64,000 bases of DNA, from assembly GCF_000963945.1 (NCBI RefSeq), contig NZ_BAMW01000007.1, forward strand, positions 62,001 through 126,000, in the 5' to 3' direction. A model generated the notes under the pieces. It was not told where the DNA came from. It searched no databases and saw nothing but the letters and a program-made list of their open reading frames with translations. Positions 1 through 64,000 of the stretch are shown here, piece after piece. Position 1 is the stretch's first letter, and each line of letters starts with the position of its first letter. Source of the DNA: Acetobacter indonesiensis (GTDB lineage Bacteria; Pseudomonadota; Alphaproteobacteria; Acetobacterales; Acetobacteraceae). Made by a program: the position numbers and the translations under genes.

Positions 1-1
1 T

Positions 2-784
2 GCGGAATCCGCCAACCGCACCCGCTTGAGCCACCCCAGTCAGCTTCGGGCCATACCCAATAATGCTATTCTTCAACAACTGGGATGGTGCGCCAATACG
101 TTGCAGGGCTTAGGGGCCGCCGCACGCAGGCACCCGGACACGTTTGAAACTTTCAATACATCCAGCCCCCGTTTTCATAGGGCACTCGACTTCGCACAAC
201 ATGCGTTGGCCAGTTCGGATGATCGGGTGTTGAAATGCGTGATCCAACTGCTTGACCCCGGTTTCTGGCTGGATCGCGCTACGGGCGAAGCCTCAAAAAC
301 GCGCCGTGCCGCCTTCTTATCTCTGATGCGCGATCTAGAAAAACTGGACTTTTCCGCTGACCTTCATGCCATGTTCCGCCGTATTCAGGCAGACCACCTT
401 GCCCTGCGCGAAGCATGGGAGGAAGCACCGCATGGATCTGACCGACTGCGTGCTCTGCATGCCATTCGGATTGCATTGATTGAACAGATCTGGCTTCTGG
501 CGTGCCGTATTCCCTTCTTCATGCCCAGAAGCGGCTTCAACCGCGACGTCATGATGCAGCAGATCCTCTGCCTGGAAATTCCGGCTGTTCTAAAAGAGAT
601 GGATCATATTTTCCCATCCGGAACCGCTGCGTCTGATCTCGATTTTCATGAACCGCGTGGGCCGCGTGAGGAAAGCATTTACATCCGCGAACATCGGGAA
701 ATCTTTATTCCCATGCGTCAGATGTTTGAACTTGCTCGTGAAATCAGTGTTGCAGTCATGCATGATATTGGCGCTTTTGGTTAA
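2..784 (+). CDS. Phosphoenolpyruvate carboxylase-like protein, C-terminal part (5' end outside window)
   Basis: The reading frame is open from the first bases of the window, so the gene starts upstream; the TTG at 26 is not a convincing start. About 260 residues are visible. The segment LRAIPNNAILQQLGW resembles the LRAIPW region that precedes the last third of PEP carboxylase, and the length after it (about 240 residues) and the glycine-ended C-terminus (DIGAFG) fit that enzyme's C-terminal helical domain. If correct, the complete enzyme carboxylates PEP to oxaloacetate in the cytoplasm as an anaplerotic step. The match is from recollection of divergent alphaproteobacterial PEPCs, and the catalytic residues lie outside the window. 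It ends before a terminator shared with the next, convergent gene. Confidence 0.5.
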   Translation, partial: AESANRTRLSHPSQLRAIPNNAILQQLGWCANTLQGLGAAARRHPDTFETFNTSSPRFHRALDFAQHALASSDDRVLKCVIQLLDPGFWLDRATGEASKTRRAAFLSLMRDLEKLDFSADLHAMFRRIQADHLALREAWEEAPHGSDRLRALHAIRIALIEQIWLLACRIPFFMPRSGFNRDVMMQQILCLEIPAVLKEMDHIFPSGTAASDLDFHEPRGPREESIYIREHREIFIPMRQMFELAREISVAVMHDIGAFG

Positions 785-812
785 GCACCAATTTATTTGA
801 GACGCATGGTAT

Positions 813-844
813 AAAAAAAGCCCTCGGTTTTCCCGAGGGCTTTT
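813..844. terminator. Bidirectional intrinsic terminator
   Basis: A perfect 8-bp stem (820-827 with 833-840) with a 5-nt loop is flanked by an A-run on the left and a T-run on the right, so it can stop transcription from both convergent genes. Confidence 0.85.
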
Positions 845-865
845 CCATTTCCCCTACAAAAAAAA

Positions 866-1912
866 TTATCGCCCCCCGAAAAAACTTTCGACAGACAACG
901 CAAACAGAAGTGGGTTTTGCAACGGCGCAAAATGGCTGGTATTGGGCAGAACCATAAAACCAGCATTTTCAATCGTTCCAGAAATATGCTCCACTTGCGC
1001 ACGATTAATGACACTATCCCGATCAGCGGCCACCGCCCATAATGGGGCAGTAACCCGCTGGAGGTCTGCATCACTCCAGTTTGGTGCGCTTCGGTGCAGA
1101 TCATTCACGGCATCACGCACATCAGAAAAACTACCGTCACGGGAAAGCTTTTTATATTCGCTGCGTGCGCGCACCAAAAAAGATTTCATATCTGAACTGT
1201 CTTGCCCGGCTTCCATATAGCCATCGGCAGACATACGGGGCGCGAATGCAAAAATACGGGATACCGTGCCGGGATGCCGCATGGCGACGTTCATGGCCTG
1301 CACCGCGCCGTCCCCCCACCCCACAAAGGCGGCGTTCCGAATATGAAGATAAGCCATTAGAGTCACCACATCATCGGCCAGCAGATCGTAACTCAGCGGC
1401 AGCTTGCCCATTGTGCTGCGCCCGTGCCCGCGGGCATCCATCACGACAACGCGGCATCTGGCCCGAAGGAGTGAACGCGCAAGGTCGCTCACGTAATCAG
1501 AATTTGCCAGTCCATCATGCAGCAGAATAACGGGAACACCCTGCCCAGCAGCGGTAAAATAGAGTTGCGCCCGCCCCTGCCCCGGTACGAACCCGGTATC
1601 CATCATCTGGCCACCCGCGTCACTCTCAAGCGACGCCGGAGTAGGCGGTAACGCGTGCCAGTCATACACGCCATTGATGGGAGGCATTCTGTCGGGCGAC
1701 GAAGAAGCCAGCGGTAGAGACATTTGCTGCGCGAAGACTGATCGCCCCGCCATGAAGGCAGCAGCCCCTATTCCGGCGGTAAAGGCAGACCGTAACGCCT
1801 GCCTGCGGGACTGTTTGTAAGCCGCGACAAGAGGGAGTGTATCATCCGCAATCTGCAAAGGCGTCTCGTGCTGGAAGGACGTCTGTTCCAGGGTCGGTAG
1901 TGTCTGCTTCAT
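866..1912 (-). CDS. Tat-exported alpha/beta-hydrolase-fold protein lacking the catalytic serine
   Basis: A 348-residue protein. Near residue 35 a twin-arginine stretch (SRRQAL) precedes a hydrophobic run ending in VFAQ, a likely Tat signal inside an extended N-region. The alpha/beta-hydrolase fold is clear: the oxyanion region VILLHDG, the DARGHGRS loop, a nucleophile elbow, an acid region (AADRDSVI) and a late histidine (NTSHF). At the elbow the sequence reads V-G-W-G-D-G, so the position that is serine in GxSxG is glycine (about residue 200; codon GGG at 1313-1315 on the reverse strand). Classical hydrolase activity is therefore doubtful; a binding role, a perhydrolase-like variant or nucleophile migration to Asp201 are possible. 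It converges on the PEPC-like gene and diverges from the AsmA-like gene. Confidence 0.8.
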   Translation of the reverse strand: MKQTLPTLEQTSFQHETPLQIADDTLPLVAAYKQSRRQALRSAFTAGIGAAAFMAGRSVFAQQMSLPLASSSPDRMPPINGVYDWHALPPTPASLESDAGGQMMDTGFVPGQGRAQLYFTAAGQGVPVILLHDGLANSDYVSDLARSLLRARCRVVVMDARGHGRSTMGKLPLSYDLLADDVVTLMAYLHIRNAAFVGWGDGAVQAMNVAMRHPGTVSRIFAFAPRMSADGYMEAGQDSSDMKSFLVRARSEYKKLSRDGSFSDVRDAVNDLHRSAPNWSDADLQRVTAPLWAVAADRDSVINRAQVEHISGTIENAGFMVLPNTSHFAPLQNPLLFALSVESFFGGR

Positions 1913-2193
1913 GTCACTTCTGCCACTTTCTTTCTTACGCGCCGACAGACTCTTTCTACCAGTTTAGGCGAAGGCGCTTGGCCGAGACCAGTCTCTTTTT
2001 GCGGTTTTTCAGAGCATTAGGCGGAGAAAAGCCGCTTCTGCACAGCAGCCTGACAGGAACCAACATCCAGAAACCTGCGTTCCAATTCTCAAATAGGAAC
2101 ACCCAACCGTTATGCCTGTGATGTGTAAGAGATTTTTCCCCTTTTCTGGATGCCTGTCTGTTGTGGGCAACCATTCCCAAGGACATTCTGCCC

Positions 2194-4338
2194 ATGACTG
2201 AAACTACAAAGCAGCCGAAGCCCAAAAGACACCCGGTTCTGATAACACTCGGCGCTTTTTTGCTGGCTATCGTGCTTCTGATCGTTTTCTGGTCATGGGA
2301 CTGGTTTGTGCCACTGGTCAATTCGCGTGCAACAGCCATGCTTCACCGAAAAACGACCATTGAACATTTGCATGTCGCCCTTGGGCGCGTCACGACCGTG
2401 AAGGTTGACGGACTGAAAATTGAACAACCCGAGGCTTTTGAACAAGAGAAAAACCTGTTTGCTGAAGCCAGGGAAGTCGCCGTTTCTGTCGACGTATGGT
2501 CATACCTCTGGCACCGCACCCTTCATGTGCCGCTGATCGCACTTGATCAGCCAAAAGCCGATATTCTTGCCCGGAAAAATGGTGACAATAATTACAGCTT
2601 TACAGAAGACGGCAAACCCGCCCCCCAACAGGATGGGAAAGACCAAAGCACCTCAAATCTCCCTGATATTGGGGAGTTACGCATCACTGACGGTAATCTG
2701 CATGTCAAACACGACCCATTACAGGCCGACATGCAAATGGCCATCAATACGACCCCACCACAAGATAAAAGCCGCGGCACCATTCGCGTGGATGGCAAAG
2801 GCCGCTATGCTCACCAACCCATTACCGCCCACTTTATTGGGGGGGCTGTTCTGTCCTTTGTGGCTGACAAGGAGCCCTACCCGGTTGATTTGAGTGTGCA
2901 AAACGGGCCGACCAACGCCACTTTGAAAGGATCAATTACCCATCCGCTCGAACTGGGTGGCGCGCAACTTAAACTACATTTTGCGGGCCCAGATATGTCT
3001 TTGCTGTACCCGCTAACGGGGGTGCCCATTCCCCGTACCCCCGCCTACGCCATTACCGGCAATCTAGACTACACACGCGACCACATTGTCTTCAGGCAGT
3101 TTGAAGGCAAGATGGGAACCAGTGATATTGGCGGCACCATTGAAGTGGACCCGCACAAAAAACCACCTTTTGTTCAGGCGGACCTTCATTCCAAACAAGT
3201 TAATCTTGTTGATCTGGGCGGATTTATCGGGGCCAAGCCCGACAAGACAAAGGCTGAAGAAAAAGCTGACGCCAAGAGCAATACCGTATTGCCCGATACC
3301 CCTATCAATATTCCTCGCCTTAATGCGGTCAATGCCCACGTTACCTATCATGGTGCGCATATTGAAAACCAGAAGCTGCCACTGGATAACATCGACGCCG
3401 AATTCTTCGTGCAAGATGGCGCGATTGATCTGAAGCGCCTGAACTTTGCCGTTGGTAAAGGCACGCTTGCCAGTTCGGCCACGTTAAAGCCTGATGGCAA
3501 GCTGTTTGATACAACCGCCCGCATCGACTTTGCCCGCATTGACCTCGCCCGTGTCATGCAGGCTACGGCAGGTTCCAAAGCACAAGGTATCATTGGCGGC
3601 CATATGACGCTGAAAGCCAAAGGGAACTCAATCGCGAGCTTGATGGCCGCAGGCAATGGTGGGCTAACGCTTGTGCTTGATCAAGGCGGAGATATTACGG
3701 CAATTCTGCCAAACGTCTTAGGGCTTCAGTTGGGCAACGCGGTTCTAAGCGCGTTGGGCCTGCCTGCACACACAGATATCCGCTGCTTTATTGCCGATAT
3801 GCCGCTTAAAAACGGTATTGTTTCAACCAACACATTGTTGCTTGAAACCGGGGAAGCCCGGACACTGGGCCACGGCACCATCAATTTCCGCAACAACACA
3901 CTTGATTACGCGCTGACGACACGGTCCCAAGGCCCGACCATCGCATCTTTGCCGGGGGCGTTCCATATTAACGGCCCCATAAAATCCCCTACCGTTTTGC
4001 CGGGGGCTGAAATACTTGGACGTGCCGCTGCCGCAACTGGGCTAGGCTTTGTCTTCCCACCACTGGCTTTGTTGCCCACCATCCAGTTCGGGGTGGGCGA
4101 TAAATCCCTGTGCGGCCGTGCCGTGCAGGAGGTCAACACCAACCCGGCTGCGGGTATTGCGCCAGGCAATCTTTCTCACGCTGTAGGAACTAAAAAAGCA
4201 CCAAGCGTAAAAAACCCGTCAAAGAAATCGGACGGCAAGAAAAAGCCAAACGGCAAACCGGCCCCTCAGGCTCAGAAGCAAATGACGCCTGATGAAATAA
4301 GAGCTGCTTGGAATAAAAAGCTTAAAAACCAAAAATAG
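2194..4338 (+). CDS. AsmA family envelope protein
   Basis: A protein of about 714 residues with a basic N-terminus, one transmembrane segment (about residues 18-38, LGAFLLAIVLLIVFWSW) and a long periplasmic beta-rich region rich in D-G and N-G turns, as in AsmA/YhdP bridge-like lipid-transport proteins. The C-terminus is lysine- and proline-rich and low in complexity. The ATG at 2194 is preferred over the TTG at 2161 because AAGGA lies at 2179-2183 and the TM segment then sits close to the N-terminus. It is a single gene, divergent from the hydrolase. The family affects outer-membrane composition; the cargo here is unknown. Confidence 0.8.
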   Translation: MTETTKQPKPKRHPVLITLGAFLLAIVLLIVFWSWDWFVPLVNSRATAMLHRKTTIEHLHVALGRVTTVKVDGLKIEQPEAFEQEKNLFAEAREVAVSVDVWSYLWHRTLHVPLIALDQPKADILARKNGDNNYSFTEDGKPAPQQDGKDQSTSNLPDIGELRITDGNLHVKHDPLQADMQMAINTTPPQDKSRGTIRVDGKGRYAHQPITAHFIGGAVLSFVADKEPYPVDLSVQNGPTNATLKGSITHPLELGGAQLKLHFAGPDMSLLYPLTGVPIPRTPAYAITGNLDYTRDHIVFRQFEGKMGTSDIGGTIEVDPHKKPPFVQADLHSKQVNLVDLGGFIGAKPDKTKAEEKADAKSNTVLPDTPINIPRLNAVNAHVTYHGAHIENQKLPLDNIDAEFFVQDGAIDLKRLNFAVGKGTLASSATLKPDGKLFDTTARIDFARIDLARVMQATAGSKAQGIIGGHMTLKAKGNSIASLMAAGNGGLTLVLDQGGDITAILPNVLGLQLGNAVLSALGLPAHTDIRCFIADMPLKNGIVSTNTLLLETGEARTLGHGTINFRNNTLDYALTTRSQGPTIASLPGAFHINGPIKSPTVLPGAEILGRAAAATGLGFVFPPLALLPTIQFGVGDKSLCGRAVQEVNTNPAAGIAPGNLSHAVGTKKAPSVKNPSKKSDGKKKPNGKPAPQAQKQMTPDEIRAAWNKKLKNQK

Positions 4339-4741
4339 AAGAAAGAGTAATGTGTGATGGAGGGCTGTTAGGTGGAGAAGACTTCCCCTACCTGACACTC
4401 CTCATTCAACACGCGAGAATGTTGGTCGAAACAATCCAAGCAGACTACGCCCCAATGGCGCTGTCTCACGATCACTTTTCGCGCTGAAAAAGCAAAAATC
4501 CAGATACAATCAGTCAATTATAACAAGGCAAGCATATCAGAGACTGTTGCAGGCTTTGCTAAAGCATGCTCTTGCCAGAACGCCCTCATGTGCATTCACC
4601 ACACATGACGCGTCGTTGAGATGAGAAGTAAGAAACAACAGATAGGCCGATTTTTGTCCATTACGGTGATGCGGCCAGAAAACTGAACGCGGCACACAGT
4701 TAGTTCTTACCCACTCACGGCTAAAAGCACCGTTGCATAAA
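4339..4741. other. Intergenic region without a recognised gene
   Basis: About 400 bases between the AsmA-like gene and the fusA terminator. No ORF with coding character, no tRNA fold and no riboswitch motif was found. A short inverted repeat (catgtg ... cacatg near 4584-4606) has no T-run and is not convincing. No clear intrinsic terminator follows the AsmA-like gene. Confidence 0.5.
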
Positions 4742-4769
4742 AAAAGCCGCCCCAGATGGAGCGGCTTTT
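4742..4769 (-). terminator. Intrinsic terminator after fusA
   Basis: A GC-rich stem (AAAAGCCGC.CC / GG.GCGGCTTTT) flanked by A- and T-runs lies about 27 bp past the fusA stop codon in the direction of fusA transcription. Confidence 0.8.
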
Positions 4770-4795
4770 CTGTGTTCCTGTAACCGGAAAGAAGA

Positions 4796-6883
4796 TTACT
4801 TGGACTGTGCCATGATTTCTTCTGCCACGTTGCGCGGCACCGGATCGTAGTGATGGAACTGCATGGTGAAGGATGCACGACCCTTTGTCATGGAACGCAG
4901 GTGAGAAATGTAGCCGAACATTTCTTTCAGCGGCACATGAGCACGAACCATAACGGTTGAACCAGATGTTTCCTGACTCTGGATCATACCACGACGACGG
5001 TTAAGATCGCCCACCACGTCACCAACGTGATCGTTCGGGGTGGTGACTTCAACGTCCATGATCGGTTCAAGAATAACAGGGCCAGCCTGCTTCATGCCTT
5101 CACGGAAGCAAGCCTTTGCCGCGATTTCGAACGCCAGAGCGGACGAGTCAACGTCATGGTACTTACCGTCAAGCAGCGTGAACTTGAAGTCCACAGTCGG
5201 GAAACCTGCAAGAACACCCGTTGAAGACTGCATGCGAATACCTTTTTCAACCGCAGGAATATATTCCTTCGGCACGGTACCACCCACAACCTTGTTTTCG
5301 AACTGGATGTCTTCGTTCCGCTCAAGCGGTTCGAACATGATCTTGACTTCAGCGAACTGACCAGACCCACCAGACTGCTTCTTGTGGGTGTAGGTTTCCG
5401 TGTGCGGCTTCGAGATGGTTTCACGATAAGCAACCTGCGGAGCACCAACGTTTGCATCCACACCATATTCACGACGCAGACGGTCGATGATGATGTCGAG
5501 ATGCAGTTCGCCCATACCGGACAGAATGGTCTGACCCGTTTCCTGATCGGTCTTCAACTGCAGAGAAGGATCTTCCCCAGCCAGCTTCTGCAGGGCCAGA
5601 GTCATCTTTTCAACAGCGTCTTTGGTCTTCGGTTCGACAGAAATGTCGATAACCGGAACCGGGAACGTCATGCGTTCAAGAATAACCGGGTCAGCAGCGT
5701 CAGCCAGCGTGTCACCCGTCTGGGAATCTTTCAGACCAACGAATGCAGCAATATCACCAGCATGAACTTCGGTCAGTTCTTCACGCTTGTCAGCGTGCAT
5801 CTGGTAGATACGGCCAATACGTTCTTTGTGGCCTTTGGTGGTGTTGAGAACCGTATCACCGGTTTTCAGAACGCCACGGTAGACGCGTACAAAGGTAAGC
5901 GTGCCGTATTTATCGTTGATGATCTTGAATGCCAGACCAGCAAACTTGCCATCCGGGTCAACCGGGATGATTGGCTGGGCGTTTTCGTTTTCTTCTTCAC
6001 CTTCCGGCGGAGCGCAACGAATGCCTTCAACGTCATCAGGAGCAGGCAGGTAGTCGATAATGGCGTCAAGAAGCGGCTGAACACCTTTGTTCTTGAAGGC
6101 CGTACCGCACAGAACCGGACGGAATTCGCCGGAGATGGCACCCTTCTTGATGCAGCGCTTCAGGGTTTCAATGGAGACTTCACCTGTTTCGAAGTATTCT
6201 TCCATTGCCTTTTCGTCCACAGACAATGCTGTGTCGAGCAGGTTCTGGCGGGCTTCAGCAGCCTTTTCCTTCAGGTCAGCCGGAATTTCTTCGTCGTGGA
6301 ACTTAGCGCCCAGTTCACCACCTTCCCAGACGATTGCCTTCATCTCAACGAGATCGACAACACCCAGGAACTGGTCTTCTGCACCAATCGGCAGCTGTAG
6401 CGGGATAGCAACGATATCCAGCTTTTCTTTCAACGTGTCGAAAGCACGATAGAAGTCTGCACCGGTACGGTCCAGCTTGTTGATGAAGATGATACGCGGA
6501 ACTTTGTAGCGGTCAGCCAGACGCCAGTTGGTTTCAGACTGCGGCTGAACACCGGCCACGCCTTCAATAATGAACACAGCACCGTCGAGCACACGCAGGG
6601 AGCGGTTCACTTCGATGTTGAAGTCGATGTGTCCTGGGGTGTCGATGATGTTGATGCGGTGGTCATTCCACTCACACGTCACGGCAGCGGAGGTAATCGT
6701 GATACCGCGTTCACGTTCCTGCGCCATGTAGTCAGTGGTGGTGTTACCTTCGTGCACTTCACCAATTTTGTGAGACACGCCGGTGTAGTAGAGAATACGT
6801 TCAGTCGTGGTTGTCTTGCCCGCGTCGATGTGCGCGGTGATCCCGATATTACGGATCTTGGACAGTTCGGATTTGGCGGACAC
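4796..6883 (-). CDS. fusA: Elongation factor G
   Basis: A translational GTPase that drives ribosomal translocation and, with RRF, subunit splitting. The 695-residue length fits bacterial EF-G (about 700). Visible motifs are G1 AHIDAGKTT, switch I with RGITI, G3 DTPGH, G4 NKLD, and the domain IV region near the C-terminus ([13 protein letters not shown]). The start is GTG at 6883, encoding V/M-SAKSEL, because GGAGG lies five bases upstream; a longer frame upstream has no support. It is next to rpmB rather than in an rpsL-rpsG-fusA-tuf operon within this window. The G-domain wording ([24 protein letters not shown]) differs from common bacterial EF-G, so a paralogue elsewhere is possible. Confidence 0.95.
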
Positions 6884-7050
6884 GAAAACCTCCAGAAAAC
6901 AGGTCAGGCGCGATGGAACTCTTCCTTCGCGCCTGTGGCCGCCGAACACCGTGCTGGCACCCGAATTTTTTCAGGTAGCCCGGCTGCCGGAAACCGGCCG
7001 ATAGACGTAAAAGATATCTGGCACCCTGCCAGACACCTGAACCGCAGAAA

Positions 7051-7079
7051 CCGGGCCAGTTAGACAATAACAGGCCCGG
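7051..7079 (-). other. Inverted repeat between rpmB and fusA
   Basis: A perfect 7-bp inverted repeat (ccgggcc at 7051-7057, ggcccgg at 7073-7079, 15-nt spacer) lies just after rpmB and upstream of fusA. No T-run follows on the minus strand, so it is at best a weak terminator or a leader hairpin. Confidence 0.3.
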
Positions 7080-7109
7080 AAACCGCAGAATTAAGGCTCA
7101 ACCCCTGAA

Positions 7110-7415
7110 TCAGGCGCCAGCAGCAGCCTGCTTCTTGGCCTGAGCGCGCAGAACGCGGCGTTTGATAACCTGTGCTTCTTCTGGCAGCTTGCGGTTAGGC
7201 GTGCTGATCAGGAAGGCATCCAGGCCGCCATTGTGTTCAATGGTGCGCAGGCCACGGGTGCTGACACGCAACTGAACGGAAGAACCGAGCGTATCAGACA
7301 GAAGAGACGCTTCCTGCAGGTTAGGCAGAAAACGACGACGGGATTTGTTGTTAGCGTGGCTGACGTTATTGCCGGTCAGCACGCCTTTGCCGGTGATCTG
7401 GCAGCGACGGGACAT
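7110..7415 (-). CDS. rpmB: 50S ribosomal protein L28
   Basis: A 101-residue basic protein beginning [12 protein letters not shown] with [19 protein letters not shown], the classic L28 pattern; the 100-residue length is typical of alphaproteobacteria. The ATG at 7415 is chosen over upstream in-frame ATGs because AAGGA lies about 7 bases before it and the L28 N-terminus is conserved. It binds 23S rRNA in the large subunit. It lies upstream of fusA on the same strand, separated by about 225 bp, so the two may have separate promoters. Confidence 0.95.
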
Positions 7416-7530
7416 TGTCTCATCCTTGTTAGACATAAAAACAGAGGGCCGAGACAAAATTTGCCCGGCGACCACATTCAGGATTGGCGCGGCTTATGGC
7501 TGAGCCACGGCCTTCCGTCAAGGGTTGACC

Positions 7531-7824
7531 TCAGGCTTTCTCGCTTTGTGCGCCGTTTTCTCCTGCTGTAGAGGCATGAACTTCGCCTGAACGAACGCTG
7601 CTGGCGGCTGAGTCGAGAATACGCAGAATAGTCTCTTTATCCATGCTGCGCGCCAGCAGGCCCAGAGATCCGCCCAGCAGAGCGGACGCGATGGCCAGAG
7701 GTGGCTGCTGTTCCTTGATCAGGTGTTCAACCGCACTTTCAATAACCATGGCGCATTTTGCCAGTTCATCAGGCACTTCTGGTGTGGTGCCCTGTGCTGG
7801 TGCAGTGCCTTCTGTATCCGTCAT
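7531..7824 (-). CDS. Small hypothetical protein
   Basis: A 97-residue acidic protein starting MTDTEGTAPAQ. The middle holds a mildly hydrophobic helix-prone stretch (LAIASALLGGSLGLLARSM, about residues 44-62), and the tail is polar. No recognised domain. The ATG at 7824 follows an AAGGATGAAG Shine-Dalgarno-like stretch; a longer start at 7863 is less likely. It lies between the ABC exporter gene and rpmB on the same strand and may be cotranscribed with the exporter. The function is unknown. Confidence 0.6.
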   Translation of the reverse strand: MTDTEGTAPAQGTTPEVPDELAKCAMVIESAVEHLIKEQQPPLAIASALLGGSLGLLARSMDKETILRILDSAASSVRSGEVHASTAGENGAQSEKA

Positions 7825-7909
7825 GAAAACTTCATCCTTTTCCTGCGCGGCATACACGCGCATCGCGAGATCACCGCTAAAACGATTCGCATCTGGAGAC
7901 AGACTCTCC

Positions 7910-9748
7910 TTACTGCGATTCAGTATCCGTCAGACGCTCTGTCACGCTCTCCGCCCCCTGTGCAGCCCACATGGCTGCATAGTGGCCTCCTGCCGCAAGC
8001 AGGGCATCGTGCGTGCCACGTTCAAGCACGACACCCTGCCCCATCACCAGAATTTCGTCTGCGTCCACAATGGTGGAGAGCCTATGCGCAATGACAAGGG
8101 TGGTGCGGCGCGCAGAGACCGTTTTCAGAGCAACCTGAATTTCCTGTTCGGTATGTGTGTCTAACGCGCTTGTGGCCTCGTCAAGCACAAGAACGCGTGG
8201 GTCTTTCAAAATCGTCCGGGCGATGGCGACGCGCTGTTTCTCACCACCGGACAACTTGAGCCCCCGCTCCCCAACCTGTGTATTATACCCATCTGGCAGG
8301 GACAGGATGAAGTCATGAATCTGGGCCAGACGTGCCGCCTGCTCGACCTCGCTGGGGGTCGCGCCTAACCGGCCATAGGCAATATTATAGCCGATAGTTT
8401 CATTGAACAGGACGGTATCCTGCGGCACCACACCAATGGCGGCGCGCAGATCAGCCTGCCTGTATTCCCGCACATCATGACCATCCACCAGAACAGCCCC
8501 CGACCAGACATCGTAAAACCGGAACAGAAGACGGCTGATGGTCGATTTACCCGCGCCGGTTGAGCCGACAATCGCCAGCTTTTTCCCCGGCTGGGCAATA
8601 AAGCTGACGCCGTGAAGAATTTCGCGCTCTGGCCCATAACCGAATCTGACATCTCGAAACTCGACCTGGGCCGCATCCGAATCCTGCAAATGGGCAGCGA
8701 TAGGCCGCGGCGTAGCGGGGTCTGCAACCTCGACATGCTCTTCAACCAGACCGAACATGTGCTCAAGATCAACCATGGCGGTACGAATGGCAGAATAGAC
8801 CGAACCAAGGAAATTCAGCGGCCCATAGAGTTGCAATAGATACGTGTTCACCATCACGAACTGCCCCACACTGATGTGCCCTGCTTCAACATCCCGCCCG
8901 GCCAGCAGCATCACCAGTGTCAGCGCCACAGCAATAATTGCAGCCTGCCCGAAGTTGAGCGCCCCCAGCGAATACTGGGTTTTGCGGGCAGCTGTTTCAT
9001 AGCGGGCCTGTGCATTGTCGTAGCGCGTGGCCTCGTGCACCTCGTTCCCAAAATATTTTACGGTTTCATAGTTCAGCAGACTATCCAGCGCTTTGCCTGA
9101 TGCCTCGCTGTTCGTTTCATTCATCTGGCGGCGAATCCCCAGCCGCCATGAGGTGAATTTCACCGTAAAGCCGATATACGCCCCTATCATCACCACAATC
9201 AGCGCGACGTAGCGCCAGTCAAATACGCGCCAGATGACGACGGCCACCAGCAACGCCTGCAAAATTGTGGGCGACAGCGACATACCCATCCGCAGCAGCG
9301 TTTCCACGCCCTCCGTGCCGCGTTCTATCGCACGGGTAACTCCGCCTGTGCGTCGGTCAAGGTGAAAGCGGAGAGACAGTTTGTGCATATGCTGAAAGCT
9401 GCGGAAGGCTGCCTGACGGGCCACCCTGAACCGCACTGGGGCAAACAGAGCATCGCGCAAATTGGTCAATGCGGCTGACACCAGTCGAACCAGCCCATAC
9501 CCTATGACCAGCGCCATGGGGGCCAATGCCAGACTTTGCGGGTGAGAAAGCCGATCCACAACCTTGCTGTACGCCAGAGGCACGGCAAGTGTAGCCAACT
9601 CTCCCCCAACCATAACCAGCAGCACAATGACCACACGCCACCGCAGGTTACGGTTTTCGCGCGGCCAAAGGTATGGCAGCAGACGGGACAGAGTAACGGT
9701 TGCCGACTGTTCAGACGGCCCGGAAACGCGACGTTGACGAGGTGACAT
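7910..9748 (-). CDS. ABC exporter, Atm1/ABCB7-like half-transporter
   Basis: A 612-residue half-transporter: an N-terminal six-helix ABC exporter membrane domain (about residues 30-340) followed by a nucleotide-binding domain. Visible ATPase motifs are Walker A GSTGAGKST, Q-loop VPQDTVLF, signature LSGGE, Walker B VLVLDEATSALD and the H-loop AHRLST. The wording VPQDTVLFNETIGYNIAYGR is typical of the mitochondrial Atm1 / bacterial Atm1-like group, which exports glutathione-linked or persulfide compounds and metals. The start at 9748 (MSPRQRR) is preferred because the longer upstream frame has no exporter similarity. It is the first gene of a minus-strand run. Substrate assignment is an inference. 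Confidence 0.85.
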   Translation of the reverse strand: MSPRQRRVSGPSEQSATVTLSRLLPYLWPRENRNLRWRVVIVLLVMVGGELATLAVPLAYSKVVDRLSHPQSLALAPMALVIGYGLVRLVSAALTNLRDALFAPVRFRVARQAAFRSFQHMHKLSLRFHLDRRTGGVTRAIERGTEGVETLLRMGMSLSPTILQALLVAVVIWRVFDWRYVALIVVMIGAYIGFTVKFTSWRLGIRRQMNETNSEASGKALDSLLNYETVKYFGNEVHEATRYDNAQARYETAARKTQYSLGALNFGQAAIIAVALTLVMLLAGRDVEAGHISVGQFVMVNTYLLQLYGPLNFLGSVYSAIRTAMVDLEHMFGLVEEHVEVADPATPRPIAAHLQDSDAAQVEFRDVRFGYGPEREILHGVSFIAQPGKKLAIVGSTGAGKSTISRLLFRFYDVWSGAVLVDGHDVREYRQADLRAAIGVVPQDTVLFNETIGYNIAYGRLGATPSEVEQAARLAQIHDFILSLPDGYNTQVGERGLKLSGGEKQRVAIARTILKDPRVLVLDEATSALDTHTEQEIQVALKTVSARRTTLVIAHRLSTIVDADEILVMGQGVVLERGTHDALLAAGGHYAAMWAAQGAESVTERLTDTESQ

Positions 9749-9871
9749 AAGCGGGATGTGACACGCCTTCCGTATTTTGCAACCCCACGGCACCTTGCCT
9801 CCACCCCCGACAGACCAGATATAAAGCGGAGCAGACCCTCTTTTTCGTTCACCAGCGCGACAGGATTTTGA

Positions 9872-10750
9872 ATGCCTTCGGACGATACGCCTTTCCTTCG
9901 TCACCTCCGGCAGTGCAACACCGCCGTCGTGCCCGGCAACCGGTTTGCTTTTTCTTTGGGCGGACAACCTGCCGGATGGATCGACCCAGCCATTGCCGAC
10001 AGGCTGGAGCAGGAAGGCTTGGGGTCTCGCACGGAAGGTTTCGCATTAGCCAACCCGGCTGACCTTGAAACTTTGGGAGAAAAACTGGCGCAGGAGGGGT
10101 TTTATCGGTCCCACCATGAGTTGTTTGATGTGAGACTGGATGTAGGGCAGCCCGCTATCGCCCGCATTGACCGCGGTGCGCTGCCATTGTTCGGGCTGGT
10201 TGCCATTGGCGTGCATATGAATGGGCTGGTGCGCAAACAGAATGGCCTGTATTTATGGACAGGCCGACGGGCCCGAAACAAAAGACTGGACCCCGGCAAA
10301 CTTGACCATCTGGTTGCTGGCGGTGTGCCTGCCGGTCATTCTCCCTCAGAAGCTTTGCTGAAAGAAGCGGCTGAAGAAGCCAGCATTGCCCCAGAAATTG
10401 CCGCACAGGCGCAGGAAGTCAGCCGTATTGTTTACGCCCTGAACCGCCCCGAAGGATTACGACGCGATATTCTGTATTGTTATGACCTGTTTCTACCAGA
10501 AGACTTCACGCCGGAGGCCGCTGACGGAGAAGTCGAATCTTTCAGCCTGATCAAACTTGAAGAGGCATTTGAGTTAGTGCGTGAAACGGATGAATTTAAG
10601 TTCAACGTCAATCTGGTTCTGATAGATCTGTTTTTACGCCATAGGCTGATAAACCCAACCTCCCCAGAAGGACAGGCGTTGCAGCGTGGCCTTGCTTATG
10701 GGCTCTCACCTGCCAGCCCCGGCAAAGCCCTCTCCCTTGAACCTGTCTAA
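9872..10750 (+). CDS. DUF4743 / Nudix-family hydrolase
   Basis: A 292-residue protein with an N-terminal DUF4743-like region (about 1-115) and a Nudix domain. The Nudix helix region LVAGGVPAGHSPSEALLKEAAEEASI keeps the metal-binding K/R-E-x-x-E-E core in the form typical of the YJR142W/Tnr3-like family (KEAAEEAS), with histidine where the first box glutamate is common. Such proteins hydrolyse nucleoside-diphosphate-linked compounds; for yeast Tnr3-like members damaged thiamine diphosphate is a reported substrate. The ATG at 9872 has an AGGA seven bases upstream. It diverges from the ABC exporter and converges on glnD. Confidence 0.8.
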   Translation: MPSDDTPFLRHLRQCNTAVVPGNRFAFSLGGQPAGWIDPAIADRLEQEGLGSRTEGFALANPADLETLGEKLAQEGFYRSHHELFDVRLDVGQPAIARIDRGALPLFGLVAIGVHMNGLVRKQNGLYLWTGRRARNKRLDPGKLDHLVAGGVPAGHSPSEALLKEAAEEASIAPEIAAQAQEVSRIVYALNRPEGLRRDILYCYDLFLPEDFTPEAADGEVESFSLIKLEEAFELVRETDEFKFNVNLVLIDLFLRHRLINPTSPEGQALQRGLAYGLSPASPGKALSLEPV

Positions 10751-10936
10751 CTATGGGTTTCTGATCGTTCGGGAGTGTGAACCGCCAATTAGATTGGGGT
10801 CCGTTATGATATCCGACTTCCGCAGAGGCAGTTTTCTATTCAACAGAATTTCTATGCTGGCAGCAGCAGGATAAACTCTCTTTAGCCATAGCTGCTTCAG
10901 AATCGCCGGAAGCCGCTTGGGGTAATCGCTTGAGAT

Positions 10937-10971
10937 AAAAAAGGGGAAGACCAAACGGCCCTCCCCTTTTT
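10937..10971. terminator. Intrinsic terminator between Nudix gene and glnD
   Basis: An A-run, an AGGGGA / TCCCCT-type stem and a T-run lie between the convergent Nudix gene and glnD. It lies directly past the glnD stop and could act in both directions. Confidence 0.7.
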
Positions 10972-10995
10972 GCTAACGTCTTTAGAAAAGAACCT

Positions 10996-13947
10996 TCAGG
11001 CAGACATGCGCGCATCATGCAGGGCTTTGGCTTCTGCCTCGGCAGCCTTCATGCAGGACAGAAGGTGTTCCCGAATTTCATCAAGGCGCTTTTTATCCGT
11101 GATTTTCAGCCCGAACAGATCTTTCACGTAGAAAACGTCCACCGCACGCACGCCATAGGTAGTGATGTGAGCGGATGCGATCTGAAGGCTTTCCTCGCTC
11201 ATTGCCGCAGTTACGTCGTGCAGAAGGCCAGGACGGTCACGGCCGTTGATTTCGATAACGGTATAGGTGTTTGATGCCCCGTTATCGATCACTACGCGCG
11301 GCGGCACATGGATGGCCCGCATCCGCATAGGCATATGCCCAAACCCGGCCTGCGCAATTTCTGCCCCGATATCAATCTGGCCGCTCAGAGCTTGCTCAAT
11401 CAGGGAAGACAGGCGCGCCAGACGGTGCGTTTCTTCATAAGCGCTGCCTGCGGTATCCTGAATCCAGAACGTATCAAGCGCCATGCCGTGCATCATGGTG
11501 TGAATACGCGCATCCACAATAGACGCACCGGCAAGCGCCAATGCACCAGCTATTTTGGAGAACAGGCCGGGGACGTCGATTGTATAGATCGTAACCTCAG
11601 TCACCCCTCGCGCAGGGAGCGGAAGCACTTCGACTGTTAGCGGCGCTTCCTTGGCATCTGCTTCACGAATCAGCCGCGCATGGCGTTTGTGCGTTTCATG
11701 ATCAAAGGAAAGCCAGTAACCAGCGTAACCGAGGTCAAGAAAACGGTTGATATCGCTTTCTGCCACGCCGTCTTCGGTTAGAATTTCTGCCGTAATTTCC
11801 TTGGCATGACGAACACGCACGTCACGCTCGGTAGTGGCCAGGCCACCTGCCAGAACTTCTGCCACCCTGACGTAGAGTTCACGCAGCAGGGTTGCTTTCC
11901 AAGCGTTCCACACGCGGGAACTGACAGCCCGCATATCAACAATGGTTAGCAGCAAAAGCAGACGCAAACGTTCCGGTGATTGCACAATATCCGCAACGTC
12001 AAGAATGGTTTTGGGGTCGTCAATATCCCGCTGAAAGGCGGTGTGGCTTAGCAGCAGGTGGTGCAGCACCAGCCATGAAACGGTTTCCGTTTCCTCACCC
12101 GACATCCCCAGTTTAGGACAGAGTTCGGCAGCGATTTCCGACCCGATTTCCGAATGATCTCCGCCTCGTCCCTTGGCAATGTCGTGCAGTAGCACAGCCA
12201 TATACAGCGCCCGGCGAGAATGAAGCCCCTTCACCAGTTCGTAGGCAACCGGAATTTCATCCGCCATGCGACCAGAGGCGACTTCATCCATAATACGGAT
12301 AGCTTCTATCGTGTGCTCATCCACTGTGAACACATGATAGGTATCAAACTGCATTTGCCCCACAATGCGGGCCCAGTCTGGAATAAGCCGCCCGAAAATA
12401 CCGGTTTCATTCAGAATATGCAGCCAATGGGCATGACCGGGCGGTGTGTGCTGTTCGTAAGACGGCACGAGCGCAGCGGCGTCAGCCTCTGCCGGGGGGG
12501 CGGCTTCCTTACGGCGACGCGGTTGTTCAAGGGCTGCGGTTTCACCACACAGCAGGTCAAGGAAGATACGCGCGGCTTCCGGGTCGTCCCGCAGCGCACT
12601 TGCACGTCTTTCCCAGCGGATTAGCTGGTGCCGGGCCATAGGATGCAGCGGTCTGCGCCGCATACGCGCCCAGTCCAGCAACTGCATCATTTTGATCGGT
12701 TCCTGATCGAACGAGATACCACGTTCGGGCAGAATCTGACCATCTAGCAACGTAAATCCGGCTTCACGCATTGCGTCATCAGGTTTGGCTGCCGTTGCCA
12801 CCGGCCCTTGCGCCTGCCGCAGCACGGCTGGTTCAAGAACGTGCGTCAACCGCATGACTTCACGCGCTGTCAGAAAATAATGGCGCATAAAGCGTTCAAC
12901 GCCATTCTGGCGGCCATGACGCGTATAGCCCATACGCGCCCCAATGACGGGCTGCATATCAAAGGTCAGGCGTTCTTCAGCCCGGCCAGCCACATAATGG
13001 AGGTGCAGACGCACGGTCCACAAAAAATCCCACGACCGTCGGGCTCGGGCTGCTTCCTGCTCGGTCAGGATGCCCATCCAGATAAAATCTGGGGCAAGAA
13101 GATCTGTTACATGCCGGGTACCAAATGTGTTGCGACACATCCAGTAAAGTGTCTGCAAATCACGCAGGCCGCCGCGCCCTTCTTTCAGATTGGGTTCAAC
13201 CAGATAGGGGCTGTCCCCAAACCGACGGTGACGCTCAAGACGTTCGCGCCGTTTGTCCTGAATAAAGCCAGCAGGCCCGGCTTCCACACACGCGACAATA
13301 TAGCGGGCTTCGAACATCGCGAATAACGCGGCATCCCCGGCCAGCAGGCGTGCATCCAACAATGCAGTGCGGACGGTTGTGTCTTTCCGGGCTTCCTCAA
13401 TACATTCGCTGATAGTGCGGGTTGCGTGGCCAACCTTTACGCCTAAATCCCAAAGGAAATAGAGAACATATTCTACCAGCCGATGAGCGGCTTCAACATT
13501 GTCCTCTTCCGTCAGGAACAGCAGATCAATATCGCTGAATGGGGCCAGCAGGCCGCGCCCGTATCCGCCTGTTGCGGCAACGACCAGACGGCCAGACCGC
13601 CGGTGTTCAGCCCCAATATCATCAACACTGGCCGCTTGACCGGTGGCACGCAGTGCCAGATCAACAATGCCGCGCAGCATGACGTCCGTAAACGCAGCGA
13701 TCAGTTTGGCAGCCCCAGTGCCCTTCAGCACATGCTGTTCAAACCGTGTGCGAACATCAGCCTGATAACGCCCCAGATAACGGCGGAAAATGGCGACAGC
13801 CTCCTCCCGCGGAGGGATGGCGGCATCTTCCGGCGTGGCGTCCCTTAGTTCCCGGGCAAGGCAGGCCGCCAGCCCCTCTGGCGTGAGGATGGCAATTGCG
13901 GCGACATCGGGCTGCTCGGAAGCAGCTGGTGCGGGGGAAGTCGACAT
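10996..13947 (-). CDS. glnD: Bifunctional [protein-PII] uridylyltransferase / uridylyl-removing enzyme
   Basis: The nitrogen-status sensor that uridylylates PII at low glutamine and removes UMP at high glutamine. The 983-residue length fits alphaproteobacterial GlnD. Domain order is: nucleotidyltransferase with GGYGRGLLAPFSDIDLL (about residues 130-155), HD hydrolase domain with LLHDIAKGRGGDHSEIG (about 585-605), and two C-terminal ACT domains (TIYTIDVPGLFSKIAGAL and EINGRDRPGLLHDVTAAM) that bind glutamine. It starts with ATG at 13947 with AGGAG some 14 bases upstream. mutS lies 52 bp upstream on the same strand and may be cotranscribed. No glnB or glnK is seen in the window. Confidence 0.96.
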   Translation of the reverse strand: MSTSPAPAASEQPDVAAIAILTPEGLAACLARELRDATPEDAAIPPREEAVAIFRRYLGRYQADVRTRFEQHVLKGTGAAKLIAAFTDVMLRGIVDLALRATGQAASVDDIGAEHRRSGRLVVAATGGYGRGLLAPFSDIDLLFLTEEDNVEAAHRLVEYVLYFLWDLGVKVGHATRTISECIEEARKDTTVRTALLDARLLAGDAALFAMFEARYIVACVEAGPAGFIQDKRRERLERHRRFGDSPYLVEPNLKEGRGGLRDLQTLYWMCRNTFGTRHVTDLLAPDFIWMGILTEQEAARARRSWDFLWTVRLHLHYVAGRAEERLTFDMQPVIGARMGYTRHGRQNGVERFMRHYFLTAREVMRLTHVLEPAVLRQAQGPVATAAKPDDAMREAGFTLLDGQILPERGISFDQEPIKMMQLLDWARMRRRPLHPMARHQLIRWERRASALRDDPEAARIFLDLLCGETAALEQPRRRKEAAPPAEADAAALVPSYEQHTPPGHAHWLHILNETGIFGRLIPDWARIVGQMQFDTYHVFTVDEHTIEAIRIMDEVASGRMADEIPVAYELVKGLHSRRALYMAVLLHDIAKGRGGDHSEIGSEIAAELCPKLGMSGEETETVSWLVLHHLLLSHTAFQRDIDDPKTILDVADIVQSPERLRLLLLLTIVDMRAVSSRVWNAWKATLLRELYVRVAEVLAGGLATTERDVRVRHAKEITAEILTEDGVAESDINRFLDLGYAGYWLSFDHETHKRHARLIREADAKEAPLTVEVLPLPARGVTEVTIYTIDVPGLFSKIAGALALAGASIVDARIHTMMHGMALDTFWIQDTAGSAYEETHRLARLSSLIEQALSGQIDIGAEIAQAGFGHMPMRMRAIHVPPRVVIDNGASNTYTVIEINGRDRPGLLHDVTAAMSEESLQIASAHITTYGVRAVDVFYVKDLFGLKITDKKRLDEIREHLLSCMKAAEAEAKALHDARMSA

Positions 13948-13999
13948 TGCGGTCGGTTTCTGCTCCTGGGGACAGTCTTATAAGTATGTTTAGTCCGAA

Positions 14000-16657
14000 T
14001 CACGCCTGAGCGGGGCTGCTTTCTTCCTGAAGAGCTTCTTTATGCAGCTCATACAGGATGTCCAGCGCCGCACGCGGTGTCAGCGTGTCGGGGTCTACCT
14101 CTAACAAACGCTGTCTTAACGTATTTTCTTCTTCATGCGGTAATATCTTCTGCGTGTCGAACAATGGTAACGGTTTCGGACCGGTTGCATGCTCCCGCTC
14201 CAGTTCCTTAAGCAGACGCCCGGCCCGATCAACCACAGATGCCGGCACACCGGCCAGCCGGGCCACGTGCACACCCCAGCTTTTCTTTGCCGAACCGGCC
14301 AGAACCTCGTGCAGAAAAACAATCTGCCCACGCCATTCCCGCACCGCCATGGTGTGGGGGGACAGGCGAGGCAGCGTATCAACCAGATCAGCCAGTTCGT
14401 GAAAATGCGTTGCAAAAATTGCACGGCAGCGCACCGTTGAATGCAGAGCCTCCAGCACGGACCATGCAATAGCCAAGCCGTCCAGCGTTGCGGTGCCGCG
14501 GCCAATTTCATCGACCACAACCAGAGATCTGGGGCCAGCCTGATTCAGGATAGCCGCGGTTTCCGTCATTTCCACCATGAAGGTGGAACGACCACGCGCC
14601 AGATCATCCGATGCCCCCACGCGGGAGAAAAGCTGATCAACAATCCCAATTTGCGCTTTTTCAGCCGCAACAGGAAAACCGCCCTGCGCCAGAATAATGG
14701 CCAAAGCGGTCTGCCGCAGAAAAGTTGATTTACCGGCCATGTTCGGGCCCGTCAGCAGCATAACGCGCCGATTGGGGGAAAGATCACATCCGTTGGGCGT
14801 AAACCGCGTGCCTTTGGGCAACGCCGATTCGACAACCGGATGACGACAGGCCTGAAGATCAAAAGCCGTGTCATCCGTCACATCCGGGCGGCACCAGCTA
14901 CCGCCACCTGCCAGCATGGCGCAGGATTGCAGAACGTCCAGAACAGCCAGAGCTTTGGCCAGAACAGGCAGCGCCTGCTCGGCCAGAATGCTCTCAACCA
15001 GCACGTTGAAAATCGTTTTCTCACGCATGGCGGCCCGTTCAGCCGCCTCCGCAATGCGCGCATCCAGACCCGACAGTTCTTCAGTTGAAAAACGCGCATT
15101 GCTGGCTGTTCCCTGTCGGAACATCAGATCCTCGCGATCTTTCATACGACTGCTGGCACTGACGGGAACTTCAATCACATAGCCAAGCTGGGCATGGTGT
15201 TTGATCTTGAGGCTCGCCACCCCGTAACGGGTCGCATAATCCGTTTGCAACCCAGCCACGATACGGCGTGAATTGTCACGCAACCCCCGGTAGCCATCCA
15301 GTTCCCCATCGTAACCGGCCGCTATCACCCCTCCATCATCCAGCCGGGCGGGAAGATCATCCGCCAGGGCGCGCACCAGTTCAGCCTCAAGGCCTTGCGC
15401 AACCCCCAGGCTTCCGGCGGCTTTTGCAAGATAAGGCGGCAACTGCCCTACATCGCCCAGCGCAGTTGAGGCGTCACGCGCGGCATGCAAACCATCCCGC
15501 ACGGCAGCAAGATCTCGCGGTTGGCCACGCCCCAGAGAAAGACGGCCTAAAGCCCGGGCAATATCGGGCGCTTTTTTCAGGGCATCGCGCAATGACGTTC
15601 GGCAGGCGTGTGAATCGCGCAACCAGCACCACCCGTCCTGCCGCGCCGAAATACGCGCCACATCAGTCAGTGGCGCAGACAGCCACTCGGCCATCAGTCG
15701 GGCACCAGCAGCCGTGACGGTCTGGTTCACCGCTGAAAACAGTGTGTGCTCCATGCCGCCATCACGGGCACGCAGAATATCAAGGCTGGCCCGCGTGGCG
15801 GGGTCTATGCCCAGAATGCCCCCATCAGTCTGCGGGCTTGGGTGCGTCAGGCGCGGAAGTTTCCCTGCCTGACTCCGTTGCACGTAATCGACCGCTACGG
15901 CAGCAGCCACGGCTTCTTCATCAGAAAATGTGCCAAATGCATCCACACTTGCCACATCAAAAGCCGACGCAAGACGTTGGCGCGCCGCATCCACACCCGG
16001 AATCAGCACTTCTGGCGCGCGGTTTGCGTCAAAGTCGCCCAATACCAGAGTAGGCGGGGCCAGAATTTCCGCTGGGTCCAACCGCCCGAGCAATCCGGGC
16101 AGAGCAGCCTGCGTAACGCTGGCGGTTTCAAACAGGCCTGTTGACACATCAATCCACGCAGCACCAATCGCAGCGCTAGCCTGTGGTTTTTCTGCTACCT
16201 TCCCCTTACGTCCGCGACCAGAAGGCGGGGCGCTTTCAGCCAGCGCAAGCAGCAGGTTAGACCGCCCAGGCTCAAGCAGTTCATCCTCGGTCAGGGTGCC
16301 CGGTGTTACAACCCGCACAACGGCGCGCGCTAGTGGACCTTTGGCTGCACCCTTCCCCTTACGCGGTGCCTCCGTCTGTTCAGCGACAGCCACCCGAAAA
16401 CCACGCCGGATAAGACGCGCCAGATAGGCTGGTGCGGCAGCAACGGGCACACCACACATGGAAATTGGTTCGCCCGCATGGGTGCCACGGGCTGTCAGTG
16501 CGATATCCAGCGCAGCCGCAGCTGCCGTGGCATCGTCAAAAAACAGTTCATAAAAATCGCCCATGCGGAAGAAAAGCAGGGCTTCAGGATTTTCCGCCTT
16601 CAGCGCAAACCATTGCGCCATGGCTGGGGTGGCACCCTCGGGAGAATAGCGTTTCAT
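14000..16657 (-). CDS. mutS: DNA mismatch repair protein MutS
   Basis: Recognises base mismatches and small loops and recruits MutL. 885 residues. The N-terminal mismatch-reading Phe-x-Glu motif is present (GDFYELF), as are the connector, lever and clamp regions and the C-terminal ABC-type ATPase: Walker A GPNMAGKST, Walker B VVVDEIGRGTATLDG and the ATHFHEL loop. The start at 16657 (MKRYSPEGATPAMAQW) is preferred over an upstream in-frame ATG at 16705 because it matches the family N-terminus, although the Shine-Dalgarno is weak. It lies just upstream of glnD and directly downstream of the TPR protein gene on the same strand. Confidence 0.96.
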   Translation of the reverse strand: MKRYSPEGATPAMAQWFALKAENPEALLFFRMGDFYELFFDDATAAAAALDIALTARGTHAGEPISMCGVPVAAAPAYLARLIRRGFRVAVAEQTEAPRKGKGAAKGPLARAVVRVVTPGTLTEDELLEPGRSNLLLALAESAPPSGRGRKGKVAEKPQASAAIGAAWIDVSTGLFETASVTQAALPGLLGRLDPAEILAPPTLVLGDFDANRAPEVLIPGVDAARQRLASAFDVASVDAFGTFSDEEAVAAAVAVDYVQRSQAGKLPRLTHPSPQTDGGILGIDPATRASLDILRARDGGMEHTLFSAVNQTVTAAGARLMAEWLSAPLTDVARISARQDGWCWLRDSHACRTSLRDALKKAPDIARALGRLSLGRGQPRDLAAVRDGLHAARDASTALGDVGQLPPYLAKAAGSLGVAQGLEAELVRALADDLPARLDDGGVIAAGYDGELDGYRGLRDNSRRIVAGLQTDYATRYGVASLKIKHHAQLGYVIEVPVSASSRMKDREDLMFRQGTASNARFSTEELSGLDARIAEAAERAAMREKTIFNVLVESILAEQALPVLAKALAVLDVLQSCAMLAGGGSWCRPDVTDDTAFDLQACRHPVVESALPKGTRFTPNGCDLSPNRRVMLLTGPNMAGKSTFLRQTALAIILAQGGFPVAAEKAQIGIVDQLFSRVGASDDLARGRSTFMVEMTETAAILNQAGPRSLVVVDEIGRGTATLDGLAIAWSVLEALHSTVRCRAIFATHFHELADLVDTLPRLSPHTMAVREWRGQIVFLHEVLAGSAKKSWGVHVARLAGVPASVVDRAGRLLKELEREHATGPKPLPLFDTQKILPHEEENTLRQRLLEVDPDTLTPRAALDILYELHKEALQEESSPAQA

Positions 16658-16747
16658 CCCATTATCATACGGGCGTCCTTGGGCAGGGCAACAGGCTTCC
16701 TGCATGTCAGCACAAACTCATTATGCCCCACAGGACGTACTAAAGCA

Positions 16748-18628
16748 TCACACTCCGGTTTGCTGCACTAAAGCGCGCAAAGAAGCAGCGGCCCGTTGCA
16801 CTGGCTCGCGCCACGGGGCTGGGCCCTCACCCGGTTCCGGCTGACGGAAGATACGCAAGCTGGGATACCAGAGGTTGTGTTCCTGACCATCTGCCGCGAC
16901 CTGTGTCGAGCCTGCTTTCCAGCGCCAGTCTCCGCCAAAACGGTCAAGCAGCCACACGGGTTTTCCTAGCAGCCCCGCCAAATGGGCAATGACCGTATCA
17001 ACCGTAATCACGACATCCTGCTTGGCCAAAATCTGCGCTGTGGTCAGCATGTCGCCCTCCGGCAAAGCAGAAATGGGCCAGGATAGCGGTTCTGTCTGTT
17101 TTTGCAGGGACTGGACCATAACGCCCTCAATCTCAAACAGAGGACGCAGCACGTCCGGAGAAACAGAACGACGACGATCAAAACGGTAATCCGGATTACC
17201 AGACCAGCACATGCCGACTTTCAAAGGGGAAACCATGCCTCCCCCATATCCCGGTAGCGCGATGGTTTCACGCCATGCCAGCGGGGCATCACACCCGAGC
17301 ACGTAAGGTAAACTCAACAGAGAACAAGCTGCCGTTGCGCCATACACTTCTGCTCCCTGTCCTTTTTCCAGCAGGCTCACACCCGGCAGCCGACCATGAA
17401 TCGATGCCTGAATTAATGAATGCAGGACCATTGGTACCTCAAGAACAATGGGGGCCCGCAAAGACGCTGGTATCAGATAACGCAGAAATTGAAGCGTATC
17501 GCCTAAACCCTGTTCAGCGTAGATCAGCACAGGTGTTGTCTGGCTTGCTCCAGACCACGCTGGCAAACCGTAATCGCGCCCCGCAGGCAATATCTGCTTT
17601 CGGGCTTCAAAATGCCGCCAACCTTCCTGAAAGCGCCCTTCCCCCAGTAGCACGGTGGCCAGATTCAACTCGGCGCGGGCCCGATCCTGAACAGAAGCCT
17701 CCGCCACCATGCTGGTGCGGAACAGACGCTCAGCCTGTGCAACATCCCCCAGATCCGTCAGCACCGTGCCGTAATTGACAGCCAGCCGCACATCGTCCGG
17801 TTTTTCAGCATGAGCCTGCCCCAGCATGTCTGCTGCCTCGGGCAACTGACCCAGCGCCATAAGCACCAACCCCAGGTTGCTTCTGGTTTCAACCGCATTC
17901 GGGTTCAGAACCAGGGAGTCACGCAATACCGTGCGTGCATCTTCAAAAGCCCCGGTGGAGAAAAGCGCAGCCCCATAATTGGCAAGTGCCGCCGCATCAT
18001 GAGGCAACGCATGAGCGACGGTTGCAAAAAACGGTTCAGCCTGCGCCATGCGACCTGCGCGCTCCAGCAACAGAGCATGTTGATTTTGGGTAAAGACATC
18101 CTGGGGGGCCAAGGCCAACGCTTTTTCAGAAACCTGAATGGCGTCCTCGGTTTTTCCATGTCGCGCTAAAAAGGACGCCAGTTCCAGATGCCTTACGGCT
18201 TCCAGTGGGCGTAAACGGACCGCATTGCGAAGCGCCTGCTCAGCATCCGCAGAACGCCCTTGCGCTTCCAGAATTTCTGCCATTGCCTGATGCGCCTGCG
18301 GGTCTCGCGGGGTTTCAAGCACGGCGATATTGACGGCTGCGCGGGCAGGTTCATCATGCCCTAACGCCAGAAGCGCCAAGCCCAGCGTAATATGAAAATG
18401 GGCATCTGATCGCAGATCTATGGCTTTGCCTGCCAGTGCAACCGCTGCCTGCGCATTACCAGTTGCCCGCGCAACGCACGCCATAGCATGCCATGCGTCT
18501 GCATCACCCAGATTTTGCTGAAGCAGATAGCGGAGCATGGCGCCAGCTTCTTCTGCCTCACCTTTTGAAAGAAGATTTAATGCGGCAGGAACCGAGGCAT
18601 CTGACACATTCTCTGTCGTCTGGGTCAT
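16748..18628 (-). CDS. TPR protein with C-terminal glycosyltransferase-fold domain
   Basis: A 626-residue protein. The first ~330 residues are successive tetratricopeptide-type helical repeats (A-x-x-x-L-x-A rhythm with repeated DAQAHQAM/ALANYGAAL-like units). The rest (about 350-600) resembles the GT-B-like module seen after TPRs in many alphaproteobacterial proteins: GLGDTLQFLRYLIP, CWSGNPDYRFDRRRSV and DVVITVDTVIAHLAGLLGKPVWLL, the last typical of a sugar-nucleotide-binding Rossmann half. It may glycosylate a protein or envelope glycan, or be a non-catalytic scaffold. No signal peptide. The gene is divergent from the M32 peptidase. Confidence 0.75.
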   Translation of the reverse strand: MTQTTENVSDASVPAALNLLSKGEAEEAGAMLRYLLQQNLGDADAWHAMACVARATGNAQAAVALAGKAIDLRSDAHFHITLGLALLALGHDEPARAAVNIAVLETPRDPQAHQAMAEILEAQGRSADAEQALRNAVRLRPLEAVRHLELASFLARHGKTEDAIQVSEKALALAPQDVFTQNQHALLLERAGRMAQAEPFFATVAHALPHDAAALANYGAALFSTGAFEDARTVLRDSLVLNPNAVETRSNLGLVLMALGQLPEAADMLGQAHAEKPDDVRLAVNYGTVLTDLGDVAQAERLFRTSMVAEASVQDRARAELNLATVLLGEGRFQEGWRHFEARKQILPAGRDYGLPAWSGASQTTPVLIYAEQGLGDTLQFLRYLIPASLRAPIVLEVPMVLHSLIQASIHGRLPGVSLLEKGQGAEVYGATAACSLLSLPYVLGCDAPLAWRETIALPGYGGGMVSPLKVGMCWSGNPDYRFDRRRSVSPDVLRPLFEIEGVMVQSLQKQTEPLSWPISALPEGDMLTTAQILAKQDVVITVDTVIAHLAGLLGKPVWLLDRFGGDWRWKAGSTQVAADGQEHNLWYPSLRIFRQPEPGEGPAPWREPVQRAAASLRALVQQTGV

Positions 18629-18823
18629 GTCGTGTTCAGTTCCTTTGCTGGCAGCGTGTCCGCTTAACGTGCGGGGATTTTATAATATTTGCACCATCTT
18701 AAGCCGAAAACCCACGCTGAAAGACGGCATGAACAATATTCGGGGTAAGCCTGCCAGCTTACGCGCTGTTTTCTACGGTGCGGGTCATTCCGTCCGGGCC
18801 TATCCTGATTTATGCTCCCGATC

Positions 18824-20329
18824 ATGAATACAGCCTATCAGAGCCTTGAGCGCCATTTCGCCCGCCTCTCCTCCCTTAGCGATGCACTGGGCATTCTGTG
18901 CTGGGACAAAGAAGTGACCATGCCGCATGGCGCAGCCAACCGCCGTGGGGAAAATCTGGCCATTCTGGAAGGCCTACGTCATGAAATCCTGACTGCGCCA
19001 GAAATGGCTGATCTTCTAGCGAGCGCGGACGCTGGGGATGACGTCTGGCGAAAGGCAAATCTTGCCCAGATGCGCCGTATCCATACCCATGCCACAGCTC
19101 TTCCCGGTGATCTGGTAGAAGCCTGCACACAGGCCACAACCCGCAGCGAAATGGCGTGGCGCGAAGCTCGGCGAGACAATGATTTTGCTGGTTTTCTGCC
19201 TTACCTGACAGAAGTCCTTAATCTGACACGACAGGTGGCCGACGCGAAAGCGGCCGCATTGGGTGTCACACCGTACGACGCATTGCTGGATTCGTTTGAT
19301 CCCGGTACCCGCCAGACTGATATTGACCCCATTTTTACACGACTAAGAGCAGAACTGCCTGACCTGATTGCCGCAGTTCTGGAAAAGCAGGCCTCCCTTC
19401 CGTCCAGCAAGCCTCTACAGGGGCCCTTCCCTGTTCCCCAGCAGGAAGCCTTGGGCCGCAAGCTGATGCAGCAGCTTGGTTTTGACATGACGCGCGGACG
19501 GCTGGATGTCAGCACCCACCCCTTCTGCGGAGGGGCAACCCATGATGTGCGGCTGACCACCCGTTATGAAGAAGCTGATTTTATTCCAGCCATGATGGGT
19601 GTGCTGCACGAAACGGGGCACGCCCTTTACGAACAGGGTCTGCCAGAAAAATGGATTTCCCAACCCGTTGGGCAGGCTGCGGGCATGACCGTGCATGAAA
19701 GCCAGTCCCTAATGGTGGAAATGCAGGTTTGCCGGTCACAGGCGTTTGTAAACTGGGTTGCCCCTCTGTTGCGCCAGAGCTTTAGCGCGAGCGAAACAGA
19801 TGCTGCATGGCAGCCTGACAATCTGCATCGCCTGCTGACGCATGTGCAGCCGGGACTGATTAGGGTCGATTCAGACGAAGTAACCTACCCCGCCCACATT
19901 CTGGTGCGTTACGAAATTGAAAAGGCGCTGATCAGTGGAGATCTGGCCCTTAAAGATCTGCCGGGTGCCTTCAATGACGGCATCCATGCTTTGCTGGGCC
20001 TAAACGTGCCGGATGATCGCCGAGGCTGTTTGCAGGATATTCACTGGCCCGAAGGACTATTCGGCTATTTCCCCTGCTATGCTTTGGGGGCGCTGGCCTC
20101 CGCCCAGTTGCGGGCTACGGCCTACCAGCAGGATGCGACAATTGCCCCCGCCATTGGCGAAGGGAATTTTGCGCCGCTGATGCAGTGGTTGCGCACAAAT
20201 GTGCATCAGCGCGCCAGCAGCGCGTCCATGCCGGATATTATCCGTTCGGCCACCGGCGCGTCGCTTGGGGCTGATGCTTATCTTAGCCACATCCGCCGTC
20301 GTTATCTGGATCGTGCTCCTGATGCCTGA
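18824..20329 (+). CDS. Carboxypeptidase Taq (M32) family metallopeptidase
   Basis: A cytoplasmic zinc carboxypeptidase that removes C-terminal residues, usually except proline. 501 residues, close to the M32 norm (about 500). The HExxH motif is visible as HETGH near residue 261, followed by the M32-typical zinc glutamate segment VHESQSLMVEMQ. The start at 18824 (MNTAYQSLERHFARL) matches the usual M32 N-terminus; an ATG four codons upstream is also possible, and neither has a clear Shine-Dalgarno. It shares a short divergent promoter region with the TPR gene. Confidence 0.92.
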   Translation: MNTAYQSLERHFARLSSLSDALGILCWDKEVTMPHGAANRRGENLAILEGLRHEILTAPEMADLLASADAGDDVWRKANLAQMRRIHTHATALPGDLVEACTQATTRSEMAWREARRDNDFAGFLPYLTEVLNLTRQVADAKAAALGVTPYDALLDSFDPGTRQTDIDPIFTRLRAELPDLIAAVLEKQASLPSSKPLQGPFPVPQQEALGRKLMQQLGFDMTRGRLDVSTHPFCGGATHDVRLTTRYEEADFIPAMMGVLHETGHALYEQGLPEKWISQPVGQAAGMTVHESQSLMVEMQVCRSQAFVNWVAPLLRQSFSASETDAAWQPDNLHRLLTHVQPGLIRVDSDEVTYPAHILVRYEIEKALISGDLALKDLPGAFNDGIHALLGLNVPDDRRGCLQDIHWPEGLFGYFPCYALGALASAQLRATAYQQDATIAPAIGEGNFAPLMQWLRTNVHQRASSASMPDIIRSATGASLGADAYLSHIRRRYLDRAPDA

Positions 20330-20425
20330 TGTTACGTGCCTACCACTGCATCTTCGTCTGGCTCTGCGGGGCCATGCGAAGAATGCGGTTGTGGGAAAAG
20401 CCAAAACAGGGTGAGACTACGCGCC

Positions 20426-21607
20426 ATGTTTCTGCCCCTATGCCGCAAGGCCGCCTCTGACATGCCTCTACCTTCCAACATCCGCGCTGTTATGAGCCGC
20501 TCTGCTCTGGCAACCATTCTGTTTGCAGGGTTGGGCGTTACCTCATCCTCCGCATGGGCCGTGCACATGCCTAAAGTGCCGGAGCTTTCAGCGTCTGCGC
20601 TGGAACCTTTCACCCAGTCTGACAAACAGGTGTGGGATGCGGTGGTCATGCTGCCAGATGGCCGCGCTGTGCTTGAAGCCCCGATATGGGTTGGCAACAC
20701 GGGCCCTCAGCTTTCCGTAAGGCAAACAGACGGTAGTTTTGCGCCCTACCCTGATGCGGCATGGAACGCCGAACAAGGTGACCCCAGCCAGCGCATTGTC
20801 TCAACAGCAGGCATGACGCTTCTGGCAGATGGCACGTTATGGGTTCTGGATAGTGGCGTTCCCAACCACAAAGCCGATGCCGTGGCACCGGCAAAGCTGA
20901 TCCAGATTGATACCAAACAGAATAAAGTTGTCCGTGTTTTGCCGATTGAAGCCTCGGCGCTTCACAAGGAAAGCATTGTTTCTGGCGTGGCAGTGCATGG
21001 CAACACAGCTTACGTTGCAGATTCAGGCGTTGCAGGTGTGCTGGTCATTGATCTGCCGTCTGCATCGGCGCGCCGCTTTCTTGACCGTCACCCTGCCATT
21101 AGTGCCACCCGGCCCATCACGACGCCAACCGGGCCTGTCACCACAGCAGACGGGCATCTTCTGGCTATTGATTCCAGCATGATCGCTGTCAGCCCGGATG
21201 GGAAATGGATTGTACTGCAACCCCCCGGCGGATATCTATCCCGCGTGGAAACCACCATTTTCACTGACCCGGACGTTACCCCCGCAGCCATGGAAGAAAG
21301 CGTGACCCAATGGTACAAAACGCCGTCCTTAGGCGGCATGACCATGGGGCCGGATGGCACACTTTACTGGTCCGACATCAGCACAGGCAGCATCCTAAGC
21401 TATACAATTGGCCGTATTCCCCGCCGATTGATTACGGACCCGCGCCTGAAATGGCCCGCTACACCGGGGCTTGATGCCTCTGGTCATCTGTACGTGCCCG
21501 CAGCGCAGCTTAACCACACCGCTGCTTTTCAGAATGGCAAGGCATCGGTTGAATGGCCCGTAACGGTTTATAAGCTGACACTGCCCACCACCCCCCCACC
21601 CACCTGA
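20426..21607 (+). CDS. Secreted MRJP/yellow-like beta-propeller protein
   Basis: About 393 residues. After an N-terminal extension there is a Sec signal (SALATILFAGLGVTSSSAWA) and then repeated beta-propeller blades with D-G-T/L-W and Y-V-A-D-S-G units (TLWVLDSGVPN, TAYVADSGVAGVLVIDL, PDGTLYWSDI), the pattern of the major royal jelly / yellow protein family. Members are periplasmic or secreted six-bladed propellers whose bacterial role is mostly unknown; lactonase-like SMP-30 relatives are an alternative. Possible starts are 20426, 20462 and 20492; none has a decisive Shine-Dalgarno. It follows the M32 gene by about 100 bp. Confidence 0.7.
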   Translation: MFLPLCRKAASDMPLPSNIRAVMSRSALATILFAGLGVTSSSAWAVHMPKVPELSASALEPFTQSDKQVWDAVVMLPDGRAVLEAPIWVGNTGPQLSVRQTDGSFAPYPDAAWNAEQGDPSQRIVSTAGMTLLADGTLWVLDSGVPNHKADAVAPAKLIQIDTKQNKVVRVLPIEASALHKESIVSGVAVHGNTAYVADSGVAGVLVIDLPSASARRFLDRHPAISATRPITTPTGPVTTADGHLLAIDSSMIAVSPDGKWIVLQPPGGYLSRVETTIFTDPDVTPAAMEESVTQWYKTPSLGGMTMGPDGTLYWSDISTGSILSYTIGRIPRRLITDPRLKWPATPGLDASGHLYVPAAQLNHTAAFQNGKASVEWPVTVYKLTLPTTPPPT

Positions 21608-21767
21608 ACCCGGATACCAGCCTGACCGGTTGCCTACCTGCGTGTGGGCATCTTGCGCCTGAAGCACGGCAACCGCCAAAAATGCGGAACCTTTTCTCTC
21701 GCATGGTTCAGGCAAACAGTGCACAAGCCTACTTCGCGACACTCCTTATTCAGGGTATAACCCGCGC

Positions 21768-23168
21768 ATGCGCTATATCTCGACCCGGGGGAAGGCTCCC
21801 GCTCTTTCGTTTTCCGATGTCCTGCTGACAGGTCTGGCCGAAGATGGCGGCCTGTATTTACCGGAAACATGGCCCACATTTTCGCTGTCAGAATGGCAGG
21901 CCATGCGTGGCCTCCCTTACCCGGAGCTTGCAGCCCGTATTCTGGCACCCTTTGTTGGGCAGGATATAGATGAAGCGACCCTGCGCCGCCTGTGCGCACA
22001 GGCCTATGCCGGGTTTGACCACCCGGCCATTGTTCCCCTGACACAGGTTGAAGACGGCCTGTTCGTGCAGGAACTGTTCCACGGCCCCACTCTGGCCTTC
22101 AAAGATATGGCCATGCAGGTTCTGGGCCAGTTGTTTGAGCATGTTCTGACCGAGCGCAACAGCCACGTTACCATTGTTGGCGCAACATCTGGCGATACCG
22201 GGTCTGCCGCTATCGAAGCTTGTCGTGGGCGCAAGCGGTTATCTGTTGTCATTCTGCACCCAAAAGGCCGCACGTCAGAAGTGCAGCGCCGCCAGATGAC
22301 CACGGTTCTGGAACCCAACATCACCAATCTGGCGGTAGAAGGCACGTTTGATGATTGTCAGGATCTGGTAAAAGCCTGTTTTGCCGATGCCCCGTTCCGT
22401 CAGGACATGCATCTGTCTGCCGTCAACTCCATCAACTGGGCGCGTATTGCCGCACAGGTGCCCTACTACGTCTATGCAGCGCTGAACTTTGGCGCGCCTG
22501 AACGTGAGGTCTCCTTTGCGGTGCCGACAGGGAACTTCGGCAACATTCTGGCCGCATGGACCGCACGGAAAATGGGTCTGCCTATCCGCCATCTGTGCGT
22601 CGGCTCAAACCGCAATGACATTCTGACCCGCTTCCTGAACGCGAATGACATGACCATGAAAGAGGTCGTGCCCAGCCTTTCGCCATCCATGGATATTCAG
22701 GTTTCGTCCAACTTTGAACGTCTTCTGTTTGAACTGCTTGACCGTGACGCAGAAGCCTGCACCCGTATCATGACGGGCTTCCGTGCCACCGGGCATATGG
22801 ATGTCCCGGCCGAGGTGTGGGATCGGGCGCGTGAACTCTTTTCTGGTCTTGCCCTTGACGATGAAGGGACGGAGACCGAAATCAGAAATCTGCATCAACG
22901 TTCAAACTATCTGGCAGATCCTCACAGTGCCATTGGCATTGCGGCGGGTCGTCGTTTCCGTGAGGCCGGTGTGCCCATGATTGCCATGGCAACGGCTCAC
23001 CCGGCCAAATTCCCGGACGCCATGGTCGCAGCCACGGGTATTCACCCGGCTCTGCCTGTCCATCTGGAAGATCTGTTTTCTCGGGAAGAACGCTATCGCA
23101 CCGTGCCGGCTACGGCAGATGCCGTCAAAGATGCCGTGCGCGCTGCCGTTCTTTCTAACACGCACTAA
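21768..23168 (+). CDS. thrC: Threonine synthase
   Basis: PLP enzyme of the last step of threonine synthesis, converting O-phosphohomoserine to threonine and phosphate. 466 residues with the N-terminal signature MRYISTRGKAPALSF, the PLP lysine in TLAFKDMAMQ (about residue 112), the phosphate-binding GATSGDTGSAA and PTGNFGNILAAW. This is the fungal/proteobacterial long form. It is followed after about 50 bp by an M16 peptidase gene with a GC-rich hairpin between them, so the two may be partly uncoupled. In many alphaproteobacteria thrC is followed by this protease. Confidence 0.97.
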   Translation: MRYISTRGKAPALSFSDVLLTGLAEDGGLYLPETWPTFSLSEWQAMRGLPYPELAARILAPFVGQDIDEATLRRLCAQAYAGFDHPAIVPLTQVEDGLFVQELFHGPTLAFKDMAMQVLGQLFEHVLTERNSHVTIVGATSGDTGSAAIEACRGRKRLSVVILHPKGRTSEVQRRQMTTVLEPNITNLAVEGTFDDCQDLVKACFADAPFRQDMHLSAVNSINWARIAAQVPYYVYAALNFGAPEREVSFAVPTGNFGNILAAWTARKMGLPIRHLCVGSNRNDILTRFLNANDMTMKEVVPSLSPSMDIQVSSNFERLLFELLDRDAEACTRIMTGFRATGHMDVPAEVWDRARELFSGLALDDEGTETEIRNLHQRSNYLADPHSAIGIAAGRRFREAGVPMIAMATAHPAKFPDAMVAATGIHPALPVHLEDLFSREERYRTVPATADAVKDAVRAAVLSNTH

Positions 23169-23184
23169 TACTTTCCTTTTTTCA

Positions 23185-23210
23185 GGCCGCGTGACGCGGC
23201 CTTTCCTTTC
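23185..23210 (+). terminator. Hairpin between thrC and the M16 peptidase gene
   Basis: A perfect stem (ggccgc / gcggcc, 23185-23201) is followed by a T-rich but interrupted tract. It probably attenuates rather than fully stops readthrough from thrC. Confidence 0.5.
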
Positions 23211-23219
23211 AGGACACGA

Positions 23220-24485
23220 ATGACTGATCCCATCAATCTGACCCGCCTTCCCTCCGGCCTGACCGTTGTGACTGAACGCATGGACCGTGTGGAAACCGTT
23301 TCTTTCGGTGCTTATGTCTCTACCGGTACACGGGATGAAACGGCTGAAGAAAACGGTGTTTCACACTTTCTGGAACATATGGCGTTCAAAGGCACCACCA
23401 GCCGGTCAGCCCTTCAGATTGCCGAGGAAATTGAAAATGTGGGTGGGCATATCAATGCCTATACTGCACGGGAACAGACCGCGTTTTACGTCAAACTGCT
23501 GAAAGACAATATGGACCTGGGCGTGGATATCATTGGTGATATCCTGACCCATTCCACGTTTGATCCGGTTGAAATTGAACGTGAACGTGGGGTCATTCTT
23601 CAGGAAATTGGTCAGGCTAACGACACACCGGATGACGTGGTGTTTGACCATTTTCAGGCCACAGCCTTCCCCAATCAGCCTATGGGCCGCCCGACATTGG
23701 GCACGGAAGACCTGATTCAGAACATGAGCCGCGATACGCTCATGTCCTACATGCGCACCCATTACACAGCAGACAACATGGTGATTGCCGCCGCTGGCAA
23801 CCTCCACCATGAAGACGTGGTGGAACGGGTGCAGCGTCATTTTGCCGACCTGCCGACAACGGCACAAATTCCAACCCCGCCGTCTCTCTATGGTGGTGGT
23901 GAGTTCCGTCAGGAAAAAGACCTCGACCAGGCGCATGTGGTGCTGGGGTTTCCGTCTGTCGGTTATAATGACCCCGATTATTACGCGACCCTTCTTCTTT
24001 CCATGGTTCTGGGCGGTGGCATGTCATCCCGTCTGTTTCAGGAAATTCGGGAAAAGCGCGGACTGGTTTATTCTGTTTACTCCTTCAACGCACCGTTCAT
24101 TGATGGTGGCCTGTTTGGCATCTATGCTGGCACAGGCGAGAAACAATGTGCCGAACTGGTCCCGGTCACGCTTGAAGAACTGCACAAGATTCAGCAGTCC
24201 GTCGGGCAGGACGAAATGCTGCGTGCGCGCGCCCAGCTTAAGGCCTCCCTGCTGATGTCTTTAGAAAGCACTGGCAGCCGATGCGAACAGATTGCCCGCC
24301 AGCTTCAGCTTTTTGGGCGTATTATTCCGGTTTCCGAAACAGTTGCGCATGTTGAAGCTGTTACCCCGGCAGATATCTGCCGCGTGGCCAGCCGTATCTT
24401 CACCCAACAGCCGACGCTGGCAGCCCTTGGGCCCGTTAGCCACGTGCTGCCCCTGAACACCATTGCGGAGAAACTTGCAGCATGA
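23220..24485 (+). CDS. M16 zinc peptidase, mitochondrial-processing-peptidase-like
   Basis: 421 residues, the length of single-unit M16B peptidases. The inverted zinc motif HxxEH is present as HFLEH (about residues 48-52), with the distant zinc glutamate in the ERERGVILQEI helix. The C-terminal half carries the glycine-rich loop region (GGGMSSRLFQEIREKRGLVYSV). Relatives include the beta subunit of the mitochondrial processing peptidase. Likely a cytoplasmic or membrane-linked oligopeptidase. The stop codon overlaps the start of pmbA by 4 bp (ATGA), so the two are translationally coupled. Confidence 0.93.
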   Translation: MTDPINLTRLPSGLTVVTERMDRVETVSFGAYVSTGTRDETAEENGVSHFLEHMAFKGTTSRSALQIAEEIENVGGHINAYTAREQTAFYVKLLKDNMDLGVDIIGDILTHSTFDPVEIERERGVILQEIGQANDTPDDVVFDHFQATAFPNQPMGRPTLGTEDLIQNMSRDTLMSYMRTHYTADNMVIAAAGNLHHEDVVERVQRHFADLPTTAQIPTPPSLYGGGEFRQEKDLDQAHVVLGFPSVGYNDPDYYATLLLSMVLGGGMSSRLFQEIREKRGLVYSVYSFNAPFIDGGLFGIYAGTGEKQCAELVPVTLEELHKIQQSVGQDEMLRARAQLKASLLMSLESTGSRCEQIARQLQLFGRIIPVSETVAHVEAVTPADICRVASRIFTQQPTLAALGPVSHVLPLNTIAEKLAA

Positions 24486-25822
24486 GTGAACAAACCCTCG
24501 AAAAGATCTCTGATCTTGTCCGCCGTGCGCGTGCCGCCGGGGCCGATGCTGCCGATGCAGTTTTTGTCTCCAGCACAGCCATAGGTGCGGGGGTTCGTAA
24601 CGGTGTTACGGAAGAACTCGAACGCTCTGAAACCACAGATCTGGGTCTGCGTGTATTTCTGGGCCAGAAATCAGCCATCGTCTCCACAACCACCATCGAC
24701 CCTAACCGGTTTGATGGATTGGTTGAGCAAGCGCTGGCAATGGCCAAAGTGCTGCCGGATGACCGATTTGCCGGGCTGGCTCCTCATGCTCTTACGGGCA
24801 CCTTTACCAGTAATGATCTGGATCTGACCGACACGGCCGAGCCCGATGCGAATGCGCTGCTAAACCGTGCGCGTGAGGGTGAAGACGCAGCCTTGGCTAT
24901 CAAGGGTGTGACCAATAGTGCGGGCAGCAGTGCCTCCTGGGGGCGCACTGAAATCGCGCTGGTAACCTCGCAGAACTTTGCTGGCACCTATGCCCGCACC
25001 CGCCACTCGACCTCGGTCTGTGTTCTGGCGGGCAAGGGTGAAACCATGCAGCGGGATTATGATTACCATGGCACCGTGCATCTTTCTGATCTGGAAAATG
25101 CAGGCCTGATTGGCACGCGTGCGGGTAAAAATGCCGTGGCTCGGATCAACCCCATCCGTCCACGCACGGGGCGCTATCCGGTCGTGTTCCATCCGCGCGT
25201 TGCCAATAGCTTTCTTGGTCACTTTATTGGGGCAATCAACGGCGCGTCGATTGCCCGTGGCACATCGTTTCTGAAAGAAAAGCTCGGACAGAAAATCTTT
25301 GCGGATAGCGTCACCATCACGGATGACCCTACCCGCGCACGCGGCCTGAAGTCCCGGCCGTTTGACGGGGAAGCCAATCGCACCGCTCCCCTGGAACTGG
25401 TCAGCAATGGTGTACTGCAAAGCTGGATTCTGGATACCCGGAGCGCTCGCCATCTGGGGCTGGAAAGCAACGGTCGTGCTGCCCGCGGAACCTCTGGCCC
25501 GCCGTCTCCGTCGGCAACCAATCTGTCTTTCGCACCGGGCAGCCTGAGCCCGGAAGAGATGATGGCAGACATAAAGGAAGGCCTGTTCATTACGGAAATG
25601 ATGGGCTCCTCCATTAACGGGTTGACGGGGGATTACAGCCGAGGCGCTTCTGGCTTCATGATCCGCGACGGAAAGATTGCCGAAGCCGCTGCTGAATTTA
25701 CTTTGGCCGGGAACCTGCTGGAAATTTTCGCGTCCATCACTTTAGCGAACGATTTACAGTTCCGTTTTGGCACTGATGCCCCCACATTAAGAACAGACGC
25801 CTTGAGCGTCGCCGGTGCCTAA
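24482..25822 (+). CDS. pmbA: TldD/PmbA (TldE) family metalloprotease regulator subunit
   Basis: A 446-residue protein of the TldE/PmbA side of the TldD-TldE heterodimer, which degrades unfolded peptides and matures microcins. Identified from the N-terminus (VRRARAAGADAADAVFV, GVRNGVTEELERSETTDLGLRVFLG), the GARGTSGPPSPSATNL-like central region and the C-terminal GEYSRGASGF-like motif (here GDYSRGASGFMIRDGK). The zinc HExxxH of TldD is not visible, as expected for TldE. It is coupled to the upstream M16 gene by ATGA; a tldD partner is not in the window. Confidence 0.92.
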   Translation: MSEQTLEKISDLVRRARAAGADAADAVFVSSTAIGAGVRNGVTEELERSETTDLGLRVFLGQKSAIVSTTTIDPNRFDGLVEQALAMAKVLPDDRFAGLAPHALTGTFTSNDLDLTDTAEPDANALLNRAREGEDAALAIKGVTNSAGSSASWGRTEIALVTSQNFAGTYARTRHSTSVCVLAGKGETMQRDYDYHGTVHLSDLENAGLIGTRAGKNAVARINPIRPRTGRYPVVFHPRVANSFLGHFIGAINGASIARGTSFLKEKLGQKIFADSVTITDDPTRARGLKSRPFDGEANRTAPLELVSNGVLQSWILDTRSARHLGLESNGRAARGTSGPPSPSATNLSFAPGSLSPEEMMADIKEGLFITEMMGSSINGLTGDYSRGASGFMIRDGKIAEAAAEFTLAGNLLEIFASITLANDLQFRFGTDAPTLRTDALSVAGA

Positions 25823-25847
25823 CCAAAGTCTGGAGACACAACACCTC

Positions 25848-26810
25848 GTGAAAAAGCGCACTCTCTCTTCCGCTCTCGCCGCTCTGATGACTGTGAGCCT
25901 GCTGAGTGGCCCATTGGCCTATCAGGCCGATGCGCGCCCCGGACAAGGTGGGTCCATGGGTAGCCGCGGCAGCCGGACATGGAGCGCCCCGCCCCCGACA
26001 CGCACCACCCCCTATGGTGCAAGCCCGATGGACCGTTCCATAACACCCCGTACACCGGGACAGAGCGGCTATGGCACGCAAACGCCATATCAGCAGGGGT
26101 TTGGCGCACAGGCCATGCGCCCCCGCCACCCGTTCCTGACAGGTTTTGCGGGCGGTGTGCTCGGGGCCGGTCTGTTTGGGCTGCTGAGTGGTCATGGTTT
26201 CTTTGGTGGCGTTCACAGCTTTTTCGGCCTGATTGGTTTGATGCTTCAGGTTGCTCTGGTCGTCTGGATTGTTATGTGGCTGGTGCGCCGGTTCTCGGGC
26301 AACCGAGGAAATACGACTGGCGGCAATGGTTTCAGCCTTAATCAGGCAGCGACTGGCGGCGCGTCACCGCCCGGTGTACCTGTCGCTAATGCCCAGTCTA
26401 ATCTGCCTATTACAAGCAGCGATTATCAGGCCTTTCAGCAGACTTTGCTTGATATCCAGAATGCCTGGAACCAGCAGAACATTCCGGCCATGCAGCAGAT
26501 GGCGACGCCAGAGATGGTGTCTTACTTCAACCAGCAACTAGCCACCCTTGCCGCCCAAGGCGCGCGCAATGTGGTGTCAGACGTTCACTTTATTCAGGGT
26601 GATCTGGCCGAAGCATGGCAGGAAGGTGGTATGGATTACGCAACTGTCGCCATGCGCTACAGTCTGATTGATCTAACGACCAACGCGATGGGTCAGGTTA
26701 TTGAAGGCAGTTCTACTGACCCTGTAACAATTACTGAGCTGTGGACCTTTACGCGCCCGTCTCGTGGTGGTCGTTGGTTGTTGTCGGGTATTCAGCAAAC
26801 TCGCGGATAA
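25848..26810 (+). CDS. Tim44-domain membrane protein
   Basis: About 320 residues: a signal or anchor (SALAALMTVSLLSGPLAYQADA), a Gly/Ser/Arg/Pro-rich low-complexity linker, a hydrophobic helix (about 125-150, LIGLMLQVALVVWIVMWLV), and a C-terminal Tim44/MRPL45-like domain (FQQTLLDIQNAWNQQNIPAMQQMATPEMVSYF to the TELWTFTRPSRGGRWLLSGIQQ end). Bacterial Tim44-domain proteins are proposed membrane-associated transport or assembly factors. The GTG at 25848 is preferred since it has a GGAG upstream and a clean signal sequence; a GTG at 25815 would overlap pmbA. It is the last gene before an intrinsic terminator. Confidence 0.8.
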   Translation: MKKRTLSSALAALMTVSLLSGPLAYQADARPGQGGSMGSRGSRTWSAPPPTRTTPYGASPMDRSITPRTPGQSGYGTQTPYQQGFGAQAMRPRHPFLTGFAGGVLGAGLFGLLSGHGFFGGVHSFFGLIGLMLQVALVVWIVMWLVRRFSGNRGNTTGGNGFSLNQAATGGASPPGVPVANAQSNLPITSSDYQAFQQTLLDIQNAWNQQNIPAMQQMATPEMVSYFNQQLATLAAQGARNVVSDVHFIQGDLAEAWQEGGMDYATVAMRYSLIDLTTNAMGQVIEGSSTDPVTITELWTFTRPSRGGRWLLSGIQQTRG

Positions 26811-26833
26811 CTTTCAGGCATTCGACGTGACAC

Positions 26834-26869
26834 ATCCCGGCCATGCTTCCAACGTGGCCGGGATTTTTT
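26834..26869 (+). terminator. Intrinsic terminator after the Tim44-domain gene
   Basis: A perfect 10-bp stem (26834-26843 with 26855-26864) with an 11-nt loop, followed by T6. Confidence 0.85.
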
Positions 26870-26924
26870 GTATCTAAGGCGCTAAGCTGTGTTGGCCTTT
26901 AGCGTTCCATAGGATGTTAGAAAC

Positions 26925-27104
26925 ATGCTTTTTTTGGAAATTATTACGTTCGTCTTGGCTGTCTCTGCCTCGGCCTTCAGCATTTTTCTCCATTTCTGGA
27001 ACAAGCGTAAAATAGCAGATCTGGAAAATGACCTGACTAAGCTGCGGGAAAAAGGTGTGCCTGTGCAAATGGATACGCTGCTGGAAGAAGTCCGTAAAAA
27101 ATAA
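26925..27104 (+). CDS. Small single-pass membrane protein (59 residues)
   Basis: A short gene: ATG at 26925, TAA at 27102-27104. The protein begins MLFLEIITFVLAVSASAF, one hydrophobic helix of about 20 residues, then a basic stop-transfer (NKRK) and an acidic/basic heptad-like tail (ADLENDLTKLREKG ... DTLLEEVRKK) that looks like a short coiled coil. AGGA at 26911-26914 gives a Shine-Dalgarno with about 10-base spacing. It lies about 55 bp past a terminator, so it probably has its own promoter. Not recognised as a family; the membrane topology suggests a cytoplasmic coiled-coil tail. Confidence 0.65.
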   Translation: MLFLEIITFVLAVSASAFSIFLHFWNKRKIADLENDLTKLREKGVPVQMDTLLEEVRKK

Positions 27105-27304
27105 CGGGCAGATGGACATCTCTAAAATCGTGTTTGCGATCTTCTTTTGTTAATCTTGACGCCTCTGTTCTACTAAAAACCTCGTTTTTGAACAAAGGTC
27201 CCGCCGCTGCGTCGCTTTATTTTTCGTATGTTTTGCTACAGCCCGTGAACCACTTGCGTCTAAAAAGTGTCTTATTTTTTACTTTGAATAGGCGTCTTAA
27301 ATAA
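27105..27304. other. Intergenic region without a recognised gene
   Basis: AT-rich sequence after the 59-residue gene and before the ctaB-operon terminator. A 13-codon ORF (MDISKIVFAIFFC) resembles the start of PMP3-type proteins but stops at once; I see no credible gene or RNA here. Confidence 0.5.
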
Positions 27305-27346
27305 TAAAAAAGCCAATGCCCCATTCTTGGAAGCATTGGCTTTTTG
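27305..27346 (-). terminator. Terminator of the ctaB operon
   Basis: A stem of agccaatgc / gcattggct (27311-27319 with 27333-27341), flanked by A- and T-runs, lies about 60 bp past the last gene of the ctaB operon; it could also stop transcription from the left. Confidence 0.8.
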
Positions 27347-27405
27347 CCTCTTTGTTAAGACACAAGCGCACTCGCTCCCGCCTAAACTCAATGGGCCTAA
27401 CCAGT

Positions 27406-27543
27406 CTATAAATGCGTAAAGGTCAGCCCGTACATTACGCCTGCAATCAGAACCATAAAGCCAATCATGGCTTTTAGACGGTCTTTCTGGCGGCGCTGTT
27501 TCTCAACAAGTTCCGGTTGGGTCAGGCTATTCTGTGTATCCAT
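27406..27543 (-). CDS. Small membrane protein coupled to ctaB (CoxF-like position)
   Basis: A 45-residue protein, MDTQNSLTQPELVEKQ..., with a basic segment (KQRRQKDRLK) followed by one hydrophobic helix (AMIGFMVLIAGVMYGLTF). Its ATG overlaps the ctaB TAA by one base (TAATG), so it is translationally coupled to heme O synthase. In many alphaproteobacteria a short R/K-rich single-pass protein follows ctaB in cytochrome oxidase operons, and the layout matches; sequence similarity to that family is weak and the assignment is an inference. A role in oxidase assembly or heme handover is plausible. Confidence 0.65.
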   Translation of the reverse strand: MDTQNSLTQPELVEKQRRQKDRLKAMIGFMVLIAGVMYGLTFTHL

Positions 27544-28502
27544 TAACCAATCCACCCTTGCAGCATATGGTCTGCCAGCAACCCGCAGAACAGAAGAAAC
27601 AGGTATGCCAGCGAGAAACGGAAGGAAATGCGGGCGGCTTTATCGCCTGCAAGACTGACGCCATTTTCATCCTGCGGCTCACGCAGCACACGCACAGCAC
27701 ACGCGACAAACCCCAGACCAAGCACAAGAGCTGTCGCTGTATAGAGCCAGCCGGAGAGATGCATGACTGACGGAATAAGAGAGATTGCCAGCAACACCAG
27801 CGTGTAAACAAAAATGTTCCAACGTGTGTGACGTGCCCCTTTGACCACGGGCAACATAGGAATTCCGGCGCGCCCATAATCCTTGCACGCATAGAGTGAC
27901 AGGGACCAGAAGTGCGGTGGTGTCCAGAAAAACACAATACCGAACATAACAACCGGTAATACTGTCATGTGACCTGTGGCGGCGGCCCATCCAATCATGG
28001 GTGGGAAAGCGCCCGCCGCACCGCCAATCACAATGTTCTGCGGTGTCGAACGCTTTAGCCACATGGTGTAGATAACAGCGTAGAAAAAAATCGAGAACGC
28101 CAGAATACCGGCGGCCAAAGCGTTTGTTGCCATCCACATCAGACAAACAGAAAAGCAGGACAGCCCGATACCATAAGCCAGCGCTTCCTGTTCAGGAATG
28201 CGCCCACCCGGAATAGGGCGTGTAATGGTGCGCTGCATAACCGCATCAATATCACGGTCGTACCACATATTGATGGCACCTGCCGCGCCTGATGCCAGAC
28301 AGATACACAGAATGGCGACAGCAGCTTCAAAAAGAGAAAGGTGCCCGGGGGCCATGATCATGCCCGCAGCACCTGTAAACACGACCAGAGAAATAACCCG
28401 TGGTTTAAGAAGCTGAACCCAGTCTTTAGCTGTGGTGCCTACCCGGTCTGCTTTGAAGCGGACGCGGGCAGAAACAGCCGGTTGCGCCGTTGTTTCACTC
28501 AT
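27543..28502 (-). CDS. ctaB: Heme O synthase (protoheme IX farnesyltransferase)
   Basis: A 319-residue integral membrane UbiA-superfamily enzyme that adds a farnesyl group to heme b to make heme O, needed by bo3- and aa3-type oxidases. The prenyl-diphosphate/Mg motif is visible as NMWYDRDIDAVMQRT, followed by RPIPGGRI, and there are about nine hydrophobic helices. The start codon overlaps the upstream subunit-I-like gene by 4 bp (ATGA). No intact heme-copper oxidase subunit gene is in the window, so its heme O must serve an oxidase encoded elsewhere, or the neighbour. Confidence 0.96.
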   Translation of the reverse strand: MSETTAQPAVSARVRFKADRVGTTAKDWVQLLKPRVISLVVFTGAAGMIMAPGHLSLFEAAVAILCICLASGAAGAINMWYDRDIDAVMQRTITRPIPGGRIPEQEALAYGIGLSCFSVCLMWMATNALAAGILAFSIFFYAVIYTMWLKRSTPQNIVIGGAAGAFPPMIGWAAATGHMTVLPVVMFGIVFFWTPPHFWSLSLYACKDYGRAGIPMLPVVKGARHTRWNIFVYTLVLLAISLIPSVMHLSGWLYTATALVLGLGFVACAVRVLREPQDENGVSLAGDKAARISFRFSLAYLFLLFCGLLADHMLQGWIG

Positions 28503-29746
28503 GACCGCACCATGCTGTCTGTTGTTTCAAACGCATCTTTTTCGCAAGAATTAACTTCAACCAGAGGGCGGTTCTGGGAAAAGCTTAAGCCCATAGTCAG
28601 CAGGAAGCACAATACGGACGCCCCAAGCAGGCCGCCGCTCCACATCCGGCACACGGCAGGCAAAGACGGAATAGCAAGCACCGTCCCCGCGACCATGCAG
28701 ACAAACTGCGCTGTGGCCAGCGACGTCGGATACCAACGGCCACAGCCCTCACCCCGCCAGAGATACAGGCCACAGAATACGGCATAAAGCGTTCCGACCT
28801 GTAACGCGGAATGCAGACCATCGCCCTGCATGAACTGGCTGACCCAGCCGGAAGACACTACGGCCAGAAAACCAAGCCCCCAGAGCATAGGCGTTCTGAC
28901 AGTCAGATTGGCGCGCCATGTGCCTGCCATCCACAGCGCGGCCAGAAGAACAGATGCCAACGTCGCAGCACTGAGAATAAGAGACTGTGCGGAGAAAAAA
29001 GCTGTCTGCGCTGCAACGCCTAACAAACCATGAGCAAAAACGCTTTTTACCCAAAGCGTTGTCCCTGCCGCAGCAGTCAGACTCATAATCGCGGCAACCG
29101 GAAAAGTGGGGAACCGTGCGACTTTGGCACCTGTTTCAAAAACCACGCCAAAGCCAGCCAGCAGCGTCACCAGAGTAATCGGCTCGACAAACCCTGTCAG
29201 CATTTCAGGGGAGAATGCTCCGCCAGTCTTAATCTGATGGCTAACAACAGCACCCAACACAGGGACCGTTACCAGCACAACAGCAGAAGCCAGCATTTCA
29301 CCCCAGACCAAGGGAGAAAACGGCGCGCGTGCCTCACCATCTGCACGGCTGTCAAAAATGGTCGCCAGAATGACCATGACTGCCATTAAGGTGCCGCAAC
29401 ACCAGACCAGCGTGGCCGCATTTTGCCAAGGAGAGGCCACCATCAGCACACCAGAGGCTGAAACACAGGCCAAGGAAAGTTTGTTAAGACCCGGAAGAAC
29501 CGTGCCATCCCGCTTCAACGCGCGCGGTAACCAGAGTGTGCCAAATCCACACACCAAAGCAGGCACGACAACAAAAAGCAGCATCAGGGCGCTATGCACG
29601 CGGTCAATACCGGCCCAGAATCCAGCATGCGGCAAAAGACCAAGTTGCTGTAACGCTGAACCGCCACCGCCTAGCAATCCAGCCAAAGCCGCAACCAGCA
29701 GGTAACCTGCCCCTACACCATCAACCGATGCAGTACGCCGTACCAT
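28499..29746 (-). CDS. Degenerate heme-copper-oxidase subunit I-like membrane protein
   Basis: A 415-residue polytopic protein with about 11-12 hydrophobic helices, clearly homologous to oxidase subunit I: HSALMLLFVVVPALVCGFG (compare HGxxMxFFxxxPALxGGFG), VRTPMLWGLGFL (compare TPMLWALGF) and YAVFCGLYLW...GRWYP (compare FxIFxGxYxW...GRxYP). His51 and His312 align with the two low-spin heme a ligands. The high-spin/CuB centre is lost: HPEVY is replaced by a segment with Glu188 and no Tyr, the HH pair is H239-G240, and the heme a3 histidine is Gly310. The start at 29746 follows AAGGA seven bases upstream. It is coupled to ctaB (ATGA). Function unknown; assembly or heme-binding roles are inferred. 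Confidence 0.75.
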   Translation of the reverse strand: MVRRTASVDGVGAGYLLVAALAGLLGGGGSALQQLGLLPHAGFWAGIDRVHSALMLLFVVVPALVCGFGTLWLPRALKRDGTVLPGLNKLSLACVSASGVLMVASPWQNAATLVWCCGTLMAVMVILATIFDSRADGEARAPFSPLVWGEMLASAVVLVTVPVLGAVVSHQIKTGGAFSPEMLTGFVEPITLVTLLAGFGVVFETGAKVARFPTFPVAAIMSLTAAAGTTLWVKSVFAHGLLGVAAQTAFFSAQSLILSAATLASVLLAALWMAGTWRANLTVRTPMLWGLGFLAVVSSGWVSQFMQGDGLHSALQVGTLYAVFCGLYLWRGEGCGRWYPTSLATAQFVCMVAGTVLAIPSLPAVCRMWSGGLLGASVLCFLLTMGLSFSQNRPLVEVNSCEKDAFETTDSMVRS

Positions 29747-29949
29747 GCTGTTTTCCTTATACTGGTCTTGTTCCGCACAAGCAGATGCCATGTTTCGCAC
29801 CCCACGCCCTGACAGATGTGTGTTGGGTTACGACACGCGCACCCTGAAAGCCTCTTCTATAGCGGCTTTGCCTTAAGTAAACGACCCATTTAGCTGCGCA
29901 TGCTTATCGCCCCTGCCCTGTGCAGAAAGGCGATCAGCAGCAAAAAATC

Positions 29950-30675
29950 TTAGAGATTATCAAGCGTGACGAGCGTGAAAAGCCCCGCTGGCGGCACCGG
30001 CTGCTGACGCGCCCGCACCAGATCTTCCGGAGGCAGAAGAGATTCCATCGCAAAATCAGGATGCCAACCCAGCGACCGTGAGGCACGTGCCATGCCACGC
30101 TCAACAGCACCACGCACACCGCCTGGGGCCAGAAAGTGATTCACGAACAGAATGTGACCGCCCGGCTTTACCACGCGTTTGAGTTCACGCAGCAGTTTCC
30201 GCGGGTGCGGCACAACGGACGCCACAAACATGGCCACAGCAATATCAAAGGAGTTGTCCTCGAACGAGGTCTCTTCCGCGTCCATCTCCAGCAGGGCTTT
30301 AACATTTGTCAGGTGCTCTCTCTGCACCCGTTCACGCGCACGGGCCAGCATATCACCAGACAAATCGATGCCCGTAATCTGCTTGTCCTTGCGATAATGT
30401 GGAAGGGCAAGGCCTGTTCCCACACCCACTTCAAGCACATCTGTGCCGGACAATGCGTTGACGGCTTCAACCGCACGACGGCGGCCGAACCCTGAAACGC
30501 CACCAAACACGGTGTCATACACACCTGCCCACCGGCGGTAAGCGACCTTTACGGCCTCGGCATCCAACGCTGAACGCGAAGGTGCCGGATCTTCACCCTG
30601 ACCGGGCGAGCATTTGTGGAGAACGTCACTCATAGGTTCTCTCTGCCCGCTGGCGGCAATTTCTTCAAGAGCCAC
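29950..30675 (-). CDS. pmtA: Phosphatidylethanolamine N-methyltransferase (PmtA-type)
   Basis: SAM-dependent methyltransferase (241 residues) that converts phosphatidylethanolamine to phosphatidylcholine, a lipid abundant in acetic acid bacteria. Motif I is DVLEVGVGTGLALPHY, motif II TGIDLSGDMLARARERV, and the middle AYRRWAGVYDTVFGGVSGFGRR is typical of the alphaproteobacterial Pmt group. The GTG at 30675 has GAGGAAG upstream; the ATG at 30633 (MSDVLHKCSPG) is an alternative start. It stands alone, divergent from a small membrane protein gene. Confidence 0.85.
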   Translation of the reverse strand: MALEEIAASGQREPMSDVLHKCSPGQGEDPAPSRSALDAEAVKVAYRRWAGVYDTVFGGVSGFGRRRAVEAVNALSGTDVLEVGVGTGLALPHYRKDKQITGIDLSGDMLARARERVQREHLTNVKALLEMDAEETSFEDNSFDIAVAMFVASVVPHPRKLLRELKRVVKPGGHILFVNHFLAPGGVRGAVERGMARASRSLGWHPDFAMESLLPPEDLVRARQQPVPPAGLFTLVTLDNL

Positions 30676-30786
30676 AACGCATCTTCCTCTTCTTTAAAAC
30701 CCAGTGTGCCTTAAAAGCGCCCTTGTGTCAGTGCTCATTGTTCTTTTACCTTCCGCACCATTCAATCACGTCAAAGATAAAGAGAC

Positions 30787-31005
30787 ATGCTGGAATTGCT
30801 TCTTGCCCTACTTAGCCTGATTATCTGGTCCTCTCTGATCATTTATTTTTTTCGCGACCCGATCTTCACGTGGCTGGATAACCGCTTCGGCAAGGACACC
30901 CCACCTCCTCCGTTGGACGAAGGGGAAGCCGAACAAATGGATCAGGCATTTTCCGACTCTTTCATGGGCAAACATTCCCCATCAGAGCAACGTAAAGACA
31001 CCTGA
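30787..31005 (+). CDS. Small single-pass membrane protein
   Basis: A 72-residue protein: an N-terminal hydrophobic helix (LELLLALLSLIIWSSLIIYFF), then FRDPIFTWLDNRFGKD, a proline run and an acidic tail. No family recognised. It may be a membrane-anchored accessory protein. The ATG follows an AAAGAG Shine-Dalgarno-like stretch. It ends 12 bp before the gshB stop on the other strand, so the two converge. Confidence 0.6.
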   Translation: MLELLLALLSLIIWSSLIIYFFRDPIFTWLDNRFGKDTPPPPLDEGEAEQMDQAFSDSFMGKHSPSEQRKDT

Positions 31006-31017
31006 TCCTTTGCCCGA

Positions 31018-32010
31018 TCAGGCTTTCAGCTTGTTTTCAATACAATCCCAGATTGCGGCCGCACCATTGACGCCGTCGAACCGTTCCAGTTCCTGCAAGC
31101 CCGTTGGGGATGTGACGTTGATTTCAGTCAAATAATCACCAATCACGTCTATCCCCACAAAAATAAGGCCATGCTCCTTTAAGAAAGGACCTATGGCTTC
31201 ACAGATTTCTTTATCCCGCTCAGTCAATGCGACTTTACGGGCCACGCCCCCAACATGCATGTTTGATCGATGGTCATCCCCGGTCGGGACACGATTGATC
31301 GCCCCCACAGGCACGCCATCAACCAGAATAATCCGCTTGTCACCCTTCTTCACGGCGGGCTCATAACGCTGAATCATCAAGGGTTCGCGTGAGCGTGCAA
31401 AATGCATTTCAAGCAGTGCATTCAGGTTCTGATCATCTTCCTTGATGCGGAAGATCCCGCTGCCGCCATTCCCAAACAAGGGTTTGACAATAATGTCTTT
31501 CCACTGCGTCCGGAATGCGCGGATCTGTTCAACATCCCACGTCACCAGCGTAGGGGGCATCAGATGCGGGAAATGCGTAACCAGCAGCTTTTCCGGTGAA
31601 TCGCGCACCCAGCGCGGGTCATTCACCACAAGCGCCTTGTTCGGGCCAACACCATGAACGTGGTCGAGCAGATGGGTCGCGGTAATATAGGCCATGTCAA
31701 ATGGGGGATCCTGACGCATCAGCACCACATCCATCTCCCCAAGCGAACGACGAGAAGCCTCGCCAAAGGTCGCGTGGTTACCTTTTTCACGCTGCACCGT
31801 GACGGGGCGCAGAGACGCACTGACCTGCGTGCTGACTTTACCACCGGGGGATGTTGTTCCCTCACCCAATGCCAGAGACGGCACCTCATAAACAAATAAT
31901 TTATGGCCGCGTGACTGCGCTTCCAGCATCAGGGCAAAAGTGGAATCGCCGTTAATATCAACATGCTCCAGAGGATCCATCTGGACAGCCACATTTAATG
32001 GAGACGACAT
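31018..32010 (-). CDS. gshB: Glutathione synthetase
   Basis: ATP-grasp ligase that joins gamma-glutamylcysteine and glycine. 330 residues, close to the E. coli length (316). The N-terminus [30 protein letters not shown] is family-typical; later motifs are [34 protein letters not shown] and the late [12 protein letters not shown] segment. The start at 32010 (MSSPLNVAV) is chosen because the upstream extension has no family similarity. The gene stands alone; gshA is not nearby. Confidence 0.95.
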
Positions 32011-32096
32011 ACGCACCCGCTTTCTCTTACTCGTGAACCTGTTTTGTGTAGCGTATCCCTGTTCTGCGCTTGTGTGCAAACCAGCGATTTGACCTT

Positions 32097-33572
32097 CTAA
32101 GAACGACGAGGCAGCAGAGCGCTGTCTGGCATATGCCCTGACAGGTCACACCGCAGTCGCACATGGAACACGGCATATGTCTCCGCCACCATGCCTCGGC
32201 GCACGCGCGCAATGTCGGGCTCCTGGGCTAGAACGTCGAAGAAAGCGGGGTCCGGGACGTCTCGGCGCCTGTGGCTTCTGATGAGATAGGCCTCGCCGCA
32301 TGTCGCATGAGCCAGAGCAAACAGCGCCCAGCGCGGCTCAACCGCAATTACTTGTCTCTGTGCTGGCATATAGAATGCCAGTTCTGCACCCAGACCATAT
32401 TCATCCACCACAACAGCGGACTCGGCTGGCACTCTGGCCGCAACCTGTTGCCCAAACTCCGACCACCCACCCATCTGCCGCAACGTCATATCTACATGCG
32501 GAGAAAGGCGTGCCGGTGACGCCACGGCCTGCACCATGATAACGGCCACCAGAGTCATGCCAAACAGACTGGCGGCTTTCCACCCTTTCCACGCAGGCAG
32601 AGAAGCTGCCACAGACAATGCTGGATAAATCACAACCGGCCAGTTTGCCTGAACGCGGGCACCAATCGCGTGCTGCAAAAACACGGTAAGCGGCAGCAGA
32701 ATCATACACAGAAGCAGGCGCGAAAACGCATCTTTCTGCCGCCACAACAGAACGCTTCCGGCCACAAAAAACACAAACACCCCGGGGGAGGCCAGCCCGA
32801 TTTGGCCGCCTAACAATTCCGTAAAATACGTGACCATTTTTGCCGGGTGCCAATCACCTGTACGGCCACCCTGTTTAAGGAAACTGGCCCAACCATGGGT
32901 TGCATTCCACCATACGACGGGGATTACACAAAGGGCGGCAATGCCCGCCGCAATCCACGGCCAGATGGTTTTCAGCCACGCACGCCCTGCCGGTGTGACC
33001 ACAAGCCAGAGCCCCAAACCTGCAACCGGCAGCAGGGCAGTATATTTGCTGTCAAACCCCAGCCCGGCACTAAATCCAATCGCCAGCCACCACACCCCTT
33101 TTCCTGTGCAACACAGTTGAGCTAGGGCCCAGAGCATCATCGCCATAAAAAAAAGAAGCGGTGTATCGGGTGTCATGAGAAGCGTGCCAACACCGAGGGC
33201 AACCGTGCCATTTAATAAAACAGCGGTCTTTAATCCGGCCTGCGTAGAGGCTGGCCGCCCTTGCGCCTGAAACCAGCCCCGAGCCGCCATGGCGAGAAGC
33301 ACGGTTCCACACGCAGCTGATATCGGCCCCATGAACCGAACACCACACGCGGTATCGCCCAACACGGCCATGCCGATGCGAATAAATACGGCCACCATGG
33401 GAGGGTGATCAAGATACCCAGCAGCCGGTGCTAAAGCCCATACGCGATAATAAGCTTCATCTGGTGTCAGGGGTAAGATCGCCCCCATGACAATCCGCGT
33501 AAGTGTCAGAAGCAGCAAAAATGCTCCACCAATCACCCACGAATGCTGACGAGCCTGCCTAAAGGGAGACAT
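32097..33572 (-). CDS. ArnT/PMT-type glycosyltransferase family 39 membrane enzyme
   Basis: A membrane glycosyltransferase of 491 residues with about ten or more TM helices. The N-terminal loop [31 protein letters not shown] carries the catalytic Asp-Glu pair of lipid-linked-sugar transferases such as ArnT and PMT. It uses a polyprenyl-phosphate sugar and modifies a lipid or protein at the periplasmic face. The start at 33572 ([12 protein letters not shown]) is 8 bp after the end of the upstream GT2 gene, with which it forms a unit: GT2 makes the polyprenyl sugar and this enzyme transfers it. The sugar acceptor is not known. Confidence 0.85.
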
Positions 33573-33580
33573 CTGAAAAA

Positions 33581-34702
33581 TCACAACCGCCAGACAATTG
33601 TTGAAGAAACAGCATAGTTCCACACGGCCGCAATCAACGCACCCGCTATGCTGGCCTCAGTCAGCCCCTGTCGATCCACATAGAGCATCTGCGCCACACC
33701 CACATTGGCAATGGCCCCAATGGAGCACACCAGCATAAATACCACTAATCCACGCAGACAGGCCGCACCACGCAAGCGGCGATCTCGGTATGTCAGCGCG
33801 TTATCAAGCCAGAAATTGAGCATCATGGCGACAACGGTACCAATAGCCTGCGCAACTGAAAAATTGGCTCCGGCTATGCTTGCCAGCTTCATGACCACCA
33901 GATTGGTCAGCACACCAATCGCCCCGACCATGCAAAACGCAATAAACCGCAAGGGTAGCCAGCCACGGCAGAGTTTATCCGCCAGTAGCGCCAGAAACTG
34001 GAGCATAACCACAGCATCCAGTTTGCTTTCGCCATCCAGTCTTGGCCTGAACCCGCACGGTATCTCCTGCACCCGCAACGGTGTGGGGGCGGACAACAGC
34101 AGATCGAGAAGGATTTTGAAGCCTGTACCTGACAATCGTGGCGCTATGGCAGCAAATTGCTCCTGCCGAAAAGCGAAGAAGCCACTCATCGGGTCAGTCA
34201 GTTTTACCGGCAAAATCATCTGGGCCAGTTTGATGCCGCCATCAGACAGAGCGTGTCGCCATGCGTTAGCCAGACCGGCATTATCGCCCCCTTCAACATG
34301 ACGACTCCCGACCGCCACATCACAGGCACCACTTTCAACAGCCTCAATCAGCGCGCCCAGACGGGACTCATCGTGCTGAAGGTCTCCGTCCATCACGGCC
34401 ACAATCTGGGCTGATGAGGACAATACCCCTTCGATCACCGCCGAAGACAGACCGCGCCGCCCTATGCGGCACAATCCCCTTACCCGCGCATCCTGTCGTG
34501 CCAGAGCACGCACGGCTTCAGTCGTACCGTCAGGGGAGTTGTCATCAACAAACACAACCTCCCACCGACGCCCTGACAGCGCACGGTCGAGTGCCTGAAC
34601 GAGTGGGGCGACGTTTCTGACTTCATTGTAACAGGGAACAATGACGCTGATATCGGGGCTACCGACAGCCCCACCGTCAAGAGCCGCTGGCTCTGGATTC
34701 AC
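33581..34702 (-). CDS. DPM1-like GT2 glycosyltransferase fused to a GtrA-type membrane domain
   Basis: 373 residues. The N-terminal GT2 domain (about 15-235) has SVIVPCYNE, VVFVDDNSPDGT and MDGDLQHDE, the DxD-like metal site of dolichyl/polyprenyl-phosphate mannosyl- or glucosyltransferases. The C-terminal part (about 245-370) is a four-helix GtrA-like domain (AFCMVGAIGVLTNLV, MMLNFWLDNALTYRDRR). It transfers a sugar to polyprenyl phosphate and the GtrA part may flip it. The start is GTG at 34702, whose GTGA overlaps the upstream Lrp gene's stop by 4 bp. The downstream GT39 gene begins 8 bp later. Confidence 0.9.
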   Translation of the reverse strand: MNPEPAALDGGAVGSPDISVIVPCYNEVRNVAPLVQALDRALSGRRWEVVFVDDNSPDGTTEAVRALARQDARVRGLCRIGRRGLSSAVIEGVLSSSAQIVAVMDGDLQHDESRLGALIEAVESGACDVAVGSRHVEGGDNAGLANAWRHALSDGGIKLAQMILPVKLTDPMSGFFAFRQEQFAAIAPRLSGTGFKILLDLLLSAPTPLRVQEIPCGFRPRLDGESKLDAVVMLQFLALLADKLCRGWLPLRFIAFCMVGAIGVLTNLVVMKLASIAGANFSVAQAIGTVVAMMLNFWLDNALTYRDRRLRGAACLRGLVVFMLVCSIGAIANVGVAQMLYVDRQGLTEASIAGALIAAVWNYAVSSTIVWRL

Positions 34703-35184
34703 CTTTGTGCGCCCTCGGGAACTGTTGCGATAGGAACGCCTGTCCGTTCCAGACTCGTGCGGATGGTCTGCAAGGTCTGGACCCGGATCACATGCGGGCC
34801 TTCCGTCAATTTCCGGGTCAGTTGGTTCTCATGCGCGGCATCGCGTGCAATCAGACGCACCAGAAAATCCCCGCCACCACGGATCATGTGGCATTCCCGC
34901 ACTTCCGGCCACTGGGCCAGTTCCTGCTCGAACGCAGACAGGATGGCTTCCTTCTGACTATCCAGCCCGATCAGCGCAAACAGCGTGATGGGCCAGCCCA
35001 GCATGGCCGCATCTGGTTCAGCATGGTAGCCTTGAATAACACCCAGTTCTTCAAGCCTGCGGACACGCCGCAAACAGGGTGGTGCAGAAATCCCTACACG
35101 GCGCGCCAATTCAACATTGGTCATACGCCCGTCGTCCTGAAGCTCTGCAACAATCCGTAGATCAACAGCGTCGAGTTCTGTCAC
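34699..35184 (-). CDS. Lrp/AsnC family transcriptional regulator
   Basis: A 161-residue protein: N-terminal winged helix (LDAVDLRIVAELQDDGRMTNVELARRVGIS, PPCLRRVRRLEELGVIQGY) and a C-terminal RAM/AsnC ligand domain (ECHMIRGGGDFLVRL). GTG start at 35184. It is coupled by a 4-bp overlap to the GT2 gene and divergent from trxB across about 190 bp. The role of an amino-acid-sensing regulator in this glycosyltransferase operon is unclear; it may regulate the operon or be only a positional neighbour. Confidence 0.92.
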   Translation of the reverse strand: MTELDAVDLRIVAELQDDGRMTNVELARRVGISAPPCLRRVRRLEELGVIQGYHAEPDAAMLGWPITLFALIGLDSQKEAILSAFEQELAQWPEVRECHMIRGGGDFLVRLIARDAAHENQLTRKLTEGPHVIRVQTLQTIRTSLERTGVPIATVPEGAQR

Positions 35185-35376
35185 CTGATGTGTTCCATTT
35201 TACGCTGAAGCCTTTTTCTGAACGATTTGTCCCGTATATGCCACGCGTCTGCATAGGTCGCAAACCCAAGTCGCCTCTTGCCCAAACGCAGCCTACCCGC
35301 CATATCGCCACATTAAGGATAAAGCATCTGCTGCCCGCTACACGCCCCTGCTGTTGACCAGAAAGGCCCGCTGATT

Positions 35377-36330
35377 ATGACCGAAACCATTACAACAGAC
35401 CTGCTTGTTATAGGCGCTGGCCCGGCGGGTTATACGGCTGCCATTTATGCGGCCCGTGCGAATCTTAAACCTGTTCTGGTGGCAGGCCTTCAGCCAGGTG
35501 GTCAGCTTATGATCACGACCGACGTTGAAAACTATCCGGGCTTTGCCGAAGCTGTGCAGGGGCCATGGCTGATGGAACAGATGGCTGCCCAGGCAGAACA
35601 TGTCGGTGCCCGCATCCAGCACGACATTATCACATCCGTTGACTTCACATCCGGCTCCCCGTTCCGCATGGTTGGGGATTCTGGCACGATTTACGTCGCA
35701 CGCTCCGTTATTATTGCAACCGGCGCACAAGCCAAATGGCTGGGACTGCCCAGTGAAAAGCAGCTTCAGGGTGCCGGTGTTTCAGCATGCGCAACCTGTG
35801 ATGGCTTTTTCTATCGGGGCAAGAATGTTGTGGTCGTGGGTGGCGGCAACACCGCGGTTGAAGAAGCATTGTACCTGACGCACCACGCGGCCCACGTCAC
35901 ACTTGTTCATCGGCGTGACAGTCTGCGGGCTGAAAAAATTCTTCAGGATCGCTTTTTTAACAATCCCAAAACCTCAATCGTCTGGAACAGCGTCGTTAGC
36001 GACATTCTGGCCGAAGGTTCCCCTGCTGTTGTGTCTGGCATTACACTTCAGAACACGCAGGACAACACAACCACCACTCTGCCGACTGATGGCGTGTTCA
36101 TTGCCATTGGCCATTCGCCCAATACTGGCATTTTCAAAGACAGCCTGACACTGGATGAAGACGGATACATTCTGACAACACCCGGCACCACACGGACATC
36201 TGTGCCCGGTGTATTTGCCGCTGGTGACGTGCAGGACAAGATTTATCGTCAGGCTGTTACGGCTGCGGGAAGCGGCTGCATGGCCGCGCTGGACGCCGAA
36301 CGCTATCTGGCTGAGACCACACCCGCATAA
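35377..36330 (+). CDS. trxB: Thioredoxin reductase
   Basis: FAD- and NADPH-dependent reductase that reduces thioredoxin. 317 residues. FAD-binding GAGPAGYTAAIYAARA at the N-terminus, the redox disulfide in CATCDGFFYRG (about residues 136-139), NADPH-binding VVGGGNTAVEEALYL, and the C-terminal FAD motif GVFAAGDVQDKIYRQAVTAAGSGCMAA. The ATG at 35377 has an AAAGG about ten bases upstream. The next gene, on the same strand, is a LsrB/VtlR-type regulator, a pairing also known in rhizobia. Confidence 0.97.
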   Translation: MTETITTDLLVIGAGPAGYTAAIYAARANLKPVLVAGLQPGGQLMITTDVENYPGFAEAVQGPWLMEQMAAQAEHVGARIQHDIITSVDFTSGSPFRMVGDSGTIYVARSVIIATGAQAKWLGLPSEKQLQGAGVSACATCDGFFYRGKNVVVVGGGNTAVEEALYLTHHAAHVTLVHRRDSLRAEKILQDRFFNNPKTSIVWNSVVSDILAEGSPAVVSGITLQNTQDNTTTTLPTDGVFIAIGHSPNTGIFKDSLTLDEDGYILTTPGTTRTSVPGVFAAGDVQDKIYRQAVTAAGSGCMAALDAERYLAETTPA

Positions 36331-36381
36331 CAGGTTGTCCCTTGACCACGCCTTACAATTACTGCACGTAATGAAATGAGT

Positions 36382-36397
36382 GGTATGAATTCATACC
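36382..36397. promoter_or_regulatory. Perfect 16-bp palindrome upstream of the LsrB-like gene
   Basis: GGTATGAATTCATACC is a perfect inverted repeat 35 bp upstream of the regulator's GTG start and 51 bp past the trxB stop. The position and symmetry fit a regulator binding site, possibly for autoregulation. Confidence 0.5.
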
Positions 36398-36432
36398 CTT
36401 AATAACTTCATTCAATAGTGCAGGAGGCGTGC

Positions 36433-37314
36433 GTGGACTGGGACAAACTCCGGGTTTTCCATGCTGTAGCCGAAGCCGGTTCCTTTACCCACGCTGGGGA
36501 TGTTCTTAACCTGAGCCAGTCTGCTGTTTCACGGCAGATTTCAGCTCTGGAAGACGTTCTTCAGGTTCCTCTTTTTCACCGCCACGCCCGAGGCCTGATC
36601 CTCACTGAACAGGGCGAGACGCTGCACAAGACGGTGCGTGAAGTCTTTTCAAAACTTGAAATGACACAAACGCTTTTAACCGAAAGCAAGGAAAAGGCCG
36701 CCGGCCGACTACGGGTTACAACCACTACTGGTTTTGGCAGCTGCTGGCTTATGCCGCGACTTCATAAATTTATGGCCGTAAACCCAGATATCGATATCTG
36801 CCTTATTCTGGAAGATAACGATCTCGACCTTGGTATGAGAGAAGCCGACGTTGCCGTGCGTATGCATGCACCACGTCAACCTGACCTTATCCAACGCCAT
36901 CTGGCAGACTTCCACCTGCCGATTTTTGCTGCACCGCTTTACATTGAAAAATACGGGCAGCCAAAAACCCTTGAAGATATCGCCAACCATCAACTGGTTC
37001 TGTTTGGTGAACACCACCCACCGGTGGCGCACATCAACTGGCTGGCTGAAGCCGGCGGTCGAAACGGCGCGAAGCAGCAGGCCCGGCTTGAGGTCAACAG
37101 CATGGCCGCCATGGCATCTGCTATTGCATCGGGGCTGGGCATTGGGTCCATCCCAACCTACGCCGCCAAGGAATTTCCTGATCTGGTGCAGATTTTGCCG
37201 GAAGTTTCTACCCCGACTGTCGATGCCTACTTTGTTTACCCGGAAGAACTACGCAGTTCCAAACGCGTAGCCGTATTCCGTGACTTCCTGATGAGTGAGT
37301 TGGGAATCCGCTAA
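36433..37314 (+). CDS. lsrB: LysR-family regulator, LsrB/VtlR-like
   Basis: A 293-residue LysR regulator. The N-terminus MDWDKLRVFHAVAEAGSFTHAG...LSQSAVSRQISALE is the LsrB/VtlR pattern of alphaproteobacteria; a LysR substrate-binding domain follows (about 92-290). In Sinorhizobium lsrB lies next to trxB and controls redox and envelope genes, which supports the assignment here. The start is GTG at 36433, with AGGAGG at 36422-36427 and five-base spacing; an earlier in-frame GTG at 36418 lacks this. A palindrome lies upstream. It converges on the manC-type gene across a shared terminator. Confidence 0.85.
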   Translation: MDWDKLRVFHAVAEAGSFTHAGDVLNLSQSAVSRQISALEDVLQVPLFHRHARGLILTEQGETLHKTVREVFSKLEMTQTLLTESKEKAAGRLRVTTTTGFGSCWLMPRLHKFMAVNPDIDICLILEDNDLDLGMREADVAVRMHAPRQPDLIQRHLADFHLPIFAAPLYIEKYGQPKTLEDIANHQLVLFGEHHPPVAHINWLAEAGGRNGAKQQARLEVNSMAAMASAIASGLGIGSIPTYAAKEFPDLVQILPEVSTPTVDAYFVYPEELRSSKRVAVFRDFLMSELGIR

Positions 37315-37342
37315 ACGCGTTTTCTCTGATTCGGTTTCACTA

Positions 37343-37373
37343 CAAAAAAGCTCTCCTTTCGGAGAGCTTTTTT
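37343..37373. terminator. Bidirectional intrinsic terminator
   Basis: A perfect 8-bp stem (agctctcc / ggagagct) with a four-base loop, A-run upstream and T-run downstream, between the convergent lsrB-like gene and the mannose-1-phosphate guanylyltransferase gene. Confidence 0.88.
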
Positions 37374-37396
37374 GGTATTTGCTCACGTTTTATTTA

Positions 37397-38836
37397 TCAA
37401 TTTCTATTATAACTGTCTTCCAGCCTGATAATATCATCTTCGCCCAAATAGGCTCCTGACTGCACTTCAATCAATGTAAGCGGAATTTTCCCCGGATTTT
37501 CCAGACGATGGACACATCCCTGTGGTAAATAAATACTTTCATTTTCGCGCACCAGAAACTCATCTTCATCGCGCGTCACCATCGCCACACCACCCACAAC
37601 AACCCAATGTTCTGAACGATGAAAATGCTTTTGCAGTGACAACTTGCCACCGGGATTCACAACAATGCGCTTGACCTGAAAGCGATCATTACAGATCAGC
37701 CCCTCATAGAACCCCCATGGTCGATAGCAGCGCTGATGCACCGATGCTTCAGCCCGCCCCTCCCGCTTCAGACGGTCAACCAGTGTTTTTACGTCCTGAG
37801 CCCGGTTTTTGTGCGTCACCAACACAGCGTCGGATGTCACGACGACAACAACGTCATCCAAACCAGAAACGGCTGTCAGTATATTTTCAGAACGCACATA
37901 ACATCCATGCGCATCTTCTGTTAACACATCCCCAATCAGCACGTTGTTCTGCGCATCCTTGACGCTAATATCCCACAACGCATCCCAACTACCGACATCT
38001 GACCACCCAAGGTCAGCAGGAATAACAGCTGAAACGTCGGTTTTTTCAGCAATAGCGTAATCGATTGAAATATCTGGAACCTGCGCAAAAGCGTCTTTAT
38101 CAAGACGGATAAAGTCCAGATCCGTAGTGCGCTTCTCAAATGCGGCCTGAACATGCTCAAGCACCGCGGGGGCATGTTTTGCCATTTCAGCCAGCAGCAC
38201 ATCGGCACGAAACACAAACATGCCGGAGTTCCAGAAATAACCGCCGTCTTCCACAAAAGCCTGAGCAACGTCGGGCGCAGGTTTTTCCCGGAACGCGCGA
38301 ATAACATAAGCACCCTCCACCCCGGTAAGTGGTGCGCCTTTTTCAATATAACCATACCCCGTTTCTGGGCGGGTCGGGGTCATACCAAATGTGACAATAC
38401 GACCAAGGTCAGCAGTCTGAACGGCTTTTTCCATAACCTGCATCAAGGCAGTCTGATTCTTGATATCTGCGTCAGCAGGCATCATCCACAAAACGGCCTG
38501 CGGGTCTGACTGTGCCACCAGCAACGCAGCCGCGGTAATGGCGGGGGCAGAATTACGCCCCAGGGGTTCAAGAAGAATACTTGGTTTTTCCGTCATCACT
38601 TCCCGAAGTTGTTCGGCAATCAGAAAGCGGTGTTCTTCATTACAGACAATAACCGGGGCAGTAAAAGCCGCCGAGCAGCCGCGCAGCACAGTTTCTTGCA
38701 ACATGCTGCGTTCACTGACCAATGACCAAAGCTGCTTTGGGAAACTTGCACGAGACATGGGCCAGAGACGACTGCCCGTCCCGCCAGACAACACAACAGG
38801 AACAATCTTGCCCCCCTTTTTACTGTCATGTGCCAT
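37397..38836 (-). CDS. manC: Mannose-1-phosphate guanylyltransferase / mannose-6-phosphate isomerase
   Basis: A bifunctional enzyme of 479 residues. The N-terminal nucleotidyltransferase domain has PVVLSGGTGSRLWPMSRASFPKQ; the C-terminal cupin (from about residue 365) carries the isomerase, with PWGFYEGL and the metal-ligand region KHFHRSEHWVVVGG. It makes GDP-mannose for exopolysaccharide, LPS or glycoconjugates. The start at 38836 (MAHDSKKGGK) has GAGG eight bases upstream. It is the only sugar-nucleotide gene here; the GT2/GT39 pair about 3-5 kb away may use its product indirectly. Confidence 0.93.
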   Translation of the reverse strand: MAHDSKKGGKIVPVVLSGGTGSRLWPMSRASFPKQLWSLVSERSMLQETVLRGCSAAFTAPVIVCNEEHRFLIAEQLREVMTEKPSILLEPLGRNSAPAITAAALLVAQSDPQAVLWMMPADADIKNQTALMQVMEKAVQTADLGRIVTFGMTPTRPETGYGYIEKGAPLTGVEGAYVIRAFREKPAPDVAQAFVEDGGYFWNSGMFVFRADVLLAEMAKHAPAVLEHVQAAFEKRTTDLDFIRLDKDAFAQVPDISIDYAIAEKTDVSAVIPADLGWSDVGSWDALWDISVKDAQNNVLIGDVLTEDAHGCYVRSENILTAVSGLDDVVVVVTSDAVLVTHKNRAQDVKTLVDRLKREGRAEASVHQRCYRPWGFYEGLICNDRFQVKRIVVNPGGKLSLQKHFHRSEHWVVVGGVAMVTRDEDEFLVRENESIYLPQGCVHRLENPGKIPLTLIEVQSGAYLGEDDIIRLEDSYNRN

Positions 38837-39235
38837 TTCCACAGTCCTCATCTCTATTGAAAGACAAATATTCATGACCTGCTAGGCAATCTTGTGGCAG
38901 ATAGTCGGAAAGACTGCTGAAGGCGCATGATTTGGCTTAATAGCCTTGCCCGGAATGTCAATTATTGCCCCTACAAATACAATCGACATACAGGCCTAAG
39001 CCAACGATAGACTGGCATTTATCAACGGCCCGTCTGATCTGAAGCTATATATTCAGAAATGAGATTACAAAATGTTTATTTTACTTGAAGTTTTGGCCAA
39101 TGAACGCATAAATCTGTTCAAGACCATAAGAAATAGAACATTATTCAGTCGTGTTTGAATATTTTCTATTCACAAACAAGACCAGCGATAGTATGCGTTA
39201 CATCATTCAGCCGACAAAATAAAAATGGAAGCGTC
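38837..39235. other. AT-rich intergenic region upstream of mucR
   Basis: About 400 bases with no gene. It is markedly richer in A and T than its surroundings, with T/A runs near 39060-39170. Ros/MucR proteins bind AT-rich DNA and autoregulate, so operator sites are likely, but no exact motif can be fixed by eye. Confidence 0.5.
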
Positions 39236-39697
39236 ATGACTGAGAACCAGACTTACCCAATCATTCTTGACTTGGTTGCGGAAATTGTTTCTGCCCATGT
39301 CTCCAACAATCAGACCGATCCGGCTGCTATTCCGGGCCTGATCAAAGATGTTTATCAGGCGCTGAAAACGGCTGACCAGCCTGTGAACGAACCTGAAAAG
39401 CTTCAGCCCGCCGTTCCGGTCAAACGCTCTGTCTTCCCTGACTACATCATCTGTCTTGAAGATGGTAAAAAGCTGAAAATGCTTAAGCGCCACCTGCAAA
39501 GCGCTTATGGCATGACCCCTGAACAGTACCGTGAACGCTGGGGCCTGCCGACCGATTACCCCATGGTTGCCCCCAACTATGCTGAACGTCGTTCCACACT
39601 GGCACGCGAAATCGGTCTGGGCCGTAAAATTCACGCCACACCAGAAGGTGAAGAAACCACAGGCCGCGGCCGTCGCCCGAAAAAAGCTTCCGCTTAA
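39236..39697 (+). CDS. mucR: Ros/MucR family transcriptional regulator
   Basis: A 153-residue protein. The first ~70 residues are the oligomerisation part (YPIILDLVAEIVSAHVSNNQ); the C-terminal DNA-binding part is VFPDYIICLEDGKKLKMLKRHL...MTPEQYRERWGLPTDYPMVAPNYAERR. MucR proteins are H-NS-like silencers of exopolysaccharide, motility and stress genes in alphaproteobacteria. In the finger only Cys73 and His86 remain; Asp76 replaces the second Cys, and the final His position is Ala/Tyr. The ATG at 39236 has GGAAG upstream; longer starts lack support. Confidence 0.93.
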   Translation: MTENQTYPIILDLVAEIVSAHVSNNQTDPAAIPGLIKDVYQALKTADQPVNEPEKLQPAVPVKRSVFPDYIICLEDGKKLKMLKRHLQSAYGMTPEQYRERWGLPTDYPMVAPNYAERRSTLAREIGLGRKIHATPEGEETTGRGRRPKKASA

Positions 39698-39905
39698 GTA
39701 TCAAATCGTCTGTGGGCACTAAACTGGTTCATGCTCACAGACCGTTTGCATATTGACGAATGCCTCGACTGTAGTGAAATCTGGAATGCGTCAGCGGTGT
39801 TAAGTGCCGGTGGCGCATTTCGTGTTTTCAGGGCTTACGTTCCTGCCCGCGCTGCGCAGGATTTGGGGCCTTGTTTGTCAGATTGTATGTATCCGGAAGG
39901 TTAGC

Positions 39906-40196
39906 ATGACCAAGTCTGAGCTGATTGCCATTCTCATGAGGAAGCATCCGCATCTTCAACTCAAGGACATCAATCTGATCGTAAATACGGTTTTTGGCTC
40001 GATTTCCAAGAGTCTGGCAGACAATAACCGTGTTGAGCTGCGTGGTTTTGGTGCCTTCTCCATTAAGGAACGGGATCCGCGCGTGGGCCGTAACCCCAAG
40101 ACAGGCGAACAGGTTCAGGTTTCCAAGAAGTTCATACCGTTTTTCAAAACGGGCAAGGAACTGCATGCCCGAATTAATAAAGCCCGAGAACGCTAA
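39906..40196 (+). CDS. ihfB: Integration host factor subunit beta
   Basis: A 96-residue DNA-bending protein of the HU/IHF family: MTKSELIAILMRKHPHL, the beta-arm [22 protein letters not shown] and the IHF-type end FFKTGKELHARIN. With IhfA it forms the heterodimer that bends DNA for recombination, replication and sigma-54 promoters. The ATG at 39906 is preceded by GGAAGG at six-base spacing. The stop codon overlaps the stop codon of the convergent UdgX gene. Confidence 0.94.
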   Translation: MTKSELIAILMRKHPHLQLKDINLIVNTVFGSISKSLADNNRVELRGFGAFSIKERDPRVGRNPKTGEQVQVSKKFIPFFKTGKELHARINKARER

Positions 40197-41482
40197 AGCT
40201 CTGCCGGAAGGGCACTTTCATCCATAAAGCGTTTTGCCAACTGCAAATCTGCAACAAAACGCTGATACTCTCGCGCTTTGTCTTCTTCGTTTGGAAGACG
40301 CAGCAGATAGGACGGATGAACGGTCACAAGCCCCTGACTACCCCGATCAAGCGGTATTAATCTGGAACGCTCACGAGAAATTGTTACAGGTCGTCTCAGC
40401 AGGCTTTGTGCGGCTGTAACGCCCATCATGACAATCAAGACCGGCTTGATAAGCCGACGCTCTGCATCCAGCCACATACGACAGCTATCTATGTTTTCCT
40501 GTTCGGGCTTCTGATGCAGTCGGCGCGTACCCCGCCAGACAAACCGGAAATGTTTGACGGCATTTGTGACATAAACGTCAGGACGCTCAATGCCAGCTTC
40601 CTGCAACGCACGGTCAAGCACCTGCCCCGCTGGCCCCACAAAAGGATGCCCGCCAAGGTCTTCCTTGTCCCCGGGTTGCTCGCCCACCAACATAATCCGT
40701 GCGCTAACCGGCCCTTCACCAAACACTGTGCGGTTTGCTGGTTGCCAGAGTGCACACGCATGGCAATTCATTGCTTCAGCCCCGAGAACGTCTAGCGTCG
40801 GAGCCTCAGCAACATCGTGATGGCTGGGGGGAATGACACTGTTCGGGTACCCAGACCAGACACCCTGCCCGTCTGGTTGCCAAAGAGACGGCTGGTGCTC
40901 TGTTGCTGTCCCCGTACCAGGGCCAAACAGAATGTGTCGTTCATTCCACTGCATGCGTCGATACGGTGTTTCGACAGACCACGCTTCAGCCACCCGCGCA
41001 CAGCAATATGTCGCATTTGCCTCGACCACATAGTGTGCAGGATGATCAGTCCACACCCCGTTGCCACCATTGCGGAAAAATGCGGCGAACTCTGTTCTGA
41101 AACGCAGTGTTTCTGCTTTAACGGCATCAGCCAACGCTTCAACCTGCATAAGGTCAGCATCGTCCGGCTGGGTGGTTATATCCAGCCCCTCATGCACGAT
41201 ACGAAAAATCAGCCGATACAGCAGAGAAAATCGCTGTGGGTCAGAAGCCTGAAACGCAAAAAGTAAGAGCTCAACCACCCGACGCGAAAGTCGCAGGGGT
41301 TCTTCTTGTGCCGTTGTATCTGCCCGCCCACCCAACGCTATGGGGTGAGTCTGAAACAGAGCACTCTCAGGAAGAACGCTCCAAACCAGACGGTCGGGCT
41401 CAGTCCCGGCAAAAACATGGTGGCGCAATTCTCGCCGCCATGTTGCCATATCAACCTGATGCGCCAGAAGAATATCAGTCAC
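40193..41482 (-). CDS. DUF4130-UdgX fusion: uracil-DNA-binding protein
   Basis: 429 residues. The N-terminal ~200 residues match the DUF4130 domain (putative DNA-metabolism, usually paired with a radical-SAM protein). The C-terminal ~190 residues are a UdgX-type family of uracil-DNA glycosylases: CHACALWQPANRTVFGEGP, GEQPGDKEDLGGHPFVGPAGQVLDRAL, YVTNAVKHFRFVWRGTRRLHQKP and VTVHPSYLLR. UdgX proteins bind uracil in DNA covalently through a histidine in the (K/R)RRIH-like loop; here the loop reads GTRRLH, so the histidine is kept. GTG start at 41482. The radical-SAM partner is not in the window. It converges on ihfB and follows murJ. Confidence 0.87.
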   Translation of the reverse strand: MTDILLAHQVDMATWRRELRHHVFAGTEPDRLVWSVLPESALFQTHPIALGGRADTTAQEEPLRLSRRVVELLLFAFQASDPQRFSLLYRLIFRIVHEGLDITTQPDDADLMQVEALADAVKAETLRFRTEFAAFFRNGGNGVWTDHPAHYVVEANATYCCARVAEAWSVETPYRRMQWNERHILFGPGTGTATEHQPSLWQPDGQGVWSGYPNSVIPPSHHDVAEAPTLDVLGAEAMNCHACALWQPANRTVFGEGPVSARIMLVGEQPGDKEDLGGHPFVGPAGQVLDRALQEAGIERPDVYVTNAVKHFRFVWRGTRRLHQKPEQENIDSCRMWLDAERRLIKPVLIVMMGVTAAQSLLRRPVTISRERSRLIPLDRGSQGLVTVHPSYLLRLPNEEDKAREYQRFVADLQLAKRFMDESALPAEL

Positions 41483-41516
41483 AGTCTATTATCCTTCAGA
41501 CCGGCATAATTCAGTC

Positions 41517-43061
41517 TTATCGTTTGCTGACCCGACGCCGGATACGGGCCAGGACGGATGCCAGATCAATAACCCCCAGCACATGCAGAATGACGCCATA
41601 CAGTAAGGCCCCGAACACAATCATGCTGCCCAGCCAGAGCATGCGCAGCAATAGACTGGCAGGGAAACCGACAAGACGCTCTACCCCGAACAAACCAACC
41701 GCCATGATCAAAGCTGCGGCAACAGTCAAAACAATACGACGCGTTGTTGTAGAGGCCAGTTGCAAGGCGCTCCGTTGACGCAGAATAACGGCAAGACAGG
41801 CAACGTTCACAAAGGCTGCAATACTACTGGCCAAAGGCGGCCCTACATACAGAAGCGGCTTCATGAACAGCAGGTTCAAAACAAAATTAAACACCAATAT
41901 GCCAATGCCAATATAAACGGGCGTCCGCGTGTCTCCTCGTGCAAAAAATGCTGGCGACAAAACCTTCACCATCACGAAAGCAGGCAACCCGATCGCATAA
42001 GCGCGCAATGCTTTTGCTGAAAGCAGCGCATCATGCTCGGTAAAGGATCCGTGCCCAAACAAGACAATCATGATGGGCCCCGCCAGCACCAGAATACCAG
42101 CAACGGCAGGCAGCGTTAGCAACAGCACATATTCAATGGACCGATTTTGCGCGCTATGGGCCGCATCTTCCTCACCCGCAGCCAGATGGCGGGTCAGAAC
42201 CGGTAGCAACGTCGTGCCCGCTGCAGCGCCCAAAACGCCTAATGGCAACTGATTGATCCGATCAGCAAAATACATCAGAGAAACACTGCCGGACGGCAAC
42301 AATGTTGCAATAATGGTATCTATTGTCAGATTGATCTGGCCAACCCCGCTCCCCACCAATCCCGGCACCATCCGGCGTACCAGTAAGCGGATGCGCGGTG
42401 TAAGCTGCGGCCAAAGCGGCATCAGACCAAAACCCGCCCGCTGGCATGACCACAGCAGCAGCCCCAGTTGCACAACGCCCGATGCCGTTACACCCCAAGC
42501 GGCCGCATACGCCACATTCGGCATGAACGGAGACGCAAACAGGATGGCGGCAATACCAACCACATTAAACGCCAGATAGGCAGCGGCAGCCATGCTGAAG
42601 CGATGAAGGCCATTCAACACACCCGCTACCAAGGCCGCAGCGCAGATCAATACCAGATAGGGAAAGGTTATGCGGCTGAGGCTGACACCAAGCGCGTAGC
42701 GTTCCCCCGTTTGCAAAAACCCCGGTGCAATGACGCGCAGCACCTGCGGCATAAAGATTTCGCCCAGCACGCATAGAAACGTCAGCCACACCAGCATCAC
42801 GCCGAGTGCCCGCCGAGCAAATGAGCGTGCTTCATCTTCCCCTTCCTTTGTCAGAATGGAGGAGAAAAGCGGCACGAAGGCTGCATTAAACGCACCTTCA
42901 CCAAACAGTCGGCGGAACATATTCGGCAGACGAAAGGCCACCTGGTAGGCATCCTGCATAATGCCTGCCCCCATAAAAGCAGCCAGAAGCTGGTCACGCA
43001 CCAAGCCAAGAATGCGGCTGAGCATGGTCCAGCCGCCAACTGTAAGAAAATGTCTGAACAT
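41517..43061 (-). CDS. murJ: Lipid II flippase MurJ
   Basis: 514 residues, 14-helix MviN/MATE-type flippase that moves lipid II to the periplasm for peptidoglycan synthesis. The N-terminus FLTVGGWTMLSRILGLVRDQLLAAFMGAG, the RLPNMFRRLFGEGAFNAAFVPLF loop and the VKVLSPAFFARGDTRTPVYIG region are diagnostic. E. coli MurJ is 511 residues. The downstream UdgX gene starts 34 bp after its stop on the same strand. Confidence 0.96.
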   Translation of the reverse strand: MFRHFLTVGGWTMLSRILGLVRDQLLAAFMGAGIMQDAYQVAFRLPNMFRRLFGEGAFNAAFVPLFSSILTKEGEDEARSFARRALGVMLVWLTFLCVLGEIFMPQVLRVIAPGFLQTGERYALGVSLSRITFPYLVLICAAALVAGVLNGLHRFSMAAAAYLAFNVVGIAAILFASPFMPNVAYAAAWGVTASGVVQLGLLLWSCQRAGFGLMPLWPQLTPRIRLLVRRMVPGLVGSGVGQINLTIDTIIATLLPSGSVSLMYFADRINQLPLGVLGAAAGTTLLPVLTRHLAAGEEDAAHSAQNRSIEYVLLLTLPAVAGILVLAGPIMIVLFGHGSFTEHDALLSAKALRAYAIGLPAFVMVKVLSPAFFARGDTRTPVYIGIGILVFNFVLNLLFMKPLLYVGPPLASSIAAFVNVACLAVILRQRSALQLASTTTRRIVLTVAAALIMAVGLFGVERLVGFPASLLLRMLWLGSMIVFGALLYGVILHVLGVIDLASVLARIRRRVSKR

Positions 43062-43272
43062 GATTGCCGCTTATAAGAGGAGCCCGTTGCCGAGAGATAG
43101 AGTCCTTATTACCGAAAAGCCAAAATATTCAGCAGGGGCAGCAAACAAAAAGCGGTAATTATGCTACCCAGAGGCAAGTGCATGCCCATATTATAAAACA
43201 ACACAGCCGCCTGACTGACAAAAAATGGCGGGAAATAGGGTTTTTTCAGGCGGAAGAGGAGACTTGCCCATA

Positions 43273-44406
43273 ATGCCAGACCATCACGACCAGCCCGTTC
43301 TTTCCGGGCCTCCGCGCTGCGTTCTTGTGAAACCGAGCCACCGGTCTCGGCGGGGGCAGGAAATTGCGCGGGCTGTTCTGGCATTTTTTATTCTGGCAAT
43401 GGCCTTCTATACCATCCACGGCTTCCTGCCCGCTTTGGTTTGGGGCTGCGTTTTTGCGGTAGCGACATGGCCACTTTACACCCGCGCCCGCGCTGCGTGG
43501 CCCAAGGCAGCTAACGGCCTGCTTCTGCCGTTTCTGTTTACCGCCGCTATGGCGCTTATTTTTGTTATCCCCATGATGCTGATTACGCTTGAGGCTGTTG
43601 GTGAGGCCCAAAGCGCCCTCAGTTGGCTGGAAAAAGCGCGTCAGTCTGGCGTGCCGGTCCCAGAAGCCGTGTCGCACCTTCCCTTTGGCAGTCAGGCCCT
43701 TACCAACTGGTGGCAAGCGCATCTAGCCAATCCGCAAGATGTTTCCGGGCTGACCGGCGCGCTCGATAGCCGCGGTATGGCGTTGACCAAAGCAGTCGGA
43801 GCGCAGATCGCGCATCGCGGCACACTCTTCTGCTTTTCCATTGTGACACTGTTTTTTCTCTACAAAGACGGGGTTTCCGTTATTCGCCAGTGCCGCGTTG
43901 CGTCACGCCGCGCCTTTGGCAAACGGGGAGAAACAATCGCCCGTCAGATTGTAGCCTCCATCCACGGCACTGTTCAGGGGCTTGTTCTGGTCGGCATGGC
44001 AGAAGGTGTGCTGATGGGCATTGTCTATTTCCTAAGCGGTGCCCCCCACCCTGCCCTGTTTGGCGTCATGACAGCTGTGGCAGCGATGATCCCCTTCTGC
44101 GCCATGATTGCGATTGGCTTGGTCTCGCTGCTTATTCTGGCACAGGGCGCATCAGTCGCGGGGATTGTAACCTTCTGCATTGGGGCTGTGGTTATTTTTG
44201 TTGCGGACCATTTTGTGCGCCCCGTTCTGATTGGTGGCAGTACAAAGCTTCCGTTCCTATGGGTGCTTCTGGGTATTTTGGGCGGAGCCGAAACGTGGGG
44301 CCTACTCGGCCTGTTTGTTGGGCCAGCGGTCATGGCAGCTCTTGATCTGCTCTGGCGGCGCTGGACGGTCAGCAGTGCGCGCTCGCAAAATACTGTGCAA
44401 TCCTGA
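43273..44406 (+). CDS. AI-2E family (PerM/TqsA-like) transporter
   Basis: A 377-residue polytopic protein with eight predicted helices: an N-terminal basic region, paired helices (ARAVLAFFILAMAFYTIHGFLPALVWG), a soluble middle insert, and the family-typical C-terminal block (VQGLVLVGMAEGVLMGIVYFLSG, ADHFVRPVLIGG, LPFLWVLLGILGGAETWGLLGLFVGPAVMA). Members export AI-2, quorum signals or other small molecules, or act as Na+/H+ antiporters. The ATG at 43273 is preferred; an in-frame ATG lies at 43225. It diverges from murJ. Confidence 0.88.
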   Translation: MPDHHDQPVLSGPPRCVLVKPSHRSRRGQEIARAVLAFFILAMAFYTIHGFLPALVWGCVFAVATWPLYTRARAAWPKAANGLLLPFLFTAAMALIFVIPMMLITLEAVGEAQSALSWLEKARQSGVPVPEAVSHLPFGSQALTNWWQAHLANPQDVSGLTGALDSRGMALTKAVGAQIAHRGTLFCFSIVTLFFLYKDGVSVIRQCRVASRRAFGKRGETIARQIVASIHGTVQGLVLVGMAEGVLMGIVYFLSGAPHPALFGVMTAVAAMIPFCAMIAIGLVSLLILAQGASVAGIVTFCIGAVVIFVADHFVRPVLIGGSTKLPFLWVLLGILGGAETWGLLGLFVGPAVMAALDLLWRRWTVSSARSQNTVQS

Positions 44407-44478
44407 TAGCAAAAAGGGTGTTCAGTTTTTGAACACCCGCACAGCAACTTAGTTTTTTGGAAACCAAGAAACGAGATA

Positions 44479-44552
44479 TCGGGCAGGCGGGATTCGAACC
44501 CACGACCCCCAGTCCCCCAGACTGATGCGCTACCAGACTGCGCTACTGCCCG
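44479..44552 (-). tRNA. tRNA-Pro (anticodon GGG)
   Basis: A cloverleaf reads 5'-3' on the minus strand: acceptor CGGGCAG/CTGCCCG, D-stem GCGC, anticodon stem TCAGT/ACTGG with loop CTGGGGG (anticodon GGG), T-arm GTGGG TTCGAAT CCCGC, discriminator A. The 3' CCA is not encoded. It lies past the merR stop, downstream of the ihfA-merR block. Confidence 0.96.
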
Positions 44553-44614
44553 TTTGCTTGGTGAGAGGTCTTTAGCAGTCTGATGCTAGCCGCACAAGCC
44601 GTCTGATCTGTTTT

Positions 44615-45568
44615 TTATGCAGAAAGACGACTGCGTAGGGCTTCCAGTTCCAGCAGGATGTCTGACAGATCATTGCGTAGTCGCGTGTTCTGCTTTTCCA
44701 GCCAGACAATATTCTGCGTCGCAGCATTATCTGCCTGCCCAACAACAGCAGAACGTTCAGGATCAGCTACATCGTGAGCTTGGACAGTTTCTACGAGCTC
44801 TTCTTCAATCGGCACACTCGCAAAAGCCGCAATCACATCTTCCTCAGTCACGGAAGCATCGACATTTTCTTCGTCCTGACCGGACTGTTCTGATGCTAAG
44901 GCAACAGAGACTTCGGGGGCGACGTCATCCGTTGCCGGGAGGGCTTCCTCAACGGACAAGAGTGTTATCGGTTCTTCAGCAACAACAACTGCAATGACTT
45001 CTGTTGACTGAACCTCGGTTCCTTCGAGACCTTCCTCTGCCCCACGAACAGTAATTTCGTGATTATTGTCTTGGTCAGCAGATTCTACAGAAGCCTGTTC
45101 CGACTCTTCGTCAACGTGAATTTGCTCGCCTTCTGCTGCCGCCTCATCCGAAGATGTCAGCACATCGTCAGGCTGTGCTACTGGGAGAGAAGATGTTTCG
45201 TTTCCGTCTGGCTCAACAGATGGGACCGTTTTTGAGGTTGCTTCTGATGCAGCGTAGCCACCTTCACGCAGCAGGCGCTGCACACCTTTTACCGTATAGC
45301 CTTTAGTGTAGAGCAAATCGGCAATATAACGCAGCAGATCAATATCAGATGGACGGTAGTAGCGTCGGCCACCACCACGCTTCAGCGGGCGAACCTGTTC
45401 AAACCGCGTTTCCCAGAACCGGAGCACATGCTGGGGCACATGCAGTTCATCTGCCACTTCGCTAATTGTACGAAACGCGAGAGGCCCTTTTTCTGAGCGG
45501 GAAGTTCCCTCTTCTTCGATAGCGTTCAGAATCTGGTCTTCCATGGACGGAGAAGTCTCTTCAGTCAT
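44615..45568 (-). CDS. MerR-family regulator with a long acidic C-terminus
   Basis: 317 residues. The N-terminal winged helix (about 30-100) is MerR type: [56 protein letters not shown]. The remaining ~200 residues are low in complexity and very rich in Glu, Asp, Val and Ser, ending with a leucine-rich coiled-coil-like segment ([18 protein letters not shown]). The same merR follows ihfA in many alphaproteobacteria. Start at 45568, overlapping the ihfA stop by 8 bp. The target is unknown. Confidence 0.88.
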
Positions 45569-45881
45569 TATCGTCGTCCACATCCAGATCGAGAGATTCG
45601 TGATTCACTTCTGCCCGCAGAAGCTGGCTGGGCCTGAACACCAGAACGGAGCGCGGAAGAATGGGTACTTCCTCCCCTGTTTTTGGGTTACGACCGCTGC
45701 GTTGACCCTTCTGTCTGACAGAAAAGGTGCCAAAGCCGCTAATTTTGACGCTTTCGCCTTGCTCAAGCGCCGCCATTACCGTTTCCAGAATGTCTTCCAG
45801 AAGAACAGCGGATTCTTTCCGGGATAGCCCAACCTGCTGATAGATTTGTTCTACCAGGGATGCACGCGTGACAGTTTCCAT
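45561..45881 (-). CDS. ihfA: Integration host factor subunit alpha
   Basis: 106 residues: [32 protein letters not shown], the beta-arm region [27 protein letters not shown] and LVFRPSQLL. The C-terminus has a short acidic tail (DLDVDDDND). With IhfB it bends DNA. It lies between fabH and the MerR gene, the conserved order in alphaproteobacteria, and is coupled to merR by an 8-bp overlap. Confidence 0.95.
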
Positions 45882-45955
45882 GAAAGAGAAGGTAACATGT
45901 TGGCGGGCCTCGTCAATTCAAACTGAACGACACCACCCACCTTCCCGATCAAAAA

Positions 45956-46921
45956 CTAGAAACGGGCCAGAGCAGAGCCCCATGTCAGCCCACCACCCAG
46001 TGCTTCCATCAGCACCAGATCCCCTTTTTGAATCCGGCCATCCCGCACGGCTTCATCCAAAGCCAAAGGAATCGAGGCGGCAGAGGTATTGGCGTGACGA
46101 TCAACCGTCACCACCACCCGTTCAGCAGGAAGGTTCAGCTTTTTGCCTACACCTTCAATGATGCGAATATTGGCCTGATGTGGCACCAGCCAAGACACAT
46201 CCTTGTATTCCAGCCCTTCAGCCTGAAGTGCTTCGTCTACTGAAGACGATAGCTTGGCTACCGCATGCCGGAATACATCACGGCCGCTCATTTTCAGGTG
46301 GCCGCTCATGTCACGGCGGCCAACAGCGCCATCTACATACAGCAGGTCACCAGCGCTCCCATCCGAATGTAGATGTGTGGACAACAACCCTTCTGTGCCT
46401 GGTTCGTCAGTACCAGACAGCACGACGGCACCGGCACCGTCACCAAACAGAACGCATGTGCCGCGGTCAGACCAATCGACAATGCGTGAATAAACTTCAC
46501 TGCCAATCACCAGTACATTCCGGGCTTGGCCGCTGCGGATAAAAGCATGCGCTGTCGAAAGGGCAAAAATAAAGCCTGAACAGGCCGCTGCCAGATCAAA
46601 CCCGAACCCCTGCTTCATGCCTAGTTCGGCCTGAATACGAACCGCTGTTGCCGGGAAAGCCTGATCTGGCGTGGAGGTACCGACAATGACAGCATCAATA
46701 TCGTCAGCGGTCAGGCCTGCATACTCCAGCGCCCGACGGGCAGCCTCCGCCCCCATGCTGGTTGCGGTATCATTAGGGCCAGCAATATGACGTTGAGAAA
46801 TGCCGGTGCGGGTTCTGATCCATTCGTCAGAGGTCTCAAGCCGGGCTGCCAGTTCATCGTTGGTCACGACCCGGTCTGGCAGGAACCCGCCAAACCCTAC
46901 CAGAAGCGAACGTCTCGCCAT
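45956..46921 (-). CDS. fabH: 3-oxoacyl-ACP synthase III (FabH)
   Basis: 321 residues. Starts fatty acid synthesis by condensing acetyl-CoA with malonyl-ACP. The catalytic triad is visible: Cys in DLAAACSGFIFAL (about 113), His in LVPHQANIRI and Asn in DRHANTSAASIPLAL. The start at 46921 (MARRSLLVGFGGFLP) is preferred because the longer upstream extension lacks family similarity. It follows plsX at 73 bp, the standard plsX-fabH unit. Confidence 0.97.
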   Translation of the reverse strand: MARRSLLVGFGGFLPDRVVTNDELAARLETSDEWIRTRTGISQRHIAGPNDTATSMGAEAARRALEYAGLTADDIDAVIVGTSTPDQAFPATAVRIQAELGMKQGFGFDLAAACSGFIFALSTAHAFIRSGQARNVLVIGSEVYSRIVDWSDRGTCVLFGDGAGAVVLSGTDEPGTEGLLSTHLHSDGSAGDLLYVDGAVGRRDMSGHLKMSGRDVFRHAVAKLSSSVDEALQAEGLEYKDVSWLVPHQANIRIIEGVGKKLNLPAERVVVTVDRHANTSAASIPLALDEAVRDGRIQKGDLVLMEALGGGLTWGSALARF

Positions 46922-46994
46922 CTCAGCTCTTTCATTATCCGGCGGTGCAGCACCCCTGAAACGAGGCAGCATTTCACCGTTCTGTTCTATTCCG

Positions 46995-48101
46995 TCAGGA
47001 CACCGTTGCTACGGGTTCGCGCTCCATGGAGGCCTGCTGATGAGATAGAAGAGCACCCATATGGGACAGGCGCTCACGAATACCGTCGTTAAAGCCATGC
47101 GTGACCATATCCATGGCAACGTCAACCGCAGCCGCAAAACCCTCGGCATCTGTCCCGCCATGAGATTTCACAACCACGCCATTCAGGCCAACAAACACGG
47201 CACCGTTATACCGGCGGGGATCAAGCCATTCTTTCATGCGCTCAAGTCCGGGCCGCACCAGAAGGTAACCAATTTTGGCGATAATACCGCGACTAAAAAC
47301 CTGTCGGAGCAGAGATGTTGACATTTTCAGCACCCCTTCCCCGGTTTTCAGCGCGACATTGCCTGTAAAACCGTCCGTCACCACCACATCGGTCGTGCCG
47401 GCTGTAATGTCATGCCCTTCAATAAAGCCATGGAACTGAGCGGCCAGCGGGCTTTCACGCAGCACTTCAGAAGCGATACGCAGCTTCTCGTCGCCCTTGA
47501 GTTCTTCTGAACCAATATTGAGGAGACCGATACGGGGGGCAGGCAAACCAAGAACAGCCTTGGCAAAGGCCTCGCCCATTACCGCGAATTCTACCAGATT
47601 CCGCCAGTCGCACGCCACATTGGCACCGAGGTCAAGCATGACCACGTCACCTTTGATGGTAGGGCTGATAGCGGCCATGGCCGGGCGGGAAATACCCGGC
47701 ATGGTTTTGACCACAATTTTGGCCAACGCCAGCATTGCGCCACTGTTGCCAGCAGACACAACGCCTTTTGCCCGGCCACTAGCAACAGCATCCATCCCCA
47801 GACGCATGGAAGATTTCCGCACGCGCAGTGCGGCGGTCGGCTTCATGTCCATGGGAATGGATTCATCTGTATGCCAAAGTGTGCAGATGGCTTCTGCTTT
47901 CGGATGCCTGGCGAGCAGCGGGCGAAGCTTTGCTTCATCGCCCGTCAGAAGCACACGCATGCCGGGATGACGATCAGCAGCAATGGCAAGCCCGGCAATG
48001 ACCACATCGGGAGCTCCATCTCCCCCCATTCCATCAACCGCAAGGCTAAAAACCTCGCTTTGATCTGAAGGGGGATTAGCTGGAATCTCTCTATCGCTCA
48101 T
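46995..48101 (-). CDS. plsX: Phosphate acyltransferase PlsX
   Basis: Converts acyl-ACP to acyl-phosphate for phospholipid synthesis. 368 residues with LAVDGMGGDGAPDVVIAG at the N-terminus, SAGNSGAMLALAKIVV, LLNIGSEELKGDE and VVTDGFTGNVALKTGEG. It lies between rpmF and fabH, a conserved lipid-ribosome unit that couples membrane growth with translation. Confidence 0.97.
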   Translation of the reverse strand: MSDREIPANPPSDQSEVFSLAVDGMGGDGAPDVVIAGLAIAADRHPGMRVLLTGDEAKLRPLLARHPKAEAICTLWHTDESIPMDMKPTAALRVRKSSMRLGMDAVASGRAKGVVSAGNSGAMLALAKIVVKTMPGISRPAMAAISPTIKGDVVMLDLGANVACDWRNLVEFAVMGEAFAKAVLGLPAPRIGLLNIGSEELKGDEKLRIASEVLRESPLAAQFHGFIEGHDITAGTTDVVVTDGFTGNVALKTGEGVLKMSTSLLRQVFSRGIIAKIGYLLVRPGLERMKEWLDPRRYNGAVFVGLNGVVVKSHGGTDAEGFAAAVDVAMDMVTHGFNDGIRERLSHMGALLSHQQASMEREPVATVS

Positions 48102-48183
48102 GCCTGCTTCTCTGCCATGCCGCAGATGCCTTACTCCTGTAACGCTTCATGCCCACGTTAGATGGACATGTGCACCTGTGATA

Positions 48184-48387
48184 TCAGGCGCGAACAGCGA
48201 CTTTCAGTGCTTTACCAGCTGCAATCACTTCACGGCCGTCATAGTGGCCACAGTGGCTGCAGATGTTGTGCGGACGCTTCAGCTCACCACAGTTAGAGCA
48301 TTCAGCATAGGCCTCCACACGCAGAGCTTCATGGCTGCGACGCATGCCACGACGTGAAGGCGAGGTTTTTCTTTTGGGTACAGCCAT
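48184..48387 (-). CDS. rpmF: 50S ribosomal protein L32
   Basis: 67 residues starting [22 protein letters not shown]. The zinc-ribbon cysteines are present as [18 protein letters not shown]. The start at 48387 has GGAGGGG upstream; the upstream in-frame frame is not coding. It precedes plsX and follows the DUF177 gene, a common bacterial order. Confidence 0.96.
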
Positions 48388-48548
48388 GGGCCCGAGCCCC
48401 TCCAAACAGATCAAAGACCGCCAGCAACACGGCACGAGGCCATGCAACTGGCAAGACAAAACAGGTTAATCACCAGATTGAGGGCGGGCTCTAGCAGAGA
48501 GCCGCACCTTTCGCAAGCAAGAGCGCAAGAAAACCCGCGCTCGACACA

Positions 48549-49103
48549 TCAGCTATCCTTGCGGCGCAACCGTTCAAGGGCGGAAAATGGATTGATCACG
48601 TTTGCCCGTGCCTCTTCCTGCGTCCGCTTTTCAGCTTCTTCCTCATCAATCACAAGGCCTTCAGGCAACTGGGCATCAGGCGCATGAGGATAAGGTTCCA
48701 GATCAAGTGCAAACTGTTCAACAGCAGCTTCGCCCAGATCAACGGAGTCTCCTTCATACGGGATCTCATCGACCGCATCTAGATCAGGTTCTGCACTTTC
48801 TTCAAAATGTTCTTCAGGCACAAATTGCACCGCGAACGAGCCCGCCAGCACGTCTTCAAACGGTTCAAGCGTGACCACGCAGGTCTGCTTGAAGCGGGCC
48901 GCAAGAGCACCGTGGGCAGAAACGACATTCCGCCGCCCCAGTTCCAACTGATATTTGCAGCGGAACATGGTCACTTCTGGCAGACCCAGACGGACCGCAA
49001 TCCGCGCACATTCCTCAGGCGTTGCTTCAACCGTCACAGCCAGCCCACCTGCGCCGATTCGGCGAACTGCCGTCGGGCGGGAAAATTCGGGTTTCTCGGC
49101 CAT
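48549..49103 (-). CDS. YceD/DUF177 family protein
   Basis: 184 residues, a YceD-type protein linked to 23S rRNA processing or accumulation. The core has FKQTCVVTLEPFEDVLAGSFAVQFVPEE and the family-typical acidic stretch (DLDAVDEIPYEGDSVDLGEAAVEQFALDLEPYPHAPDA). The usual two-cysteine signature is here reduced to one visible Cys. The ATG at 49103 follows AGGAGG. It lies immediately upstream of rpmF, as in most bacteria. Confidence 0.9.
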   Translation of the reverse strand: MAEKPEFSRPTAVRRIGAGGLAVTVEATPEECARIAVRLGLPEVTMFRCKYQLELGRRNVVSAHGALAARFKQTCVVTLEPFEDVLAGSFAVQFVPEEHFEESAEPDLDAVDEIPYEGDSVDLGEAAVEQFALDLEPYPHAPDAQLPEGLVIDEEEAEKRTQEEARANVINPFSALERLRRKDS

Positions 49104-49386
49104 CGGGACCCTCCTGAAAAAACATTTGCCGTATTCAGAACCGCCGTGGCGGCTACGGACGCGTATCTGTCTGCGCCCGCCACACAGCCGTATCACAAAC
49201 TCTCTGCTGCGTAAGGCGGCGGCGGCAGTTTTTCCGTTAAATCAAGGCGTGCGGTAAATTCTGTAATTGACGCACTCCCTGCATTAAGGCATCCGACAAG
49301 ACAGGTCTGCCCACGTGCAGCCACTGTTTGATTTCGTCGCTCTTTTTTCTATAGAGTGACAGCACAAACCGGGGTGCTTTACTGAC

Positions 49387-49953
49387 ATGATGCCGCAACG
49401 CTCGAAAACAATGGCGCGTCTCCGCACAGGATGCGGATTACTCGCGGCACTGAGCATCCTGTCGGGTTGCGGTGTTTTTCGCCCAACGCCCATTCCCCGT
49501 GGCTCGCTGATTGAAGCAGATGACTACAACCAGCTTGTTCCGGGCACCAGCACCCGTGCCGATGCAGTCGATCTTCTGGGCTCTGCCACCACCAAGGGGG
49601 CTTTTGACGATAATACGTGGATTTATATTTCCATGACCACGTATCTGCGGCCAATAGATTTCCCCGGCGTGAAGAAGCAGCAGGTTGTTGTGCTGAAATT
49701 CAACAACGCAGGTGCGCTGGAAAGCATGCGGACGCTGAGCCGTCGTGACGCCCGCCCTGTTGCCATGATCAGCCAGGTTACCCCGACGCCTGGCACAAGT
49801 ATCAACATTCTTCAGCAGATTCTGGGCAATGTGGGTCGCTACAACCCGATGCAGAACATGATGGGCAGCAGCGGCAACATGGGCAGCGGCGGTGGCGGCA
49901 TGATGAACAGCAACAGCGGTCCGGGCCACTTCGGCTCAGGCAACACGCTCTAA
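49387..49953 (+). CDS. bamE: Outer-membrane assembly lipoprotein BamE
   Basis: 188 residues, SmpA/OmlA domain. The N-terminal lipobox is LSGC, so the protein is a lipoprotein of the outer-membrane beta-barrel assembly (BAM) complex. The core includes LVPGTSTRADAVDLLGSATTKGAFDDNTWIYIS. An unusual C-terminal tail of about 45 residues is rich in Met, Asn, Gly and Ser (GSSGNMGSGGGGMMNSNSGP). Two adjacent ATGs at 49387 and 49390 and a third at 49414 are possible starts. The gene diverges from DUF177. Confidence 0.9.
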   Translation: MMPQRSKTMARLRTGCGLLAALSILSGCGVFRPTPIPRGSLIEADDYNQLVPGTSTRADAVDLLGSATTKGAFDDNTWIYISMTTYLRPIDFPGVKKQQVVVLKFNNAGALESMRTLSRRDARPVAMISQVTPTPGTSINILQQILGNVGRYNPMQNMMGSSGNMGSGGGGMMNSNSGPGHFGSGNTL

Positions 49954-49977
49954 TCTGACAGATTTCTGGTTATTTTC

Positions 49978-50008
49978 TAAAAAGGGTGGCCTCTTGCCGC
50001 CCTTTTTT
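49978..50008. terminator. Intrinsic terminator, bamE and histidine kinase convergent
   Basis: A 7-bp stem (GGGTGGC / GCCGCCC, one G-U) flanked by an A-run and T6. Confidence 0.8.
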
Positions 50009-50039
50009 ATTGCAGATTATCCGGGGACCTAACTTCCAG

Positions 50040-51422
50040 TTAGGGCAGAAAAATCTTCACACGCAAGCCACCTGATGGCGAGATATCCAGTTCCATATCC
50101 CCACCATGTGCCCGCACGATATCGCGCGATATTGTTAGCCCAAGGCCTGTGCCGCCCCCGCGCCCACTTTCAAACGCACGAAAAACAGCTTCCCGACGGT
50201 CAGCACTGATGCCCGGTCCATCATCATCGACCAGAATACAGGCTCCTTCAGAAGATGCCCGCGCCGTCAGTGTAATTGCCCCACCATGCCGCCGGGCATT
50301 ATCCAGCAGATTGGTCAACGCACGCCGCATGGCATCCGGCCGCATCATAACCTGAAGATTTTTCTGAATACTGACAGCCTGAATACGGGCACCTGTTCGC
50401 TTGGCAGCACTCACCACGTCTTCCACAAACGGGGCCAGTTCCACAACTGTCGGTGTTTCAGCCCCCTCGCCTCGGGCAAAGGAGAGATAGCTGTCAATCA
50501 TGTGCTCCATTTCGACCACATCATTGATCATATCGTCCACGTCTTCACGAATGTCTTCGGCCTTCACCGTCCCCACCCGCGGCATCATGGCCAGAGAAAG
50601 ACGAATCCGCGTAAGCGGTGTCCGCAGATCATGCGAAACCCCAGCCAGAACGCCCGTACGCTGGGACACAAAGCGGAAAATACGATCCTGCATGCGGTTA
50701 AACGCAACGGCAGCTTTCCTGACTTCCTGTGCGCCTTCAGGCTTGATGGGGCCAATATCACGCCCCAGACCAAACTGCTCGGCCCCTTTGGCCAGTCTGC
50801 GGATAGCGCGGACCTGATTTCGCATAAACAGGCTGGCAATCGTAAACAGAAGAAGCGAACTCCCTAACGCCCACGCCACAAACAGCCAGATCTGCCCCAT
50901 ATCCAAGCGCTTGCGCGGGGCTTCGACTTCCAGAACGCCGTCACTAAGTTGGATGGAAATTTTAACGGTGTGCGGGTCCTGCTTCCAGTTTACAAAAAAT
51001 GGATAATCAATGGCACTTTCAAGTGCATGCGCCAGATCCTCGTCCATTGGTCCCAGCACATGGTTAAAGCCGAACCGGCGTAGTTTGGCTCCCGGCCGCC
51101 ATGTTTCAATCAGTTGAAGATGGTCACGCGCCTGCGCAACAAACCATTCCTTGTCACTTTGTTTGTGCAGACGCTCCAACGCATTCAATGACAGGACAAT
51201 TTCTGAACTGACCCCATCTGACAGACGGCGAGAGACGACTTTCAGAAAATTACCGTAAAACAGTTCAAGAGAAATGGCCTGCGTCACCAGCAGGGGAATG
51301 AATACAATCAGCAGGGAACGCCCGAGCAGAGACCGGGGCAGGACACGCCGCACCGATTTTTCCATACGGCGAGATCTTAGTAACCCTGGCGGAAACAACC
51401 GGAGCGTTCTGCGGTCTGTCAC
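50040..51422 (-). CDS. Sensor histidine kinase, EnvZ-like
   Basis: 460 residues. Two TM helices (about 30-50 and 165-188) enclose a periplasmic domain of about 115 residues, followed by HAMP, the DHp box SHDLRTPLTRIRLSL (phospho-His) and a HATPase domain with NLLDNARRHGG, DDGPGIS and GGGTGLGLTI. A GTG start at 51422 lies two bases past the response regulator's stop codon (gap of 2 bp). With the regulator it forms an OmpR/EnvZ-type pair; the signal is not known. Confidence 0.94.
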   Translation of the reverse strand: MTDRRTLRLFPPGLLRSRRMEKSVRRVLPRSLLGRSLLIVFIPLLVTQAISLELFYGNFLKVVSRRLSDGVSSEIVLSLNALERLHKQSDKEWFVAQARDHLQLIETWRPGAKLRRFGFNHVLGPMDEDLAHALESAIDYPFFVNWKQDPHTVKISIQLSDGVLEVEAPRKRLDMGQIWLFVAWALGSSLLLFTIASLFMRNQVRAIRRLAKGAEQFGLGRDIGPIKPEGAQEVRKAAVAFNRMQDRIFRFVSQRTGVLAGVSHDLRTPLTRIRLSLAMMPRVGTVKAEDIREDVDDMINDVVEMEHMIDSYLSFARGEGAETPTVVELAPFVEDVVSAAKRTGARIQAVSIQKNLQVMMRPDAMRRALTNLLDNARRHGGAITLTARASSEGACILVDDDGPGISADRREAVFRAFESGRGGGTGLGLTISRDIVRAHGGDMELDISPSGGLRVKIFLP

Positions 51423-51424
51423 CC

Positions 51425-52156
51425 TTATTGCACGCCGGGTTTCAAGACATACCCACGTCCACGGATAGTGTGCAGAAACCGGGGCTCTCGGGGGTCGGGC
51501 TCTATACGCCGCCGCAACCGCGTGACCTGCACATCGACCGCGCGCTCCCCTATTTCCGCCATATCAAGCGCACGGGCAATTTCTTCCCGCGTCAGGACTT
51601 CGTTTGGTTTACGCGCCAAAACCGACAAAAGTGCTGCTTCGCCACCCGTCAGATGAATATTGCCGTTGGGTCCAGACAAAAGCGCCCGCACAGGATCGAA
51701 CTCCTGCTCCCCAAGGCGAATAATACGCAAATTATCCGTAGCAGGAGCAGGTGCCAGACGCCGCAAATGCGCTTTAAGCCGCAAGAGCAGTTCCCGTGGC
51801 TCAAACGGCTTACCCAGATAATCATCAGCGCCTGCTTCCAGCCCCGAAATCCGGTCTGCTGGCTCTCCGCGCGCAGTTAGGAGCACAATCGGAAACTCTT
51901 GCCCCGAATCCCGCAAAGACCGGGTTAATTCCAGCCCGGTTTCGCCGGGCATGGTGACATCCAGCACCATGGCGTCAGGTCGGATGGCGCTTAACGCCTG
52001 ACGCGCCTCTGCGGCATTGGCGGCCACACTGATGCGAAATCCGTGTTCGGACAAATAGCGTTGAAGCAGACGCCTCAAACGCGAATCATCATCCACAACA
52101 ATGACATGGGGGGCTGTTTCCTCCTCCAGCATGACGTCGTGCGGATCATGAACCAT
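51425..52156 (-). CDS. OmpR-family response regulator, PetR-like
   Basis: 243 residues. Receiver domain with the acidic pair VDDD and phospho-acceptor Asp in MVLDVTMPGETGLELT, Thr/Lys sites (LLTARG, DDYLGKPF), then an OmpR-type winged helix (GGEAALLSVLARKPNEVLTREEIARALD, DVQVTRLRRRIEPDPREPRFL). The ATG at 52156 has AAGGAAGGGA immediately upstream; it overlaps the marR stop by 11 bp. The MarR-regulator-OmpR order matches petP-petR of Rhodobacter. Confidence 0.93.
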   Translation of the reverse strand: MVHDPHDVMLEEETAPHVIVVDDDSRLRRLLQRYLSEHGFRISVAANAAEARQALSAIRPDAMVLDVTMPGETGLELTRSLRDSGQEFPIVLLTARGEPADRISGLEAGADDYLGKPFEPRELLLRLKAHLRRLAPAPATDNLRIIRLGEQEFDPVRALLSGPNGNIHLTGGEAALLSVLARKPNEVLTREEIARALDMAEIGERAVDVQVTRLRRRIEPDPREPRFLHTIRGRGYVLKPGVQ

Positions 52157-52673
52157 GGCGTCCCTTCCTTCGGCCTGCGGCATCATCTGCCACCATTGTG
52201 CGGCTGCTTTCAGACAGCATGCCCCACATCACGCGACGAAACCCTTCCACTGCGGCCCCTCCGGCCTCGCGATACGCTTCAACCAACCGATGGCGTACAA
52301 CCGCAAACAGACGGGCCTCAACACTCTGGCCCTCTTTGCTCAGACGTAAAAGCCTTTGCCTGCGGTCACGCATGCAGGACTCGCTTTCCAGATACCCTCG
52401 CGCCTGTAATTCGCCCAGCGTACGGCCCAGACTTTGCTTGGTAACGCCCAATACTTCCTGCAACCGACTAACCGGAATACCGGGACTGAACGCCAGAACC
52501 TGCAAAACGCGATAATGAGCCCGCCCCAGCTTTTGTTCCGCCAGAATCGGCTCCATCGCTGCCGTCATGTCACGCGTTGCAAGAAACATCATGGTCTGAG
52601 CCAGCCGAATCTGCTCCTCACGCAGAAACAGCAGACCCGCCCCGGCTTCATCACTTGGGCGATAGCCGCTCAT
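52146..52673 (-). CDS. petP: MarR-family regulator, PetP-like
   Basis: 175 residues with a MarR winged helix: LGRAHYRVLQVLAFSPGIPVSRLQEVLGVTKQSLGRTLGELQARGYLESESCMRDRRQRLLRLSKEG. Its neighbour is an OmpR-type regulator (overlap 11 bp) and the upstream coq9 stop is 24 bp away, so def-coq9-petP-petR-kinase is probably one operon. Target genes are not visible. Confidence 0.88.
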   Translation of the reverse strand: MSGYRPSDEAGAGLLFLREEQIRLAQTMMFLATRDMTAAMEPILAEQKLGRAHYRVLQVLAFSPGIPVSRLQEVLGVTKQSLGRTLGELQARGYLESESCMRDRRQRLLRLSKEGQSVEARLFAVVRHRLVEAYREAGGAAVEGFRRVMWGMLSESSRTMVADDAAGRRKGRHGS

Positions 52674-52697
52674 CTTAGTGACCTTGCGCTTGTAGCA

Positions 52698-53378
52698 TCA
52701 GGTGGCAGACGCAGAAGTTTCAGCGGCACGAGGCGTATGAGCGCTTCGACTTAAACGGGCCTTCACCTTACCCAACCGGAGAACATCAGCCAGCCTGCGC
52801 TCAACAAAAGCAGCCAAAGCGGCCTCATCCCGACCACGCGACACCCAGTAGAGAAGCGTCGCGCCATACACCATGCTCAGCGTCATGCGCTTGGTTACAT
52901 AAGTTACCCCAGACGAATCGTCCTGCGCAGCCTGCCAGATTGCATTGACCGTCCGTAAAAGAGACCGGCGCAAGGCACCACGCGCACAGGGACTAGCCAA
53001 CACGCCAAAGCCAGTCCGTGCCCCCATCCGCATGGCGGTATCCGTTGGCAACCGGAGAAGAATGGCCTGTTTCACCCGCTGGCTTAAGCGGGGCTCGTCT
53101 GTTTCCAACATGGCTGAGACCATGTCGCGGTCGCACACATCGGACCATGTTTCCACCATTTCAACCGGGCCACCGGGAAACAGCAGGTCAGCATCCGGGC
53201 CAGCCACGTCACGCAGCACGGCAATGCTCCAGCCTCGGTCTCCCGCCACGGCGGCCAGCTTGCGCAAAGCCTCATCCCGAACCGGGTCACGTTCCAAGGG
53301 AAACGGCATGCTGCCTGTCGCCAGCCCAGCCACGGCAAAAGAAATTGCCTGCTGCACTTTGTTTCCTGTCACGCTCAT
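52698..53378 (-). CDS. COQ9-like ubiquinone biosynthesis accessory protein
   Basis: 226 residues with the COQ9/TetR-like fold signature: GWSIAVLRDVAG, a central region, and the diagnostic VTYVTKRMTLSMVYGATLLYWVSRG. COQ9 binds lipid and presents intermediates to the hydroxylase of ubiquinone synthesis (COQ7). The ATG overlaps the def stop by 4 bp, so it is coupled to peptide deformylase. Confidence 0.87.
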   Translation of the reverse strand: MSVTGNKVQQAISFAVAGLATGSMPFPLERDPVRDEALRKLAAVAGDRGWSIAVLRDVAGPDADLLFPGGPVEMVETWSDVCDRDMVSAMLETDEPRLSQRVKQAILLRLPTDTAMRMGARTGFGVLASPCARGALRRSLLRTVNAIWQAAQDDSSGVTYVTKRMTLSMVYGATLLYWVSRGRDEAALAAFVERRLADVLRLGKVKARLSRSAHTPRAAETSASAT

Positions 53379-53905
53379 GCCCTTACACCGTATCGCACCA
53401 TTTCGGCCTCAAACCCCAGTTTACCCAGATCATCCATCCGCATGGGATAGAGAATCCCGTTCAGATGGTCCATTTCATGTTGCATGACATGCGCCCGGAA
53501 GCCTGATGCTACGCCCTCCACTCTTTTTCCCTGCCTGTCATATCCCGCATAGCGGACCCGTTTATAACGCGGCACTTCCCCTCGCAGGCCCGGAATAGAC
53601 AGACACCCTTCAAACCGTGGGATCATTTCATCATCCACAGGCTCAAGCTCGGGGTTGATGATAACCTGCACATCAAGGGCTGGGTCTTCTTCTCCCTCGC
53701 TCCGGCTTTGAGGTACAGAATAAAGAAAAAGCCTTTTTGAAACATGCACTTGTGGGGCGGCCAAGCCAACGCCACCTGCATCCGCCAATGTTTCAATCAT
53801 GTTATCAATCAGTTGCTGAAGCTCAGGCGTCGTCATGTCTGCTATGGCCTCGGCCCGCTCAAGCAGGACTGGGTGCCCCATGCGGGCAATTTTCAGCACA
53901 GCCAT
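53375..53905 (-). CDS. def: Peptide deformylase
   Basis: 176 residues. Removes the N-formyl group from nascent proteins. The three motifs are present: GVGLAAPQ, EGCLS and the metal site QHEMDH. The insertion of 15-20 residues between motifs I and II (SVPQSRSEGEEDPALDVQ) is longer than in E. coli. The start at 53905 is ATG. It is the first gene of the def-coq9-marR-regulator-kinase run and diverges from rpsU. Confidence 0.96.
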   Translation of the reverse strand: MAVLKIARMGHPVLLERAEAIADMTTPELQQLIDNMIETLADAGGVGLAAPQVHVSKRLFLYSVPQSRSEGEEDPALDVQVIINPELEPVDDEMIPRFEGCLSIPGLRGEVPRYKRVRYAGYDRQGKRVEGVASGFRAHVMQHEMDHLNGILYPMRMDDLGKLGFEAEMVRYGVRA

Positions 53906-54106
53906 TTCGTTCTCCTCTTTGCACGCACTGTGTCACAAGAGTTTGTTGATAAGAAGCAAGAACGAATTGTGTGTTTGCTCAACACCGTGCTATAGACGCC
54001 GCCAATAGAGGAATCGGCGGCATGTGAGTGCTGTATCCGCTTCTTTTTTCATATCACTTCAAAACCGGGGTTATCCGGGTTTTCTGAAACAGGGGTTAGT
54101 GACCAA

Positions 54107-54310
54107 GTGCACGTTCTCGTCCGTGACAACAATGTCGATCAGGCTCTTAAAGCGCTCAAAAAGAAAATGCAGCGTGAAGGTATTTTCCGCGAAATGAAGC
54201 TGCGCCGTCATTTTGAAAAGCCTTCCGAGCGTAAAGCCCGTGAGTCTGCTGAGGCCGTGCGTCGCGCCCGCAAGATGGAACGCAAGCGCATTGAACGCGA
54301 AGGCTTCTAA
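54107..54310 (+). CDS. rpsU: 30S ribosomal protein S21
   Basis: 67 residues: [43 protein letters not shown], the alphaproteobacterial S21 form. A GTG start at 54107 is chosen because the protein must begin at this position to match S21. A terminator follows directly. Confidence 0.95.
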
Positions 54311-54332
54311 GCTATCGCGCTAAAGCGTCAGA

Positions 54333-54369
54333 AAAAGGCCGGAGCACCCTTGGTGCCCGGCCTTTTTTC
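54333..54369. terminator. Intrinsic terminator after rpsU
   Basis: A GC-rich stem around ggccgg/ccggcc, flanked by A5 and T6, between rpsU and the convergent azlD. Confidence 0.85.
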
Positions 54370-54441
54370 TTGCCTATATGCCAGTAGAGAATAACGAGCC
54401 TAATACAAAGCCCTTCTTCTCTGAACCCCACAGGCGCAAGA

Positions 54442-54735
54442 TCACATCGGCAGAAACAGCCGGAATAGTCCTCCACTGGCAACACCAATCACGACGGTCA
54501 TTAACAGCGAGCATCGGCTTGCTGCCAGTGCGGTAACAGCCAAAGCTGCCAGATCCGCCACTTTGCCAGATGCAAAGCTGGGAGCCAGCACAGCAATCAA
54601 AACACAACCCGGCGCGGCTTCCATGACTTTGGCTGTGCGGGGTGAAATCACGGCATTATTAAGCAGCAGATACCCGGCAACCCGCGTGCTATACGTCGTA
54701 AGCGCCATAAGCACGATTGTCAGAACGCTCATCAT
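54442..54735 (-). CDS. azlD: AzlD branched-chain amino acid exporter subunit
   Basis: 97 residues with three helices: MSVLTIVLMALTTYSTRVAGYLLL, PGCVLIAVLAPSFASG and AALAVTALAASRCSLLMTVVIGVASGGLFRLFL. The AzlD family is the small partner of AzlC. Its start ATGATG overlaps the azlC stop (TGA), so the two are coupled. Confidence 0.88.
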   Translation of the reverse strand: MMSVLTIVLMALTTYSTRVAGYLLLNNAVISPRTAKVMEAAPGCVLIAVLAPSFASGKVADLAALAVTALAASRCSLLMTVVIGVASGGLFRLFLPM

Positions 54736-55439
54736 GTGCGGGCCTGCATCCAGGACACCGTGATACCGGCCAACGCCCCCAACGGCACATACCACCCTTT
54801 GGGCAGAACCAGATAAGCCGCCACAGCCACACTCAGGCTTGCCAGCCACGGCAGCATGGACCCCACGCCTTTCCACATGCCACGCAGCAAAACAAAAAAT
54901 ACGGCCGGAAAGGCCATATCAAACCCATAGCGGGTAACGTCCCCTAATATCGGACCGAGCAAAGCGCCGAAAAAAGTAAAAACAATCCATGAGCCATAAA
55001 GCCCGCTTGATATCCCCATGTAATAAGGCAGGCTAAATCCGGTTTTACGGGCATCAGTCAGACTAAGCGCCCACGTTTCATCACACATAAAAAACAGGCT
55101 GGGCAGCATGATTTTACTCGGTATGCGGCGCAGATAAGGCGCAAGGGTCGCGCCCATAAGAATATGCCGACTGTTGACCAGAAACGTCACGCCAACAATC
55201 AGCAACATATGTGGGGGAGACGTCCATAACCCGACCGCTGCAAATTCTGACCCACCACCGAAATTCAACCCGGTCATCAAGGGAACATCAAGCAGACTGA
55301 ACTGGTGCATGCGGGCCTGTGCGCCCAGTACCAAGGCAAACGGCACAAACCCCACCATAATAGGCAAAGACACACGCAATCCGCGCCAATATTCCGCTTT
55401 TCTACAGCGCACGTCTGGCGCAGGCCTTTCACTTGGCAC
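54732..55439 (-). CDS. azlC: AzlC branched-chain amino acid exporter subunit
   Basis: 235 residues with about 7-8 helices. YWRGLRVSLPIMVGFVPFALVLGAQA at the N-terminus, the GGGSEFAAVGLW loop and LVNSRHILMGATLAPYLRR are family-typical. With AzlD it exports leucine, valine, isoleucine or analogues such as azaleucine. The start is GTG at 55439. It is divergent from an Lrp/AsnC regulator, the classic arrangement for azl loci. Confidence 0.92.
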   Translation of the reverse strand: MPSERPAPDVRCRKAEYWRGLRVSLPIMVGFVPFALVLGAQARMHQFSLLDVPLMTGLNFGGGSEFAAVGLWTSPPHMLLIVGVTFLVNSRHILMGATLAPYLRRIPSKIMLPSLFFMCDETWALSLTDARKTGFSLPYYMGISSGLYGSWIVFTFFGALLGPILGDVTRYGFDMAFPAVFFVLLRGMWKGVGSMLPWLASLSVAVAAYLVLPKGWYVPLGALAGITVSWMQART

Positions 55440-55571
55440 GACTTGAAACCTATTTGCTCATCGAATACGCAATCTTATCTCACTCCCCGTGGCATGTGCA
55501 TGCAAAAGCATCGTTCTTTTACTGATTTATTAGAGTATAATGCTAAAATTATTTCTTATATTGGTTGGAAA

Positions 55572-56036
55572 ATGTCGCTTAAAATTGATGTCATAGACAA
55601 GAAAATTCTGGCCGCACTGCAACGCAATGGCCGCATCAGCAATGTGGAACTGGCGAAAAAGGTCGGGCTTTCCCCTACACCTTGTCTGCGTCGCGTTAAA
55701 ATTCTGGAAGATGCAGGCATTATTGATCGCTACGTTGCCCTGCTGAACCCCACCAAAATGGGCATCACCACCACCGTTTTTGTCCGAGTGTGGCTGGAGG
55801 GACAAGATGAAGATACCGTCAGCCATTTTGTAAAAGCCGTACAGGCGTCACCCGAAGTGGTCGAATGTCACCTGATGGCTGGAGACTGTGATTTTCTGCT
55901 CCGTGTTGTTGCGCAGGATCTGGAAACATATAGACGGTTTCAGGCTGAATATCTGGCGCGGGTCAAAGGTGTGCGTAGCCTGAAAACGGATATTCCCATG
56001 CAAAAAATCAAACTCTCATGGGAAATACCGCTCTAG
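55572..56036 (+). CDS. Lrp/AsnC regulator of azlCD
   Basis: 154 residues. DNA-binding part IDKKILAALQRNGRISNVELAKKVGLSPTPCLRRVKILEDAGIIDRY and AsnC-type ligand domain with ECHLMAGDCDFLLRV. The start at 55572 (MSLKIDVIDKK) is chosen because the frame upstream is not family-like. It diverges from azlC (132 bp) and likely controls it and itself, sensing leucine or related amino acids. Confidence 0.92.
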   Translation: MSLKIDVIDKKILAALQRNGRISNVELAKKVGLSPTPCLRRVKILEDAGIIDRYVALLNPTKMGITTTVFVRVWLEGQDEDTVSHFVKAVQASPEVVECHLMAGDCDFLLRVVAQDLETYRRFQAEYLARVKGVRSLKTDIPMQKIKLSWEIPL

Positions 56037-56075
56037 GGAGGCAGAGTGGCATAAAGAAACACCCTGCCCGTGCCC

Positions 56076-57530
56076 TTAGCCGTTCTGGGTTGCCAAGGCT
56101 TGCCTGACCCCTTCTGCCCACGCGGGGTCGGCCTTGTGAAAATGCTCAAGCTGGCGTTCGATAATAAATGTCGGCACACCCTGCATGGCCGCTGCTATGT
56201 TGCTGAAGAACCGCTGCTTTTGCCCATCATCAAACAGTCGGAACAATGCCGCTGGCTGGGTGTAATCGTCATTCCCTTCACGATGATCATAATACCCGGC
56301 ATAGCCTTCCAGACGCAGGGGCGGTTCTTTGACTGAAGGCTCCTCAACCGGGCCGCTGAAGGAATTGGGCTCGTAGTAAGCATCTGTGCCACGAGGAGAA
56401 TCAGACCGCATCGGGCCATCGGCATGATATGTCCGCACCTGCGTTTTAGGTCGATTAACCGGCAGATTTTCGTAATGCGTACCCACCCGATAGCGATGAG
56501 CATCAGCATAGGCAAACAATCTGCCCTGCAAGACTTTATCTGGCGAATAGCCAATTCCCGGCACAATATTTGAAGGAGAGAACGATGCCTGCTCCATTTC
56601 CGCAAAATAATGTTCCGGGTTGCGGTTAAGCTCCATGACACCGACTTCTATCAACGGAAAATCTGCGTGCGGCCAGACTTTGGTCAGATCAAACGGATCA
56701 AAAGACTGCTTCAGGGCATCTTCTTCCGGCATTATCTGAACAAACAGCGTCCAGCGGGGAAAATCTCCGGCTTCAATAGCATTATAGAGATCACGCTGGG
56801 CACTTTCGCGGTCCTGCCCGACAACTTCCGCCGCTTCTGCGTTCGTCCAGTGTTTGTGCCCCTGCTGCGTCTTGAAATGAAATTTCACCCAAAACCGCTC
56901 ACCCGCATTGTTCCAGAATGAATAGGTGTGGCTACCAAAACCATTCATGAAACGATATCCCTGCGGCAAGCCTCGGTCAGAGAACAGAATAGCCACCTGA
57001 TGCAGGCTTTCCGGGCTAAGTGACCAGAAATCCCACATAGCCGTTGCCGAGCGCATGTTGGTGCGCGGGTGGCGCTTTTGCGTATGAATGAAGTCAGGAA
57101 ATTTCATAGGGTCACGGATGAAAAAGACCGGGGTGTTATTCCCCACCAGATCCCAGTTGCCTTCGTCTGTATAAAACTTCATGGCAAAGCCGCGCACGTC
57201 ACGTTCAGCATCGGCTGCGCCACGTTCTCCGGCTACGGTTGAAAAGCGCACAAGCAGATCGGTCTGCTTGCCAATTTCCCCAAATATCGCAGCACGCGTG
57301 TAGCGGGTGATATCGTGCGTGACGGTGAATGTTCCATATGCTCCAGATCCTTTTGCATGAACAACACGTTCGGGAATCCGTTCCCGGTTCTGGTGGGCCA
57401 GTTTTTCCAGTAACTGATAATTTTCCAGCAGCAGCGGCCCATGTTTACCGGCACTCTTGCTATTCTGGTTGTCTGGCACGGGGGTGCCCGCAGTCGTGGT
57501 TAAAACGGGTGGTTTGGCTGTTTGAGACAT
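56076..57530 (-). CDS. katA: Monofunctional heme catalase
   Basis: 484 residues, small-subunit (clade 3-like) catalase. The catalytic His is in [12 protein letters not shown] (about 58), Asn in [11 protein letters not shown], and the proximal Tyr in [14 protein letters not shown]. The cytoplasmic enzyme disproportionates hydrogen peroxide, a main product of acetic acid bacterium aerobic metabolism. It diverges from oxyR over about 100 bp with an OxyR-box-like repeat. Confidence 0.96.
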
Positions 57531-57614
57531 GATGATCTGCCTTCTTTTCTGTGTGTAAACACAGATCTATCAGCCCCCATTCAATAAAATAATTCGTTTA
57601 ATTTTATTGTTTAG

Positions 57615-57629
57615 ATAGGGTATACCTAT
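57615..57629. promoter_or_regulatory. OxyR-box-like site (ATAG-N7-CTAT)
   Basis: ATAG-N7-CTAT matches the outer half-sites of the OxyR consensus. It is three bases upstream of the oxyR ATG and about 85 bp from the catalase start, so it could repress oxyR and activate the catalase gene. Confidence 0.55.
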
Positions 57630-57632
57630 CTA

Positions 57633-58577
57633 ATGTCTCAAACAGTTTCTCGCTCCCTTAGCGGCCTGACACTCCGTGACCTTGAATATATTCTTGCCGT
57701 TGCCCGCACGGGCCATTTTGGCCGGGCCGCTGAACAATGCGCCGTGACGCAACCCGCATTGAGCGAACAGATTCGCAAAGTAGAAACCCTGCTTGAGTGC
57801 GTGCTGTTTGAACGCGGCCGTCATGGAGCAAGGCTCACCCAACGCGGCACAACCCTTCTTCCTTTGATGGAAACCATTGTCCGTGATGCCCGCGCCCTGA
57901 TGGCACAGGCCCGAAGTGCTGAAGAAACCCTGCAGGGCTCGCTGGCACTTGGTATTATTCCGACGCTGGCCCCCTATTACATGCCTACTCTTTTACGGCA
58001 GTTACGCTGCCACACACCTGACATCGCACTGCGATTGACTGAAAACCGCACGGCTGATCTGGCGCGTCAGTTATTGGATTACGAGCTTGATTTGGTTGTC
58101 GCCGCCCTGCCCGCTTCTGAAAGCGGCATAACGACAGCCCCACTTTTCTTCGAGCCTTTTCGTGCGCTGGTGCCCCTTACCCATCCACTTGCACAGAAAA
58201 TACACCTAACGCCTGCTGATCTTGAAAGTGCAGATTTGATTCTGCTTGATCAGGGAAACTGTTTGCGTGACCAGACCCTGTCACTTTGTTCAATCACACA
58301 GCCATCCCGCACACCGGACGATGCTCTGATCGCCACCAGTGTGGAAATGCTACGCTACATGGTCGAAGCAGGAGAAGGCGTTGCTGTCATGCCTGCCTTA
58401 GCGGTGGAAGGATTAGGACAGACAGGTGGTTTTTCCAAAGCGCTCTCTTTTACAGATCCGACCCTTGGCCGCACCATAGCGCTCTGGTGGCGCAAGACTG
58501 ATCCTCGCTGCACCCTGTTTGAAAACCTTGCAGACGTTATCAGAACCGCATCGCCTGATTATAAACAGCACCCATAA
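57633..58577 (+). CDS. oxyR: Hydrogen-peroxide-responsive regulator OxyR
   Basis: 314 residues, LysR family. Winged helix LTLRDLEYILAVARTGHFGRAAEQCAVTQPALSEQIRKVE at the N-terminus. The redox cysteines are Cys210 and Cys219 (LDQGNCLRDQTLSLC), with the spacing of E. coli Cys199/Cys208. It is divergent from catalase, the usual OxyR-katA layout. An OxyR-box-like site lies immediately before its start, so a strong Shine-Dalgarno has little room. Confidence 0.95.
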   Translation: MSQTVSRSLSGLTLRDLEYILAVARTGHFGRAAEQCAVTQPALSEQIRKVETLLECVLFERGRHGARLTQRGTTLLPLMETIVRDARALMAQARSAEETLQGSLALGIIPTLAPYYMPTLLRQLRCHTPDIALRLTENRTADLARQLLDYELDLVVAALPASESGITTAPLFFEPFRALVPLTHPLAQKIHLTPADLESADLILLDQGNCLRDQTLSLCSITQPSRTPDDALIATSVEMLRYMVEAGEGVAVMPALAVEGLGQTGGFSKALSFTDPTLGRTIALWWRKTDPRCTLFENLADVIRTASPDYKQHP

Positions 58578-58631
58578 ACACCCCATATCCATTGCATGAG
58601 AGTTTTATGAAGTCGCTTTGCCCGCATGATA

Positions 58632-58668
58632 TAAAAAAGGCTGTACGGCGTTTAAGAAACCGCACAGC
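58632..58668 (-). terminator. Intrinsic terminator of the cyd operon
   Basis: A 10-bp stem with one mismatch (GGCTGTACGG / CCGCACAGCC) and, on the minus strand, a T6 run. It sits between the convergent oxyR and cyd genes. Confidence 0.75.
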
Positions 58669-58690
58669 CCCGCTTTCCGCACACAGAAAG

Positions 58691-58810
58691 CTAATTATGA
58701 ATAACCAGCTTTAACACACCCGCGACAACGCCCAGAGCCAAAACCCCACCAACCCAGAGCGCCAGAAACCAGGCAAGCTTACGCCACAAGGGCTGTTCAA
58801 CCGTCTGCAT
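58691..58810 (-). CDS. cydX: Small cytochrome bd subunit (CydX/DUF2474-like, 39 residues)
   Basis: A 39-residue single-pass protein, MQTVEQPLWRKLAWFLALW..., with one hydrophobic helix (WFLALWVGGVLALGVVAGVL). AAAGGAG lies upstream of the ATG at 58810. It starts 15 bp past the cydB stop. Short proteins of this shape (DUF2474/CioX-like) accompany cyanide-insensitive cytochrome bd. The name is by position and shape only. Confidence 0.75.
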   Translation of the reverse strand: MQTVEQPLWRKLAWFLALWVGGVLALGVVAGVLKLVIHN

Positions 58811-58825
58811 CTGCGTCTGCTCCTT

Positions 58826-59860
58826 TTAATGGTAGCTTTCGCTGTGTTCGTTCACGGGGCCACGAAACACATGATAGGCAAAAGCGGTATAGGTCAGAAT
58901 AAGCGGGATCAAAACCGCAGCCCCCACCAGCAGAAAAGCCTGACTGGTTGGTGGAGACGACGCATCCCAGATTGTCATGCCAGGGGGCACGATATAGGGC
59001 CACATATTGATACCCAGCCCTGTAAATGACAGGAAAAACCAGCCCAGTGCACAGAAAAACGGAATCCGCCGAGAGGTTTTTCCGCGCAGAGCCATCATCA
59101 TCACGATAGCAAGCACCGCAACGGCAACAGGCACAGGCGCAACAAACAGAATACGCGGCCAGTCAGTCCAGTGTTGCATGTAGGTTGCGTGCAAAGCGGG
59201 TGTCCAGACTGACACACCCACAATCATCAGCAGCATCAGAACGGAAAGGATACCGCTCCATTTCCGCATACTGTCTTGCAGCGTGCTTTCTGTTCGCCAC
59301 ACCAGCCATGCCGCGCCAAGCAATGTATAACCACACACAACAGCCAGACCGCAAAACAGCGGGAAAGGCGACAACCAGTCAAAGCTGCTACCGACAAACT
59401 GGTTGTTTTCAACTTTGATGCCGGACACCAATGTTCCCAGAACAACGCCCTGCATAAAGGTGGCAATAAAAGACCCTACACAGAACCCAATATCCCACAA
59501 AGCCTGCGCTTGTTCGGTATGCATGCGGGAGCGAAACTCAAACGCTACACCACGAATAATCAATGCAAACAGCATAATGAAGATCGGCAGATACAAAGCC
59601 GGCAGGATGGTGGCGTATGCGTTAGGAAAAACCCCGTATAGGGCAGCCCCACCAAAAATCATCCATGTTTCATTGCCGTCCCAGACGGGGGCAATGGTCT
59701 GAATCATGATGTTGCGATGTATCTTGTTTTTCTCGGCAAAGAACAGAATGCCCAAGCCAAGATCAAACCCATCAAGAACAATGTAGATGAAGATTGCCAC
59801 GGCAGCCAACACAGCCCAGACAACCGGCAGCCAATAGGCAGCACCTGATAGCTCTATCAT
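58826..59860 (-). CDS. cydB: Cytochrome bd quinol oxidase subunit II (CioB type)
   Basis: 344 residues, about eight TM helices. VLDGFDLGLGILFFAE near residue 30, WDGNETWMIFGGAALYGVFPNAYA, and the VVCGYTLLGAAWLVWRTE region are diagnostic. It supports the heme-bearing subunit I in the membrane-bound bd oxidase. The gap from cydA is 2 bp. Confidence 0.95.
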   Translation of the reverse strand: MIELSGAAYWLPVVWAVLAAVAIFIYIVLDGFDLGLGILFFAEKNKIHRNIMIQTIAPVWDGNETWMIFGGAALYGVFPNAYATILPALYLPIFIMLFALIIRGVAFEFRSRMHTEQAQALWDIGFCVGSFIATFMQGVVLGTLVSGIKVENNQFVGSSFDWLSPFPLFCGLAVVCGYTLLGAAWLVWRTESTLQDSMRKWSGILSVLMLLMIVGVSVWTPALHATYMQHWTDWPRILFVAPVPVAVAVLAIVMMMALRGKTSRRIPFFCALGWFFLSFTGLGINMWPYIVPPGMTIWDASSPPTSQAFLLVGAAVLIPLILTYTAFAYHVFRGPVNEHSESYH

Positions 59861-59862
59861 AA

Positions 59863-61290
59863 TTATGCTTCCGTCCCTGCGTTATCTGACACAGCGCCAG
59901 CCATGGCGGCCGCACGTTGTGGGTGCCGGGGATCTGGCCCCGTTTCATTGGAGTGAGGCTCCTGCGCGAAACCACGCAGCAGAATGCTGATGCCCGATGC
60001 AAAAACAATCGCATAGACAATTACAAAAATGACCAGCGTGCCCCAGATGCTGGCACTCGGTACTGGCGATGCGCTATCAACCGTGCGCAACAGACCATAA
60101 ACGGTGAAGGGCTGACGCCCCACTTCGGTCGTGACCCAACCGCACAGCAACGCAATAAAACCTGCCGGGGTCATGATAAGGACGGCACGCTGCAACAGCT
60201 TGCTGTTCCACAAAGCACCACGCCACCGGAGCCACAGTGAATATAGCCCTGCCAGTGCCATCAAGACACCCAGAGCAATCATGATCCGGAAGCTGAAAAA
60301 CACGACATAGGACGGCGCACGCTGGTCTTTGGGATAATCCTTCAAACCGGGCACTTTCCCGCTCAAACTGTGGGTCAGAATCAGCGAGCCTGCATATGGT
60401 ATGGCGATCTTATAGCGGGTGACCTCGTTCTCCATATCCGGGATACCGAACAACAGTTCCGGGGCATAGCCTTCGCTCTCCCAATCACCTTCCATGGCGG
60501 CAATCTTGGCGGGCTGATATTTCAATGTGTTCAGACCGTGGGCATCACCCGCCAGAATTTGAAGTGGGCCAACAATCGCGGCCATCCACATGGCCATAGA
60601 AAACATGATTTTAACGGCTTCTGTAGGCTGTCTACCTGCACGGCGCGCCCGGATAAGATGCCAGGCCCCAACACCCCCGACCACAAACGCGACGGAGAGA
60701 AACGCCGCCAGCGCCATGTGCACAAGACGAAACGGAAAGGACGGATTAAAGACAATTGCCCACCAATCCTGCGGGATAAAACGTCCTGTACCAGGTTCTA
60801 TGGCATACCCCTGGGGCGTCTGCATCCATGAGTTTGAAGATAAAATCCAGCTCATGGAAATGAGTGTGCCAAGGGAGACAACACAGGTGGCAAAGAAATG
60901 GAGCTTCTTACCAACCTTGTTCATGCCAAACAGCATGATCCCTAAAAAACCCGCCTCAAGAAAAAACGCGGTCATAACTTCGTAGCCCAGAAGCGGCCCC
61001 AAAATTGGGCCTGCTTTCTGGGAAAACTGCGCCCAGTTGGTTCCGAATTCGTAAGACATGACCAAACCGGAAACAACGCCCATGCCAAATACAATAGAAA
61101 ACGCCCGCAACCAGTAACGGAACAGATCAAGATAAACCTGCCGCCCCGTTTTAAGCCACAAGCCTTCCAGCACAGCCAGATAGGCAGCCAGCCCTATGGA
61201 AAACGCGGGGAAAACAATATGAAATCCGACAGTGAATGCAAACTGCAATCGCGCCAGAAAAAGGGCATCTAGTCCTGTCACCGGGGGCAT
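59863..61290 (-). CDS. cydA: Cytochrome bd quinol oxidase subunit I (CioA type)
   Basis: 475 residues, shorter than E. coli CydA (522), with the short Q-loop of the cyanide-insensitive oxidases. Heme-ligand histidines are FTVGFHIVFP and RLVHMALAAF; the Met ligand is in SFRIMIALGVLM. The Q-site signature is GWVTTEVGRQPFTVYG, with Phe where Trp is usual. It oxidises ubiquinol and reduces oxygen to water without pumping protons. Known from acetic acid bacteria as the alternative oxidase. Confidence 0.95.
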   Translation of the reverse strand: MPPVTGLDALFLARLQFAFTVGFHIVFPAFSIGLAAYLAVLEGLWLKTGRQVYLDLFRYWLRAFSIVFGMGVVSGLVMSYEFGTNWAQFSQKAGPILGPLLGYEVMTAFFLEAGFLGIMLFGMNKVGKKLHFFATCVVSLGTLISMSWILSSNSWMQTPQGYAIEPGTGRFIPQDWWAIVFNPSFPFRLVHMALAAFLSVAFVVGGVGAWHLIRARRAGRQPTEAVKIMFSMAMWMAAIVGPLQILAGDAHGLNTLKYQPAKIAAMEGDWESEGYAPELLFGIPDMENEVTRYKIAIPYAGSLILTHSLSGKVPGLKDYPKDQRAPSYVVFFSFRIMIALGVLMALAGLYSLWLRWRGALWNSKLLQRAVLIMTPAGFIALLCGWVTTEVGRQPFTVYGLLRTVDSASPVPSASIWGTLVIFVIVYAIVFASGISILLRGFAQEPHSNETGPDPRHPQRAAAMAGAVSDNAGTEA

Positions 61291-61399
61291 ACTCCAAGAG
61301 GAAAAAGAGGCGGTTGTAAAGAAAGCTTATCCAGCGTGTCAGGCATACGATGGGACGCATTACGCCATGACGTGAAATACGCATCCGCCAGAACACATG

Positions 61400-61430
61400 A
61401 TCAAAGACGGCAATAAAAATTATCTTTGAT
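61400..61430. promoter_or_regulatory. Inverted repeat ATCAAAGA-N15-TCTTTGAT
   Basis: Two perfect 8-bp arms, centre to centre 23 bp (about two helix turns), lie 110-140 bp upstream of the cydA start. The ATCAA/TTGAT half-sites recall FNR-type boxes, but the spacing is wider than FNR's; the regulator is not identified. Confidence 0.4.
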
Positions 61431-61476
61431 GGCAGTCTTTCTGTTCTAACTGTGCTTTGCGGTGTGTGACAAAGTT

Positions 61477-61492
61477 ATTCCAATTATGGAAT
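61477..61492. promoter_or_regulatory. Inverted repeat ATTCCA-N4-TGGAAT
   Basis: A perfect 6-bp inverted repeat with a 4-bp centre, between the cydA promoter and the DyP gene. Possibly a repressor site; the regulator is unknown. Confidence 0.35.
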
Positions 61493-61675
61493 TATAAGCA
61501 ACAGTAATGATGGGCACGGCACCTTGCTCTTTGCCCCCCTCTGCTTCTATGCATTTCGTCGTGCAAACGATATCGGGAGCCTCTGGTTCCCTGTTTTGCT
61601 ATTATTTTCTTACGTTTTGTCTGAACTTACAGATAATGCCCTCCCGCCTTACCTTTTGTTAGATACGGACACACC

Positions 61676-62605
61676 ATGCCCCCAGTCGCCCCCCAGCCCG
61701 TTGTGGCTCCATTGACCCGCGCAGCCATTTTTCTTGTTCTGACCATCAACCCGGATGCTGAAGCAGCTACCGCGGTCAAACAGCTCTGCGCTGACCTGTC
61801 GGGCTTACGGCGCACCGTGGGGTTTCGTGATCTGAACGGCCAACTTTCCTGTGTACTGGGGGTTGGTTCCGCAGCGTGGGACCGCCTGTTTCCGGGCGAA
61901 CGCCCCAAAGAGTTACATCCGTTCAAGGAAATTCAGGGCGTGCATCACGCTGTCTCAACGCCGGGCGATCTGCTGCTGCATATTCGTGCTGTGCGCATGG
62001 ATATGTGCTTTGAAATGGCGGCCCTCATTATGGACCGTCTGCGCCCCTACACAACCGTGGTAGATGAAGTGCATGGCTTTAAATATTTTGATGACCGCGA
62101 CCTAATCGGTTTTGTAGACGGCACTGAAAACCCTGAAAATGCAGCAGCCAGTGAAGCAGCGTTTATTGGGGATGAAGACCCTGCATTTGCGGGTGGCAGC
62201 TACGTCATCACCCAAAAATATCTGCACGATGTTAAGGCATGGAACAAACTGCCTATCGAAATGCAGGAAAAAATTATTGGCCGCAAAAAGCTGTCAAACG
62301 TTGAACTGGATGACGCCACAAAGCCTGACTACGCCCATAATGCCCTGAATGTTGTCACACGCGATGGCAAACAGATTGATATTGTCCGTGACAACATGCC
62401 TTATGGAGAAATTGGAAAAGGTGAATTTGGCACCTATTTTATCGGGTATGCACGTTCCGTTTCCACAACAGAGGAAATGCTGCAAAACATGTTTGTTGGC
62501 AAACCTGCTGGCAACTATGACCGTCTGCTTGATTTCAGCAAGGCTGTGACAGGCACATTGTTTTTTGTACCAACAATCGATTTTCTGGATGACGTGCAGG
62601 CGTAG
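61676..62605 (+). CDS. DyP-type heme peroxidase (YfeX-like)
   Basis: 309 residues. The family motif GFVDGTENP holds the catalytic Asp (GxxDG), and the proximal His lies in the DYAHNALNV region. The protein has no signal peptide or Tat motif, so it is cytoplasmic; YfeX-like members have peroxidase activity on heme or dyes. It is divergent from cydA and converges with an S9 peptidase across a terminator. Confidence 0.93.
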   Translation: MPPVAPQPVVAPLTRAAIFLVLTINPDAEAATAVKQLCADLSGLRRTVGFRDLNGQLSCVLGVGSAAWDRLFPGERPKELHPFKEIQGVHHAVSTPGDLLLHIRAVRMDMCFEMAALIMDRLRPYTTVVDEVHGFKYFDDRDLIGFVDGTENPENAAASEAAFIGDEDPAFAGGSYVITQKYLHDVKAWNKLPIEMQEKIIGRKKLSNVELDDATKPDYAHNALNVVTRDGKQIDIVRDNMPYGEIGKGEFGTYFIGYARSVSTTEEMLQNMFVGKPAGNYDRLLDFSKAVTGTLFFVPTIDFLDDVQA

Positions 62606-62649
62606 GAACGCCTCGTTGCCGACGCGACGAATAGTTTAGCAACTCCTAC

Positions 62650-62683
62650 AAAAAAGCCCCCTTAAAGCAGGGGGCTTTTTTTA
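62650..62683. terminator. Intrinsic terminator between DyP and S9 genes
   Basis: A GC-rich stem (aagccccct / agggggctt) flanked by an A-run and T7, serving both convergent genes. Confidence 0.88.
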
Positions 62684-62688
62684 TCGGC

Positions 62689-64000
62689 TCAATGCGCATC
62701 CATCAGACGATGAGACAGATAAACCGCCTCTAAAGCCCGTTCATGGGCGACTTCTGGTGCATTCACCGTGCCAGAATGGCCGCCTTCGATATCTTCGTAA
62801 TAATAGAAAGGCTTGCCCATTGACTCTAGTCGGGCAGCAAAACGCCGCGCATGAACCGGGCCGACACGATCATCACTGGTAGCCGTGAAGATGAATGGCG
62901 TTGGGTAAGTCACTTCAGCCTTCAGATGATGAACCGGCGAAATACGCTTAAGAAACTTCGCTTCCTCCGGCACAGACATCGACCCATATTCGTCCGCCCA
63001 TGACGCACCGGCTGACATGGTTTCAAAATGTTCCATATCTAGCAATGGCACACCAATAATGACGGCATTCCACATATGGGGATGCTGCACCATCTGCACA
63101 CCAGCAAGCAGACCGCCGTTAGACCGGCCCCTGATACCCAAATGACGTGGCGTGGTGATTTTGCGGGTTACAAGATCCTGCCCCACGGCAGCAAAATCAT
63201 CATACACATTCTGGCGGCCTGACTTACGCCCGGCTTCGTGCCATGCCGGGCCAAATTCGCCACCACCGCGAATATTGGCCACCACATACACGCCCCCACG
63301 CTCCAACCACAGCTTGCCAATTTCAGGCGCATACGTCGGTGTGTAGGAAACCTGAAAACCACCATAGGCTGTCAGCAACGTCGGGTTCTGTCCGTCCAGC
63401 TTCATATTCCGCCGATGCACAACAAAATACGGAACCCGGGTACCATCTGGTGACTGCGCCCAGAACTGTTCTGTTTTCAGGTTTGCTGTTTTGAACCGTG
63501 CCGGTGCTGATTTAATTTTGCGCGGTGCCGCATCTTTTTCGACCATCCACAGTTGTTGCGGTTCAAGATAACCTTCAACACTCAGATAGGCGGTGTCCGA
63601 TGCGTGATCCGTATCAACAATATGGATAGAGGTCATGTCGGGAAGATCCAGCGCGTCTCCATCCCATGGGCGACCACGTTGCATTTCCGTAAAACGCATG
63701 GCGCGGCCACGCACATTGTCAAACAAACTAACCAGAACAGTATTTTTTGTGACGCCGACTTCATCAATCGATTGAGAAGGCCCCGGTGTGAAAATAACTT
63801 CTACACTTTGGTCTGGGGCTGCGGGATCAACGGAGACAAGGCTACCTGCTGGCACCACGGGCAAGCCTTGCGGGTGCCAGTCTTCCTCAACAGAAAGAAC
63901 CAAACGCCCTTTCAGCAGACCGTGAAGTTCCGTTTTTGCGGGTAATGGCAACCAGCGCAGCTTGTCCCCTTCTACAATGGCATAGTGGTTTTCAAAAAAT
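62689..64000 (-). CDS. Prolyl oligopeptidase family (S9A) peptidase, C-terminal part (N-terminus outside window)
   Basis: The frame is open through the right window edge, so the gene starts beyond it; about 437 residues are visible of the ~700 expected. The catalytic triad is present: nucleophile in GIRGRSNGGLLAG, Asp in ATSDDRVG and His in IEGGHSG. The upstream part is the end of the beta-propeller. The enzyme cleaves short peptides after proline. Confidence 0.93.
   Translation of the reverse strand, partial: FFENHYAIVEGDKLRWLPLPAKTELHGLLKGRLVLSVEEDWHPQGLPVVPAGSLVSVDPAAPDQSVEVIFTPGPSQSIDEVGVTKNTVLVSLFDNVRGRAMRFTEMQRGRPWDGDALDLPDMTSIHIVDTDHASDTAYLSVEGYLEPQQLWMVEKDAAPRKIKSAPARFKTANLKTEQFWAQSPDGTRVPYFVVHRRNMKLDGQNPTLLTAYGGFQVSYTPTYAPEIGKLWLERGGVYVVANIRGGGEFGPAWHEAGRKSGRQNVYDDFAAVGQDLVTRKITTPRHLGIRGRSNGGLLAGVQMVQHPHMWNAVIIGVPLLDMEHFETMSAGASWADEYGSMSVPEEAKFLKRISPVHHLKAEVTYPTPFIFTATSDDRVGPVHARRFAARLESMGKPFYYYEDIEGGHSGTVNAPEVAHERALEAVYLSHRLMDAH

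Follow-up and report, generated by a model that had tools for sequence, protein, structure and literature searches.

A close counterpart of the gene studied here has already been described: the 'deranged COX1-like protein' of Acetobacter, which is encoded next to CtaB, is said to lack all cofactor-binding residues and has been suggested to stabilise CtaB structurally (PMC10715153, which cites Matsutani et al. 2014). In A. pasteurianus, ctaD and ctaB carry the adjacent locus tags APT_01775 and APT_01774 (excerpt of PMC5158111), and aa3 oxidase is given as absent from acetic acid bacteria (excerpt of PMC4007555). With regard to partners of oxidase assembly, excerpts of PMC9145763 give an assembly order, place ctaM beside ctaB in S. 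aureus, and describe CtaM as a DUF420 protein that crosses the membrane in four or five segments, whereas Surf1 has two such segments and a large outer domain; for E. coli bo3, heme O synthase is stated to be the only specific assembly protein known. CtaM and Surf1 are like the protein considered below in its proposed role, as partners in heme or oxidase assembly, and these excerpted descriptions, not alignment, set them apart from it. Here we analysed a window of 64,000 nucleotides from A. indonesiensis, in which a degenerate oxidase gene overlaps ctaB.

A ctaD-like gene overlaps ctaB

The ctaD-like gene lies at 28499..29746, as the first-pass annotation of this DNA had it, and is on the minus strand, which that annotation did not give. 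It encodes a COX1-fold, 12-helix protein of 415 aa in which the binuclear centre is absent; the residues are counted from an ATG, and a possible alternative GTG start lies 18 codons upstream. Downstream on the minus strand, ctaB (27543..28502) encodes heme O synthase (protoheme IX farnesyltransferase; 319 aa), with a match to Pfam UbiA and a score of 334 bits against the NCBIfam heme o synthase cut-off of 246. The stop codon of the ctaD-like gene and the start codon of ctaB share the previously noticed ATGA (28499..28502, minus strand), through which translation of the two genes is likely to be coupled. A stretch of 732 bases (26811-27542) separates the end of ctaB from a Tim44-domain gene and holds no gene that could be recognised and no Rfam match; an 81-aa frame in this gap (26874-27119) has no Pfam match, and an Rfam search of positions 24000-33000 of the window returned nothing over the gathering score.

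The homology to subunit I that was initially proposed is borne out: the ctaD-like protein matches Pfam COX1 above the family cut-off (E 1.3e-13), and its best PDB sequence match is an aa3 COX1 (E 1.2e-14). Its predicted structure, modelled with high confidence, has 12 helices in the COX1 fold, and the best structure matches are aa3-type subunit I. Its score against NCBIfam CtaD, 55.5 bits, is far under the curated cut-off of 670.75. No Pfam match to NnrS, a family that had been named as a possible better fit, was found at E up to 10 in a search whose filters drop weak matches, and COX1 was the only match listed. Named proteins among the nearest database matches are from Acetobacter. Two full CyoB genes lie elsewhere in the A. 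indonesiensis genome; the ctaD-like gene is its third, degenerate PF00115 match.

Low-spin heme ligand positions are invariant and the oxygen-reducing centre is lost

To compare ligand positions, we aligned 114 distinct homologues, picked among the matches listed for full-length match and from genomes of the same family and genus, with seven Acetobacteraceae aa3 subunits. Left out of the counts were L003 and L019 (duplicates of L004 and L018), G009/L200 (contig edge), G415 and G327/L191 (broken frames) and G324. The distant-homologue profile search scored only about 8000 candidates, and wider relatives may exist. The 114 members have predicted lengths of 379-493 residues and no internal stop.

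As had been claimed, His51 (codon 29594..29596, minus strand, start of helix II) and His312 (28811..28813, minus strand, start of helix X) align with R. sphaeroides H102 and H421, the low-spin heme ligands. Far from varying freely, each position is His in 114/114 members, and the two are among only five invariant columns of 437 (H51, W148, P189, W232 and H312). The oxygen-reducing centre, in turn, is gone, also as proposed. The HPEVY segment is reduced to Glu188-Pro189-Ile190-x-Leu192 (29171..29185, minus strand), with Glu188 at the position of the CuB histidine, Leu192 at that of Tyr288, and Pro in 114/114; Gly310 (28817..28819, minus strand) stands at the position of His419, the heme a3 ligand. 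The double histidine of CuB, which the first-pass annotation had placed at H239-G240, instead aligns with Lys234-Ser235 (29042..29047, minus strand). Across the 114 members, His is present at H284 in none, at H333 in 44, at H334 in none and at H419 in one, and none has Tyr at Y288. In terms of family A subunit I, the fold and low-spin histidines are thus present, and the CuB His/Tyr set and the high-spin His are not.

We then considered members outside the alignment. The low-spin pair was present in all of 17 further complete members (7 + 10, some of which may be identical to one another), of which 10 (one genus, g32) have His at the second CuB position, H334, two (L187 and L188) have His at H333, and in no case is the centre complete. 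Individual CuB histidines have thus survived here and there, but not the full ligand set. The pair was likewise found in 39/39 database proteins, which share species with the 114-member set and include P0001, nearly identical to the window protein. Each of two incomplete members retains one of the histidines, the first in L200 (contig edge) and the second in L191 (broken frame).

Retention of the whole low-spin pocket, which we also considered, is only partial, as the positions of the Trp, the formyl-Arg and the propionate-Arg vary or no longer carry these residues. The loop with the propionate-binding R481/R482 is deleted in 112/114 members, and where an Arg lies close to the formyl group of heme a, 57 of the 114 have Gln and 13 have Arg; for these reasons, any heme site would be an altered one. 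Two tryptophans are family-specific: Trp115 (29402..29404, minus strand; 109/114), where the seven aa3 subunits have A, S or T, and Trp301 (28844..28846, minus strand; 78/114), at a Gly position that lines the heme a3 pocket. These residues may fill the vacated a3 cavity.

Overall, the protein shares with aa3 CtaD/COX1 its fold, 12 helices, place before ctaB and low-spin histidines, but differs in having no full CuB ligand set, no Tyr, no a3 ligand and no propionate Arg loop, and in its length (about 415 versus 540 residues). A separate degenerate COX1-like group of about 550 aa (P0044, P0045, P0047, P0048 and P0050) likewise consists of Pfam COX1 members with a lost centre; in P0045, P0047, P0048 and P0050, unlike in the ctaD-like family, the low-spin histidines are gone as well. 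P0044 has kept the low-spin and a3 histidines and lost the CuB ligands.

The ctaD-like gene is linked to ctaB and co-occurs with CyoB

In 114/114 loci, ctaB is the next gene on the same strand, which agrees with the expectation of orthologues beside ctaB carrying the same two histidines. The nearest ctaB start is at -4 in 97/114 (92 ATG, 5 GTG). For comparison, we used 80 named ctaB loci, at 60 of which a COX1-like frame lies next to ctaB or close to it; 2/60 show the -4 overlap, and 7/60 have no start codon in the range searched. One of the 60 frames is a family member (Komagataeibacter xylinus). The other 59 comprise 51 with all seven ligands and E286, one with all seven and E286 replaced by Ala, and seven that end at a contig or frame edge and keep the ligands within the covered part. 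Given 97/114 against 2/60, the tight overlap looks derived. Fusion to an upstream gene at L031 and L071 (open frames of 751 and 686 codons) was rejected, as the extra stretch resembles, by eye, an out-of-frame neighbouring methyltransferase. In genus g68, outside the clade that bears the family, a complete aa3 subunit I directly adjoins ctaB (L129, L130, L189 and L190); this arrangement is possibly a picture of the ancestral state, the GyrB placement of g68 being weakly supported.

Next we examined co-occurrence in 80 chosen genomes, 63 of which bear the family. In 63/63, CyoB was matched at 900 bits or above. CtaA was present in 37 of the 63 and absent from 26; because of these 26, a link to heme A was rejected and the link is to heme O/B. 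In six genomes (G425 and G210; G066, G070, G029 and G116), no family member, ctaB orthologue, CyoB or CtaA was found, and their closest CtaB-like matches are UbiA relatives, at best 28% identical. In a GyrB tree (29 of 30 genomes asked; G140, G031, G076, G002, G034, G050 and G077 absent), the six fall at two separate places within the family-bearing clade, which as a whole has a bootstrap of 99. Two of them, G425 and G210, are reduced genomes of 1.5 and 1.7 Mb from the same genus as the window. Of the remaining 11 genomes, three that lie outside this clade (G001, G007 and G053) have ctaB and CyoB and no ctaD-like protein; in G068 and G140, a real aa3 subunit adjoins ctaB, and in G031 and G077, ctaB is present and no family member was found. 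An extra CyoB-model match of 400-424 bits in G042, G123, G215, G060, G340, G073 and G189 (genera g42, g60 and g73) appears to be a second true oxidase at another site in those genomes.

The ctaD-like gene evolves rapidly under purifying selection

A quick maximum-likelihood tree of 88 rows, with bo3 as outgroup and long branches that leave inner nodes unsure, united the 73 family rows (72 different) in one group (SH-aLRT 100) adjoining nine aa3 subunits. The family tree has a length of 52 substitutions/site, and median pairwise identity within the family is 26%. Parsimony changes over 364 columns have a median of 23 per column, with none at H51, W148, W232 and H312; the lost-ligand columns 188, 192, 234, 235 and 310 have 31, 22, 16, 31 and 24 changes, respectively. 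Among heme contact residues, the low-spin set (18 aligned positions) has a median of 15.5 changes and the a3/CuB set (17) a median of 24, compared with 22 for 217 positions invariant in nine aa3 subunits. Codon models with the transition/transversion ratio at 1 gave omega values of 0.061-0.153 in seven clades of the ctaD-like gene and of 0.013-0.047 for ctaB at the same loci, and close-pair counts for the ctaD-like gene gave 0.046-0.230. The ctaD-like gene is thus under purifying selection. The two broken reading frames (G415:C146 and G327:C21) are in draft genomes that are 86% and 85% complete.

Discussion

We consider it very likely that the ctaD-like gene product is maintained as a membrane protein with one bis-His heme. 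Its role is a separate matter: the first-pass annotation had offered heme O handling, electron transfer or sensing, and sequence cannot choose among them, but joint loss with CtaB and CyoB and independence from CtaA favour the handling of heme O/B. The best-supported role, which we put at somewhat less than an even chance, is that the protein acts with CtaB in supplying heme O to bo3; this would follow from the gene overlap, the co-occurrence, the two co-losses and the independence from CtaA. Slightly more tentatively, we propose that an oxidase subunit has been recruited as a one-heme partner dedicated to heme O synthase, acting as a heme acceptor or carrier for a different oxidase, bo3. The protein has COX1 ancestry and would have originated as subunit I of an aa3 oxidase (CtaD) encoded in front of ctaB; its oxygen-reducing centre would have been lost, once according to the tree, on the branch leading to the acetic acid bacteria. 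The respiration of these bacteria uses the bo3 quinol oxidase. The former CtaD would have been kept as a single-heme membrane protein, in which His51 and His312 may hold a heme (B or O). In a putative complex with CtaB, this heme would be taken up or held at CtaB and then passed to apo-CyoB, so that a client of heme O synthase would have become its partner.

Several observations bear against a role in bo3 supply. E. coli produces bo3 with no protein of this kind, and the three genomes with ctaB and CyoB and no ctaD-like protein (G001, G007 and G053) count against it. The low-spin site of bo3 is occupied by heme b and its high-spin site by heme O; a hand-over from a low-spin-like site would therefore not be a simple copy of oxidase assembly. 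The co-loss is weakened because it amounts to two events in small genomes from which the whole heme O/bo3 system is gone, and any operon member would have gone too, whichever role it had.

The gene linkage, overlap and co-loss would also fit a purely structural partner that stabilises or positions CtaB in the membrane, any heme being a mere folding element. This reading has been suggested in print (PMC10715153), and the rapid sequence drift of the family suits a scaffold. However, it leaves unexplained that, with a median of 23 changes per column, two ligand histidines belong to the only four positions without any change, and the fold seems not to require them, as P0045, P0047, P0048 and P0050 are without them; we consider it unlikely. 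About as doubtful, and a little more so, is a stand-alone cytochrome, that is, a one-heme membrane protein for electron transfer or for redox or gas sensing that shares an operon with ctaB by chance. A low-spin electron-transfer or redox-sensing heme would require just such a kept bis-His pair, but ctaB is the only partner gene established, losses coincide with those of CtaB and CyoB, the propionate Arg pair is gone, and one heme on one membrane side would presumably be unable to carry electrons across. Finally, the gene might be a pseudogene in decay that has survived by chance or serves just as a leader through which translation is coupled to ctaB. Oxidase function is truly lost, an open frame could be favoured by the coupling to ctaB, and the two broken frames may reflect either error or decay. 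We reject this reading as very improbable, given the intact lengths of all 114 aligned members, the high-confidence 12-helix model, the low omega values and the absence of any change at the ligand histidines, which a mere leader would not preserve in particular.

As far as the description goes, the window gene is the same as that of the deranged COX1-like protein, with which it shares its clustering with ctaB (114/114), and the earlier view that no function had been described for such a protein does not hold, since that publication describes it and suggests a structural role (PMC10715153). Among the papers listed in our literature searches, we recognised none that reports the low-spin pair as kept. 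The Matsutani 2014 abstract reportedly has the function of ctaD lost through accumulated mutations, a wording that implies the pseudogene reading. Against the printed description that all metal-cofactor ligands are lacking, the low-spin pair is present in 114/114 members, and this invariant pair corrects the statement (PMC10715153).

An oxidase subunit appears to keep one heme site under strong selection after its catalysis has been lost. A conserved bis-His membrane protein encoded with ctaB throughout the acetic acid bacteria would make the transfer of heme O from CtaB to a quinol oxidase directly testable; if the proposed role is right, a bo3-type oxidase would have an assembly factor besides heme O synthase, and the heme-copper oxidase fold would have met a new fate. 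Overall, the pattern of conservation suggests that acetic acid bacteria probably keep a working one-heme membrane protein for heme handling, and not a dead gene.
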